Below are positions 1 through 49,392 of a stretch of 49,392 nucleotides of DNA, piece after piece. The position numbers were made by a program, and so were the translations under genes. The notes under the pieces were generated by a model that did not search any database, had not been told where the DNA came from, and saw nothing but the letters and a program-made list of their open reading frames with translations. Position 1 is the first letter of the stretch. Each line of letters starts with the position of its first letter. The stretch comes from an uncultured bacterium (GTDB lineage Bacteria > Verrucomicrobiota > Kiritimatiellia > RFP12 > UBA1067). The DNA is taken from NCBI GenBank assembly GCA_902775595.1, contig CACYNF010000008.1, forward strand, positions 1 to 49,392. Direction: 5' to 3'.

Positions 1-2457
1 CTCGAATACGAGCTCGCCGCCCGCCATGATGTCGGAGTGGCGGATGCGCCAGTTGGTTACCGGCTTGCCGTTCAGAGTGACCGACTTCACGTACTTGTTT
101 TCGCGGGAGAGGTTCTTGGCAATTACCTTGAATTCCCGTTCCCCAGTCCCCATTCCCTCGGCACTCGCTTCGCTCGGCTTGGTCGCTTCCCCATGGGTCG
201 CGCCCACCCACAAGGATATCCCCCGACCGAAGGTCGTCCGCAAAGCGGATGTCCTAACAGGGGTGCGGTTACGTTCCCCGAGATGAATCCTCGCCTCTGG
301 CACTTGCGGCGCGCCGATGACATATTCCCCTCCACAGGGGTTGAACGGATAGAAGCCCATCGCGGAGAAGAGATGCCACGCGCTCATCTGTCCGCAGTCG
401 TCGTTGCCGCAAAGTCCATCGGGCTTCGGGAGGTAGAATTTGTCAAACACCTCGCGAATGCGCTCGGCCGCCTTTTCGGGATGGCCTACCTGCGGATAGA
501 AGTAGATGACATGGTGGCTAGGTTCGTTGCCATGGACGTACTGCCCGACAAGACCGGTGACATCGACCACACATTCGGCTCCTTCCACCTTGTCGGACCG
601 CAAGAAAAGAGAATCCAACTTCTTTACGAAAGACTCGCGTCCGCCCATCGCGTCAATTAGCCCCTGCGGATTCTGCATAACGTGCCATGTGTACTGAAAC
701 GCATTGCCTTCCGTGAAGTCGTTGTCGCTTTCGGCACCATGCCCCAGCGCGTATGGATCGAACGGCTCGCGCCATTTTCCAGTCATCGTCTTTCCGCGCA
801 CAAGGCCAAGTGACTTGTCGAAAACATTTCGCCAGTTCTCCGAGCGCTTGAAGAAAAACTCGGCATCTGCTTTAAGGCTTTCATACCGTTCCCCGTTACC
901 CGACTCGACCGCCATAGCCTTGGCGGCGGCGGTTCCCCGTTCCCCCAACTTCTCCGCCATCACGCCCGCGCACCAGTCGTCGTATGCGCATTCCATCGTG
1001 CGCGAGACAGACTCGCCCTTGATGATGTCGAAGGGATAGTAGCCGTATTTGTCGAGCAAGTCCCAGCGTTCCTTGACACGCTCTTCGTGCGGCTTCATCA
1101 GCGTGTCCTTGATTTGCGCGTATGCAGCGAGCCAGTATTCGTTTTGTTTTTTAACGCAGAGACGCGGAGACGCAGAGGACGCAATGTCTTTGTGCTCTTT
1201 GTGTTCTTCTCGTCCGCCATAGCCTTGGCGCGGGCGGATGTGACTAAAAGAATCCTTCAAGAACCAGTCGACAATGACGGGAATCGAATGCGTCCCGATC
1301 ATGCACTGGTTGTCCTTGCCCCACAGCGTCCATATCGGAAGATACCCGGTCCTTCTTCCCTGCTCGAGCATGGAGTCGACGAACTCCGCAGCACTCTCCG
1401 GCGCAAGTATCGTGTAGAGCGGATGCGCCGCGCGGAAGGTATCCCAAGTCGAAAGCGTCGAATAGAACGGCTTCGCGCCGACGTCTGCGATGTTGTTTGG
1501 CTGAATGAAAAGATGATAGAGCGACGTGTACCAGTTTTTCTTCTGGTCGTCGGTTCCCTCAATCGTCGCCCTTGAAAGAACCTCATTCCACTTTGAGCGC
1601 GCAGCGCCCTTCACTCCGTCGAAATCCCATTCGGGTATTTCCGCCGCAAGATTGCGCTCTGCCGACTCAACGACACCTTCGGCAGAAAGCGCTACCTTCA
1701 CCAAGAGCGGCGACTCGCCGACATCAAAGTCGAACAAGTACTGCGGCGCGACAACGCCTTCTTGTTTCGGCAGCTCCGCGACTGCCGTGCATTCGCGGCT
1801 GAACTTGACTACGAACGAATAGTCGCGCTCGACCCATTGACGGCGGTGGTTCCTCCCGGAAAGCCCAGACTTGCCAATGAGTTTTACGTCGCTTGCGTTT
1901 ATCGTCTTCGCGTGGTTCTTGCCGCCTATGCCATAGGCGCAATCTACGAGCATCCGCAATTTGTCTTTGCCCGTGACGCGGTAGATTGCCGAATGTTCCG
2001 CCGCCGCAATTTCAACCTTAATGCCACCGTCAAGCGTCACTGCATAGTACCCCGGCTCGGCGAGCTCGGAAAGTTTTTTGACAGGGTTTACAAGATTTAC
2101 AGGATTTTCAGAATTCCCCAATCCTGTAAATCCCGTCAAACAAAAAGGCAGTATGCGAACATCGCCAAGGTCCGGGCAGCCCGTTCCATTAAGGTGCGTC
2201 TGCGTGAAGCCGCATATCGTCTTGTCATCGTAGCGATAGCCGCTGCAGTAGTCCCATGAGCTGTTGCCAGTGTCGGGGCCTGCCTGAACGAGACCGAACG
2301 GAACACACGCCGCCGGAGTAGTGTGACCCGTTCCGCTCGTACCAATAAAAGGGTCGACGTATCTCACAAAGTCACCGGCAAAAAGCGGCCATGCGAGCGC
2401 GAACACGAACGCGTACGCAAACCAAGTCTTCCCTGTTCTTTGCCTGAATTTCATCAT
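1..2457 (-). CDS. GH92 alpha-mannosidase, secreted, 3' end beyond the window, with four in-frame repeat insertions
   Basis: The open frame runs 819 codons from ATG at 2457 to base 1 with no stop, so the gene is cut by the window edge just before its C-terminus. GH92 enzymes are Ca2+-dependent exo-alpha-mannosidases acting on N-glycans and mannans. Family signatures are clear: YVDPFIGT near the N-terminus, NGTGCPDLGD at about residue 85, HGNEPSHH around residue 645 (the Glu is the usual general acid), GNDDCGQMSAW around residue 685, and the terminal NWRIRHSDIMAGGEL block. A signal peptide precedes residue 30. Four stretches that do not belong to the family are present, each in frame and each made of repeat DNA (133-281, 886-947, 1150-1243, 2076-2142). 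The gene diverges from the XylR-like regulator, suggesting shared control with the sulfatase. A second ATG three bases downstream (2454) is an equally possible start. Confidence 0.93.
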   Translation of the reverse strand, partial: MMKFRQRTGKTWFAYAFVFALAWPLFAGDFVRYVDPFIGTSGTGHTTPAACVPFGLVQAGPDTGNSSWDYCSGYRYDDKTICGFTQTHLNGTGCPDLGDVRILPFCLTGFTGLGNSENPVNLVNPVKKLSELAEPGYYAVTLDGGIKVEIAAAEHSAIYRVTGKDKLRMLVDCAYGIGGKNHAKTINASDVKLIGKSGLSGRNHRRQWVERDYSFVVKFSRECTAVAELPKQEGVVAPQYLFDFDVGESPLLVKVALSAEGVVESAERNLAAEIPEWDFDGVKGAARSKWNEVLSRATIEGTDDQKKNWYTSLYHLFIQPNNIADVGAKPFYSTLSTWDTFRAAHPLYTILAPESAAEFVDSMLEQGRRTGYLPIWTLWGKDNQCMIGTHSIPVIVDWFLKDSFSHIRPRQGYGGREEHKEHKDIASSASPRLCVKKQNEYWLAAYAQIKDTLMKPHEERVKERWDLLDKYGYYPFDIIKGESVSRTMECAYDDWCAGVMAEKLGERGTAAAKAMAVESGNGERYESLKADAEFFFKRSENWRNVFDKSLGLVRGKTMTGKWREPFDPYALGHGAESDNDFTEGNAFQYTWHVMQNPQGLIDAMGGRESFVKKLDSLFLRSDKVEGAECVVDVTGLVGQYVHGNEPSHHVIYFYPQVGHPEKAAERIREVFDKFYLPKPDGLCGNDDCGQMSAWHLFSAMGFYPFNPCGGEYVIGAPQVPEARIHLGERNRTPVRTSALRTTFGRGISLWVGATHGEATKPSEASAEGMGTGEREFKVIAKNLSRENKYVKSVTLNGKPVTNWRIRHSDIMAGGELVFE
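133..281 (-). repeat. In-frame repeat insertion 1 in GH92 (about 47 codons)
   Basis: On the minus strand this stretch is bordered by GGGGAACG-type runs and holds small palindromes such as TCCGCTTTGCGGA and GACCTTCGGTC. It encodes a Thr/Gly/Arg-rich segment inserted between ARIHLG and EFKVIAKNLS, which are adjacent in ordinary GH92 proteins. The reading frame is kept. Boundaries are approximate. Confidence 0.7.
904..933 (-). repeat. 30-base repeat element, copy a, inside GH92
   Basis: On the plus strand the element begins CTCG, contains CCGCCATAGCCTTGGCG and ends in GGCGGT. It lies inside a wider inserted stretch (about 886-947) flanked on both sides by TTCCCCGTT-type runs. Its 30 bases equal ten codons, so it does not shift the GH92 frame. 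The other copies are at 1209-1238 and 49189-49218. Confidence 0.8.
1150..1243 (-). repeat. In-frame composite repeat insertion in GH92, including 30-base element copy b (1209-1238)
   Basis: On the plus strand the left part reads AACGCAGAGACGCGGAGACG and continues with a Ser/Lys-coding run. A related AACGCAGAGACGCAGAAGCG tract occurs at 45719. The right part, 1209-1238, is the second copy of the 30-base CTCG...TAGCCTTGG element. Together they insert about 30 residues after DWFLKDSF without breaking the frame. Confidence 0.75.
2076..2142 (-). repeat. In-frame inverted-repeat insertion 4 in GH92
   Basis: The stretch is an imperfect palindrome: TTTGACAGGGTTTACAAG at one side and TCCTGTAAATCCCGTCAAA at the other, with inner AGGATT/AATCCT pairing. 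It codes for about 20 residues placed right after RILPF, where GH92 proteins carry a variable surface loop. The frame stays open. Confidence 0.75.
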
Positions 2458-2603
2458 TTACACGTCTCGCTCGTAGAGCTTTCGACACCGTGGATGTTAG
2501 CATATTCTATACAAGACGTGCAAATCAAAATGCGACCTTTCGGACAAAAATATAACGACCTTATAAATAACATTTGCAATTGCACGGATGGGGATCTATC
2601 GTG

Positions 2604-2609
2604 TATAAT
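2604..2609 (+). promoter_or_regulatory. -10 box (TATAAT) of the XylR-like regulator; predicted leaderless
   Basis: A perfect TATAAT sits seven bases before the ATG at 2617, placing the expected transcription start at or next to the start codon. No convincing -35 lies 16-18 bases upstream. The 2458-2616 gap is AT-rich and must also hold the GH92 promoter on the other strand, for which no clear box was assigned. Confidence 0.6.
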
Positions 2610-2616
2610 ACCAAGC

Positions 2617-3784
2617 ATGCGGATGAAGTTGAGAAAAGTCCTGGCGGCGATTCCGACGAACGAAGCGGAAGGGCAGCTTCGCGTAGCCGGAGTGCTACGC
2701 TACGCGAGTGCGCACGCAAACTGGGATCTTCGCGTGGTCAACTCGCGTACGCAATTCAACGACGTTGGAGTGAAAACTCTTCTGGAAGAGGGCATCGACG
2801 GCTGCATCCTCGCTGCATACACGCCGGCAGTCGAGAACATTCTCGCAGGGCACATCCCCACGGTCATCACCCTTGAAAACATTCACGAGCAAATAGGCGC
2901 GCGCCAAAACTGCATTTCCATCCTGATGAACAACCAGGAGATCGGCCGTCTTGCGGCTGAACATTTCGGGTCTCTCGGACGCTTCGCCTCCTACGCCTTC
3001 GTCCCCGCGCCGCCAAAGATCCCCTGGTCGCTTGAACGCAAGGCGACCTTCTTCGAAGCCGCTGACAAGCGTGCTGCACAGTTTGAATTCCCCGAAGCCG
3101 ACATAGAGCTTGTCAACATGACGGGCGAAGGTGGCATACTGATAAAGATATCCGACCTTGTGGAATTCCTGAAACAGCTGCCAAAACCTCGCCGCCCAAG
3201 TCGCGAAAGCTTGCCGCGCCGCGCAGCTGAAGATGCCGACGGACGTGTCGCTCATCGGATGTGACAACGACGAACTGCTGTGCACGATCTCGCGTCCGGC
3301 TATAACGAGCATACGCCCAAACTTCGAGCAAGCCGGATACGCCGCCGCACGTGCGCTCGACGCGATGATGCGTGGGCGGAGACCCAACGAGACAGTAATG
3401 CGAATCCCCGGCGCGAAAGTCATTGTTCGCGGCTCTACAGAACACATCCCGCCCGCAGTCGCCGTCGTGAATGCGGCGATGGAGTATATAAAGCGCCATG
3501 CACTTGAAGGCATAAGCACGGCCGACGTCGTTTCGCACCTCAAGATTTCGCACAGCCTCCTCGACCTTCGCTTCCGCCAGCTGCGGAACGAAAGCGTCAT
3601 GGACGCGATACTCTCAACACGTCTAGCCGAGGTACAGCGTCTTCTGGAGACTACCAACCGCAAGCTGCTGGACATCGGCATCGCATGCGGCTTTCGCAGC
3701 GCCGACTACCTCAAGCGTCTCTTCAAGAAGCGCTTTGGGATGTCGATGCGAGAATGGAGAGCCGCACATCGAAAGGCCAGGTAA
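2617..3784 (+). pseudogene. XylR-like transcriptional regulator (LacI-type sensor plus AraC HTH), frameshifted
   Basis: The first half (2617 to about 3190) encodes a LacI/GalR-type periplasmic-binding-like sensor, from MRMKLRKVLAAIP to LVEFLKQLPKP. The second half is in a different frame. It resumes as ACRAAQLKMPTDVSLIGCDND and ends with a full AraC-type helix-turn-helix (CGFRSADYLKRLFKKRFGMS). In intact relatives about 16 residues, including an FxANDxxA-like segment, separate LPKP from ACRxAG. Here only 20 bases remain, so a deletion of roughly 28 bases both removes residues and shifts the frame. The gene sits between GH92 and the sulfatase, the usual place for a pathway regulator. It is either a recent pseudogene or an assembly deletion. 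An upstream in-frame ATG at 2323 lies inside GH92 and was rejected. Confidence 0.8.
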
Positions 3785-3787
3785 ATC

Positions 3788-5317
3788 ATGAAAAAGGCAT
3801 TTGGAATTATTGCCATCGGCACGGCACTGGCCATCGCGCCAGTCGCCGCGCTTGCGCGCACGAGGCCGAACATCGTCTTCATCCTGGCCGACGACCTCGG
3901 TTTCGGAGACGTCGGCTTCACCTGCAGCGCGCGGACGAATGTCCTCGCGCGACTTCGCACTCCGTGCCTCGACCGTCTCGCAAACGAGGGAGTTGTCTTG
4001 ACGGCGCACTACGCGGCCGCGCCAGTCTCGGCGCCAAGCCGCGCGTCGCTGATCACCGGCCGTGTCCAGGGGTGCTGCTCTCTGCGCGACAACTGCTTCG
4101 ACAGGGCGTTCACCGAGACGAACACTCTCGCTTCCGTCCTTCACGGCGCTGGCTACGCGACATGGGCCGTCGGCAAGTGGGGCGTTGCCGGCGGCGGAGA
4201 ATCGGGAGAGTGCGTCTCCTCGCATCCGCTCGACCGCGGATTCGACTATTTCTACGGCTTCCTCGACCACATGGCGGGGCACACGTATTACCATTACGAG
4301 GGACATATACGAAATGCGTTCATGGGCATAACAGAAAACCGCACGAACGCAACCGATTCCGCGAAAGGCATCTACTCGACAGATCTCTTCGTCGCAAAGG
4401 CAAAGCAGCTCGTCGCCAGCCACGCAGCCGAGAAAAGCGACACTCCGTTTTTCCTCTACCTCGCCATGAACACAATCCACGGTTCTGGGCAGAGCGACGA
4501 CACGCTTGCGACAAAGCATCCGCTCCACATCCCAGGCCGGCCATATCCCGCCGAAGGTGTAAAGTGGCCGCTTGAACCAGAACCGCTCGCGGCGCGCAAC
4601 ACATGGATCGACCCCGCCTACCGCGGCCTCCCCGAAAACGCCGCGCGCTACGCGACTGCGATAACGCGCCTCGACAATGCACTCGCGGACTTTATGGGCG
4701 AACTTAAGCGCCTTGGACTCGACAACGACACGATGATCGTCTTTACATCAGACAACGGACCTGCCGACGAATACGGCGCTGACCCGCGCTTCTTCGGTTC
4801 GAACGGACCGTTCGACGGACTCAAGCGCGATGTGTTCGAGGGCGGGATGCGCGTTCCCACTTTCGTCCGTTGGCCGGCGCGCATTCCGGGCGGCTGGAAA
4901 GACGACTCGCCTTCGCAATTCCACGACTGGATGGCAACACTCGCGGATGTCGCATGCACGGCTGCGCCGAAGGAGTCAGAGGGCGTGTCGCTCTTCCCTC
5001 GCTGGGACAAATTGAGAAGTGCAAAAATCTTCAAGCCCTCGCTCGTCTATTCGCAATACGAATTTCCGTGGGGCGGCGGAAGCAAGGCATTCCGCGAGTT
5101 CGAGTCGAGGAAGGCGCCTGTGCGCGGACTTCAGCAGATGCTGAGAGTCGGCGACTACGTGGCGCTGCGGACAAGGATACGCGAGGGCGGAGCGAAAGTC
5201 CGTCTCTACAACGTAGTTGAAGACCCATTCCAGAAGAACGACCTCTCCGGTCTCGCGGAACATCAGGAACGGCTCCGCGACATGGCACGCATACTCGAGG
5301 AACGACTTCGCAAATGA
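3788..5317 (+). CDS. Sulfatase, Ser-type (S1 family), secreted
   Basis: A 509-residue arylsulfatase-fold protein. Residues 1-24 form a signal peptide ending ALA. ADD at 34-36 supplies metal ligands. The formylglycine motif is S81-A-P-S-R85 followed by ASLITG, so the modified residue is Ser rather than Cys. VGKWG and SDNGP further on are the remaining conserved substrate and metal sites. Ser-type sulfatases are matured by radical-SAM anSME enzymes, and such a gene overlaps the 3' end by four bases (ATGA). It starts only three bases after the regulator's stop. It probably removes sulfate from host or algal glycans in the periplasm; the exact substrate cannot be read from the sequence. Confidence 0.93.
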   Translation: MKKAFGIIAIGTALAIAPVAALARTRPNIVFILADDLGFGDVGFTCSARTNVLARLRTPCLDRLANEGVVLTAHYAAAPVSAPSRASLITGRVQGCCSLRDNCFDRAFTETNTLASVLHGAGYATWAVGKWGVAGGGESGECVSSHPLDRGFDYFYGFLDHMAGHTYYHYEGHIRNAFMGITENRTNATDSAKGIYSTDLFVAKAKQLVASHAAEKSDTPFFLYLAMNTIHGSGQSDDTLATKHPLHIPGRPYPAEGVKWPLEPEPLAARNTWIDPAYRGLPENAARYATAITRLDNALADFMGELKRLGLDNDTMIVFTSDNGPADEYGADPRFFGSNGPFDGLKRDVFEGGMRVPTFVRWPARIPGGWKDDSPSQFHDWMATLADVACTAAPKESEGVSLFPRWDKLRSAKIFKPSLVYSQYEFPWGGGSKAFREFESRKAPVRGLQQMLRVGDYVALRTRIREGGAKVRLYNVVEDPFQKNDLSGLAEHQERLRDMARILEERLRK

Positions 5318-6285
5318 CGCCCTTCTCCCTTCTCGTAAAGCCGGTCGGCGCGAGATGCAACCTCGCGTGCGACTACTGCTTCTACTTGGGAAAGGCGTCG
5401 CTCTACCCAAACGGCCCAGCGAAGATGTCGGACGCCGTGCTTGAGCGGATGATCGAGAGCTACCTCTCGCTTCCCTTCGACTCTTTCTCAATCGCGTTTC
5501 AGGGTGGCGAGCCGATGCTCGCGGGGCTCGACTTCTTTCGCCGCGCAAACGACTTCGCGAAGAGAGTCCTCCCGGACGGACTGCGACTTTCGCTCTCGAT
5601 ACAGACGAACGCGACGCTTATGACGCGCGAGGCGGCAAAGTTTTTCGCAGACGAAGGATGGCTCGTCGGCGCAAGCGTCGACGGCCCGGCGGAAATCCAC
5701 GATGCGCACCGAACGACGCCGGACGGACGCGGCACACACGCGGAGGTGCTGCGCGGGATCGATGCGCTTAGGGAAGCAGGCTGCGACTACAACGTGCTGA
5801 CGCTCGTGACAAAGTCCAATGTCGACGAGCCGAAGGAAATCTACAGGTATGTTCGCGACGAGCTTGGCGGGAAGTGGCAGCAGTACACAGATTACCTCGA
5901 GGGCATTTCGACGCGGCAGTGGGACAGATTTCTCTGCGGCGTTCTCGACGCGTGGCTCGAAGACGGCGACATGGGGAGCGTCTCGGTTCGCAACATCGAC
6001 GCGGCGCTTTCGTATGCGGCGCTTGGGCGCGCGGAGCAGTGCCTCTTCGCGAACCACTGCGACGGACATGTCGTTGTCGAGCGAAACGGCGACGTCTATC
6101 CCTGCGACTTCTTCGTGACGAAGGAGACGCTTCTCGGGAACATCATGGAGCGCGAGTGGGGCGAACTTCGCGAAAGCCGCGTCGCGCAGGAGTTCGCAGC
6201 GAGGAAATGCGCCCGCCACCTCTCGAAGATCGACAGGATGGAATTCTACGACCGCATCTCCGACCTCGCCGCGTCGGGAATGTGA
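5314..6285 (+). CDS. anSME-like radical SAM sulfatase maturase with shortened SPASM domain
   Basis: The cluster-binding CNLACDYC (Cys15, Cys19, Cys22) is followed by FQGGEPML and IQTNATL, the standard radical SAM and anSME landmarks. By family it oxidises the sulfatase Ser to formylglycine in the cytoplasm before export. The start overlaps the sulfatase stop, indicating translational coupling. The SPASM part has QCLFANHC and GDVYPCDFF, but after RKC it ends in about 25 residues lacking the usual CxxC and C-GGC ligands. Total length is 323 residues against about 370 for typical anSMEs. No continuation was found in the two other frames. It may bind one auxiliary cluster fewer or be a decayed copy. 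Confidence 0.88.
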   Translation: MTPFSLLVKPVGARCNLACDYCFYLGKASLYPNGPAKMSDAVLERMIESYLSLPFDSFSIAFQGGEPMLAGLDFFRRANDFAKRVLPDGLRLSLSIQTNATLMTREAAKFFADEGWLVGASVDGPAEIHDAHRTTPDGRGTHAEVLRGIDALREAGCDYNVLTLVTKSNVDEPKEIYRYVRDELGGKWQQYTDYLEGISTRQWDRFLCGVLDAWLEDGDMGSVSVRNIDAALSYAALGRAEQCLFANHCDGHVVVERNGDVYPCDFFVTKETLLGNIMEREWGELRESRVAQEFAARKCARHLSKIDRMEFYDRISDLAASGM

Positions 6286-6286
6286 C

Positions 6287-7864
6287 TTACCAGAGGCCGA
6301 GGCGGAGGAAGGGAAGGATGCGCTTCTCGAGCGTGGTGTCGAGGTCGAAGAGCGCGTTCCCCGCAAAGCCGAAGCGGCGCGTCATGTTCACCTGGTCGAT
6401 GACGTCGCGCGCATCAAGCCGCGACTCGTTCGCCGTGACGCCGATGCCGACGATCGTCCGCCGCGCGTGCGAGCGCGAATCGGCCTGGATCGCCAGGAGA
6501 GTCTGGAAGGTGACCTTCGATTCCGTGTAGTCCATCGGCACGACGTAGTCGACGAGATTCGCGTCGAGCCACCCCTTCCAGTCCTGCCCGACCGAGCCGA
6601 TGCACTGCGGATGCTTTCCGTAGACCGCCGTCGTCAGCCACCTCGGGCGCTTCACGTGCCTGCGCGCGTCGGCGACAAAGCGCGAAATGACGTCCGCTGC
6701 GTTCTTCGGCTTCACCGCCGAATCGCCCCACCTGACGAAGTCGAGATGTATGCCGTCGACCGAATATCGCCGCTGGATCTCGTCGATCGACGCGAAGATG
6801 CGCGAGCGGACGAGCGCGTTAGCGGGATCGAGGTATTCAGTCGTCTTCCCGTTCGCCGCCTTGAGACGCCAGCCGTTCCTGTCGAACGCCGCCACCGTCT
6901 CGGGCGAGGCGCGCGTCGCAGTGAAGCAGAGTATCCAGGCATGCACGCGTATCCCCGATCCCCGCGCGGCGGCGAGGCACGCCGCGAGCTGATCGCCCTC
7001 CTCGCGGAAAGTCTTGGAGCGCGGAAGGACATCCGACGCATAGTGCGCGAAACCCGCGCCCGCGACATTGACGAAAAGGTCGGTGACATGGCTCTCGCGG
7101 AGAAGCTTCATCGTCTTCGGCCAGTTGCCGGGATAGAGCCCGCAGCCGGAATGGTCCCAAACCGCGTGTATCTCGCCGCGGCTCGGCTTCTGCTTCGCCG
7201 CGTATGCGCGGAGACTCTTGAACTCCGCGTCCGCCTTCGCCGCGGCGCGCACCGGGCTCCAGAGGGAGGGATCCGCTGAACCGACGAGCGACGCGCAGAG
7301 ACGCGCCTTGAGGCTCTCGTCGCCGTCTGCGAGAAGGACATGCGTCATCCACCAACCGTAGGGCGACGACAGCCACGCCGCGTCGCCGGTGGACTTTCCG
7401 TTTCTGTCGACCCACGTCGCCATCACCTGCGACTTGCCCTGTATCGGAACGGCCCGCTGCAGGACGGACGACGTCTGGAGAATCGCCGTCGGCGCTCCTG
7501 GCGGCGCGGTGCCCGAGAAATTCATGCGGCTCCACTGGCCGGGATACGAAGCCGCCTTGTAGCCCGCCGGGCGGACGCCCAGCAACTCGCCGAGCTGCGG
7601 CGATGCGGAATAGAAGACGACGAGCTTGCCGCCCCTGTCGCGGAAACTGCGCAGGGTCTTGATCTCGTCGGCGCTCGGCGACTCGAAGCCGACGAGGAAG
7701 GCGACTTTCTCCTTCGCGAGCTTCGTGCGCATGTCTGCGGGCTTCACGACTTCGGCGGCGATGTCCTGGTCCTTAAGCCAGCGGCCGACGTGGTTCGCGA
7801 GCGAGGTGTAGTACCCAGGTTCGTGGGCGACAATGGTGACAGCAAGAAGAAACGGAGCGAGCAT
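6287..7864 (-). CDS. GHL10-type (DUF187) glycoside hydrolase-like protein, secreted
   Basis: A 525-residue protein. A short hydrophobic N-terminus (MLAPFLLAVTIVA) looks like a signal peptide, followed by a ThuA/GATase-like region (residues 15-200). The C-terminal half has glycosyl-hydrolase-like 10 family features: VHAWILC, the YLDPANALVR block, VDGIHLDFVRWGD and VPMDYTE. GHL10 proteins are TIM-barrel enzymes or binders of uncertain substrate, often placed with polysaccharide-degradation genes, as here beside GH92 and the sulfatase. It converges on the maturase, with a one-base gap between the stop codons. A TAAAAT box six bases before the ATG suggests a leaderless start. Confidence 0.85.
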   Translation of the reverse strand: MLAPFLLAVTIVAHEPGYYTSLANHVGRWLKDQDIAAEVVKPADMRTKLAKEKVAFLVGFESPSADEIKTLRSFRDRGGKLVVFYSASPQLGELLGVRPAGYKAASYPGQWSRMNFSGTAPPGAPTAILQTSSVLQRAVPIQGKSQVMATWVDRNGKSTGDAAWLSSPYGWWMTHVLLADGDESLKARLCASLVGSADPSLWSPVRAAAKADAEFKSLRAYAAKQKPSRGEIHAVWDHSGCGLYPGNWPKTMKLLRESHVTDLFVNVAGAGFAHYASDVLPRSKTFREEGDQLAACLAAARGSGIRVHAWILCFTATRASPETVAAFDRNGWRLKAANGKTTEYLDPANALVRSRIFASIDEIQRRYSVDGIHLDFVRWGDSAVKPKNAADVISRFVADARRHVKRPRWLTTAVYGKHPQCIGSVGQDWKGWLDANLVDYVVPMDYTESKVTFQTLLAIQADSRSHARRTIVGIGVTANESRLDARDVIDQVNMTRRFGFAGNALFDLDTTLEKRILPFLRLGLW

Positions 7865-7870
7865 GGAGTG

Positions 7871-7876
7871 ATTTTA
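7871..7876 (-). promoter_or_regulatory. -10 box (TAAAAT) of the GHL10 gene; predicted leaderless
   Basis: The minus-strand hexamer TAAAAT ends six bases before the ATG at 7864, with no room for a ribosome-binding site. It lacks the TGG extension seen at other promoters here. Confidence 0.4.
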
Positions 7877-7933
7877 GTTAATGGTTAGTCCGCCGTGAAA
7901 GAAAGTTGTTTTCGTCAGTTGTCAATGTTGTTT

Positions 7934-8662
7934 TCACAATACTTCCGCAAGATCCGGGCGGCGCAATTCCGTAAGGCGGCGCGCCTCGGACTTCCGCCAG
8001 GACTCGATCTTCGCGTGGTCGCCCGAGAGGAGGACTTCCGGCACCTTCATTCCGCGGAACTCGGGCGGCTTGGTGTACTGCGGCGGCTCGAGAAGCCCGT
8101 CGCGGCCGAAGCTCTCCGAGGCGGTCGCGGCAGGTCCGCCGCCGAGAACGCCTGGAAGGAGTCGCACCGTCGCGTCGACCATCGCGGCCGCGGCAAGTTC
8201 GCCGCCGGTCATGACGAAGTCACCGACGGAGAAGAGATCGGTCGCGAGCGTCTCGATGCGCGCGTCGAAACCCTCGTAGTGCCCGCACATGAATACGACG
8301 TGCTCTGCCTCGGCAAGCGACTCGGCGTCGCGCTGGGTGAACTTCCTTCCTGCGGGAGACGTCATTACGACGCGCGTTCCGCATTCATATCTCTCCGTGC
8401 GGGCGCCTCGGAGATGCGCCCCTGCCGATTCGCCGACACGCGACTCCACCGCCGCGAACCACGGGCCGCACTTCATCAGCATCCCGGGGCCGCCGCCGTA
8501 CGGGCTGTCGTCGACTTTGCGCCAGCGCCCTTCGCCGAATTCGCGCAGGTCGACGATATTCACTTCGCACACGCCCTTCTTGACGGCGCGCGCGACGATG
8601 GATTCCGTGAGGAACCCCTCGAACATCTTCGGCTGCACGCTTATGACGTCTATCTTCAGCAT
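7934..8662 (-). CDS. trmD: tRNA (guanine-37-N1)-methyltransferase
   Basis: A 242-residue SPOUT methyltransferase that makes m1G37 in tRNAs, preventing +1 frameshifting. Visible signatures are MLKIDVISVQPKMFEGFL at the N-terminus, DDSPYGGGPGMLMK, the knot region CGHYEGFDAR, and VGDFVMTGGELAA. The start was set at 8662 rather than the longer open frame at 8740 because homology begins there and because a TATAAT box lies only seven bases upstream. It follows rpsP and rplS as in many bacteria (rimM is absent between them), but a terminator separates it from rplS, so it has its own promoter. Confidence 0.95.
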   Translation of the reverse strand: MLKIDVISVQPKMFEGFLTESIVARAVKKGVCEVNIVDLREFGEGRWRKVDDSPYGGGPGMLMKCGPWFAAVESRVGESAGAHLRGARTERYECGTRVVMTSPAGRKFTQRDAESLAEAEHVVFMCGHYEGFDARIETLATDLFSVGDFVMTGGELAAAAMVDATVRLLPGVLGGGPAATASESFGRDGLLEPPQYTKPPEFRGMKVPEVLLSGDHAKIESWRKSEARRLTELRRPDLAEVL

Positions 8663-8669
8663 CGCCCGT

Positions 8670-8678
8670 ATTATACCA
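8670..8678 (-). promoter_or_regulatory. Extended -10 (TGG-TATAAT) of trmD; predicted leaderless
   Basis: The minus strand reads TTGGTATAATAC, and the hexamer ends seven bases before the trmD ATG. The T-run of the rplS terminator runs directly into this box, so the terminator tail and the promoter are fused. Confidence 0.6.
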
Positions 8679-8684
8679 AAAAAG

Positions 8685-8710
8685 AAGGCCGTCCCGAGAG
8701 GGGCGGCCTT
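8685..8710 (-). terminator. Rho-independent terminator after rplS
   Basis: On the minus strand, AAGGCCGCCCC and GGGACGGCCTT pair as an 11-bp stem (one G-T pair) around a TCTC loop, followed by CTTTTTT. It separates rpsP-rplS from trmD. Confidence 0.85.
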
Positions 8711-8751
8711 GCTTTCCATCCATCCACCGGTCGGCTTCAAGCCGAGAAACC

Positions 8752-9120
8752 TTACTTCTTGACGAGCTTGCGGACGGCCTTGTGCGAGCAGTAGGTGCGC
8801 TCGTTGTAGAGCTTGGCACGGCGAGTGGCGCCCTTCTTGACGACCTTGATCGCCTGGATCCAGGGGCTGTTGAACGGGAAGCGCTTCTCGACGCGGACGC
8901 CCATCGTGTCGCGGCTGACGACGAAGTTGCCGGAGATTCCGCCACGGCCGTTGTCGATCGAGAACACCTTGCCCTCGAAGTCCTGGACGCGGAACTTGTC
9001 GCCTTCCTTGATCTTGATGGAGACGCGGACGATGTCGCCGGTGCGGAACTCGGGGAACTTCTTCTCCGCGAACTTCGCCGTCTGCTCGGCGTTGATCTTG
9101 TCTATAAGCTTGATACCCAT
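8752..9120 (-). CDS. rplS: 50S ribosomal protein L19
   Basis: A 122-residue protein of normal L19 length. Recognisable blocks are FRTGDIVRVSIKIKEGDKFRVQ, FEGKVFSIDNG, RDTMGVRVEKRFPFNSPWI and RAKLYNER. L19 sits at the 30S-50S interface. It begins three bases after the rpsP stop, so the two are co-transcribed. A strong terminator follows. Confidence 0.97.
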   Translation of the reverse strand: MGIKLIDKINAEQTAKFAEKKFPEFRTGDIVRVSIKIKEGDKFRVQDFEGKVFSIDNGRGGISGNFVVSRDTMGVRVEKRFPFNSPWIQAIKVVKKGATRRAKLYNERTYCSHKAVRKLVKK

Positions 9121-9123
9121 GGC

Positions 9124-9420
9124 TTAGGCCTCCTTCTTCGCTTCGACCTTCTTCGCCGGAGTCGCGTGGTGCGGCTTGAGGCTAGGGTTCTTCGCGCGGC
9201 GGATGAGCGAGGCGACGGTCGTCGAGGGCTGCGCGCCCTTCGAAAGCCAGTACTCGACGCGCGGGAGGTCGAGCTTGAAGTTGTCGTCCTTGATCTGGGT
9301 GTCGTACCACCCGAGGATCTCGAGGAACTTGCCGTCACGGGGCGAACGAGAGTCCGCCGCTACGATACGATAGGTCGCGTGGTTGGTGCAACCGGTGCGA
9401 CGCATTCTGATCTTTACCAT
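9124..9420 (-). CDS. rpsP: 30S ribosomal protein S16
   Basis: A 98-residue protein opening MVKIRMRRTGCTNHATYRIV and containing DSRSPRDGKFLEILGWYD and WLSKGAQPS, typical of S16. The C-terminus ends in a Lys/Glu/Ala tail. The start at 9420 was chosen over 9462 because S16 homology begins there and AAGGAAGG lies just upstream. It heads the rpsP-rplS unit. Confidence 0.97.
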   Translation of the reverse strand: MVKIRMRRTGCTNHATYRIVAADSRSPRDGKFLEILGWYDTQIKDDNFKLDLPRVEYWLSKGAQPSTTVASLIRRAKNPSLKPHHATPAKKVEAKKEA

Positions 9421-9452
9421 TTTTCCTTCCTTTCGGTGAATGAACGGCGCGT

Positions 9453-9461
9453 AGTATACCA
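9453..9461 (-). promoter_or_regulatory. Extended -10 (TGG-TATACT) of rpsP-rplS
   Basis: The minus strand reads TTTGGTATACTACG about 32 bases before the rpsP start. Unlike several others here, this transcript has a short leader with a Shine-Dalgarno site (AAGGAAGG). Confidence 0.6.
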
Positions 9462-9510
9462 AATGCCGCCCCGCAATGCAAGGGCAAATAAGATAAACGA
9501 AAAACGGCCT

Positions 9511-10320
9511 TCATCCCCTCCGCAGAAACGAAACCACCTCGCGGAAGAACGACTCGGGCGTAGAAGCGCCGGAAGTTACGCCCAGCTCCTCGACGCCCGA
9601 GAGGTCGAGCGCCCTAACCTCGTCTATTGTCCCCGCCCTGAAAGTGCGGCATCGCGCGACTTCGCACAGGCGCCTCGTGTTGGACGAGTTCGCGCTCCCG
9701 AGAACGAGCAGCGCGTCGCCGGAAAACGCTTTCACCGCGTCCTGGCGCACCTTCGTGGCGTTGCACACCTCCGCCATCGTCTCGACCTCGTGGCTTTCGC
9801 GCAGCTCGGCGACGAGCGACGCAACCTCGTCCGCGTTCATCGTCGTCTGCGAGACGAGCCCGAACTTCGGCGGCAGCTCCCGCGCGCGCGGCTGCGATGG
9901 ATCAAGCACCACGGCGTTCGCCGCCTCTCCGACGATGCCGCGCACCTCCGCGTGCGAGGGATTGCCTATGACGACGACGGGCATCCCCTTCGCGGCGAAA
10001 TCGCGCGCTGCGCGGTGGACGCGCTCGACGAACGGACACGTCGCGTCCACGACCTTCAACCCGCGCTCCGCCGCGCGCTCCCTGACCGCAGGCGAGACTC
10101 CGTGCGCCGAGAAAAGGACAGTCGCGCCCTCGGGAACGTCCTCTATAGACTCAACGAAGCTGAAGCCGCGCGTCCTGAGGTCTGCGACCACGACTTCGTT
10201 GTGGACAAGCTGGTGGAGGCAGAAGACGGGACGAGCTTCCGCGGCGACCGCCACGGCCTTCCTGAGCGCGGCGGTCACGCCGGCGCAGAACCCGTGCGGC
10301 TCAATGACGCTAATCGTCAT
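9511..10320 (-). CDS. ispH: 4-hydroxy-3-methylbut-2-enyl diphosphate reductase
   Basis: The last enzyme of the MEP isoprenoid pathway, converting HMBPP to IPP and DMAPP with a [4Fe-4S] cluster. The three cluster cysteines are visible: Cys12 in HGFCAGV, Cys95 in DATCPFV and Cys186 in EVCNATKVRQ. The HQLVHN, FSAHGVSP, GNPSHAEV, GSANSSNT and GVTSGASTPE blocks complete the family pattern. At 269 residues it is slightly shorter than usual. Its start overlaps the mazG 3' end by 11 bases, so it is read in the same operon. Confidence 0.95.
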   Translation of the reverse strand: MTISVIEPHGFCAGVTAALRKAVAVAAEARPVFCLHQLVHNEVVVADLRTRGFSFVESIEDVPEGATVLFSAHGVSPAVRERAAERGLKVVDATCPFVERVHRAARDFAAKGMPVVVIGNPSHAEVRGIVGEAANAVVLDPSQPRARELPPKFGLVSQTTMNADEVASLVAELRESHEVETMAEVCNATKVRQDAVKAFSGDALLVLGSANSSNTRRLCEVARCRTFRAGTIDEVRALDLSGVEELGVTSGASTPESFFREVVSFLRRG

Positions 10321-11113
10321 CGTGCTTCTTCGCCTCGTTCCAAAGCGCGTCCATCTCCTCGAGGGTCATGTCCTTGAGCGAACGGCCCTGGGCCTTCGCC
10401 CCCGCCTCGACGGCGCGGAAGCGGCGCGAAAACTTGGAGGTCGAGAGTTCAGCCGCGCTCTCGGCGTCGACTTTAAGGTGGCGGGCGAGGTTCGCGACGG
10501 CGAAGACGAGATCGCCGAGCTCCTCCTTCACCCTGTCGGAGTCGGCGGGCCTGTCGCTCTTCCTCGCGGCGACCTCGGCCTTGAGCTCCTCAAGCTCCTC
10601 CCCGACCTTCTCCATCGGGCCGTCTGCGTCCTTCCAGTCGAAGCCGACGCGTGCGGCCTTCTCCTGCGTGCGCTGGGCCTTCAGAAGCGCGGGAAGCGCG
10701 GCGGGAACGCCGTCGAGCGCAGAGTGGCGCGACTCCTTCTTGTGCTCCATCTGCTTGATCTGCTCCCAGTTCCGGAGCACCGTCGCGGAATCCTTCGCGT
10801 CGACGTTGCCGAAGACATGCGGATGGCGGTGGACGAGCTTGTCGGAAATCGCGTTCGCAACGTCATCAAAGGAGAAGCGCCCCTCCTGCTCGGCCATGAC
10901 GCACTGGAACATGACCTGGAGGAGAACGTCGCCAAGTTCCTCGACGTAGTTGGCCTTGTCCTCCGGGCGGTCCATCGCCGCAAGCAGCTCGTGCGTCTCT
11001 TCGAGAAGGCACGGCTTCAGCGACTCGAGCGTCTGCTCGCGGTCCCAGGGACAGCCCTTCTCGGGGTCCCTGAGGCGAGTCATTATGTCGTGAAGTCGCT
11101 CGATGCCGGACAT
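10310..11113 (-). CDS. mazG: Nucleoside triphosphate pyrophosphohydrolase MazG
   Basis: A 267-residue house-cleaning NTP pyrophosphatase with two MazG domains. The first starts at CPWDREQTLESLK and carries EETHELL and EELGDVLLQV; the second has GEELEELKAE and KEELGDLVFAVANLARH. These EExxE and ExxD helices bind Mg2+. The start at 11113 was chosen because MSGIERLHDIMTRLRDPEKG is the family N-terminus; upstream residues in the longer frame are low complexity. It starts one base after the stop of the HAD-like gene. Confidence 0.94.
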   Translation of the reverse strand: MSGIERLHDIMTRLRDPEKGCPWDREQTLESLKPCLLEETHELLAAMDRPEDKANYVEELGDVLLQVMFQCVMAEQEGRFSFDDVANAISDKLVHRHPHVFGNVDAKDSATVLRNWEQIKQMEHKKESRHSALDGVPAALPALLKAQRTQEKAARVGFDWKDADGPMEKVGEELEELKAEVAARKSDRPADSDRVKEELGDLVFAVANLARHLKVDAESAAELSTSKFSRRFRAVEAGAKAQGRSLKDMTLEEMDALWNEAKKHDDD

Positions 11114-11114
11114 G

Positions 11115-11789
11115 TCAGACCCTGAGGATCTCGAGCACCGACTTCGCCGCGGCGGAATTGAGCTCGCGGACCACTTCGTCCGCCCCGCCGAAGTCCTGGT
11201 AGGCAACATGCGAATTGAGAACCGCGACGGAGCCCATTCCCGCGACAAGCGCGGACTTGACGCCATGGCCGGAGCCCGTAACCGCGATCGTCGAGAAGTT
11301 GCGCAGCTTGTTCATGGCGCACGCGCGGCGCCATGCGTCCCACTTGACGCCGCCGTACGTGGCGGCCGTTTCATGGTAGAGGACAACGTCGTCGCCGAGA
11401 AGCCCCTCGAAGGCCGGGCGCACCTTCTCCACGTCGGCGCGCGTCGCGATCACGACCTTGACGCCCTTCGAGGCGAGCGCGGAGACGAAGTTCTTGAAGG
11501 ACGCGGTGACGGCCTTCGGCACCGCCTCGTTAAGGGCGGTCTCGAACGCGGCGGCAAGGTCCTTCGCGGCCTTTGCCGCGGTCTTCTTCGTCTTCACGAC
11601 GGCGAAGTACTCGGCAAGGGCGCCCTGGTAGTTGCCGCCGGCGAGATACTGCGCCTCGACGCGTTCGTCGAACGGTATCTTGTCAAGCGCCGCAAGGAAG
11701 CGCTTCGTGACGTCGAACAGGAGCCCCGCTCCGTCCATTGCGGCGAAGTCGAACTCGACTATGACGCCCTTCTTTACGCTTTCTGCCAT
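11115..11789 (-). CDS. HAD-superfamily-like protein lacking catalytic acidic residues
   Basis: A 224-residue protein with the order of HAD motifs but not their chemistry. Motif I reads VEFDFAAMDGAG, where a phosphatase would have DxDGT: the first Asp may remain but the +2 acid is Ala. Motif II is VIATRAD. A Lys-rich stretch (KWDAWRRACAMNKLRN) could be motif III. Motif IV reads VTGSGHGVKSALVAGM, where active enzymes have VGDSxxG, so the Mg2+-binding Asp is replaced by Gly. GGGAGG lies five bases before the ATG. It sits between pfp and mazG in an apparent operon. A regulatory or binding role is more likely than hydrolysis; the assignment rests on motif spacing only. Confidence 0.65.
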   Translation of the reverse strand: MAESVKKGVIVEFDFAAMDGAGLLFDVTKRFLAALDKIPFDERVEAQYLAGGNYQGALAEYFAVVKTKKTAAKAAKDLAAAFETALNEAVPKAVTASFKNFVSALASKGVKVVIATRADVEKVRPAFEGLLGDDVVLYHETAATYGGVKWDAWRRACAMNKLRNFSTIAVTGSGHGVKSALVAGMGSVAVLNSHVAYQDFGGADEVVRELNSAAAKSVLEILRV

Positions 11790-11835
11790 AACTGCCTCCC
11801 TTCTGCCCGGGGCCTAAGCCGCCGGAAACCAACCG

Positions 11836-13068
11836 TTACTTGGCCGTGCGCTTCTTGCGCGGCTTGGGCTGGCCGATCTCGGACAACATCTTGCGGAAAG
11901 AGCCCTTGCGCACGTTGAAGGGCTTGCCGCCCTTGATGCTCGGGAACTCGCACGCGCAGATCTTCGCGCCCTTCCTCTCGTCGGGGCCGACAACGCCGCT
12001 CTCGCCGGAAAGCGCGCACTCTACGGCCTTGCGGGCGCACTTCTCGATGAGCTTCAGGTCCTTCTTGCAGGGAGCCGCCGCACGGGCGAAGTAGCCCGAC
12101 TTGAACACCTGCACCTTCTCCGCGCCGAGAAGCTGGCCGAAGCGCTTGCCGATATACTGGCCGACGTTGACCTTGTCGAGCCTCGGGTGGCCGAACGCGT
12201 CGACAGGAACCTCCTCGCCGCGCCTCGCCATCTCCTTGATGATGTCCTTTACGCCTGCGCCCTCGGAGACGAAGATGTTGACGGAATCCCACTTGTCCAT
12301 GATCTTCCTGAGGCGCTCCCCCTCGGAGGCGAAGTCGATCTTGCACTCCGGCACGTAGACGGCGTGGACATCCTGGCGCTCGGGCGTGAGGAGGAACTCT
12401 GGGACGAACTTCATGCGCTTAAGCATCTTGCGGTAGCACTGCGCCGTCTTGTAGGTGAGCCAGCCGCAGTTGCGGCCCATGACCTCGTGGATCGTGAGCG
12501 CGCGCGGGTTCGCGCTGTTCTCCTTGACGACGTTCATGAAGAACTTCGCCCCCTCCTCGGCAGCGGTCCACGCGCCGAGCGACTGCTTGATCGGATAGAC
12601 GTCGTTGTCGATGGTCTTGGGAAGGCCGACGACGATCAGCGGGTAGTTGTTCGTCGCGAGATACGCCGCGAGATCGGCCGCCGTAGTGTTGGTGTCATCG
12701 CCGCCGATGGTGTGAAGAACGTCGACACCGTCCTTTACGAGCTGATCCGCCGCGACCTTGAGGGGGTCTTCGCCTTCTTTTACGAGGCCGCGCTTGACGC
12801 AGTCCTTGACGTTCGTGAGCTTCACGCGGCTGTTGCCGATCGGGGAGCCGCCGTGCTTCGTCAGCACGAGCGCGTTCTTGCGAACCTCGGGCGTAACGGG
12901 AATGGACTCGCCCTTGAGAAGCCCCATGTAGCCGTTGACATAGCCGATCATCTCGACGCTCGGCGCCTTTTTCGTGTATTCGTCGATCAGGAACCCGATT
13001 GAGGAGCTGAGGCAGGGGGCAAGGCCGCCAGCCGTCAGAAACGCAACTTTCTTCACTTCTTTCGCCAT
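11836..13068 (-). CDS. pfp: Pyrophosphate-dependent 6-phosphofructokinase
   Basis: A 410-residue phosphofructokinase using PPi to phosphorylate fructose 6-phosphate reversibly. The PPi-type phosphate loop GGDDTNTTA (ATP enzymes carry Gly at the second Asp), PKTIDNDV with the catalytic Asp, and MGRNCGWLT are visible. The protein ends in a basic tail (KPRKKRTAK). PPi-PFK is common in Verrucomicrobiota-type anaerobes and saves ATP in glycolysis. The gene lies between ribH and the HAD-like gene on the same strand. Confidence 0.94.
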   Translation of the reverse strand: MAKEVKKVAFLTAGGLAPCLSSSIGFLIDEYTKKAPSVEMIGYVNGYMGLLKGESIPVTPEVRKNALVLTKHGGSPIGNSRVKLTNVKDCVKRGLVKEGEDPLKVAADQLVKDGVDVLHTIGGDDTNTTAADLAAYLATNNYPLIVVGLPKTIDNDVYPIKQSLGAWTAAEEGAKFFMNVVKENSANPRALTIHEVMGRNCGWLTYKTAQCYRKMLKRMKFVPEFLLTPERQDVHAVYVPECKIDFASEGERLRKIMDKWDSVNIFVSEGAGVKDIIKEMARRGEEVPVDAFGHPRLDKVNVGQYIGKRFGQLLGAEKVQVFKSGYFARAAAPCKKDLKLIEKCARKAVECALSGESGVVGPDERKGAKICACEFPSIKGGKPFNVRKGSFRKMLSEIGQPKPRKKRTAK

Positions 13069-13109
13069 TTTATCTTTCTTTCCTTTTGGTTTTAAGTTTT
13101 AAGACTCAT

Positions 13110-13568
13110 TTACAGTTTCTTCGCAACATTCGCCGTCTCGATGGCCGCCTGCATCGCGGAGAAGCCCTTGTTGCCCTGCTTCGTGCCGCAGCGCTCGACG
13201 GCCTGTTCGAGATTCTCGGCCGAAACGACGCCATCAATCACCGGAACGCCAGTCGAAACGGAGATTTCGGCAAAAGACTTTGCCGTCGCCTGGTTGATGA
13301 GGTCGGCATGGGCGGTCGCGCCCTGCACGACGGCACCAAGGCAGATAATGGCGTCGGGCTTCTTCGCCGCGAGTTTGGAGGCGACGAAGGGAAGCTCGTA
13401 CGCACCGGGAACTCTGACGAGGGTCAAGTCCTTTTCAGCCCCGCCCATGCGCAGAAAGGCGTCTTCCGCGCCTTTGACAAGCTGCTCGACGAGAAAACTG
13501 TTGAATCGGCTCGCGGCAATCGCGATTTTGAGCCCTTTCGCCGACAATTCACCGTTGATTTCTCTCAT
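13110..13568 (-). CDS. ribH: 6,7-dimethyl-8-ribityllumazine synthase
   Basis: The penultimate riboflavin-biosynthesis enzyme, forming lumazine from the butanone phosphate and the pyrimidine. Family residues are ASRFNSFL, the RVPGAYELPF block, LGAVVQGATAHAD (the His aids catalysis) and GVPVIDGVVSAENLEQA. It is 152 residues long. The ATG at 13568 was chosen over a TTG at 13574 because AGGAG lies eight bases upstream of it. A consensus promoter precedes it. No other riboflavin genes are nearby. Confidence 0.95.
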   Translation of the reverse strand: MREINGELSAKGLKIAIAASRFNSFLVEQLVKGAEDAFLRMGGAEKDLTLVRVPGAYELPFVASKLAAKKPDAIICLGAVVQGATAHADLINQATAKSFAEISVSTGVPVIDGVVSAENLEQAVERCGTKQGNKGFSAMQAAIETANVAKKL

Positions 13569-13601
13569 TTCCAATGCTCCTATTTACGAGATTTTGGGGA
13601 T

Positions 13602-13630
13602 ATTTTATCAAATATCGTGTGCGCTGTCAA
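13602..13630 (-). promoter_or_regulatory. Sigma70-type promoter of ribH
   Basis: On the minus strand TTGACA (13630-13625), a 17-base spacer and TAAAAT (13607-13602) form a near-consensus promoter. The leader of about 27 bases carries AGGAG. Confidence 0.8.
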
Positions 13631-13635
13631 AAGCC

Positions 13636-14640
<1,005 letters not shown>

Positions 14641-14680
14641 GGTTTTCTCCTTTCGAGTTAGATTCCGAATTTCTTTTTAG

Positions 14681-14737
14681 CCGTGTAGAACATGTAGAGC
14701 GTGGAGGGTTTCTGCATGTTCTACCCGTTCTACACGG
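14681..14737 (-). repeat. Inverted repeat of the GTGTAGAACATGTAGA family upstream of recA
   Basis: The arms CCGTGTAGAACATGTAGA (14681-14698) and, in reverse, CATGTTCTACCCGTTCTACACGG (14715-14737) can fold into an imperfect hairpin. Single arms of the same sequence occur at about 45005-45040, 45749-45768 and 49170-49220. Confidence 0.7.
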
Positions 14738-14742
14738 TTATT

Positions 14743-15183
14743 TCAGTCACTCCAGCGAACATACCGTTCGTTCTTCTCGAACAGCTGAACGCCGGGGATG
14801 TGGTCGATCTCGGCCCGCATACGCGAGTTCGGCTCGCCGTAGACCTCGATCACGTCGAATCTGTAGCCGCCCTTCCAGCGCTCCCTTGCGAGCCAGGTGC
14901 GGCAGGCGCGGCGCAAAAGATCCTTCTTGTGCCGCGTCACGCTCTGGAGCCGGCGCGCATACGGGCTTCGCCTCGCATGCTGCTTCACCTCCACGAACGC
15001 CATCACGTCGAACATGCGGTCGTACGCGATGACGTCGATCTCGAGGCGCCGGTCGCGGCGGCATGGGTGGACGTTGCGGTCTACAATCTCGTACCCATGG
15101 ATACGCAGATACTCGACCGCGACATCCTCGCCCCATGCGCCGTGCTCGACGCCGACGTTTGGCGCCTCACGCCGCATTGGCAT
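14743..15183 (-). CDS. UPF0102/YraN-family putative endonuclease
   Basis: A 146-residue protein of the YraN family with a restriction-endonuclease-like fold. The core D and ExK triad appears as EIDVIAYDR followed by FVEVKQ, and the usual basic helix TRHKKDLLRRACRTWLAR follows. The family role is unsettled (proposed Holliday-junction or repair nuclease). The start at 15183 is favoured because GGGAGG lies six bases upstream, giving a 17-base overlap with the preceding gene. Placement beside recA and comM fits DNA processing. Confidence 0.88.
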   Translation of the reverse strand: MPMRREAPNVGVEHGAWGEDVAVEYLRIHGYEIVDRNVHPCRRDRRLEIDVIAYDRMFDVMAFVEVKQHARRSPYARRLQSVTRHKKDLLRRACRTWLARERWKGGYRFDVIEVYGEPNSRMRAEIDHIPGVQLFEKNERYVRWSD

Positions 15184-15766
15184 TCCGCGCCTCCCTCGCC
15201 TCGCGCCGATAGGCCGTGGTGTCGTGCTCAACCAGCATCGGTATCCCGAAGCTGATCACCCCGAAGGAATTCTCCATCGCGCGGCAGAGCCCGAACGCCT
15301 CGGTGTCGGAGAGGACGATCCGTGCGCTCGACTCGTCTTTCCCGTCCCTGGACTTCCGGTACAGCTCGAAGGAGTAGCAGCTCTCGGGCTCGATGATGTG
15401 GCGAAGGACTATGCTCGTGGAAAAGCGCGCCGTCTGGTGGTAGAGGCCCTTCCCGTCCCCCAGCGACTCGCGCTCGCCGTGGAACACCTGGACGATGCGC
15501 GAGAGATCTGTGAAGTCGAGCTTGACCGTAAGCCGCCCTTCCCAGTCGAACGTCGGGTAGACCGGGTTCGGCGAGACGCGGTCGCCGATGGTCAGCTGGT
15601 TCGCCATCGTCATCATGATGCACCCGTCGGTATCGTCGTGCGCGGGATGGAGCGAGAGCTTCATCGCGCAGCCAGTGCCTCGCGCGTTGGCGTGGTAGAA
15701 CGCCAGGCTCGGGCGGTACTGGCCGACTTTTGCGGGCGTGTCGGCGTTTCTCGTTGTGTCATTCAT
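15167..15766 (-). CDS. Conserved protein of unknown function, 199 residues
   Basis: Not assignable to a named family from sequence alone. The protein has no signal peptide or membrane segment. It contains Cys34 and Met/Lys-rich AMKLSLHPAHDDTDGCIM, an FDWEGRLTVKLDFTDL stretch, SCYSFELYRKSRDG and a C-terminal FGIPMLVEHDT. The alternation of charged and aromatic beta-strand-like segments suggests a compact single-domain fold, possibly nucleic-acid associated given neighbours recA, the YraN-like protein and comM. It overlaps the YraN-like gene and shares its operon. AAAGGAACG precedes the ATG. Confidence 0.75.
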   Translation of the reverse strand: MNDTTRNADTPAKVGQYRPSLAFYHANARGTGCAMKLSLHPAHDDTDGCIMMTMANQLTIGDRVSPNPVYPTFDWEGRLTVKLDFTDLSRIVQVFHGERESLGDGKGLYHQTARFSTSIVLRHIIEPESCYSFELYRKSRDGKDESSARIVLSDTEAFGLCRAMENSFGVISFGIPMLVEHDTTAYRREAREARNANAA

Positions 15767-15814
15767 TGTTCGTTCCTTTCCTTTGTAGGTTTGTCTGTTT
15801 TGTGCAACGGGCCT

Positions 15815-17362
15815 TCAGGCCCAGAAAGACTCGGATCCCTGGTCGAGCTGGCGGAAGCCGGCCGCGGCGAAGATGTCGTCTTCGTTCACCCCGGCGCGGC
15901 CGGCGAGATCGGCGCAGGTGCGCGCGACCCTCAGGACCCGGTCATAGGCGCGCGCAGAGAACTGAAGCTTCTCGAGCTGGTCGCGAAGGCGCTTCGCCGC
16001 CTTTTCGTCCATGCGGCAGATGTCCTTCAGGTCGCGGCTTTTCGCGTCGGCGTTCGTGAACACCCCCCGCTGGCCGCGGTAGCGCTCGCGCTGCAGCGCA
16101 CGCGCCGCCATGACGCGTTCGCGGATCGCCGCGCTCGACTCGCCCGGCTTAAGGGAGTCGAGATCGCCGGGCCTTACGGCCGACACGCTGCACTGGATGT
16201 CGATCCTGTCGAGAAGCGGCCCGGAGACACGGTGCTGGTATTTGAGTATCTGGCGCTGCGTGCATCGGCATTCCCTCGTCGGGTCGTTGTAGTAGCCGCA
16301 GGGACATGGGTTCATCGCGGCGACGAGCATGAAGCGCGACGGGAAGTCGATCGCCGCCGCCGCTCGCGAGACGGAAACGTGGCCGTCCTCAAGCGGCTGG
16401 CGCAGGACCTCCAGCGCGGGGCGCGGGAACTCCGCGAACTCGTCGAGGAAGAGAACCCCGCGGTGCGCGAGCGAAACCTCGCCGGGAACGGGCCGCGTGC
16501 CGCCGCCGAGAAGCCCTATCGAGCTCACCGTGTGGTGCGGCGCACGAAACGGGCGCGAGGTGACGAACATGCCGCCGCCCTTTTCGCGGCCCGCGACGGA
16601 GTGGATCTTCGAGACCTCAAGCGCCTCTTCGGGGGTCATCGGCGGGAGGATGGAGGGTATCCGCCGCGCGATCATCGTCTTGCCCGAGCCGGGCGAGCCA
16701 ATCATCAGCAGATTGTGCCCGCCCGCAACGGCGATCTCGACCGCCTTGCGTGCGCTCTCCTGGCCCCTGACGTCGGCAAAGTCGTCGCCGCGGCCTTCTT
16801 CGGCGGAGACGAGCGAGGCGAGATCGGTCGAATGTGGCTCGATCTCCAAATCGCCGCTGAGGAACTCAACCGCCTCGCGGAGAGTCCGCACCGGGATGAC
16901 GTCGATTCCCGAGACGACGCTCGCCTCCTCGGCGTTCTCCTCGGGAACGAGCACCGCCCGGCGGCCTATGCGCCGCATCTCGATCACTATGGGGAGGATT
17001 CCGCGGACGCGCCGCACGCCGCCTGCGAGCGACAGCTCCCCGACAAGCGCGTATTCGGCGAGCTCCTCGGTGCGGAGGCGCTGGGTGGCCTTGAGGAGCG
17101 CGACGGCGATGGGAAGATCGTAGATCGGGCCTTCCTTCCTGACGTCGGCCGGCGCGAGATTCACCGTGACCGCGTATTCGTCCTTTGACCTGAAGCCCGA
17201 GTTCCTGAGGGCCGTGGAGACGCGGTCCTTCGCCTCCTTTACCGCGGTGTCGGGCAGCCCGACGATCGCGAACGAGCTCGTCCCCTTGGAGGAGCTGACC
17301 TCGATCTCGACCGTCGACGCGTCGACGCCGTTTATCGTTCCTGAGTAGCATCTTGCGACCAT
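15815..17362 (-). CDS. comM: ComM/YifB-family Mg-chelatase-like AAA+ ATPase
   Basis: A 515-residue protein with the N-terminal ChlI-like fold (SGTINGVDASTVEIEV, VGLPDTAVKEAKDRV), the AAA+ core with Walker A GSPGSGKTM and Walker B GVLFLDEFAEFP, and a C-terminal Mg-chelatase domain with a four-Cys set (CPCGYY and ECRC). In transformable bacteria ComM is a branch-migration helicase. The start at 17362 was preferred to 17404 because the family N-terminus begins MVARCYSG and GAAGGAA lies just upstream. The 140-base gap to larC holds no recognisable gene. Confidence 0.93.
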   Translation of the reverse strand: MVARCYSGTINGVDASTVEIEVSSSKGTSSFAIVGLPDTAVKEAKDRVSTALRNSGFRSKDEYAVTVNLAPADVRKEGPIYDLPIAVALLKATQRLRTEELAEYALVGELSLAGGVRRVRGILPIVIEMRRIGRRAVLVPEENAEEASVVSGIDVIPVRTLREAVEFLSGDLEIEPHSTDLASLVSAEEGRGDDFADVRGQESARKAVEIAVAGGHNLLMIGSPGSGKTMIARRIPSILPPMTPEEALEVSKIHSVAGREKGGGMFVTSRPFRAPHHTVSSIGLLGGGTRPVPGEVSLAHRGVLFLDEFAEFPRPALEVLRQPLEDGHVSVSRAAAAIDFPSRFMLVAAMNPCPCGYYNDPTRECRCTQRQILKYQHRVSGPLLDRIDIQCSVSAVRPGDLDSLKPGESSAAIRERVMAARALQRERYRGQRGVFTNADAKSRDLKDICRMDEKAAKRLRDQLEKLQFSARAYDRVLRVARTCADLAGRAGVNEDDIFAAAGFRQLDQGSESFWA

Positions 17363-17502
17363 GTTCCTTCTTTCCTTTCGCCCTGTTTTCCAGGACGGGA
17401 ACATTGTCGCAAATCCGCCGAAACCGCGTGGGTCTCGAACGGGTTTTCCGCGGGTCTTTTCTGACCCTCTTCGGCGCCTCGCCTCGTGCCGCTCAAAGGC
17501 GG

Positions 17503-18711
17503 CTAGATTGCGCCTTCATCCGCCTTCGCGCGGGCGTCGGACAATGAGACGCCGTTGCGGCGCGCGTAGGCGACGAGATCGTCGGCCTCCCACTTCGCGC
17601 GGCTAACGCCGTGCCCCGACGCGATTTTGCGCCTGACGGTCGAGCCGTCCGAAAGCGAGACCTCCTCGATCTTCCTCGAAAGCGTGTACCTGAGGCAGGT
17701 CTTTTCGCGAATGCCGAGAGTCAATGTGTTCGCGAATATCGCGGAAACGACTTTCGCCTTGTCCTCCTCCATGCACATCACGCACGCGAGGACACCGGGC
17801 CTGCCCTTCTTCATCACGACATGGGCAAACGCCACGTCCTTCGCGCCCGCTGCGAAGATGCGCTCCGACGCGAACGCGAGCTCCTCGCCCGTCATGTCGT
17901 CGACGTTGAAGTCGAGCTCGCAAATCGTCCCGTCCGCGGCGAGCGGCGCGGTCTTTTTGCCGAGCGTCGCGCGGACGACATTCGCGCGCGGGAAATCCCT
18001 CCGCCCCGCGCCGAAGCCGATCGTCTCCGACTTCATGAGCGGCTGCGGGCCGAACGAAGTCGCGAATGTCTTCAGGAGCGCGGCGCCAGTCGGCGTGCAG
18101 AGCTCGCCGACGATCTCGCCGTCGGAATACGACGGCACGCCAAGCAGCAGAAATGCCGTCGCGGGAGCGGGAACGGAAAGCGTCCCGTGCGCGCACTCGA
18201 CCGTCCCCGAGCCGACGTTGACGGGAGAGACGACGACTTCGTCCGGTGCGAGATTGTTCAGAAGATGGCAGAACGCCGCGATGTCGGCAACCGCATCGAG
18301 CGCACCGACTTCGTGGAAGTGGATTTCGCCCACCTCCCGCCCGTGCGCGCGCGACTCCGCCGCGGCGATCGCCTCGTAGACCTTCGCGACGTCGCGCTTC
18401 GTCTTTTCGCCAAGCGGTAGGCCCCCGACGAGCGAAAGGATGTCCGCGAGGGAATGGTGCTCGTGGTGGTGTTCGTGTCCGTGGTGGTGATGCTCGTGCG
18501 CACCCTCCTCCTCGCCGTGGACGCGTACGAAAAGATGAGTCGCCGCGATACCGCATTTGCAGAGCGTCTCGCGCGTGAACTCGACGCCGGGGATTCCGAG
18601 TGCGTTGAGTTCGGCGAGCGCGGCGTCCTTGTCGGGCATAAGTTCGAGGAGCGCTCCGGCGAGCATGTCGCCTGCCGCGCCCATCTGGCAGTCTATGTAG
18701 AGCGTCTTCAT
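17503..18711 (-). CDS. larC: Nickel-pincer cofactor biosynthesis protein LarC
   Basis: A 402-residue protein that inserts nickel, with CTP use, into the pincer nucleotide cofactor. It opens MKTLYIDCQMGAAGDM and has a His-rich segment (HEHHHHGHEHHHEHH, about residues 82-96), plausible for nickel binding. FHEVGALDAVADI, NVGSGTVECAHGTL, CTPTGAALL and DDMTGEELAFASE follow. In Lactobacillus the two halves are joined by programmed frameshifting; here they are one continuous frame. The start at 18711 overlaps the larB stop by four bases. Confidence 0.95.
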   Translation of the reverse strand: MKTLYIDCQMGAAGDMLAGALLELMPDKDAALAELNALGIPGVEFTRETLCKCGIAATHLFVRVHGEEEGAHEHHHHGHEHHHEHHSLADILSLVGGLPLGEKTKRDVAKVYEAIAAAESRAHGREVGEIHFHEVGALDAVADIAAFCHLLNNLAPDEVVVSPVNVGSGTVECAHGTLSVPAPATAFLLLGVPSYSDGEIVGELCTPTGAALLKTFATSFGPQPLMKSETIGFGAGRRDFPRANVVRATLGKKTAPLAADGTICELDFNVDDMTGEELAFASERIFAAGAKDVAFAHVVMKKGRPGVLACVMCMEEDKAKVVSAIFANTLTLGIREKTCLRYTLSRKIEEVSLSDGSTVRRKIASGHGVSRAKWEADDLVAYARRNGVSLSDARAKADEGAI

Positions 18712-19394
18712 TTCGCCTCCCCCATGTGGTTGATGCGGCTTGCGAGAAAGCCCGCGCCGAAGCCGTTGTCGATGTTCACGACGCTTACCCCCGCCGCGCA
18801 CGAATTCAGCATGGAGAGAAGCGCTGTGACGCCGCCGAACGAAGAACCGTAGCCGACGCTCGTGGGGACTGCGATTACAGGCGAATCGACAAGCCCGCCG
18901 ATTACGCTCGGAAGCGCCCCTTCCATCCCTGCAACCGCCACCACCACCCGCGCCGCGCGCAGTTCGCCAAGGCAGGCGAGAAGCCTGTGGAGCCCCGCAA
19001 CGCCTACGTCGTAAAGCCGCATTACCCTGTTGCCGAGCGCCTCCGCCACAAGCGCGGCTTCCTCGGCGACTGGGATGTCGCTCGTCCCGCCTGTCGCGAC
19101 GGCGATCGTGCCGATTCCGTCGCACGGCCTGTTTCCGCCGAGGCGCCCGAGCCGGGCTTCGGGGAAATACGTGAAGTCAGCGCCGAGGGACTTCGCGACC
19201 TCCGCGGCCTTTTCGGCGTCGATGCGCGTGACGAGCGCGGGGAGCTGGGCGTGGTCCCTGAGCGATGCGAGTATGGCCGCGATCTGAGCGGCTGTCTTCC
19301 CTTCGCCGTACACGACCTCGGCCGTTCCCTGGCGGGATCGGCGCTGCAGGTCGACGCGCGCGAAGCCGATGTCGTCTATGTCACAGGACTTCAT
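18708..19394 (-). CDS. larB: Nickel-pincer cofactor biosynthesis protein LarB
   Basis: A 228-residue NAD hydrolase/carboxylase that makes dicarboxylated nicotinate mononucleotide from NaAD. Signatures are FARVDLQRRSRQGTAEVVYG, IAVATGGTSDIPVAEEAA, YDVGVAGLHRLL, AVAGMEGALPSVIGGL and PTSVGYGSSFGGVTALLSML, the AIR-carboxylase-like core. It overlaps larE by 14 bases and larC by four. Confidence 0.96.
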   Translation of the reverse strand: MKSCDIDDIGFARVDLQRRSRQGTAEVVYGEGKTAAQIAAILASLRDHAQLPALVTRIDAEKAAEVAKSLGADFTYFPEARLGRLGGNRPCDGIGTIAVATGGTSDIPVAEEAALVAEALGNRVMRLYDVGVAGLHRLLACLGELRAARVVVAVAGMEGALPSVIGGLVDSPVIAVPTSVGYGSSFGGVTALLSMLNSCAAGVSVVNIDNGFGAGFLASRINHMGEAK

Positions 19395-20187
19395 TGAGGC
19401 TCCCTGTTCTGTATCCTTCGAGGTCGAGCGAAATGTAGGAAAAGCCGAGCCGCCTCAGTTCCGCGGCACATTCGCCGCGGCGCGCGAAGATCGCTTCCGT
19501 CGCCGCGGCGTCGGCCTCGATCCGCGCGGAGCCGCCGTGCGAGCGGACGCGCAGCTGCGAAAGCTCCGGCGCAACGGTGCGCAGGAAGCGCTCCGCCCCG
19601 CCGACGCGGAGAAGCCCCTCGCGCGTGATGCGCTCGCCGTACGGAAACCTCGACGCAAGGCACGCGGAGGACGGCCTCGCGCAGGCGGAGATTCCAAGCT
19701 CGCGCAGGCATTCGCGTATCTCGCCCTTTGAGAACCCGGCGTCCCTGAGCGGACTTCTGACGCCGAGCTCGGCAATCGCGCGGCGTCCGGGCCGGTAGTC
19801 CGAGTCGTCGTCGACGTTGGAACCCTCGGCGACGGCCTGGATTCCGTTCGCGCGCGCAAGGTCGCGGATCGCGGTGAAGAGCGCCTTCTTGCAGTGGTAG
19901 CAGCGGTCGGGCGGGTTTTCCGCGAACATCGGAACCGAGAGGACGTCGAACTCGATCGTCTCGAGGCGCGCGCCAATGTCGCGGCAGATGCGCCGCGCGT
20001 CGTCCGCCTCGTCCTGCGGGAACGCATGCGAAAGAACGGTCACCGCCATCGACCCGTCGCCAAGCGCGTCGTGCGCGGCCTTGAGGAGAAGCGTGGAGTC
20101 AGCCCCGCCGGAAAAGGCGACTGCGGCCGACCCCATCTGCGAAAGGATCCGCTTCAGGTCTTCATACCTGTCAAGCGGACGCGGCAT
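19381..20187 (-). CDS. larE: Nickel-pincer cofactor biosynthesis sulfur transferase LarE
   Basis: A 268-residue PP-loop enzyme that thiolates the cofactor precursor. The pyrophosphatase loop is SGGADS (26-31). CYHC supplies Cys96 and Cys99, and PSSACLASR places a cysteine at residue 176, matching the number of the sacrificial sulfur-donor Cys of L. plantarum LarE. This predicts the single-turnover desulfurising type, though the CxxC pair could instead support a cluster. The start at 20187 was chosen because homology begins at RPLDRYEDLKRIL; it overlaps the preceding gene by 17 bases. Confidence 0.94.
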   Translation of the reverse strand: MPRPLDRYEDLKRILSQMGSAAVAFSGGADSTLLLKAAHDALGDGSMAVTVLSHAFPQDEADDARRICRDIGARLETIEFDVLSVPMFAENPPDRCYHCKKALFTAIRDLARANGIQAVAEGSNVDDDSDYRPGRRAIAELGVRSPLRDAGFSKGEIRECLRELGISACARPSSACLASRFPYGERITREGLLRVGGAERFLRTVAPELSQLRVRSHGGSARIEADAAATEAIFARRGECAAELRRLGFSYISLDLEGYRTGSLNEVL

Positions 20188-20455
20188 GAAACTTCCGCGA
20201 AAGTGAGAGGACTCCGAACACCGCGAGCCCCGCGGCAAGCACGATGGCCCCCAGCAGCGCGTCGTGGGCGGAGAGGTCAAGAAGCGGCTCGCCCTCCATC
20301 GCGCCGGCGACGCAGTCGACGGACCACATGAGGGCCGCGCCCCAGAACATGAGCATCGTCGTGAAGACCGCGCCGTTCGGCCTGCCGGACTTCTTCGCCG
20401 CGAAATGCCAGGCCGTGAACGCGACGGCCGCCGCTATCGTCATGAGCTCACACAT
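20171..20455 (-). CDS. Small membrane protein of the lar operon (second)
   Basis: A 94-residue hydrophobic protein with about three membrane segments (TIAAAVAFTAWHFAA, TMLMFWGAALMWSVDCVAGAM and ALLGAIVLAAGLAVFGVL). It shares no family signature I can name. It overlaps the first small membrane protein by eight bases and larE by 17, so it is part of the same translation-coupled operon. A role in nickel entry, cofactor handling or membrane localisation of a LarA-type enzyme is inference only. The start at 20455 was taken because the longer frame adds a very basic, unlikely N-terminus. Confidence 0.75.
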   Translation of the reverse strand: MCELMTIAAAVAFTAWHFAAKKSGRPNGAVFTTMLMFWGAALMWSVDCVAGAMEGEPLLDLSAHDALLGAIVLAAGLAVFGVLSLSRKFHAASA

Positions 20456-20798
20456 GGGCCGCTCTCGTCTTCCTCTCGGAGCGAACCGAGAACGCAACCA
20501 TCGCCGCCCAGACGGCGACGAGGAGGACAGTCATCGCGACGCCGCGCGTGGCCATCTCGTGGAGCATCTCGCCAACGGCCTCGGGCCCTTCCTGCGCCGC
20601 GGTGAGAAAAGGCGGCGTGAAGATTATCTCGCCGTGGTAGACGTGCTCGACGGCGAGCAGGAAGCTGCCGCCGAACATCATCTTGCCGAGCCAGCCGAGC
20701 CTGCTGACGAAGGGGTTGCCCTCCGCAGACTTCGGAAGGGTCGTCTTAACCGCCGAAGCGACCGCCGCGGTCGCGAGCGGAACCGTGAAACACGCCAT
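20448..20798 (-). CDS. Small His-containing membrane protein, first gene of the lar operon
   Basis: A 116-residue protein with three to four hydrophobic stretches. Two histidine pairs lie in or beside membrane segments: AVEHVYHGEI (about residues 49-58) and EMLHEMATRG (about 77-86), a layout suited to metal or haem ligation. AAGGAG is seven bases before the ATG, and CTACACT about 60 bases upstream could be the -10. No ECF (LarMNQO-like) transporter is present, so a nickel-related role is a hypothesis from context. Confidence 0.8.
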   Translation of the reverse strand: MACFTVPLATAAVASAVKTTLPKSAEGNPFVSRLGWLGKMMFGGSFLLAVEHVYHGEIIFTPPFLTAAQEGPEAVGEMLHEMATRGVAMTVLLVAVWAAMVAFSVRSERKTRAAHV

Positions 20799-20892
20799 GT
20801 CTTGACTCCTTGTCTTTTACTGCCGCGCCTGCATTTATCCGTTTCCGCGAAATAGTGTAGCAAATTGCCGCGCAGTTGCATAGCCCCGTGGA

Positions 20893-21663
20893 TTAAAGGA
20901 GGTCGAGGGGGAGCTTGCGGCGCGCGCCGGGGAGATCGGCGACGAAACGCGGGAGGGCGAGCCCGCCGATGCGCTCCGCGCAGTACGCCTCGATTTCCTT
21001 CGCCCGCGCGAGCGGAACGCCAAAGCGCTCCTGAAGCCCCTCGACGGGATCGCACTGGAAGACGTAGTAGGGCCGGATCCTCGCGGCGGAAAGCGCGCGA
21101 AGAAGCGCGAGCATCCTGGCCGGCGTGTCGTTCACGCCCCTGAGAAGCACCGTCTGAGAGGAGACGGGGATGCCGCAGTCGACGAGACGCGCCGCAGCTC
21201 CCCCCGCGCGCTTCGCCTCGGCCGCAGTGTTGACGTGGACGTTCGCCCACACCTTGCCGCGCCCGACGCGCCGCAGAAGGCGCGCAAGGCGCAGCGTCAC
21301 CCTCGCCTCCTTCGCGACGGGCGCGCGGGTGCATATGCGCACGACCTCTATCTGCGGGAGAGATGCGAACGCATCGACGAAGCGCGCGACCTCGGCGTCG
21401 GAAAGCGTCAGCACGTCGCCGCCCGACAGCAGCACGTCCCTCACCTTCGGATGCCGCTTCACCCAGTCGACGCAGGCGGCGAGCCCCTCGGGCGTGTCGA
21501 CGACGGGGGACTTCCCGAGGATGAACTTCCGCGTGCAGTGCGGGCACGCGCCGAAGCAGCGGTCGGTCGTCATGACGAGCACGCGGTCGGGGAACCTCTG
21601 CTTCAGCCCCGGCGGCATCGAACGGCGCGGCGACAGCTCGCCGAATGGATCTCTCCTATTCAT
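20893..21663 (-). CDS. Short KamA/EpmB-like radical SAM aminomutase-family protein
   Basis: A 256-residue radical SAM protein with the aminomutase-type cluster motif CFGACPHC. Preceding RFPDRVLVMTTD and following LLSGGDVLTLSD are typical of lysine 2,3-aminomutase relatives. The C-terminus LPGARRKLPLDLL keeps a Lys where KamA binds PLP (PGGGGK). It lacks the roughly 90-residue helical N-terminus of KamA and EpmB. The start overlaps the stop of the AT-DH-PPTase gene by eight bases, so the two are translated together. Substrate unknown; a beta-amino acid or a protein lysine are the family options. Confidence 0.85.
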   Translation of the reverse strand: MNRRDPFGELSPRRSMPPGLKQRFPDRVLVMTTDRCFGACPHCTRKFILGKSPVVDTPEGLAACVDWVKRHPKVRDVLLSGGDVLTLSDAEVARFVDAFASLPQIEVVRICTRAPVAKEARVTLRLARLLRRVGRGKVWANVHVNTAAEAKRAGGAAARLVDCGIPVSSQTVLLRGVNDTPARMLALLRALSAARIRPYYVFQCDPVEGLQERFGVPLARAKEIEAYCAERIGGLALPRFVADLPGARRKLPLDLL

Positions 21664-24600
21664 CGAACAGGGTCATTGGCATGAAGCAGAACGCAAGCGC
21701 GTGTTCGCGCATGACGCGCGAGACGACGTCTATGTCGCGGCCGCGGAACTTCTTGAAGGCGTCGAGCCACGCGCCCTCGAGGCGGATGACGAGCCTGCCC
21801 GTGTCGGCCTGGTAGCCGGTGACGTGCATCTCGCGCGGGCTGTAGCGTATCCCGGTTCCGAGCGCCTTGGAGACGGCCTCCTTCGCGCACCAGAACCTTA
21901 TTATCGCCTGCGACGCGTTCGCGGCGTTCGCGGCGAGCTCGAGCTCCTCGGGAACGAACACGCCCGCGGTGAACTCCTCGGAGAGGTCGCGCGTTACGGA
22001 CTCGACGTCGACGCCGACGCGCGCGTTGGCCGCCGCGAGCGCGATGATGAACTGCGCGGTGTGCGCGATGGCGATGTCGATCTTCTCGGCGAGGTAGTCC
22101 CCCCACGCGCCGAGCGCATGGGGCTTGCCGGAGTCGTCGCGCCATATCTGGATGTCGGCGTCGCTCCACCTCGCCTGGTGGAAGTCCTTGAGATACCGCC
22201 TCACGGCCTCCTTCGCGGCGACGCGCCCGAACAGCCATTCCGTGCGCCGCGACGCGGAGCCGGGCATGCTGCGGAACTCGTCGCGCTCCTGCGTCCCGAG
22301 TACGACGTGCGAGAGCGTCTTGAGCCACAGCTCCTCGTTGCGCTCGAAGATCTGGTAGGGAACGTCCGTTATGAACGCGCTCGCGACCTCCGTCGCCGGG
22401 TCGCCGAGCATGTCGGTCGAGACGCGGCGCGTGAGGAACGCGTTCGCCGGCTGGTGAATGAGCTCGCGGTACTCCGCGGGAACACGCTCGGTGAGCTCCT
22501 CCCAGCCGGAGAGCGCCATGACCGCCGTGCCGTTGCCGTCTGTCGCGACGATGTCGCAGACGTGCGACTTGGGCGTGACGCCGGTGAGCCTGAGGTAGCA
22601 CTTGAGACGCGAGCCCTCGTGCGGCGGCGCGCCGAAGAGCTCGAGCTTCCTCATGCGGAACGGGAACGAGAAAGCGCCCGTGAACTTCTCGTGGCTGCGC
22701 CAGAGCGAGAAGCCGCTCGCAACCACGCCGAGGAGGAGGGGGTTTACGACCCAGAGCGGGAAGCGCGTGAAGACAACGGCGTCGGACATCTGCGGGACCT
22801 CGACCTCGTAGTCGAGCCCCGATTCACTCCACGACTCGACGAAGCGTATCCCCCTGAGCCGGCGCCCGAAGCAGAGGCGCGACGGGTATATGTCGCGGCC
22901 TGACCAGTGGACGCTGCGCGGCTTGAACATCGGCTGCGGCGATGCCACGACAGACGGCGCCGGCTGCTCTGCCAGCACGAACACGCCGTCCATCAGCGGC
23001 CAGGTGTAGGCGGAATTCGGGGAATCGTCGCGCACCTGGACCTTGACGGCCGCGAGCTTCGCGTCGCCGGACGCGACGCGCTCGGCCTTGACGAAGAGCC
23101 GGAGCTCTCCGCCCGAAAAGGCGACCATCCGCCTGCAGCCCAGATCCTCGATCGCGACGAGCGACCTGTTCGGCACGACCATGCGCGCGACCTCGGCCAT
23201 GATCTCCGCCGCCGCAGGGATGGAAAGCGTAACGAGCCCCTTGAGGTTGGGGTCGGCGTAGGAGAGCTGGCTCGTGCCGAGCGCGAAATCGGCGAGGAAC
23301 GGCGCGTCAGAAGTGCGGAACGTCTTCGCCACCTCTATCGATACGCCGGGGCTCTGCGAGAGGATGTCGGCGTCTGAGACGAGCGGATTCGCCGCGCCGA
23401 AGTCGAACTGGCGCTGGCGGCGCGCCTTCGCGGCCATTGCCGCGGCCCTCTGCGCGGCCTTCGCGCCGCGGCCCGTCGGCTCGGAGAGGAAGTTCGCGCC
23501 CTGCAGGAAGGTCTCGTCTCCGAGCAGGGTGAGGCGCGGGAACGCGCTCGACAGCAGCATCTCCGCGTCGCGCCGCACCTCGAGGGAAAGCAAGGAATTG
23601 AAGTCGAGCTGCCTTACGCGGCGGCCCTCGAACGCCTTTGCGAAGTCGAACTCCGCGCCGTAGGCGGCGAGCTGGCCGAGCGCGTGGTGCGCCTGCAGGA
23701 TGCCGCGGCGGTGTATCGAGTTGAGCGCTATCGCCGCGAAGTCGGAGCCCTTCAGCGTCTCCGCTACGGCAGCCGTCATCAGCCCGCGCGGACCGACCTC
23801 GAGGAAGACGCGGTATCCGTCGGCGTACATCTTCTGTATCGTCTCGCGGAACCTCACCGGCTGCGCCCAGCGCTCGGCCGTGTCGTTGCGCGACGGGCGC
23901 GCCTTGCGCGGGAGGCGGTCGGCCTGCGCGCACGAGTAGACGTCGCACACCGCCTCGTGCTTCATCCAGTCGCCGGCGAACTTCTTGACGCCCGCGACTA
24001 TCGGCTTGCACTTCGACGTGTTGAACGGGCGCTCGAGCGCGAGCTTCATCGTGCGGATCCCCGCGTCGGAGAACGCCTTGAGCGCGGTCTCCTCGTAGTC
24101 GGGCGCGACGGCGTAGGTGCGCTGGCGCGGGGAGAAGTCGAGGACAAGCGCGACCTTGTCGGCCGGAAAGCCCTTCACCACCTCGTCCGCCTCCCCCTCG
24201 TGCTTGAGGAGGACGGAGATTATCGACGTCTTCGGGAGCCCCGAGTGGTCTACCGCCTTGTCGACGATCTTGTAGATCTCGCGTATCGCGCGCACTCTCA
24301 CGGGCCGGGGGTTGCCCGTTCCAGCGGCGCCCGAGCGCATCACCGCGGCAAGGTCGCCGCCAACGCAGCCGACGACGCCGTCGGGCTTTATGCCGAGGCG
24401 GTCGAGGAGCCGCGACAGGGCGACGCATCCCGAGAAGGAGGCCACGAACGCCTGGGCATAGGCGCCCGAGCTGAATATGTCGGCGTCGTGGCGGTAATAT
24501 GACGCAGGGGGGAAGATGAAGCTCGACGGCGTGAAGTCGGGATCGTCCGCAAGCGCCTCCTCGAGCTCGTCGAACGCCGCACGGCACTCGGGGTGGAGGA

Positions 24601-24982
24601 TCGCAATGTCGCGGAGCATGTCGGGATAGAAGCTCATCACGCCCGGATAGACGAAGGCGAGCTTCCCGGTGCCGTCGCCGACGAGATGAGAGCGGAAGTA
24701 GTAGGTGCCGCTCTTGTCGCGTATCTTCGCCGCGCCCGCCGCGATGCGCGAACGCGCGGAGAAGAGGCGCTCCCTCAGCTCGTGGACGCTCGACACGACG
24801 AGCGCGAGGACTGCGGGGCCGCGCGAGAGCGAGCAGGTGTAGGCGACGTCGGCGAGCGGCACGTCCGGCACGCGGTCGAGGAACGCCACGATGCGCGCGA
24901 CCTCCGCCGCGAGCGAGGCGTCGTCCGCCGCCGAGACGAGGACGAGTTCGCTTCTGCCGGTTGCCCCGAAACCCGCCGTCAC
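21656..24982 (-). CDS. PUFA-synthase-like AT-DH-PPTase fusion with erased AT and DH active sites
   Basis: An 1108-residue protein. Residues about 105-450 align with the acyltransferase of PfaB-type PUFA synthases (FVYPGVMSFYPDML), but the GHSxG nucleophile elbow reads GCVGG (205-209, Ser to Val207) and the partner His is Asn321 (PFNTS). Residues about 555-850 form a double-hotdog dehydratase: PFLADFALG replaces the catalytic His with Phe566, and NPLLLG replaces the catalytic Asp with Gly752. Residues about 915-1090 are an Sfp-type phosphopantetheinyl transferase with its motifs intact (GVDVE with Asp992 and Glu994; WCAKEAVSKA at 1031-1040). No acyl carrier protein is present. It overlaps the KS-like gene by four bases and the radical SAM gene by eight. 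There are no stops or frameshifts, so the losses look selected, not decayed. Confidence 0.85.
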   Translation of the reverse strand: MTAGFGATGRSELVLVSAADDASLAAEVARIVAFLDRVPDVPLADVAYTCSLSRGPAVLALVVSSVHELRERLFSARSRIAAGAAKIRDKSGTYYFRSHLVGDGTGKLAFVYPGVMSFYPDMLRDIAILHPECRAAFDELEEALADDPDFTPSSFIFPPASYYRHDADIFSSGAYAQAFVASFSGCVALSRLLDRLGIKPDGVVGCVGGDLAAVMRSGAAGTGNPRPVRVRAIREIYKIVDKAVDHSGLPKTSIISVLLKHEGEADEVVKGFPADKVALVLDFSPRQRTYAVAPDYEETALKAFSDAGIRTMKLALERPFNTSKCKPIVAGVKKFAGDWMKHEAVCDVYSCAQADRLPRKARPSRNDTAERWAQPVRFRETIQKMYADGYRVFLEVGPRGLMTAAVAETLKGSDFAAIALNSIHRRGILQAHHALGQLAAYGAEFDFAKAFEGRRVRQLDFNSLLSLEVRRDAEMLLSSAFPRLTLLGDETFLQGANFLSEPTGRGAKAAQRAAAMAAKARRQRQFDFGAANPLVSDADILSQSPGVSIEVAKTFRTSDAPFLADFALGTSQLSYADPNLKGLVTLSIPAAAEIMAEVARMVVPNRSLVAIEDLGCRRMVAFSGGELRLFVKAERVASGDAKLAAVKVQVRDDSPNSAYTWPLMDGVFVLAEQPAPSVVASPQPMFKPRSVHWSGRDIYPSRLCFGRRLRGIRFVESWSESGLDYEVEVPQMSDAVVFTRFPLWVVNPLLLGVVASGFSLWRSHEKFTGAFSFPFRMRKLELFGAPPHEGSRLKCYLRLTGVTPKSHVCDIVATDGNGTAVMALSGWEELTERVPAEYRELIHQPANAFLTRRVSTDMLGDPATEVASAFITDVPYQIFERNEELWLKTLSHVVLGTQERDEFRSMPGSASRRTEWLFGRVAAKEAVRRYLKDFHQARWSDADIQIWRDDSGKPHALGAWGDYLAEKIDIAIAHTAQFIIALAAANARVGVDVESVTRDLSEEFTAGVFVPEELELAANAANASQAIIRFWCAKEAVSKALGTGIRYSPREMHVTGYQADTGRLVIRLEGAWLDAFKKFRGRDIDVVSRVMREHALAFCFMPMTLFDE

Positions 24983-26382
24983 GACCTCACCTCCGGTTCC
25001 TCCTCAAGGACGATCACCGCCGAGCGGCCGCCTTTCGCCGCGGCGCCCACCGGATCAGTCGCGTCGAAGTTCGCGCCGAGAACCGCGGCGCGGCGCGGGC
25101 TCGAACTGTCGCCGGTTATCCACGGTCGCGCTTCGCCAAGGAGATACGCGCTCGACGCGAGGTTCGCGAGGGAGTCGTGGGGATGCTCCGGCGGGATCTG
25201 CGGCGGCAGCACGCGGTTGAAGAGCGAAAGCGACGCCTTGACGACGCCTGCGGCCATCGCCGCGCGGAGGGTATGGCCGATGTTGCCCTTGACCGAGCCC
25301 ATCGCGACGAGGGGCCCTCCGGGGCGATGCTCGCCCCAGAGCCGGTGGACGGCGTCTATCTCGCGCTGCTCTGCGACTGCGATCCCCGAGCCGTCGGCTT
25401 CGATGAGCCCTACGGTCTTGACGGGGATTTCGCTCCCCTCCGTCGCCTGCGCGAGGATCGCCGACGGGTCGTCTTCGGGATTGTGGCCTATAGCTATCGA
25501 GCGGACGAGCGCGTAGACGCGATCGTGGTCGCGCAGCGCGTCGGTGCGGCGCTTCAGGACGAAGAACGCGCCGCCCTCGCCCGGGATCGTGCCCTCCTGC
25601 TCCTGCGCGAAGGGATAGAGCTCGGTGCGCGTCGAAAACGGAATCGCGCCGGAGAGGCCCTCGAGGTAGGCGCGCGGGATCGGCGGCGTGAGCGCGCCAG
25701 CGAGAGCGACGTCCGCCTGTCCCGAGACGAGGTCGGCGACGGCGTTCTGCAGCGCCGCCGCGCCGGAGAGAATGCCGGCGTCCATCGTGGTCGCCACGCC
25801 CGCGAACGAGCATTCGCGCGCTATCCACGAGGCGAAGCGGTAGCCCGTGCCGAGAAGAAACGACGAGGCGTTGGGCGCGGGAAGCGACTCGACGAGCTTC
25901 TTCCTCACCTCGTCGAGGGACTCCTCGGGGGAGCGCGGGAAGAACCTGCGGATGATGTCCATCGTCTGGTCGAGGAACGCCGTGTGCTGGAGCCAGTTCA
26001 CCGTCGACGCGTTGAACGGCGGCGCATACCCGATGCGCACGCTGCCCTTGATCGGCGTCGGCGAATGCGGGCGGAGCCCGGCGTCCGCAAGCGCGTCGAA
26101 CGCGAGCTGCGTCGCGAAGTAGAGGTCCTGGTTCTCGCCGGCGTTTACCTGGCGCGGGAAGTTCTGCATCGAGGGCACGCACGAGAAGAGCGGCCCGAGC
26201 TGCCCCATCCTCGTGGGATAGGGTCTTGCGAAGACGTTGCGCGTGCCGACCGGCAGCTCGGCGTCTGGACCGAGCGGCGACAGGCAGCAGCGGCGCGACA
26301 TAACGGCGCTCCAGAAGGCCGAAGGCGTCGGACACTCCGCGAACCGGCACGACATGCCGACTATGGCGATGCGGGATTCCAC
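24979..26382 (-). CDS. Ketosynthase-like protein lacking the catalytic Cys and one His
   Basis: A 467-residue thiolase-fold beta-ketoacyl synthase relative, from RIAIVGMSCRFAECP to LGANFDATDP. The nucleophile motif (normally DxACSS) reads DAGILSG, putting Ile204 in place of Cys. The first catalytic His (normally EAHGTG) is Asp330 in EADGSG. The second Lys/His motif is kept (GSVKGNIGH, Lys365 and His370). It therefore cannot condense acyl chains in the normal way and resembles a chain-length-factor or the KS-like half of PfaB. The start is GTG at 26382, eight bases after a TATAAT box, suggesting a leaderless mRNA. It overlaps the next gene by four bases (ATGA). Confidence 0.87.
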   Translation of the reverse strand: MESRIAIVGMSCRFAECPTPSAFWSAVMSRRCCLSPLGPDAELPVGTRNVFARPYPTRMGQLGPLFSCVPSMQNFPRQVNAGENQDLYFATQLAFDALADAGLRPHSPTPIKGSVRIGYAPPFNASTVNWLQHTAFLDQTMDIIRRFFPRSPEESLDEVRKKLVESLPAPNASSFLLGTGYRFASWIARECSFAGVATTMDAGILSGAAALQNAVADLVSGQADVALAGALTPPIPRAYLEGLSGAIPFSTRTELYPFAQEQEGTIPGEGGAFFVLKRRTDALRDHDRVYALVRSIAIGHNPEDDPSAILAQATEGSEIPVKTVGLIEADGSGIAVAEQREIDAVHRLWGEHRPGGPLVAMGSVKGNIGHTLRAAMAAGVVKASLSLFNRVLPPQIPPEHPHDSLANLASSAYLLGEARPWITGDSSSPRRAAVLGANFDATDPVGAAAKGGRSAVIVLEEEPEVRS

Positions 26383-26390
26383 TGTTCCGT

Positions 26391-26399
26391 ATTATACCA
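26391..26399 (-). promoter_or_regulatory. Extended -10 (TGG-TATAAT) of the KS-like operon; predicted leaderless
   Basis: The minus strand reads TTTTGGTATAATACGG, and the hexamer ends eight bases before the GTG start. It lies between the tRNA-Ser gene and the operon. Confidence 0.6.
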
Positions 26400-26419
26400 A
26401 AAAACGGACGGGAAAATGG

Positions 26420-26510
26420 CGGAGAGAGAGGGATTCGAACCCTCGGTACGGAAATTAACCCGTACGACGATTTAGCAAACCGTTGCCTTCAGCCACTCGG
26501 CCATCTCTCC
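26420..26510 (-). tRNA. tRNA-Ser(GCU)
   Basis: On the minus strand GGAGAGA pairs with TCTCTCC as acceptor stem. The anticodon loop TTTGCTAAA gives anticodon GCT. The T arm contains GGTTCGAATCC, and a long variable arm (TACGGGTTAATTTCCGTA) marks the class II serine type. CCA is encoded directly downstream (26417-26419). Confidence 0.96.
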
Positions 26511-26532
26511 AAATCGTTCGCCGCGTATTGTA

Positions 26533-27705
26533 TCAAATGCGCTGTTCGCCGTCAATGAAGACGGCGGACGGCTTCCAGCTGCGCGGGTTTATGACGACGA
26601 GATCGGCCGTATACCCCTTCTCGACCTTGCCGAGAGTCTTGCCCCAGCCAAGCTCGATCGCCTGGTTCCACGAGGTCGTGCGGACGAGGTCCTTGAGCGG
26701 GATCCCCGTGACGTCGTGGACGTTCTTGAGGCCCATGCCCATCCAGAGCGTGGAGCCGGCGAGGTTGCCGCCTTCGACGAGTCTTGCCTCGCCGCCCTTG
26801 AGGAGGACCTTGAGCCCGCCCATCTCGAACGCGTAGCCGTCCTTGCAGTGCGAGCAGCGGAGCGAATCGGTGATCATCTGGATGTGCTCGAGACTGCGGC
26901 GCGTGAAGATGAGGTTGAGCATGTCGGGGCAGAGGTGGATCTTGTCGCAGATGACCTCGGTGTTGAGGTCCTCGACGAGGAATCCCGCGCCGACCATGCC
27001 GATCTCGCGGTGGTGGAGAGGCGTCATCTGGTTGCAGAAGTGCGTCATGTGCCTGAGGCCGTTCTTGTACGCCTTCCTGAGGTCGGCGAACTTCGCGCCC
27101 GTGTGGCCGCAGCTCGGGACGACGCCCGCCTTGAAGCACTCCTTCGCGAACTTGTCGCCGCCCTCCGTCTCGACGGCGTAGGAGATGAGCTTCACGGGAT
27201 AGATCTTCGCGATCTCCTTCACTTCCCTGATGTCGGGTTTGCGGACGAACTTCGGGTTCTGCGCGCCGCAGCACTTGACGTTGATGAACGGGCCCTCAAG
27301 GTGGATGCCGGGAACCTTCGCGTACGGCATGCCGGCGTCGGCGTACGCCTTCGCGTTCTTCGCGGCGACCTTAAGCTCTCCGTTGGAGACGGTGAGAGTC
27401 GTGGGGAGGACGGTCGTCACGCCCTCCGCGAGCTTCGCCTTCGCGAACTCGAAGACCGCCTTCGGGTCGGCGTCGCAGAAGTCGTAGCCGAGCGCGCCGT
27501 GGGTATGGACGTCGATGAAGCCGGGCATCACGTACTGCCCGCGAACGTCGACGACCGTCGTCTTCGCGTCCGGCTTGACGGGCTTCGAGCCCTTGATGAC
27601 CTGTTTTACCTTCTTGCCCTCGACGACGATCGTGGCGTTCTCGATGTCGACGCCGGGCGAGATGACGTGTGCGTTTACGATGACGGTCTTGTTCACGATA
27701 TCCAT
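26533..27705 (-). CDS. nagA: N-acetylglucosamine-6-phosphate deacetylase
   Basis: A 390-residue amidohydrolase that deacetylates GlcNAc-6-P, feeding amino sugars into glycolysis and cell-wall synthesis. Metal and substrate sites are visible: DVHTHG, HLEGPF (Glu ligand), GHTGA, THFCNQMTPLHHRE and the catalytic Asp in ITDSLRC. It fits with the nearby sulfatase and mannosidase genes as part of host-glycan use. AAGGAAGGGA precedes the ATG. No nagB is adjacent. Confidence 0.92.
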   Translation of the reverse strand: MDIVNKTVIVNAHVISPGVDIENATIVVEGKKVKQVIKGSKPVKPDAKTTVVDVRGQYVMPGFIDVHTHGALGYDFCDADPKAVFEFAKAKLAEGVTTVLPTTLTVSNGELKVAAKNAKAYADAGMPYAKVPGIHLEGPFINVKCCGAQNPKFVRKPDIREVKEIAKIYPVKLISYAVETEGGDKFAKECFKAGVVPSCGHTGAKFADLRKAYKNGLRHMTHFCNQMTPLHHREIGMVGAGFLVEDLNTEVICDKIHLCPDMLNLIFTRRSLEHIQMITDSLRCSHCKDGYAFEMGGLKVLLKGGEARLVEGGNLAGSTLWMGMGLKNVHDVTGIPLKDLVRTTSWNQAIELGWGKTLGKVEKGYTADLVVINPRSWKPSAVFIDGEQRI

Positions 27706-27735
27706 TCCCTTCCTTGGGTTTTCGTTTTACGGAGT

Positions 27736-27744
27736 ATTATACCA
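27736..27744 (-). promoter_or_regulatory. Extended -10 (TGG-TATAAT) of nagA
   Basis: The minus strand reads TTGTGGTATAATACTCC about 30 bases before the start. No good -35 is seen at 16-18 bases, so the TGG extension probably compensates. Confidence 0.6.
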
Positions 27745-27806
27745 CAACTTCAGCGGCAATGCCGCGCCACGGATGAAATTCGCCGCACGCGAAGAGCCGC
27801 CCGCCG

Positions 27807-28928
27807 TCAGCAGTCGGCTTCGGCGAAGATGGAGGTTGCGTAGGTGCCGTCCGGGCGGACGGTGAACACGCGCACGCCGATGTTGTTGTCGTTGTAGCTC
27901 CCGAACGTGCAGCACTTCGTCATGCCGAGCCGTATCCCGTTCGCATCCGTTCCGTCGAACGTGTTCATGTGGTCGTGCCCAAAGTACGCGCCCCTGAGGT
28001 TCCCCGTCCTGCGCCAGCTGTCGTAGAGCGTGCGCCCCTCGAACGTGTGCGCGGCGTCGCGGTATGTCCTCCAGTACGGCGGGCACGTGTGCTCCTTGAG
28101 GGCGCCTGCGACGCCGGGCGCGAGAAGCATGCGCCGGGGGCCGTCGGGACAGTCCATCCTGTAGCCGGTCTCCGGTCCCTCCTTCGCCTTCGGGTCGGCG
28201 CAGGGCGGCGCATCGACGAAGAGCCCGTGGATGTTCACGTCGGGAACGATTATGTGCTGGAACCAGAGGCACGGAGTCTTCCCCGAGACGCGCTCGTACC
28301 ACGCGATCTGGTCGGTTTGGCAGCCCTCGTAGCCGGGCCAATCCGGGCCCGTCTTCTCCGGGTAGTCGCCCGAATCCATGACGAACAGGTTGAACGACGG
28401 ACGCCGCGCGCCGCGCTCGAAGAGCGAGACCACGCCGCTTCCGACGCCGTGCAGCTCCGGCACGTCGTGGTCGACGAACAGCTCGCCGCCGCGCGACTTG
28501 TAGTAGTCGTACTGCTCCTGGCGGGAGAAGCGGTCCGGGCCCTTCAGTTCCGAGTCGTGGTTGCCGAAGGTGACGCAGAACGGAATCCCCGCCTCGCGGA
28601 AGAGGTCTATCATCGGATCGACCGCCTCCTCGAACTTCCCGTGCGCGTTGACGTCTCCGTTCTGTCCGTTGACGTTGTCGCCCGTCAGCACGAGGAGCGA
28701 GGGGGCGTGTTTCGCAAACGCCGCGCGCAGAACGCGCTCGACGCGCGGGTGCAGCCTGCGGCCGTTGGGGTTGAGGTGGAGGTCGGTGAGGTGGAGGAAG
28801 GTGAACTTCCCGTCTGGGCCGAACTCGAAGCGCGGCGCATTTGCCGCGCCGCCATTGTCGCCGAACGAGGCGCATCCCACAGCCGCGAACGCGGCGGACG
28901 AGGCGATGAACGATCTTCTTGTAATCAT
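27807..28928 (-). CDS. Tat-type lipoprotein metallophosphoesterase
   Basis: A 373-residue calcineurin-like phosphoesterase. The N-terminus combines a twin-arginine ITRRSFIAS with a lipobox-like AVGC, so the protein is likely exported folded and anchored. The five metal-binding motifs are visible: DLHL (DxH), TGDNVNG (GDxxN), FGNHD (GNHD), WFQHI (H) and YFGHDHMN (GHxH). Substrate is unknown; related proteins are often listed as Icc- or PhoD-like. The start at 28928 is 13 bases after the DUF4838 gene stop, so they form an operon. Confidence 0.9.
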   Translation of the reverse strand: MITRRSFIASSAAFAAVGCASFGDNGGAANAPRFEFGPDGKFTFLHLTDLHLNPNGRRLHPRVERVLRAAFAKHAPSLLVLTGDNVNGQNGDVNAHGKFEEAVDPMIDLFREAGIPFCVTFGNHDSELKGPDRFSRQEQYDYYKSRGGELFVDHDVPELHGVGSGVVSLFERGARRPSFNLFVMDSGDYPEKTGPDWPGYEGCQTDQIAWYERVSGKTPCLWFQHIIVPDVNIHGLFVDAPPCADPKAKEGPETGYRMDCPDGPRRMLLAPGVAGALKEHTCPPYWRTYRDAAHTFEGRTLYDSWRRTGNLRGAYFGHDHMNTFDGTDANGIRLGMTKCCTFGSYNDNNIGVRVFTVRPDGTYATSIFAEADC

Positions 28929-28941
28929 TTTCCTGTTCCTT

Positions 28942-30684
28942 TCATTTGCGAAGCCCTGCGCGGTACGCCCTGAAGCCCTCGAGCATGTACTGCCAGATGC
29001 CGTGCTTCCAGTTGGCGACGCGCGATTTTGCGGTCGGGGTGTCGGCGAGACGCTCCGCCTCGTCCACAAGCGCGCCGAGGCGCGCCATCACCTCTTCCGT
29101 GCCGAGGTCTCCCCAGGCGATCTCCTCCGTCTGGCGGACATGCGCGGCGAGGAACTCGGGCGAGTAGTTCGCGCGGTCGCAGTAGCGCTCCTCGACGATG
29201 CCGTAGAACTCCCTCAGGGGAGCCGCCGCCGCGCCGTAGGACGAGAAGTACTCGCGCTCGAGCGAGCGGAGCGGCTCGCGCGGGTCCCACATCCACCTGA
29301 GCGAGAGGAAGTTCTCGTAGTCGTCCACAAAGCCGCAGTTGTAGATGTTCTCCGAGACGTCGAGTCTGTGGAAGAGCCGGTACTCCTCCTCGAGCGCGCG
29401 GTCGAAGAACCCCGGGAAGCAGTTGTAGGGCCGCCTTCCGGCAAGCCGCTCCTTGGGGAAGGTGTGGTAGAGCCAGAGGCCGAAGGGCCTGTCGGGATAC
29501 GCGGCGCGCCAGTCCGCGAGCCGCCGCATCTCGGAGTCGTGGCGCAGCGCGTAGGGGATCCTGTTGCACGTGAAGCAGAAGTGGACAATGACATTCGGCT
29601 CGAGCCTGAAGGAGGGAGCGCAGCAGTGGGTGTAGTAGGCGAGCGTCGAGATCTTCCTGCCGGGATGCGACTTCGCGATCTCCCGCGCGACGGCGTTGAC
29701 GAACCTGAACCAGTGGTCGGACTGCTGCGAGCTGACGTTCGCAAGCTCGGGCCTGTACTCGCGCTCGCACCTCTCGCATCTGCAGAACGACTTGTTGTCC
29801 ATCGGCTCGATGCAGCAGACGTCCCTGCCCCACGTCGTCAGCCCCTTGTCGAAGTAGTCGCGTATGTCCGCGACGGCCTGCTTCAGCGTCTCGGGGTTCG
29901 TGTAGCAGAGCTGCGGCGGGCGCTTCTCGCCTTCGTATCCCTTCGCGAAAAGCTCGGGGCGGTAGCGTTCGAATTTCGGGCTCGAGCTGTCCCAGAAGCG
30001 GTCGTACCATCCGTAGAACGAGTGGCATGCGTGGACGACCTCTCCTCCGGTCTTCATCCTCCGCAGGAAAAGCCGCTTGCGATTCGATATCTCCTCGAGG
30101 GCGGCGGCGAAGGACGAATTCGTCGCGAACGCGGAGGGATAGGCGACGCGGAGGTAGTTCGTCCAGCCGGGAGTGCCGGCCTCCCACAGCTCGGGGGAGT
30201 AGTCGCCAGTCGGTGTGCGCCCCTTGGCGAACGGCCTGCCCGCGCAGTCCCTGCGCCTCACGGAAAGGCCGGGGTCTCGCGGAATCAGCGTCCCGGCGTC
30301 GGTCGGGTCGAGCCACGTCACGCCGCAGTAGTCGCGGAGAAAATCGTATACCGCGTATTCGGGGAACGCGCCGCTTTCGAGGGAGACTCCGCCGCGGGAG
30401 AAGGCGATGCGCGTCTCCTGTGGTTCGAGGCCGTGCGCAAGGGAGATCGTGATGGCGCCGCGGCCGAGCGAAGGCGCGGCGACGACGGCGAAGGATGCGC
30501 CGGTGATCTTGTCGAGGTGTTCCTTGAGTTCGCCGGCGGCGAAGCGGACTCGCTCCGCGGGATCCGCGCCGACGACAATGTCGGCGAGGGGAATGGAGTC
30601 TTCGGCGAGGCGCAGGCGGGGGGAGAGGAGGGGCGTGGTGCAGCCGGCGAGGGCGACGCAGAGAAATAGTGCCGAGTACTTCAC
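28942..30684 (-). CDS. DUF4838-containing lipoprotein (glycoside-hydrolase-like)
   Basis: A 580-residue lipoprotein (MKYSALFLCVALAGC). After the lipid anchor an alpha-glucuronidase/GH20-like N-terminal domain appears (RFAAGELKEHLDKITGA, YAVYDFLRDYCGVTWL), followed by a DUF4838 TIM-barrel-like region with the cysteine-containing FCRCERCEREY, LAYYTHCCAPSF and FCFTCNRIPYA. DUF4838 proteins are widespread in gut Bacteroidota and Verrucomicrobiota loci for polysaccharide use, with function undetermined. The start is GTG. It has an unusually strong promoter and leads the metallophosphoesterase gene. Confidence 0.86.
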   Translation of the reverse strand: MKYSALFLCVALAGCTTPLLSPRLRLAEDSIPLADIVVGADPAERVRFAAGELKEHLDKITGASFAVVAAPSLGRGAITISLAHGLEPQETRIAFSRGGVSLESGAFPEYAVYDFLRDYCGVTWLDPTDAGTLIPRDPGLSVRRRDCAGRPFAKGRTPTGDYSPELWEAGTPGWTNYLRVAYPSAFATNSSFAAALEEISNRKRLFLRRMKTGGEVVHACHSFYGWYDRFWDSSSPKFERYRPELFAKGYEGEKRPPQLCYTNPETLKQAVADIRDYFDKGLTTWGRDVCCIEPMDNKSFCRCERCEREYRPELANVSSQQSDHWFRFVNAVAREIAKSHPGRKISTLAYYTHCCAPSFRLEPNVIVHFCFTCNRIPYALRHDSEMRRLADWRAAYPDRPFGLWLYHTFPKERLAGRRPYNCFPGFFDRALEEEYRLFHRLDVSENIYNCGFVDDYENFLSLRWMWDPREPLRSLEREYFSSYGAAAAPLREFYGIVEERYCDRANYSPEFLAAHVRQTEEIAWGDLGTEEVMARLGALVDEAERLADTPTAKSRVANWKHGIWQYMLEGFRAYRAGLRK

Positions 30685-30752
30685 TCTATAAAATCCATGA
30701 TATTATACTCTTTAAGGATTATTCCCGAGCAGAATTATTCCTCGCACGCATA

Positions 30753-30782
30753 ATTATACAAAACCTTCTCCCGCGCTGTCAA
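30753..30782 (-). promoter_or_regulatory. Consensus promoter of the DUF4838 operon, with a second -10-like box and GGAATAAT repeats downstream
   Basis: On the minus strand TTGACA (30782-30777), an 18-base spacer and TATAAT (30758-30753). Downstream the transcript carries GGAATAAT twice about 17 bases apart and a further TATAAT at 30707-30702, 17 bases before the GTG. Either tandem promoters or an operator are possible. Confidence 0.7.
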
Positions 30783-30786
30783 CCGC

Positions 30787-31743
30787 CTACGGCGTCATGT
30801 CGAGCGGCAAAACCACAGTAATGGTCGTTCCCTTGCCCAAGGCGGACTTGCAGCCGATCGTGCCGCCGTATAATTTGACTACGGAGTCGACATAGGCAAG
30901 GCCGTTGCCGTCGCCAGGGCGCGAGGAAGTCCGCTCGGCTCGGTAAAACCGTTCGAACATGTGGCCCTGACACTCTTTCGACATGCCGACGCCCGTATCG
31001 GCGACAGTCAACCTGACGCGCCCCGGAAACTTTCGCCCAAGCGAAACGGAGATTGTCCCCTTGTCCGTGTACTTGACGGCGTTGTCGACAAGATTGCTCA
31101 CGAGACGCAAAAGCCTTTGCCTGTGCGAGCGAACGACTATCGGTTCTGGCGGCACGCTGTAGCCGAGCTTCACGCCCTTTGCTTCCGCCGCGGACTCGAA
31201 CATGTCAACGAGACCACCGACAACATCAGACAGATCGACATCCTCAAGGGGCTCCCGAACCTCGCCATTGTAGTTCCTGATGATTTCAGACTGCATGTCG
31301 AACATCTCGAGCAGCGTCTCGCTTGACTCCTGCATTTCCTCTAAGGCGGTCTTCGGCTCCTTGTAGCCCGCGAGTGCATATTCCACATTGTGCTTAAGGC
31401 TCGCCACAGGTCCTCGCAAGTCGTGTATGATTTCGCGAAGAAACGACTGAAGTGTTCCGACCGGCTTCGATATGGACGCGGCGGCCAGCAACAGCAAGAC
31501 GATGGTGACGAGAGACAACGCCGTTGGAATCCATGTTGACTTCCTCGCCTCGAGGACGACTTGCATAAGTGCATCCTTGGACTCTGCTAAGCTCTTCATC
31601 CGATAGGCAGAAGCAGCATCCTTCGCAAGTTTCTTGTCCGTGACCAGGATATGATATGGCATCCACACGAGCATGATCAATGCACCGAGGAATACGACCC
31701 TGCGGAAAATTGCGCGAGCGAGCGGATCTTTAGAGTATCGCAT
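30787..31743 (-). CDS. Sensor histidine kinase
   Basis: A 318-residue membrane kinase. TM1 is about 12-33, followed by a short extracytoplasmic loop, TM2 about 71-90, then the H-box EIIHDLRGPVASL with His107. N, G1 and G2 boxes follow: NLVDNAVKY, ADTGVGM and GDGNGLAYVDSVVKLYGG. The sensor loop of about 38 residues is too small for a ligand domain, so it may sense the membrane or a partner protein. It overlaps the regulator gene by 14 bases and is transcribed away from the secreted cassette. The start at 31743 was chosen over 31794 because the upstream residues overlap the regulator's coding end. Confidence 0.92.
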   Translation of the reverse strand: MRYSKDPLARAIFRRVVFLGALIMLVWMPYHILVTDKKLAKDAASAYRMKSLAESKDALMQVVLEARKSTWIPTALSLVTIVLLLLAAASISKPVGTLQSFLREIIHDLRGPVASLKHNVEYALAGYKEPKTALEEMQESSETLLEMFDMQSEIIRNYNGEVREPLEDVDLSDVVGGLVDMFESAAEAKGVKLGYSVPPEPIVVRSHRQRLLRLVSNLVDNAVKYTDKGTISVSLGRKFPGRVRLTVADTGVGMSKECQGHMFERFYRAERTSSRPGDGNGLAYVDSVVKLYGGTIGCKSALGKGTTITVVLPLDMTP

Positions 31744-32395
31744 AGCCAACGCCCTTCTTCGTCTCAATGACATTCCCAGCGCCACAGGCCTCAAGCCGCT
31801 CGCAGAGGCGCAGCTTCACCTGCCTGACGGCGTCCAAACCCAAGGTCTTTGCACCCGGGCAGATTTCCTTGAGTATCCGCTTGGCGGGGACGTACCTACC
31901 TCGGTTGTCGAGCAACAGCACGAGGAAGTCGAAGATCTGCCCCTTGAGCTCCAAGTCCTTGTCGTTGCAGAATGCCGTACGCTCGGCCCTGTTGACGACG
32001 ATGGATCGATAGGCAATCACGGACTGCTCGCCGCCGACACGCCGCTCTAACGCCGTGACATACGACATCAATTCGTCAGCAGAAACAGGTTTCTCGATGT
32101 AGTGGTCGGCACCAGCCCGCACCACCTCAAGCCGCTCGGCCTTCCCCACGTGGTTGCTGACGCAGATGATGATCGCCTTGATCCCGTTTCGCCGCGCGTT
32201 TCTGACAATGGTTTCGCCGTCCATGCCAGGCAGGACCTGGTCGACGATGGCGACATCGTAGTCCCCGCTACCAAGCATGGAATATCCGATGTCGCCAGCA
32301 TGAGCTATATCGCATTTGTAGCCCATGGACTTGAGCACCGCCATGTAGTCCGCCGCCTCGGTGCTGTTATCCTCGATCACAAGCGCTTTTCTCAT
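31730..32395 (-). CDS. OmpR-family response regulator
   Basis: A 221-residue regulator. The receiver has IEDN (acidic pair), phospho-acceptor Asp52 in VDQVLPGMDG and the conserved Lys in IEKPVSADEL. The winged-helix effector follows, ending IETKKGVGYAIL. The first gene of the two-component operon, with a TAGAAT box six bases before the ATG (leaderless). It diverges from the secreted-protein cassette, which it is the natural candidate to control. Confidence 0.93.
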   Translation of the reverse strand: MRKALVIEDNSTEAADYMAVLKSMGYKCDIAHAGDIGYSMLGSGDYDVAIVDQVLPGMDGETIVRNARRNGIKAIIICVSNHVGKAERLEVVRAGADHYIEKPVSADELMSYVTALERRVGGEQSVIAYRSIVVNRAERTAFCNDKDLELKGQIFDFLVLLLDNRGRYVPAKRILKEICPGAKTLGLDAVRQVKLRLCERLEACGAGNVIETKKGVGYAIL

Positions 32396-32401
32396 GCGGT
32401 T

Positions 32402-32410
32402 ATTCTACCA
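32402..32410 (-). promoter_or_regulatory. Extended -10 (TGG-TAGAAT) of the response regulator operon; predicted leaderless
   Basis: The minus strand reads AATGGTAGAATAACCGCATG. The box is six bases from the start codon, leaving no room for a ribosome-binding site. Confidence 0.6.
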
Positions 32411-32438
32411 TTTTTTCGACTCGTGGAACAGTCCCAGG

Positions 32439-32506
32439 GTCACACGACAACCGTCGCATGTCACGCTAAGTCACAACTTTCTTTCATTCGTTACTTCCAA
32501 GTAACG
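32439..32506 (+). promoter_or_regulatory. Candidate operator region between the two-component system and cassette A
   Basis: GTCAC occurs three times (32439, 32460, 32470), spaced 21 and 10 bases, about two turns and one turn of the helix, the phasing OmpR-type regulators prefer. Downstream lies a perfect palindrome with arms CGTTACTT and AAGTAACG (32489-32506), ending 21 bases before the cassette -10. Binding is not demonstrated. Confidence 0.45.
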
Positions 32507-32524
32507 ATACAAGGAGACAGCACT

Positions 32525-32533
32525 TGGTAGAAT
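32525..32533 (+). promoter_or_regulatory. Extended -10 (TGG-TAGAAT) of cassette A
   Basis: The plus strand reads CACTTGGTAGAATGCC. The predicted transcript starts near 32540, which excludes an ATG at 32532 and supports the ATG at 32565. Confidence 0.55.
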
Positions 32534-32564
32534 GCCAAGTAGACTTTATAAAAGCCCTATCACC

Positions 32565-33041
32565 ATGCACAAAACCTTATCCGCACTGATCGCAACGCTC
32601 GCCGCGACTGCCGCCTGCGCGGCAAACTCGTTCACATGGCCGCAGCTTCCCGAAGGGACTCTGCCCGACACCGAAGTGTCGACCAATGTCGTGCTTCATG
32701 TCAACAGCCAGAAACTGGAGCAGTTCACACTCAACCTTGAAACGACATGCTGCATCTCCAATGAGGTCCTTGTCGCAATCGGATGCGACTCCGACGGAAA
32801 CGGCGATTTGTCATTTGACGAAGCCGATATTGCGTTCGGCTCCGACTGCGGGACACGATATCTCGCCGACTACCGTGCGCAGACCGTCGTCAACCATTCC
32901 GGTTCCTCTGTCATCATCGACAAGAAAGATTTCAACCCAAGCTGGAACCTCGCCAAGATCATAAAACGCGGGCTCGGGGAAGTCGGGGAGGAAATAACCG
33001 AAACAGTCGAGAACGTGCGATTCACCATCACAATACGATAA
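32565..33041 (+). CDS. Cassette A: small secreted EF-hand-like protein
   Basis: A 158-residue protein with a signal peptide (HKTLSALIATLAATAACA). It carries one canonical EF-hand loop, DSDGNGDLSFDE, with ligands at positions 1, 3, 5 and 12, preceded by VAIGC and followed by FGSDCG, so a Cys pair brackets the Ca2+ site. The C-terminal block FNPSWNLAKIIKRGLGE...RFTITIR is shared with the cassette B protein at 40851-41435. No known family was recognised. It is followed after 12 bases by the large cassette A gene. Confidence 0.85.
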   Translation: MHKTLSALIATLAATAACAANSFTWPQLPEGTLPDTEVSTNVVLHVNSQKLEQFTLNLETTCCISNEVLVAIGCDSDGNGDLSFDEADIAFGSDCGTRYLADYRAQTVVNHSGSSVIIDKKDFNPSWNLAKIIKRGLGEVGEEITETVENVRFTITIR

Positions 33042-33053
33042 AAGGAGTCGGCC

Positions 33054-35159
33054 ATGAACATAAACTGGCATCTCGTGGCGTTAATCGTTGGATTTGCCTT
33101 TTACGGATTCCTCGCATGGCTCGCCACAAAACGGCTCGTTTCCTCTGGGTTCAGGCAGATACGAAAGCTGCCGCGCGCGATACAGGCGATTTTCCTGATC
33201 GTCGCCATAATCGCGACAGTCGAAGCGCAGAAAGCCAACACGAACGGCAACAACAACGCCAGCGGCGGGACTAACGGCATGCTGAATGCTGGAGCTCCGT
33301 TCTCGTCGCCAAACCACGGACCGCCAGTCATACAGCAAAACGGCATTACGGCAATGATGCAACACAACGCACTTCTGCAGCGGCTCCAAAACACAGGCAT
33401 CCCGACGCTCACCACGAATGATGTCATCAATGGATACTGCGTCCTGACAGAGATACCAGCTCCCGATGTCGAACTGCCGACGAACGCCGTTCCCGTCGGG
33501 AACTGGCATGTGCACGGCGCGTCATCCCCCTTCGGCGCGAACAAGACAGACTTCCCGGGATTCCCCTTCCCGTTCGGAAAGGATGCAATGCTGTCATCCT
33601 ATACCTGGTTCTTCCAGGACGGCAAGATACGCGCCGACCTTCGCGATGCGGGCACCGAGATCGACTCGGGAATCGGCGACGTCTCCGCCGTACAAGGGGA
33701 AAGCATGCTCGCGAGAAGCGAAGGCGAAGACGGAGAACAGACAATGTGGTGGTGGCATTTCTATGCGCTGCCCAATACAAACGAACCAGTCACCGCCGCG
33801 ATAACGCTGTATCCCGACGGCTGCTTCGCGTTGCTGACGAACGACATCTGGCGAATATGCGCCCCGGTCCGTCCCTTAGAGTGGCTTACGATCTCTGCGC
33901 CCTCCGTCATCATGCGCAACGGGGAGACAAATATCGTGTCCGCCGCCCTTTCCGCCCCGTACAACGTGGACGCACTTCCAACGATTGAGTGCATCGGAGG
34001 CGCAAGTCATGTATCCATAGAGACGATAAACGCCCAAACTCTCTCCGTGCGCGGCATTTCAACGAGCGACACGCTCGATGACGTCAAGTTTGCCGCGAGC
34101 GTGACAGTATGCGGCGAGACGTTCACCGCAACCCAGTCGCTAACTGTCGCATCCGTCAAGTATCTCCACGTGGATTCTCCGGTCGCAGGGATTAGCACCA
34201 ATCCTCCGCCCTTCATCGGCGAGACGGCCTGTCCATTCTCGATCACCAACAGTCTTGCGCCGGACAAGCATCTCGTCGTGCCTTTCTGCAATGTTGCAAC
34301 ACTTGGCGAGAACGGATTTTCCATCGCCAACTTCACGGTCTACATGAATCTCGAGCTCGAGCCAGAGGGAGTCTTCGTGTATGATCTCCCAGGCGAATGG
34401 GAGCTAATCGAGGCAATACCCCAGGCGAGCGGTTCGCTCGTCTCGATATCGCCCATCGACGCAGAGTTCCGAAACCCCAAGAAAGGCGGCATCTACCGCT
34501 TTAGGGGGCGCGTCGGCGGCTCTCCGTGGACGGAGGCCAATGTCGTCCTTCCGGTGTGCGGGGCAGGAGTCGAAGACATATTCATAAGCGACCTCGCCAT
34601 AACACACACGATCATGACAAACCTCTGCATCAAATACGACTGGGAAACGCGAAACAGCCCCATGTTTGGATTGAAATGGTTCGTCCGCGAAGGCGCAGGC
34701 GACTATCTCGGACGGCCAGACAACCAGCAGCGCAAAACGACATGGCTTTACAACCAGGTGAACGACCTGTCTGGCTTCGGCGCAGTCGCGACCTTCTACG
34801 GCTATCCGACGCGGATGGCAAAGTTGAGCAACATGACAGTCGGATTCGGGTCGCAGCTAATCGGAGTCAACAACTTCCGGCAGAACATGTCGCAGTATAT
34901 AGGAGTAGACAACGATGCCACGGCGACGATGAGCTGGGATTGCGGCACAGGGCTTGCCGCACCAGGCGTCAACATCTCCTCAAACTGCGCCGCCTGTGCA
35001 AAGGCAATGTGGAACGTGGCGGACGACAAGGTCCGGCGGCTTTGGCCGAACAACCTGCCGGCGGACAACCACGACCCCTACTCCTACACAGTGGACTACA
35101 ACTTCTACTTCATCTCCCCGGGGCTAATCAACATGGGTCTGGACGAATTCGGCTTTTAG
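33054..35159 (+). CDS. Cassette A: large two-TM surface protein
   Basis: A 701-residue protein. TM1 is about 5-26 and TM2 about 40-58, joined by a basic loop, then a Thr/Asn/Gly linker (KANTNGNNNASGGTNG), a short Gln-rich helix and a long beta-rich extracytoplasmic part. WHVHGASSPFG, FFQDGKIRADLRDAG, ITLYPDGCFALLTND and repeated Ig-like segments are seen; the C-terminal 180 residues hold a Cys-rich part (SSNCAACAKAMW). The layout parallels the cassette B large protein. No enzymatic motif was found. AAAGGAG lies six bases before the ATG. Likely envelope anchored; function unknown. Confidence 0.85.
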   Translation: MNINWHLVALIVGFAFYGFLAWLATKRLVSSGFRQIRKLPRAIQAIFLIVAIIATVEAQKANTNGNNNASGGTNGMLNAGAPFSSPNHGPPVIQQNGITAMMQHNALLQRLQNTGIPTLTTNDVINGYCVLTEIPAPDVELPTNAVPVGNWHVHGASSPFGANKTDFPGFPFPFGKDAMLSSYTWFFQDGKIRADLRDAGTEIDSGIGDVSAVQGESMLARSEGEDGEQTMWWWHFYALPNTNEPVTAAITLYPDGCFALLTNDIWRICAPVRPLEWLTISAPSVIMRNGETNIVSAALSAPYNVDALPTIECIGGASHVSIETINAQTLSVRGISTSDTLDDVKFAASVTVCGETFTATQSLTVASVKYLHVDSPVAGISTNPPPFIGETACPFSITNSLAPDKHLVVPFCNVATLGENGFSIANFTVYMNLELEPEGVFVYDLPGEWELIEAIPQASGSLVSISPIDAEFRNPKKGGIYRFRGRVGGSPWTEANVVLPVCGAGVEDIFISDLAITHTIMTNLCIKYDWETRNSPMFGLKWFVREGAGDYLGRPDNQQRKTTWLYNQVNDLSGFGAVATFYGYPTRMAKLSNMTVGFGSQLIGVNNFRQNMSQYIGVDNDATATMSWDCGTGLAAPGVNISSNCAACAKAMWNVADDKVRRLWPNNLPADNHDPYSYTVDYNFYFISPGLINMGLDEFGF

Positions 35160-35227
35160 CCGATGCCCCATGCCATGCCCCAAAAAAAATCAAAACAGGA
35201 AACATAGATAACGAAAGGACGAGACAA

Positions 35228-35689
35228 ATGAACCACAAGACAACGACAATCCTCTCTGCACTCGCGACGATCGCCGCTGCGACACTCTGCGCAGCGCCTT
35301 CCTCAAACACTGTCGAAGCCGTCACGCAGGACTGGAGGCAGGGCAACTACTCTAATGTCTACGAGCTCGCGCAGGCGCGGTTTGCTGTCAACTCGAACGA
35401 TCTCGTCGCCGCGCATCTTATGATGGAATTCGACACGGCGTTCTCGAGCAGGGAGGCGGCGTCCAACTCCATCATGCGTCTCGTGCGGATATCAGACGAA
35501 GTGACGCTCCCGGCATACACGAATCTCTATGGCATGGTCAGATCCGGATGGATCTGGTACGCGAGCGAGTTCTTCCCGTCGCTTACCGATACGCAACTGG
35601 AGCAGCATCACACCTGGGCTCTGACGACCCGGCATGAGATGTCCTCTGACTTCATGCTGAAGCTTCTCTGGAAGAACAACCTCTGGTGA
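35228..35689 (+). CDS. Cassette A: small secreted helical protein
   Basis: A 153-residue protein with a signal peptide (TTILSALATIAAATLCAA). The mature part is predicted mostly helical with a TPR-like feel (VTQDWRQGNYSNVYELAQARFAV), but no confident family. The ATG at 35228 was chosen because the signal peptide starts there and GAAAGGACG is just upstream. It is in the third position of the cassette, as is the secreted protein of cassette B, but the two proteins show no clear similarity. Confidence 0.8.
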   Translation: MNHKTTTILSALATIAAATLCAAPSSNTVEAVTQDWRQGNYSNVYELAQARFAVNSNDLVAAHLMMEFDTAFSSREAASNSIMRLVRISDEVTLPAYTNLYGMVRSGWIWYASEFFPSLTDTQLEQHHTWALTTRHEMSSDFMLKLLWKNNLW

Positions 35690-35712
35690 CTTAGACAAGG
35701 AGCCGCACGGAA

Positions 35713-36192
35713 ATGAAAACAGCAAAAACCGGCATACAGATCCATGAGCGCGGGCGCGATGCGCTTGGCAAACTTCACAAGATTCTGTTGAAGCTGGGAT
35801 ATGTCCGTGAAGAGGACGCAAGCCGCGGCCCCTTCTACACCTACCGCCGAGAGAGCGCAAAGCCCCATCGCAAAGTAGCCAAGATAATGCTCGACATCAA
35901 ACGGCACATTATCAATGCAGGCAGCAAATCAGCGACTCTCACCAACCACGAGTGCTTGCTCCTGAAATACTTTATTAAGCACCCATACAGCACCCTCCCT
36001 CGCGATGTCATCCCCACAACAGTCTTCGGGAACACTGACCCGCCTGGAAGCGACACCATTTCTCCCTGCATCTGCACTCTCCGCCGCAAACTCAAGTCCA
36101 TCGGCCACGCCGATGTCATCAAAACCATCCGCGGCACCGGCTATCATCTCTCCCCAGACTACCTCACCCGCGCCACTCTCGGCACCTGCTAA
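35713..36192 (+). CDS. Cassette A: winged-helix regulator without receiver domain
   Basis: A 159-residue protein. The C-terminal half matches an OmpR-type effector domain (LTNHECLLLKYFIKHPYSTL, the TLRRKLKSIG recognition region, and IRGTGYHLSPDYL as the wing). The N-terminal 70 residues are basic, contain TYRRESAKPHRK, and have no phospho-acceptor site. AAGGAG precedes the ATG by about ten bases, and the gene is 23 bases after the secreted protein, so it closes the cassette A operon. It may be a local autoregulator or antagonist of the adjacent response regulator. Confidence 0.8.
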   Translation: MKTAKTGIQIHERGRDALGKLHKILLKLGYVREEDASRGPFYTYRRESAKPHRKVAKIMLDIKRHIINAGSKSATLTNHECLLLKYFIKHPYSTLPRDVIPTTVFGNTDPPGSDTISPCICTLRRKLKSIGHADVIKTIRGTGYHLSPDYLTRATLGTC

Positions 36193-36247
36193 AGTGCATC
36201 ATGCTTACACATCATCAAGTAAGGCAAAGGATATATTTAGCCGCCTT

Positions 36248-36352
36248 CTACTGTGTCACAGGTGTCTGTTTGGTATTATATTGCTCGCCGCTGGACAAGG
36301 CGGTAATATAATACCAAACAGACCTGATTGCCACAGTAAATTACCACAGTAG
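36248..36352. repeat. Large inverted repeat between the two cassettes
   Basis: Perfect 19-base arms, GTCTGTTTGGTATTATATT at 36264-36282 and its reverse complement at 36305-36323, enclose a 22-base loop with a CGCC/GGCG pair. The outer ends CTACTGTG (36248) and CACAGTAG (36352) are also inverted. Each arm contains TGGTATTAT, close to the extended -10 used elsewhere, pointing inward. It could work as a bidirectional terminator, a mobile element remnant or a pair of facing promoters. Confidence 0.75.
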
Positions 36353-36464
36353 TATTCTCCGCATCAAGACGCCAGTCCACATGGGCGAGCGCCCTACCGC
36401 GGCATTTCTGTCATCGTAAAAAATTCTTGCGGCGGGAAAATGAGGCTTTAGACAGACTAATTCC
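36324..36464. repeat. Dispersed repeat downstream of both cassettes
   Basis: AGTAAATTACCACAGTAG, CTACCGCGGCATTTC and CGTAAAAAATTC...GGAAAATGAGG occur here in this order. The first two recur at about 45826-45902 (with CCCACAGTAG and ACCGCGGCATTTCC) and the third at about 45118-45150. No gene was found in this gap; it holds only repeats. Confidence 0.6.
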
Positions 36465-37094
36465 TCATTGCTGAGTCGGCGATGCTGACCGCGAAAGAGG
36501 CAATTTGCTACCTTCCTCACCTGGAATAAGGTCAAACCACGCTTTTGGAATCTCAAGACAAAAGGACCGCCGTTCCTTATCTTTTTTTGAAGGATAGTTG
36601 TACTCGAACTTATACATCTGGCTATCACCGGCTTCTTCGATGGTCAGTTTTCCGGAAAATCCCTTGCCGGATGTGACGTCGATCCCGCCTATCCCTGTCG
36701 TTGGCAAATATCCGAGTGGAAGCCGAAGATACTGCATCGCGCCATGACTAAGGTGATTGCGTCCAACCAGAAGTTGATCCCATGGATACCATGGATAACG
36801 CTTAAGAGCATTTTCCGGCACCCGTTCTAGAATAAGCAACATTCCTCGTATTCGCCGTCCAGAAAAGCATCTTGCATTTCCAACATACGCAGAATATTCA
36901 ATTTCGTCGTCACAATCATGAGCAACTACTTTGCCCACGCGCCGAAGGACGCCGCCTTCGCCGATGCAAATCTTAAAAGGAATGTAAATCGGCGAGAAAT
37001 GACAGTTGATGGCATAAACGGCGCCGATGATGACACCAATAAGGCAGGCCACTCCAGCCATTAAAAGCAACAATACACGTTTCTTTCGCATCAT
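36465..37094 (-). CDS. Cassette B: small membrane-anchored protein
   Basis: A 209-residue protein with one N-terminal membrane segment (VLLLLMAGVACLIGVIIGAVYAI) and an extracytoplasmic remainder. It has YPWYPWDQLLVG, LRLPLGYLPTTGIGGIDV and a charged C-terminal region with EYNYPSKKDKERRSFCLEIP. No family recognised. It lies 61 bases after the secreted protein gene, so it is probably the last gene of cassette B. AAAGGA is 13 bases before the ATG pair. Confidence 0.7.
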   Translation of the reverse strand: MMRKKRVLLLLMAGVACLIGVIIGAVYAINCHFSPIYIPFKICIGEGGVLRRVGKVVAHDCDDEIEYSAYVGNARCFSGRRIRGMLLILERVPENALKRYPWYPWDQLLVGRNHLSHGAMQYLRLPLGYLPTTGIGGIDVTSGKGFSGKLTIEEAGDSQMYKFEYNYPSKKDKERRSFCLEIPKAWFDLIPGEEGSKLPLSRSASPTQQ

Positions 37095-37155
37095 ATCACA
37101 TTTTCGTCCTTTGCAGATAATTGTAGGCCTCCGCTATATCTACGACGACAGCTGA

Positions 37156-38001
37156 CTACAACCCATCAACAACAGGCAATGGCTGTGTCGCATTGAGAAG
37201 CTGATTGGTGATGTTGGCGAAGTATCCACTCGTCCATTCCTCGCTCGGATCCGAAGCCAACGCAAGCGTCGCCACCCGCAGACGATTTGAACTTGCGGCG
37301 TATCCCGGAAACACCCGTAGCAACAAGGCATCAAGCGAACGTGCGCCAACATGATCAGAAAGGCCATGGTAAAGTGCGGCAGAGCCATTCCTGGCGAGAT
37401 TGGTCTGTCCGGCATCGTAAGCCAGTCCCAGTTTGTTCGAATAGGCATCGTACACTCTTCTCCGCGCAGGTGCATGGTTCAGACACCCCTCGCGTGATAG
37501 TGCGCCGTCGAGACAGGAATTCATGGCTTCTGTCGCCTGCGCCCACTTTTCAACTATGCCGGCGGCCTCCCACTGGCAACGTCCAGGCATGTTTGTCGCC
37601 GCCAGCACGCCCATTGCCGGCATCAACACGGCCACATCACCCTTTACGCGACAAAAACCAAGGGCGGAACTCGCATACCATTCGTCCCCGTCAAAAACAC
37701 CGTTTGTCACCGAAGTCGGCAACATGCCAAGGTAATGGAAGAACGCCGCCCGTTTTGCCTCAGGCGTCCAATCCTGAGCACAAGGCAAAGATGCTTCAAA
37801 CAGGCTCCCGAAAGTCGGGAACGGCTCGTCAAGTGGCTCGTTTGCCATTGGGTCGCCAGGAGGCAAGGGCCCGCCGTCGCAACCTGAAGCATAAGCAGTC
37901 GCCTCCGCAAGTGCAAGACCGACCATGTTCGTCTCGGCCTCCGTCCAGGAATAAGCCGAGATGGACATCATGCCCAAGAGTGCCAACAGTGCGTTCCTCA
38001 T
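37156..38001 (-). CDS. Cassette B: secreted protein
   Basis: A 281-residue protein with a signal peptide (RNALLALLGMMSISAYS). The mature part has several cysteines (GCDGGP, LPCAQDW, GFCRVKG, GRCQWE, NSCLDG, EGCLNH), suggesting disulfides, and is rich in Ala and Leu helices. No known family. GGAGG lies six bases before the ATG, overlapping the large gene's 3' end; the two genes are one base apart. It is in the same relative position as the cassette A gene at 35228. Confidence 0.78.
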   Translation of the reverse strand: MRNALLALLGMMSISAYSWTEAETNMVGLALAEATAYASGCDGGPLPPGDPMANEPLDEPFPTFGSLFEASLPCAQDWTPEAKRAAFFHYLGMLPTSVTNGVFDGDEWYASSALGFCRVKGDVAVLMPAMGVLAATNMPGRCQWEAAGIVEKWAQATEAMNSCLDGALSREGCLNHAPARRRVYDAYSNKLGLAYDAGQTNLARNGSAALYHGLSDHVGARSLDALLLRVFPGYAASSNRLRVATLALASDPSEEWTSGYFANITNQLLNATQPLPVVDGL

Positions 38002-38002
38002 T

Positions 38003-40849
38003 TTAGTCCTCCCGTGTATTGATCGAATTTACGCCAACATTTATGTGTGTCGTGGATACCGAAGATCGCGCATTCCTGCCAAGCCCCCAAACGGCTCCGC
38101 CTGGGATGTCGATGGCCAGCGAAACGTTTTTGTTATTATAGCCATACATCAGCAGCGACCTAAGGATTGCGCTCTGCGTATCATTTTCAGAATAAAAGCC
38201 ACGTCTCGATTCAGCACCCCAGTCTCGCGCCTCGTCCGAAAAACACCCCTTGTCAGCGACCGCCGCATATCCAGACATGAATATCATGGCATTGATTATC
38301 TTTCTATAGTCGTAGATGTCGCGCAAGCCCAAAATATGTCCCAGTTCGTGCGCAAGTACGCGTTGCGAACCGTCATTGGACATGAACAAGGCCATTTCCC
38401 AAGACAAAGAAAAGGCGCACGAATCGCTGTCCGTAAAGTCGCGCACCCAGAGCGTCCTGATGCAACCATTGGAAGGCACGAGACCGAGCAAAGCTGTTAC
38501 GTCGCTTGATTGAAGTCGCCCAGGAACCATCACCCCACTTGCATTTGTCACCGTATTGTACTCCGCTATATTCAGATACTGTGGACATTGCAATTCCACA
38601 GCACCGCCGGCCAGGCAGAATTCAATCCCTGCCTGACGCCAGACAAGATTGGCGAACACTAATTTTCCCTCGATGGCGGATTGTGTCGTTGAGGCAACAC
38701 CATTTGAATCGCATACAACATATGCTTCAATTGGTATCGTCCGCATTTGCACAATCGGCAATACGAACCTCGGCTGGATCGCATCTTCGTTGAAACGCGC
38801 CTCGACAACTACTTCGCCACTTTCGGCAGTAGCCGTGACTGTGGCCGTCCAATCAGCAGAGCCAAAATCATCCTCGCCGCGCACCACAGTTCCCGGCCCA
38901 GACACGATGCTCCACTCCACATCACTTGGAGAGAAGTTGCCGTTGACGCCGACCTTTAGCCGTGCCGGATGCCCATAGACAAGCCGAGATGGATTGAACA
39001 CACAAGAGTATTCAGGATCGATCTCGCTGCACACAAGCCTGCGGATTGGCTCGATGGCGCGATACGATTTGGCGACGCCTCGCGTCTCGCCGCTCGGCAG
39101 GGTGAATGTCGCCGTGAATGAACCGCTTCCAATATTGGGCGATGTCATGTAGAAGGTGTGCGAAGCTCCGCCGCTTTCCTCCGTCACCGACGAGAGCGAA
39201 ATGCCCGAAAGCGAGGATAGCGGCTGCGTGGCGGCTGCGTCCGACCAGAACAACGCGCCGTCGGAGCCCTCCCAGGATATATCGACGACGGCATTGGTCT
39301 CGACCGGGCAGATCAGCGAAACGGAAACAGGATAGACTCGCTCGGGTCTATCGCCCTCGTTGATGAAATGGACGCCTTGAACTGAAAGCGAGCAAGAAAC
39401 CTGGGGAGAATCGTTTGTGCCATAGCTCACATAAAGGTAAGAAGTCAAAGACCGGTCGGCACCAAACGAGGCAGTCACGGACAAATTTGCAAGCCGCCAG
39501 TCGGCAAGATCAGCCGTTACCGCTGTAGTCTGTGAATTGGGCGATGCAATCGTCAAAGCATCGCTTCCAGCCCACAGGAACGATGCGGCGTTTCCCCGAT
39601 AGTCAAAAAGATTCGCGTGGAAAGTCAGCGGCCCTGCCATCGGGTCGATGTGTACAACATCGGGCGAGCCGCAGAGCCATGGGAGCCACCAAAGCCGCGC
39701 GTACCCCATGCCAGCCGCGTAGTCAGTCCAGAAATCGCCGCTGTCAGGAATCCAGAGACCGCCATCCGCATCACCAAAAGAGCGCATCATCGGCATTCCG
39801 CGCATAGTCGGCACATCATCAACGGCAGAGAGCGTCACGTTGCTGCTTGGCGGGAACACAGTCAAGTCGTATGCAGGGCCCTTCTCCAAGAGAAAGACAT
39901 ACTCCCCCGCGTTGGTGACGGCAACGGAGAGATCGCCGACGGAGAGGAATGTCGTTTCGGGTGGATCGTCTGCGACGGTGACGGAGAGCTTGTAGAGTCC
40001 GTTCGCCAGGCCTTCGCCCACTTGCACATCGACCCACTGCGGGTAGCCGGCTGCAAGAATCTCGGTTGCATTCGTGAAGTTCGCCGTCACCCATTCCGCG
40101 TCCTGTCCGAAGCCGTCGTGGGGGAATGGAAGCTCGCGCGGCAAATGCGTCGCGACGCCGTTTGTCGAAACCGAGACATCGCCGTCGCGGAAAAGCTCAA
40201 GCGCGGCAGAGACGAGATTATTGGTGTCGCGGTTGATGGCGGCGTCAGTCCAGACAAAGCGGTAGGAGTTTGACGGCGTGAACTCGCATGCAAATGTCGT
40301 AAGCCCCGGCATGATCTCGAACGGTGCGCCAGCAGAGGCGACGGCGTTTGTGTCAAAGGGCGTTGCCCAGACCTGGCCGTAGGAAACGACCTCGACGCCT
40401 GTCAGATGGTTCGTGCCCCAGGGGAACACAAAGTCGTTTTCAAAGTCCAGCCAAAACGAGTCTTTCCACGCGCCGCGAATGTTCCAGTTCGCGGTTTTGC
40501 GTTCTGCGAAAGTTGTCTGTGGCTGAACAGGGTTCATTACATTGGCAAGATTACCATTCACCAACAACCCTGTCAATAAGAAACCGTGCCCCTGCTGTGC
40601 CATCGGCGACATCATCTGCTGCGGTGGAAGATTGTTGACGTCATTCGTCTTGTCACCGCCGACGAGGATGCCGACCAGAAGGAACGCGCAGACGGCGAAG
40701 CGGCCAAACGCGGTAAGTGAACGCCAAATTGAAAGAAGTCGCGCAAAGGTGTCGCGGGCCATGCGCGACTGGAGCGCAAGCAAGGCAAGCGAAGCCGCAA
40801 GCCCGCACAAGGCAAGGCGCATCAGCACAATCTGGAAGAGCGCCACCAT
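38003..40849 (-). CDS. Cassette B: large two-TM surface protein with metzincin-like zinc motif
   Basis: A 948-residue protein. TM1 about 5-27 and TM2 about 51-64 are followed by GGDKTNDVNNLPPQQ, an Asn/Gln-rich linker like that of the cassette A protein. Beta-rich segments and Ig-like modules fill residues 120-690. Near residue 833 the motif HELGHILGLRD gives an HExxHxxGxxD zinc site, with LLMYG about 60 residues later as a possible Met-turn, as in snapalysin-type metzincins. This predicts an envelope-anchored metalloprotease. It starts one base after the EF-hand protein stop and is followed one base later by the secreted protein, so the cassette is tightly coupled. Confidence 0.85.
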   Translation of the reverse strand: MVALFQIVLMRLALCGLAASLALLALQSRMARDTFARLLSIWRSLTAFGRFAVCAFLLVGILVGGDKTNDVNNLPPQQMMSPMAQQGHGFLLTGLLVNGNLANVMNPVQPQTTFAERKTANWNIRGAWKDSFWLDFENDFVFPWGTNHLTGVEVVSYGQVWATPFDTNAVASAGAPFEIMPGLTTFACEFTPSNSYRFVWTDAAINRDTNNLVSAALELFRDGDVSVSTNGVATHLPRELPFPHDGFGQDAEWVTANFTNATEILAAGYPQWVDVQVGEGLANGLYKLSVTVADDPPETTFLSVGDLSVAVTNAGEYVFLLEKGPAYDLTVFPPSSNVTLSAVDDVPTMRGMPMMRSFGDADGGLWIPDSGDFWTDYAAGMGYARLWWLPWLCGSPDVVHIDPMAGPLTFHANLFDYRGNAASFLWAGSDALTIASPNSQTTAVTADLADWRLANLSVTASFGADRSLTSYLYVSYGTNDSPQVSCSLSVQGVHFINEGDRPERVYPVSVSLICPVETNAVVDISWEGSDGALFWSDAAATQPLSSLSGISLSSVTEESGGASHTFYMTSPNIGSGSFTATFTLPSGETRGVAKSYRAIEPIRRLVCSEIDPEYSCVFNPSRLVYGHPARLKVGVNGNFSPSDVEWSIVSGPGTVVRGEDDFGSADWTATVTATAESGEVVVEARFNEDAIQPRFVLPIVQMRTIPIEAYVVCDSNGVASTTQSAIEGKLVFANLVWRQAGIEFCLAGGAVELQCPQYLNIAEYNTVTNASGVMVPGRLQSSDVTALLGLVPSNGCIRTLWVRDFTDSDSCAFSLSWEMALFMSNDGSQRVLAHELGHILGLRDIYDYRKIINAMIFMSGYAAVADKGCFSDEARDWGAESRRGFYSENDTQSAILRSLLMYGYNNKNVSLAIDIPGGAVWGLGRNARSSVSTTHINVGVNSINTRED

Positions 40850-40850
40850 T

Positions 40851-41435
40851 TCATCTGATCCTCAACTTTAATGCGTTAATTGAAATCTTGCTCTCGACAC
40901 GAATGGTCTCCGCGCCGCGAGAGACAACGTGGGCAAGATTCCAGTCGGGGTTAAAGCACGTAGGCGACACGACAGGCGGAAACACAGAGGATGCCAACGA
41001 CTTCGCCTCACGGTCTCTGAGGTAAAGCGTCATATCGAGACGATGGGCAGTTCCCTCGACGCGGCATGCCGCGTTTGCGCATCTGTCGCGCCAGAACCAC
41101 TCGCCGCAATCCCAGCCAATAGACAACTCCCCTTCTTCGATCCCAAGTACGCCGTCCTCGTTCGCATCACATCCGAACACGACCTCAACGCTGTTGCTTG
41201 TCGCCGCGTCGCGCTCAATCGTCAGCGTCCACTTGTTGTCTGTCGCCGACCCGGTGGAGAACGCAACATTCGCCTCGACCTCAGCCATCGGCCTCACCGC
41301 TTCCGGCATCTGCGACACGACCACCCGCGGACCGGCAAAGGAGGAGAGAGCAAGAAGAGCAAAAGACAGTAGCGCCGCGCCGCCTCTCATCTGGCAGCGC
41401 GCACCCCAACGCCGAAATGTGAACTTCTCGTTCAT
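40851..41435 (-). CDS. Cassette B: small secreted EF-hand-like protein
   Basis: A 194-residue paralogue of the cassette A protein at 32565. A signal sequence (GGAALLSFALLALSSFAG) is followed by an EF-hand loop DANEDGVLGIEE within VFGC...WDCGEWFW, again bracketed by two cysteines. The C-terminal block FNPDWNLAHVVSRGAE...LKLRIR matches its counterpart residue for residue in spacing. The start is set at 41435; 41390 is the alternative that begins directly at the signal peptide. A copy of the CTACTGTATCACAG repeat lies 21 bases upstream of the start. Confidence 0.8.
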   Translation of the reverse strand: MNEKFTFRRWGARCQMRGGAALLSFALLALSSFAGPRVVVSQMPEAVRPMAEVEANVAFSTGSATDNKWTLTIERDAATSNSVEVVFGCDANEDGVLGIEEGELSIGWDCGEWFWRDRCANAACRVEGTAHRLDMTLYLRDREAKSLASSVFPPVVSPTCFNPDWNLAHVVSRGAETIRVESKISINALKLRIR

Positions 41436-41455
41436 GCCATAAAACTGTGTCACTC

Positions 41456-41650
41456 CTACTGTATCACAGAGGTCTGACCCTGTTGATTCACACATCGCCA
41501 TTACAATGCAGTATCCGATATAGAACCACTCCGCCATCACTTCATCCCCCAAATCCGCCCAACAATCTTCCCCTTCTATCCCCCTGCCCCAACCACCCCA
41601 TGTAGTTCTACTGTATCACAGGCGGATGCCCCTGTTGTCACACATCTACT
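41456..41650. repeat. Two direct repeats CTACTGTATCACAG upstream of cassette B
   Basis: Copies at 41456-41469 and 41608-41621 each continue into similar CCCCTGTTG...CACACATC sequence, about 40 bases in all. A third copy with one change starts at 36248, on the far side of cassette B. The region between 41436 and 41706 contains no gene. Confidence 0.65.
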
Positions 41651-41706
41651 TCGATCTCTTGCATTACTGATGGGCGGACTCTATTCGGTCATAAAACTCC
41701 TCTTGC

Positions 41707-43998
41707 TTAATCAGTAGTAACAATCCACTCATATAGGTCTTGAACAGCTTTAGCATCTTTTGCCGGGACGCTAAACCCTTTATTCTTCATCTTGCCAGCA
41801 AGCTCATCGAGTAAAAGCATCCACTGTGTTTTCACTTTTTTAGAAGCACTCTTCTTTATCCCTGGTGGTGTAAGCAATGGTTCAAACGTGTCCACCCACA
41901 AATGGGGGGTCAAGGCCAATTCCCGTAAATCTCCATTTGTAACAAATCGCCTAAAACTGACATCTTCATCTTTATGTTCATATTCAAACTCGCTCTTTAT
42001 CTTCGATATTCTTTTGTACACTGCCTTTGGGAATCCCTTCAAACATTCATCGTCCGTATCAAATCCTGCGAAATATTTATCATCAAATATCTCCAATACC
42101 TTTTTTGAAATAGCGTCGATCCTCTTCTCGGTTTCTTCATTAAACTGTTTAGTTTCATCACGCAAATATTGTTCTAATCCTGGTGGATTGAATTTGTCAA
42201 ATTTACCATGTATTATTTTCTGAAATTCCCGCCAGAACTTCGTGTCTGCCGAACCGCCTAGATGATTGCGCAATGTTTTTCGCTGCTCTTCTGTTGCCGA
42301 ATTGAAGAAGTCACACAGAGGGGAAAGGTATGGCAAAATATCTTGTGCTATATCTTCCGCGCCCATTTTCGCCGGCTCTTCGATATACTTGTTATCCACT
42401 AGGAACCGCAATATGTCACCAATTGTACGGATAATAGCCTGTATGCCTCTATTGGTAACTAATATTGTAAAATCGTCATCAGTCATTTCCCAGGCCTGTG
42501 TGCATGTGTCATATATATGATCGAACAACAAAAACATTACGTCATATATCAAATCTTTCGTCTTGTCACTGTCATTAAGATCAAGCATGCCAGTTGCGAC
42601 AATCGTATCGCCATTGCGTCCATAAATATTTAACAACCCGCTCTTGGCTAATGCATCTTGAATTGCAAGAACTGTTACTCGCCTATTTTTTGATGTCTCA
42701 TTTTCACCAACAATTATCCTCCCATAAAGCTTTGAATTCTTGTCATCTTCAAGTAGTTGAGCCACTTTTGACGCAATTGCCTGACGCCTCTCTCGCGGGA
42801 CAGGCGAATCCCACAGCATATCAGCATTTAATGTTACACGCAATGACTTCGGAACCGATTTCTGATTTTCATTTATATCCATAAACAATTTAAGCTGCTC
42901 TCGCTGCTGCAAATCAACAAACGCGACAACCGGGATGCTTTGCGTTCTTGCCAATTTAGAGCCTGAATATGCATAAAGCCGATGTTGCCCGTCTATTACA
43001 TAAGCAGAACAATATTTCGAAGGAAGATGCAACACGCCAACTTGTGACATTCCATCGGGAATATTTGACTTGATCCGTTCAAATACAAGCCCCTTCCCCT
43101 TGGTATCAATACTTATTATCAGCGAATTGGCAAAATATCCATTATCTTCTTCAATAAATTTTCGTATCTGAATCAGCCGTGGCTTCTTTATCAATCTCTG
43201 ATACGCCGGCATTAAGTCGTTGTTTGTTGGATGATGGTGCAAGACATAACTCAGCTTTAGCAACCTGGCTGGATCAATCGCAAACGAATAACAACCGTAC
43301 TTACCTAATTTACTCTTAATTGCAAGAACACGATTATCAAACTTTCCAAGAATCTTTGTATTAGCATACAGCCTAGCATAAAGCTGATATTTTGCGCATG
43401 CCCCAAGGTGCCCTGCTAAATCCGTATAATATGTGACCGTGTCTTCGTCAAACAATGCCATACCGGCTGAAATAATTCGCTCCTTGTCTGCCTTGGATGG
43501 ATAATAGTTAGACATCGCCCAGACAAATTTAATATTACGCCCTGGAAACTTATTGCCTACCAATTTATTAATCCATTCGCGCTGTCCTTCAAACGCTTCT
43601 ATTTGCTTTTTAAAATTACTAGGCTTTCGTTCTGCCGTTGCCTTGCATTCAACAATAATAACCGAATCGTCATCAACGGCAAAAACATCTATTTGTTGAC
43701 TATGCCCAGCCCCTGCACAAAGCACAAAGCGACGTCCTTTATTTAAGACTCTAAAACCCAGCTTGAAAAGCATTATCCATACTTTGTCTTCAAAAGCATC
43801 ACCTATTGTCTTTTCTTTCCTTATCTTAACCTTCTTTCCATTTTTTGATTTCCAAAAAGTCTCCCACCCTGCATATTGCGGATCGTCCACATCAGCAGAA
43901 TGGCATTGTCTCTCTTCAAAATTAGAAGCCCTATATTTTTTGGCTTTTAACAATTCTTTGCCATCGACAAGATCAGACCAGTTAGTCTCATTATGCAT
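41707..43998 (-). CDS. PD-(D/E)xK nuclease-DGQHR (DndB-like) fusion protein
   Basis: A 763-residue protein. Residues 60-200 carry a restriction-endonuclease-like core: Glu70 in GDAFED, Asp104 in QQIDVFAVDD and Glu117-x-Lys119 in IIVECKA. Residues about 235-470 form a DGQHR domain with DGQHR at 336-340. The rest is helical with no named domain. DGQHR proteins include DndB of phosphorothioate systems and partners in other defence loci. AAAGGAGG lies six bases before the ATG at 43998, choosing it over 44019. It overlaps the adenine methylase gene by eight bases. Both are AT-rich compared with the left two-thirds of the window, indicating transfer. Confidence 0.85.
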   Translation of the reverse strand: MHNETNWSDLVDGKELLKAKKYRASNFEERQCHSADVDDPQYAGWETFWKSKNGKKVKIRKEKTIGDAFEDKVWIMLFKLGFRVLNKGRRFVLCAGAGHSQQIDVFAVDDDSVIIVECKATAERKPSNFKKQIEAFEGQREWINKLVGNKFPGRNIKFVWAMSNYYPSKADKERIISAGMALFDEDTVTYYTDLAGHLGACAKYQLYARLYANTKILGKFDNRVLAIKSKLGKYGCYSFAIDPARLLKLSYVLHHHPTNNDLMPAYQRLIKKPRLIQIRKFIEEDNGYFANSLIISIDTKGKGLVFERIKSNIPDGMSQVGVLHLPSKYCSAYVIDGQHRLYAYSGSKLARTQSIPVVAFVDLQQREQLKLFMDINENQKSVPKSLRVTLNADMLWDSPVPRERRQAIASKVAQLLEDDKNSKLYGRIIVGENETSKNRRVTVLAIQDALAKSGLLNIYGRNGDTIVATGMLDLNDSDKTKDLIYDVMFLLFDHIYDTCTQAWEMTDDDFTILVTNRGIQAIIRTIGDILRFLVDNKYIEEPAKMGAEDIAQDILPYLSPLCDFFNSATEEQRKTLRNHLGGSADTKFWREFQKIIHGKFDKFNPPGLEQYLRDETKQFNEETEKRIDAISKKVLEIFDDKYFAGFDTDDECLKGFPKAVYKRISKIKSEFEYEHKDEDVSFRRFVTNGDLRELALTPHLWVDTFEPLLTPPGIKKSASKKVKTQWMLLLDELAGKMKNKGFSVPAKDAKAVQDLYEWIVTTD

Positions 43999-44869
43999 AA
44001 GCAACCTCCTTTTGGGCATTGCGTTTCATTGGTATGTTAGTAAATACATATTCTCGAACCAACCCTCGTCTGGCATTTTTCCCACCTATACAACTCTGCC
44101 GATGAACTTCAATGCAAGTACCACTATTTCCAAAGATTGACAATATTGTCGGATGATGCGCGTTGGTAAGCAGATAGTAAGCCTTCTTCTCCTTGATGAT
44201 GTCAATGCAACGGCGCAATCGCTTTTGATCATCTAGGGAAAAGATTTTCTCGTTATATGCGATGAAACCATTTTCATCATCTTTTGAAACAGTATATGGA
44301 GGATCTAAAAACACAAAATCCTCGCATCCTACACTAGCCAATGCATCTTCAAAATCTTGATGAGACAAAACAGCATTCTGCTTAACAAGAAAATTACTCG
44401 CTCTTTCTAGCCGCGATCTATCGAACTTTAACGATTTTCTGAATCCATATGGAACATTATACTCACCCTTTGAATTCACTCTATAGAGACCATTATAGGA
44501 AGTTTGATTTAGATAAATGAACCGCGCCGCCTTTGTTGCCGTGCGCCTACAATTCATACTCCTTATCCTATAATACTCTTCTTCTGTATTCTTCAAGCGT
44601 CTTAATGCCTTGTAGACCTGTTCAGGACTATCTTTTATTGCTTGATATGTAAGTATCAAATCTTCATTCATGTCAGAAAGAAAACTTTTATGACTTCCCT
44701 TTAGCGCAAAAAAGGCAGTGCCGCTCCCCAGGAACGGCTCATAATAATCTTTAAATTCCAAATCGATCAACAAGACGGACAACTGGGGCAACAACCATGA
44801 TTTTCCACCCGCCCATCGCAAGAACGGCGACACCGCTCTTTCTCCATCTTGTTCTTTACTTTTCATCAT
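43991..44869 (-). CDS. D12-class (Dam-like) DNA adenine N6-methyltransferase
   Basis: A 292-residue methyltransferase. Motif X/I appears as PFLRWAGGKSWLLP and YYEPFLGSGTAFFAL (SAM binding). Motif IV is LDPPYTVS, the adenine-specific DPPY. FIYLNQTSYNGLYRVNSKGEYNVPYG is the D12-family specificity and structural block. The start is put at 44869 (ATG, with AGGG upstream); 44866 and a GTG at 44911 are alternatives. It is followed without a gap by the nuclease-DGQHR gene, so this looks like a methylase-plus-effector defence pair. The target sequence cannot be read from the gene; GATC is the commonest for the class. Confidence 0.9.
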   Translation of the reverse strand: MMKSKEQDGERAVSPFLRWAGGKSWLLPQLSVLLIDLEFKDYYEPFLGSGTAFFALKGSHKSFLSDMNEDLILTYQAIKDSPEQVYKALRRLKNTEEEYYRIRSMNCRRTATKAARFIYLNQTSYNGLYRVNSKGEYNVPYGFRKSLKFDRSRLERASNFLVKQNAVLSHQDFEDALASVGCEDFVFLDPPYTVSKDDENGFIAYNEKIFSLDDQKRLRRCIDIIKEKKAYYLLTNAHHPTILSIFGNSGTCIEVHRQSCIGGKNARRGLVREYVFTNIPMKRNAQKEVAYA

Positions 44870-44948
44870 CAAATTCCCTATATTCGGATTAGAACATTCA
44901 TAACATCCCACTATCCTCGCAACTTAGGCGGATTGCCTTTGCCATATT

Positions 44949-45120
44949 CGCGGCATTGCCTCCGCGGACTAGCAAATCATAACCCTTTTGACTTTCTTTC
45001 ATCATTCTACACATTCTACATGTTCTACACGGCTAGACTTTTAGCGCGTTTAGCACATGTCCATGTCGCTGAGTTCACAACCATTATAACAAACGAATCT
45101 TAAATCTAATCTTAAATCGT
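44949..45120. repeat. Direct repeat, left copy, flanking the MBL-DUF6119 module
   Basis: Runs CGCGGCATTGCC, CATCATTCTACACATTCTAC, CACGGCTAGACTTTTAGCGC, TTAGCACAT, ACCATTATAACAAACGAATC and TTAAATCTAATC in order. The right copy at 49112-49308 has the same blocks in the same order with scattered changes and one 30-base insertion. Identity looks close to 80 percent by eye. The rest of the gap 44870-45228 holds only the terminator. Confidence 0.75.
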
Positions 45121-45161
45121 AAAAAATTTTTTAGGCAGGAAAATGAGGGTTTAGACAAGCA

Positions 45162-45189
45162 AAAAACCGCGGCATTTGCCGCGGTTTTC
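45162..45189. terminator. Strong hairpin with A/T tails, bidirectional terminator
   Basis: Arms ACCGCGGC and GCCGCGGT around ATTT, with six A before and TTTT after on the plus strand. It also carries the CCGCGGCATTT core of the dispersed repeat. It lies between the decayed antitoxin and the methylase gene. Confidence 0.8.
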
Positions 45190-45228
45190 TATCCACCAAC
45201 AGGACAGATCAAAAGTTATAATGATCCA

Positions 45229-45515
45229 TCACACGTCAGGCAACAGTCTCGGGATTATGTCGTGGCAGTGTGGGAACGACGGCGTCGGGTTGCCACCGAC
45301 GCAGACTTTGCGCCCACCGTCGCACGAAGGTATGCCGCAAGACCGTCGCAAGCGGCGGCCTCTACTGGCCTACCTTGCGCACGTGCCACAACAGCGAAGG
45401 ACTCAGCGAGAAATGCGGGGGCCTTTTCCTCGATTGCCGCCTGAATGAACTCGGCCTGAGCTTCAGGCGTTTTGAGCTCATCTTCAGGAATCCATGCTGT
45501 AAGTCCGGCTTTCAT
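45229..45515 (-). pseudogene. Decayed HigA-like addiction-module antitoxin relic
   Basis: An 86-codon frame (45515 to 45255) starts MKAGLTAWIPEDELKTPEAQ and continues with AAIEEKAPAFL and VVARAQG. This resembles the N-terminus of small 'addiction module antidote' proteins (LxTPExxAxFLxAALEE...VARAxG), then loses similarity. In another frame downstream, GGNPTPSFP...DIIPRLLPD matches the end of the same family (GNPTFxTxLKVLxALG) and stops at 45229. At least one frameshift separates them. No toxin partner was found next to it. Confidence 0.45.
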
Positions 45516-46067
45516 TTCGTTGGTGTTGCTTCATGCGCAACCCTGCCGTTTCCCTTCTTTGGCAGGCATTATACCACAAAATCGTCGCAAATTGAAAGTG
45601 CGGTGGCATACGAAAAGGCAACTTGTCACACAGGGGATGCAGGATTGGGGCCGGGTAGGACATGTAGAGGGGATGAGTTGGAGTTAAGAGATGGAGTTGG
45701 AGAGTGGGATGATTTTAAACGCAGAGACGCAGAAGCGCAGAGTTTTGTAGCCGTGTAGAACATGTAGAGGGGAGAGTAGTTGGAGAGTCGAGTTGGAGTT
45801 GGAGAATGGAATTGATAGCTTTAGTAAATTCCCACAGTAGCATTCTCCTCCCATGGTTCCAGCTCCTATGGATGAACATCCCCACCGCGGCATTTCCGCC
45901 ATATGTCAACCAGGCACAGATCTTTTGAGCTCTATCTTTCATTAACCGTTCAATCAGCACAATCGTCTCCAATCTGCAACACAGGCAGGTGCTAATTGTA
46001 CCCACACCCCATACGAAAAAAATTTATCCGATTTCCCGCTCAAGCAATCCACCATAAGACATCATTA
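45516..46067. other. Gene-free stretch of dispersed and low-complexity repeats
   Basis: No gene seen. From 45669 to 45815 the motif AGTTGGAG and variants recur imperfectly. AACGCAGAGACGCAGAAGCG (45719) is related to insertion 3 in the GH92 gene. CCGTGTAGAACATGTAGAG (45750) belongs to the recA-upstream family. 45826-45902 repeats the blocks found at 36331-36412. Confidence 0.6.
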
Positions 46068-47222
46068 CTATGTTGTTATGATAGTACTAAACCCGCTCGC
46101 CTGGTTTTGCGTGACAATAAACGGAAATTTATGTCGCGCCCGGTACTTAGCCAACACAGCATTGGACGGATGGCGGTACATGTTCCCAAATCCGGCAGAA
46201 ATTACATTATACGCGGACATTGTCAGAAACTCGTCATTGAAATTTCCATTTGAGCCATGATGCGGTATCTGAATACAACCAATATTTCCCCAATGCCTAT
46301 CATATGCCATCTTCAGCTGTTTCCAATAACATCTTTCCTCTGACGCAATGTAGTCCCCTGTATAAAGGCAACCTGCTGCGGTCGAACGCGAAACACCATG
46401 CTTGAGACGAGAGAATTCATTTATGCGCAAATCTAAAGATTGGGTCAAACCCGGACTATCCGAACCAGAGTACAAAGTCATTGAATTCGCATTAAGTCCG
46501 TCTCTTATGCCTTTATACATATTGCGAATTTCTGAAAGGGCCTTTTTACCCACGCGATTCCTTTCTATATTCGCTATCACTTCTGCCACATTCTGCGGTG
46601 AAGGATCTTTGCCAAAAAATTTAATAAACCGCCATTTGACTTTGCTAACCTCTTCATCGTTTCTGATATTGAAAGGAATGTATATCCATCTTTGAGAATC
46701 CTCATTGCCAATCTTCTCCCCAAAAATTTCATTTGCAACACCATACACATCTCTTAATAAGTCATTGCTTCTAGCACTTGACAAGATATCGACATAAGCA
46801 TCAGTATGTCGGCGAATGGCTTCAACAGGATTCTGTAAGACATCCAAAACAAAGCGCTCCGACTCAATGTATTCATCTTCATCTTCGTATGGCAACGGCT
46901 TTTGGTGGCGCCGAATAATATATGCTAAGCGCATAAGAGCCAAGTCCGTTGTATCCACCATAGGTAGATAGACACGCTTTACTTGACACCTTTTCATTAA
47001 AGACGGCAACCCATTCATGTGGTCTTCGTGCAAATGCGACAGAAATAAAGCATCAATTATTTCTCTATGATCAAAAACCCTCTCTATCACCGTCTTCAAT
47101 AGAGTCAACCCAGACAGAGATCCACAATCATAGACAACATTCACCTTACCGCAGAAATCCTCTTCCGAGAACTTCTCACAGTAAAATGCACCCTGTCCAA
47201 CAGGTAGAAACAGCCGTTGCAT
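46068..47222 (-). CDS. MBL-fold metallohydrolase of a putative defence module
   Basis: A 384-residue metallo-beta-lactamase-fold protein. YDCGS precedes the metal motif HLHEDH (63-68). LYTGDY and IPHHGSNGN supply the remaining ligands, in the style of ComEC-like cytoplasmic MBL hydrolases that act on nucleotides or nucleic acids. A helical insertion of about 170 residues (about 85-260) separates the second and third motifs. There is no signal peptide. It lies 234 bases downstream of the DUF6119 gene on the same strand. AAGGTG is just upstream. AT-rich. Confidence 0.85.
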   Translation of the reverse strand: MQRLFLPVGQGAFYCEKFSEEDFCGKVNVVYDCGSLSGLTLLKTVIERVFDHREIIDALFLSHLHEDHMNGLPSLMKRCQVKRVYLPMVDTTDLALMRLAYIIRRHQKPLPYEDEDEYIESERFVLDVLQNPVEAIRRHTDAYVDILSSARSNDLLRDVYGVANEIFGEKIGNEDSQRWIYIPFNIRNDEEVSKVKWRFIKFFGKDPSPQNVAEVIANIERNRVGKKALSEIRNMYKGIRDGLNANSMTLYSGSDSPGLTQSLDLRINEFSRLKHGVSRSTAAGCLYTGDYIASEERCYWKQLKMAYDRHWGNIGCIQIPHHGSNGNFNDEFLTMSAYNVISAGFGNMYRHPSNAVLAKYRARHKFPFIVTQNQASGFSTIITT

Positions 47223-47456
47223 AATTTACACCTTAACTTCTATGTGATAAGTCGCACAAACGAATTCCCTATCGCGGCATTTCCACACCCCGCTAACGCC
47301 CGGGTAGCGGCTCGGCCTTCGGCCTCGGGAGATATGCGAACCATCAAGCCACAATCATCTAATTCATTCCTACGCATACCGGACATTTGATTTCCCAACA
47401 GCAGACAGTGCACAACAATTTCACATCTTAAAAAAATGGCATATAGACCACCGTTG
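47223..47456. other. Short gap between the MBL and DUF6119 genes
   Basis: No gene assigned. A GC-rich patch (about 47280-47335) with CGGCCTTCGGCC stands out from the AT-rich surroundings and is next to a TCGCGGCATTTCC repeat core, so it looks like another inserted repeat. A 90-codon frame spanning it was judged chance. Confidence 0.4.
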
Positions 47457-49049
47457 TCAGGATTGAGGAGAAGACACAGAACTTCTGGCCCTCCGTTTTT
47501 TGGCTTTCGCACTATTTACTTTCTCATCTTTCACAAACTGAACAGAAACCTCAACACCCATCCCGTCCAACATCCTTGCCATCCTGCGCAGCGATATTCT
47601 GGAGAACAATGGAATATTCTTTTCTTTATGTATTGGGTTCTTGTTTGTTATGATTAGAAAGATTATCTTAGACTCCCTATTGCGGATCGCCGTGATATAA
47701 TCTTCTCCATATTCAGCAATCTTCTGCTTGAATAAATCACGCGCATTCGAATCACTCAAAAGCATCTCTATGCTATTGCCACCCTGATTAAACAAATGAC
47801 TTAAACGAGACGAGACAACGCCAATTTTTACATGAACAAATTCTGCCTTGCCTTCATAAACACGAAATAAGTCGCATGGCTCTATTGATCCTTCATCCAA
47901 GTAAATCAAATCCTTGTCTAAGCACAAATACCCAAGCCCAGATTCGGCAACAAGTTTGTTATAATCTGCCTCACAATCTTTATTATTATTTGGGAACGAG
48001 GTGTCTTCAAATAGATTATGAATATCCCGATTTAGGTTCTGCAAATAATGTGCGTCAATCTGGTACCAAAGCCCGTCGCATAAATGATATACCTTTTCGT
48101 CCAACTCACAATCCCAAACAAGACACTTGTACAAGGAATATGGGCCATGAATTGCAGAACCTTCTTCGTCAACCAATGCCATCTGATGATGTCGCCTTAA
48201 TCGCTCTACTGTAACGCTAGATATTGAATCTCCAAATGATTCCCACATAGAGTCAACAACGACCATTGAATAGATTCTACCAGCATCAAACCTTACACCA
48301 GAGAATTGGCCATAGTCAATAACTTCAGGAATAGAAAGTGCGACAGACTCATCATGATTATGCAATGCCCCACACAAATGCGAATCAAGATACTTTATTA
48401 ATCCTGGGTCTCTTATCGGAGAAATATTGCGCAAAGCTGGGAATGCCGTTTTATAATTCTCACTCCTATATAAATCGAGCAATTTGGCACATAAATCAGG
48501 CAATTGAGACACCTCCGTCTTCGTTGCTATTCGTGCGTTGCAAGAGCCGGTTATTGTCTTAAATAGATTCGCATATTCTGTTCTGACTAAACCCGACATG
48601 CGATTCAACACGGACTCGTTCCTTAAAACATCAAAAACATCAAGCTTACTATCCCTCGGCATTTGAACCCTACGCCGCTTGGCGTCTGTTGGTTGAACTG
48701 AATCAACTGACTTTAACTTCACAGGATCAATCGCATTCAACGATGTAATAAGCCCAAAATCATATTCATATGCAAAATCATTAAGGAGCCTATAACCTTG
48801 ACCAAACGTAATGGCAAAACTTACATCACCAACCTTTACTATTAGCAATGCTCCCTGCATTTGCTGAGACACTTGCTCGTCCAAGCCAAGATAATGAATC
48901 CACCATGGGCGATGTGCAGTAGTGTCGCACAAGTATACAGTCGCATCCGTCAGTCCTGCGCAACTGACAGTATGCGTATGTGCATCACTCTTAATCACAT
49001 CAGAACTCGCCAATTCCGATTTTAGCAAATATATGGAAAGATTGTACAT
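47457..49049 (-). CDS. DUF6119/TIGR04141 'sporadically distributed' protein
   Basis: A 530-residue protein. The family pattern is clear: MYNLSIYLLKSE, ALLIVKVGDVSFAITFGQGY, YDFGLITSLNAIDPVKLKSVD, LPDLCAKLLDLYRSENYKTAFP, IRDPGLIKYLD and YKCLVWDCELDEKVYHLCDGLWYQID. Family members are scattered between genomes and often lie in defence or mobile regions, with biochemical role unknown. The C-terminus ends in a basic Lys/Arg tail (AKKRRARSS). The start at 49049 was chosen because the family N-terminus begins there. It probably forms an operon with the MBL protein downstream. AT-rich, between two direct repeats. Confidence 0.85.
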   Translation of the reverse strand: MYNLSIYLLKSELASSDVIKSDAHTHTVSCAGLTDATVYLCDTTAHRPWWIHYLGLDEQVSQQMQGALLIVKVGDVSFAITFGQGYRLLNDFAYEYDFGLITSLNAIDPVKLKSVDSVQPTDAKRRRVQMPRDSKLDVFDVLRNESVLNRMSGLVRTEYANLFKTITGSCNARIATKTEVSQLPDLCAKLLDLYRSENYKTAFPALRNISPIRDPGLIKYLDSHLCGALHNHDESVALSIPEVIDYGQFSGVRFDAGRIYSMVVVDSMWESFGDSISSVTVERLRRHHQMALVDEEGSAIHGPYSLYKCLVWDCELDEKVYHLCDGLWYQIDAHYLQNLNRDIHNLFEDTSFPNNNKDCEADYNKLVAESGLGYLCLDKDLIYLDEGSIEPCDLFRVYEGKAEFVHVKIGVVSSRLSHLFNQGGNSIEMLLSDSNARDLFKQKIAEYGEDYITAIRNRESKIIFLIITNKNPIHKEKNIPLFSRISLRRMARMLDGMGVEVSVQFVKDEKVNSAKAKKRRARSSVSSPQS

Positions 49050-49111
49050 AATCTTAGTTCCTACAATGCGACCATTGTGCCACCATAAACGCAATGGACA
49101 AATCCCCAACC

Positions 49112-49308
49112 GCGGCATTTCCGCCGCGGACCAGCCAGCCATAAACCTTTCGACTTTCTTCCATCATTCTACCCGTTCTACATGTTCCTCGGCCGCCGTA
49201 GCCTTGGCGAAGGTGGCTACACGGCTAAGACTTTTAGCACGTTTAGTACATCTCGCTGGGTTCGCAACCATTATAGCAAACGAATCTTAAATCTAACCTA
49301 AATTCGTC
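49112..49308. repeat. Direct repeat, right copy, flanking the MBL-DUF6119 module
   Basis: Carries the same ordered blocks as 44949-45120 (CGCGGCATTTCCGCCGCGGA, CATCATTCTACCCGTTCTAC, CACGGCTAAGACTTTTAGCA, ACCATTATAGCAAACGAATC, TTAAATCTAACC) plus a 30-base insertion at 49189-49218 that the left copy lacks. Confidence 0.75.
49189..49218 (+). repeat. 30-base repeat element, copy c, inserted in the right direct repeat
   Basis: Begins CTCG, contains CCGCCGTAGCCTTGGCG and ends GGTGGC. The left direct repeat reads ACATGTTCTACACGGCT straight across this point, so the 30 bases are a precise insertion relative to that copy (or a precise loss there). Confidence 0.85.
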
Positions 49309-49359
49309 AGTTGGGCTCCCGACCGACGCGGCTTTCGCCGCATGACAACACCCTCCCGC

Positions 49360-49386
49360 CCGGCTTCCGTTCAGAAGCCGGTTTTT
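49360..49386 (+). terminator. Rho-independent terminator at the window end
   Basis: Arms CCGGCTTC (49360) and GAAGCCGG (49381) with a six-base loop, then five T on the plus strand. No plus-strand gene precedes it in the window, so it may end an unseen small RNA or belong to a neighbour. Confidence 0.65.
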
Positions 49387-49392
49387 GCCTGA

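Follow-up and report, generated by a model that had tools for sequence, protein, structure and literature searches.

Genes at the locus

The window, that is, the whole stretch of 49,392 nucleotides that was analysed, comes from a MAG that is 86% complete. Genomes are labelled by number, where G000 is the window's own genome, f1 is its family, and f2 to f6 are other families of the order. Two neighbouring genes on the minus strand encode a KS-like protein and an AT-DH-PPTase fusion (Table 1). Both frames are open, as originally described, and the second overlaps the stop of the first by 4 nt, which is likely to reflect translational coupling. Within the fusion, the PS-DH Pfam match was weak and fell below the cut-off.

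Table 1. Features of the pseudo-synthase locus in window coordinates.
Feature	Position	Strand	Basis or remark
tRNA gene	26420..26510	-	directly upstream of the KS gene; operon boundary
KS-like protein, 467 aa	24979..26382	-	Pfam: ketoacyl-synt N and C
AT-DH-PPTase fusion, 1108 aa	21656..24982	-	ORF and Pfam
KS-AT linker and AT domain, residues 1-470	23573..24982	-	Pfam Acyl_transf_1; Ser to Val207, His to Asn321
Double-hotdog DH, about residues 525-835	22478..23410	-	weak PF14765 match and alignment to the intact DH of class relatives
Complete Sfp-type PPTase domain, about residues 860-1108	21659..22405	-	ACPS 61 bits; H974, GVDVE and WCAKEAVSKALG motifs
Radical SAM protein, KamA/lysine-2,3-aminomutase-like by reading	20893..21663	-	8-nt overlap between its start and the PPTase stop

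Elsewhere on the minus strand (17503-20280) a nickel insertion gene (LarC-like, PF01969) adjoins a PP-loop ATPase gene that is LarE-like by reading. This pair suggests synthesis of a nickel-pincer cofactor of the lactate racemase type.

Catalytic residues and structure models

Active sites were aligned with those of orthologues and of intact homologues. In the KS, the nucleophilic Cys is replaced by Ile204 and the first His by Asp330. The AT has Val207 and Asn321 in place of Ser and His, and the DH has Phe566 and Gly752 in place of His and Asp. All six substitutions thus lie where the original prediction had placed them, and the alignments, including those to intact class relatives, agree with its claim that KS, AT and DH catalysis has been lost. 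Its wording that every catalytic residue is replaced was too strong, as the KS still carries the second His370, Lys365 (in GSVKGNIGHT) and Glu328. One genome that is 99% identical and several that are 88% identical have the same or equivalent losses, and the substitutions are therefore neither chance events nor sequencing errors.

The PPTase retains H974, D992, E994, K1034/E1035 and K1039, in line with the original reading of its motifs. It has the H, (G)xDxE and WxxKEAxxK motifs and the pseudodimer of about 230 aa of the Sfp type, and a TIGR00516 search found two AcpS-like halves within the fusion frame. Its P1a motif is of the lipid type x(G/D)xP (SGKP). The homologous KS, linker-AT and double-hotdog DH (the last by sequence only) follow one another in the order of Pfa-type synthases; the competent Cys-His-His of a Pfa-type KS is absent from the window KS.

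Structure prediction, a search for orthologues and dN/dS had been proposed as checks together with the prediction. The models retain the thiolase (KS) and AT folds: the KS model has a pTM of 0.82 and matches PKS KS domains at E 1e-31, and the linker-AT fold aligns to the CurL and DEBS KS-AT structures with Z 36-38. The model of the full 1108-aa fusion reached a pTM of only 0.48, and we therefore leave the domain arrangement uninterpreted. Because the structural rows from VIA-align span residues 1-463 only, the assignments of DH and PPTase are made from the primary sequence.

Orthologues and the history of active-site loss

KS orthologues with 40-100% identity were found by protein search in 104 of the 115 family genomes, including 28 of the 29 of high quality. 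Among the named records, MAGs from rumen and gut predominate, with the labels Kiritimatiellae, Lentisphaerae or Verrucomicrobia. A search of 388 genomes of the phylum was made with a profile of the fusion protein, nearly all of the genomes compared being incomplete MAGs. Full-length relatives were present in f1 and four other families of the order (f2, f3, f5 and f6), f4 yielded none, and a small number of further families in the class and phylum had relatives that were shorter or intact. The window does not hold a lone decaying copy, in line with the original prediction; losses recur among the orthologues of the order, and class relatives carry an intact version. Decay of a single copy is ruled out by these orthologues together with the dN/dS values given below. 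One genome (G028, 90% complete; locus L248, G028:C31:54000-66000) has AT-DH-PPTase and no detectable KS orthologue, and the KS may therefore be dispensable for the PPTase.

The class relatives G289, G371 and G152 and the phylum outgroup G243 have intact homologous sites wherever these are covered. Their KS reads DGACASS or DAACASS, EAH(G/A)TG and GHC, their AT has GHSxGE and HT or HS, and the DH His and Asp are present. In G289 an NMO-KS-AT-ACP2-KR protein, a fused subunit of the PfaD-PfaA type, is encoded no more than about 10 kb from the intact homologues. The intact class relatives and this PfaA-like neighbour support the descent from a PUFA or secondary-lipid synthase that had been proposed.

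Within the order the losses are staggered, and the DH His is absent throughout. In f3 and f5 the AT still has its Ser and His, and the KS Cys is lost; f6 (G457) has kept KS Cys and His and lost the AT Ser; in f2 both the KS and the AT sites are lost. Throughout f1 the AT His has become Asn (Asp in a few) and the DH His has become Tyr, Phe or another residue. The deep genera of f1 keep the first KS His, and many of them the AT Ser, while the KS triad survives in f1 only in genus g16 (G104 and G105). On the tree, KS Cys requires at least 2 changes, the first KS His 5 and AT Ser 6, and a single change suffices for AT His and likewise for DH His; these counts are minima, since the tree was built quickly and some of its branches are long.

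At the KS nucleophile column ten different residues occur in 68 sequences (the replacements of Cys being I, L, V, M, T, A, S, G and N), and its variability, measured as entropy, is at the 99th percentile. The PPTase is the most conserved domain and its catalytic columns are near-invariant. KS Glu328, Lys365 and His370 and AT Asn321 are also strongly conserved, which leaves room for other chemistry.

Selection on the dead domains

dN/dS was calculated by the Nei-Gojobori method between close genomes. Values were 0.084-0.115 for KS, 0.085-0.13 for AT, 0.106-0.14 for DH and 0.064-0.096 for PPTase; the neighbouring genes used as controls gave 0.115-0.18 (radical SAM) and 0.11-0.12 (NagA). The KS gene is retained though unlinked from AT-DH-PPTase in g13 and g14, and in g13 its dN/dS is still 0.056. 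In g3 the dead KS has 0.033 versus 0.064 for panB. A KS value of 1.87 at locus L055 is an out-of-frame artefact and was disregarded. Overall, the dead domains have dN/dS of 0.03-0.14 and are thus under a constraint similar to that on active enzymes. This is purifying selection and not decay, and the original remark that the open frames are without decay holds in this respect too.

The PPTase and the fatty acid genes

A PF01648 search found one PPTase per genome, the fused domain, in nearly all of 112 family genomes. In every one of the 29 genomes of at least 90% completeness, the open frame that holds the fused PPTase is 1080 aa or longer, and 27 of these genomes have no other PPTase match. 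A second match was found in G104, where it is sub-threshold, and in G011 beside a 2527-aa PKS. The latter locus (L090, G011:C15:12000-31900) encodes a type I PKS that is unrelated to the pseudo-PKS and has its own PPTase nearby. The checked genomes of f2, f3 and f6 have the fused PPTase alone; f5 has extra stand-alone PPTases, and f4 has a stand-alone PPTase and no fusion. In the window's own genome no second AcpS or Sfp-type gene was detected, within the limits of MAG completeness.

A separate AcpS that had been overlooked was considered and rejected. The AcpS model TIGR00516 detects true AcpS in the class and phylum outgroups G243, G251 and G399, and within the order its only match above noise was the fused domain; PF01648 and TIGR00516 match the positive controls and the outgroups but show no separate AcpS in the order.

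The window's genome encodes an ordinary AcpP (90 aa, with the DSL serine; on G000:C26) and one further carrier of 76 aa. A PfaA-like frame with tandem ACPs and KR was not found in this genome at its 86% completeness. FabD and FabF are encoded by separate genes, and the genome has a gene of FabD size. The AT is unlikely to act as the FabD of the cell, since nearly all searched genomes have a separate gene of FabD size and the AT His is lost family-wide.

The two g16 genomes (G104 and G105; loci L078 and L080; 90-92% complete), which have the full KS triad, gave weak carrier-protein matches, and no separate FabD-like acyltransferase was found in them. Their fatty acid synthesis may be unusual.

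Type II fatty acid synthesis requires holo-AcpP. With only one PPTase detected, the fusion should therefore be the cell's holo-ACP synthase, and we infer from these gene counts a predicted activity on AcpP.

Gene neighbourhood

In 20 deep-branching genomes of f1, f3 and f5, panB is found directly upstream of KS (17 f1 genomes of nine deep genera, both f5 genomes and one of the two f3 genomes). It is the sole panB copy in those of the 20 that were checked. As panB is the first dedicated gene of pantothenate synthesis, this operon ties the PPTase of the deep lineages to primary metabolism. No panB adjoins the intact cluster of G289. The window's genus has its panB at another site (G000:C27 in the window's genome) and carries the radical SAM gene downstream instead. 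The radical SAM gene follows the PPTase in many genomes, all of them of this genus, and for that reason it was judged a local neighbour and not a part of the system.

Interpretation

We read the locus, with a probability of roughly 0.6, as a housekeeping holo-ACP synthase built on a non-catalytic PKS scaffold that descends from a secondary-lipid (Pfa-type) synthase. Being the sole PPTase detected in this genome and in nearly all of the family, the fused domain must serve the ordinary AcpP. It would move 4'-phosphopantetheine from CoA onto AcpP and other free carriers in trans. The KS dimer and the AT-DH arm would form a non-catalytic scaffold that maintains the correct oligomeric state of the PPTase. 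Its surfaces that formerly met the ACPs of the synthase would most likely serve as docking sites for carrier proteins. In the deep lineages, the panB-KS-AT/DH/PPTase operon would couple the supply of pantothenate and CoA to ACP activation. More tentatively, and at somewhat less than even odds, the KS-AT-DH core could be an obligatory pseudoenzyme platform that either captures carriers for the one holo-ACP synthase that most families of the order have, or regulates this enzyme, with CoA supply linked to fatty-acid capacity through the panB operon. The original prediction of a re-purposed scaffold stands as far as the re-purposing is concerned; the sole PPTase and the panB operon make holo-ACP synthase scaffold a better term than its 'sensing or structural complex'.

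The high conservation of the PPTase, set beside catalytic residues that drift elsewhere, would also be expected if the PPTase were the only selected function and KS-AT-DH were inert ballast that the fused polypeptide cannot lose without unfolding. This we consider unlikely, because the KS is a separate gene that is retained where it is unlinked (g13 and g14) with dN/dS of 0.03-0.11, and because shedding of the dead domains was seen neither in the high-quality f1 genomes nor in the checked f2, f3 and f6 genomes. Strong purifying selection, the conserved KS Glu, Lys and second His together with the AT Asn, and the complete KS triad of g16 are compatible with KS-AT-DH performing altered chemistry on acyl-ACP (e.g. 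decarboxylation, thioester hydrolysis or non-covalent acyl handling), with the PPTase as an accessory for its own carrier. This too appears improbable: the ten residues at the KS nucleophile position include no conserved substitute like the Gln of KSQ and CLF, the DH His is lost order-wide, and a synthase ACP or PfaA partner was not found.

A secondary-metabolite synthase in early decay, retained by chance in MAGs, would have lost its active sites relative to class relatives just as is seen here. It is scarcely credible given the presence in 104 of 115 family genomes, the order-wide spread, the open frames, the sole PPTase and dN/dS values well below 0.2.

PPTases are essential and usually small free enzymes. 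Under the preferred reading of a holo-ACP synthase on a dead scaffold, the greater part of an order of bacteria from gut and environment appears to rely on a PPTase embedded in a dead but selected megasynthase. The graded series from intact to fully dead would show a secondary-metabolite machine turning housekeeping, and makes it testable what non-catalytic KS, AT and DH surfaces do for carrier proteins. Genome mining may mistake these loci for PKS clusters.

Comparison with known systems

PPTase-fused Pfa subunits and single broad-range PPTases are each known; their combination on a dead core was not found reported. No report of a dead KS-AT-DH core that carries the sole PPTase of most families of an order was found in the open-access literature, subscription papers lying outside the search.

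Chain-length factors and KSQ homologues have a KS fold without the nucleophilic Cys, and carry a conserved Gln or another fixed residue in its place. The window KS is likewise a KS fold minus this Cys, but the residue that takes its place varies among the orthologues, and the adjacent genes include no active KS partner. With no fixed replacement (ten residues in the 68 sequences), a KSQ or CLF function was rejected. Integrated C-terminal PPTases occur in the alpha subunit of fungal FAS and in enediyne PKS, where they act on the ACP of their own active synthase. Here the PPTase is also C-terminal on a megasynthase subunit, whereas the complex is without ACP and without an active synthase.

The resemblance to Pfa-type secondary lipid synthases lies in the ancestry of KS, AT, DH and PPTase, in the joining of the PPTase to the AT/DH subunit, in the lipid-type P1a motif and in the fused pfaD-pfaA-like partner of the G289 relative. 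Fusions of a PPTase to PfaBC or PfaC are known from Pseudoalteromonas DS-12 (PMC3098273) and from the Aquimarina, Flavobacterium and Renibacterium clusters (PMC13291983). Unlike in those synthases, no PfaA or synthase ACP was found here, KS, AT and DH have lost catalytic residues, and no second PPTase was detected in the cell.

Sole broad-range Sfp-type PPTases exist as small stand-alone proteins, e.g. PcpS of Pseudomonas aeruginosa. As in the PcpS type, one PPTase must activate the AcpP of FAS and all other carriers; the difference is that here it forms the C-terminal part of a pseudo-synthase of 1108 aa that has a KS partner.
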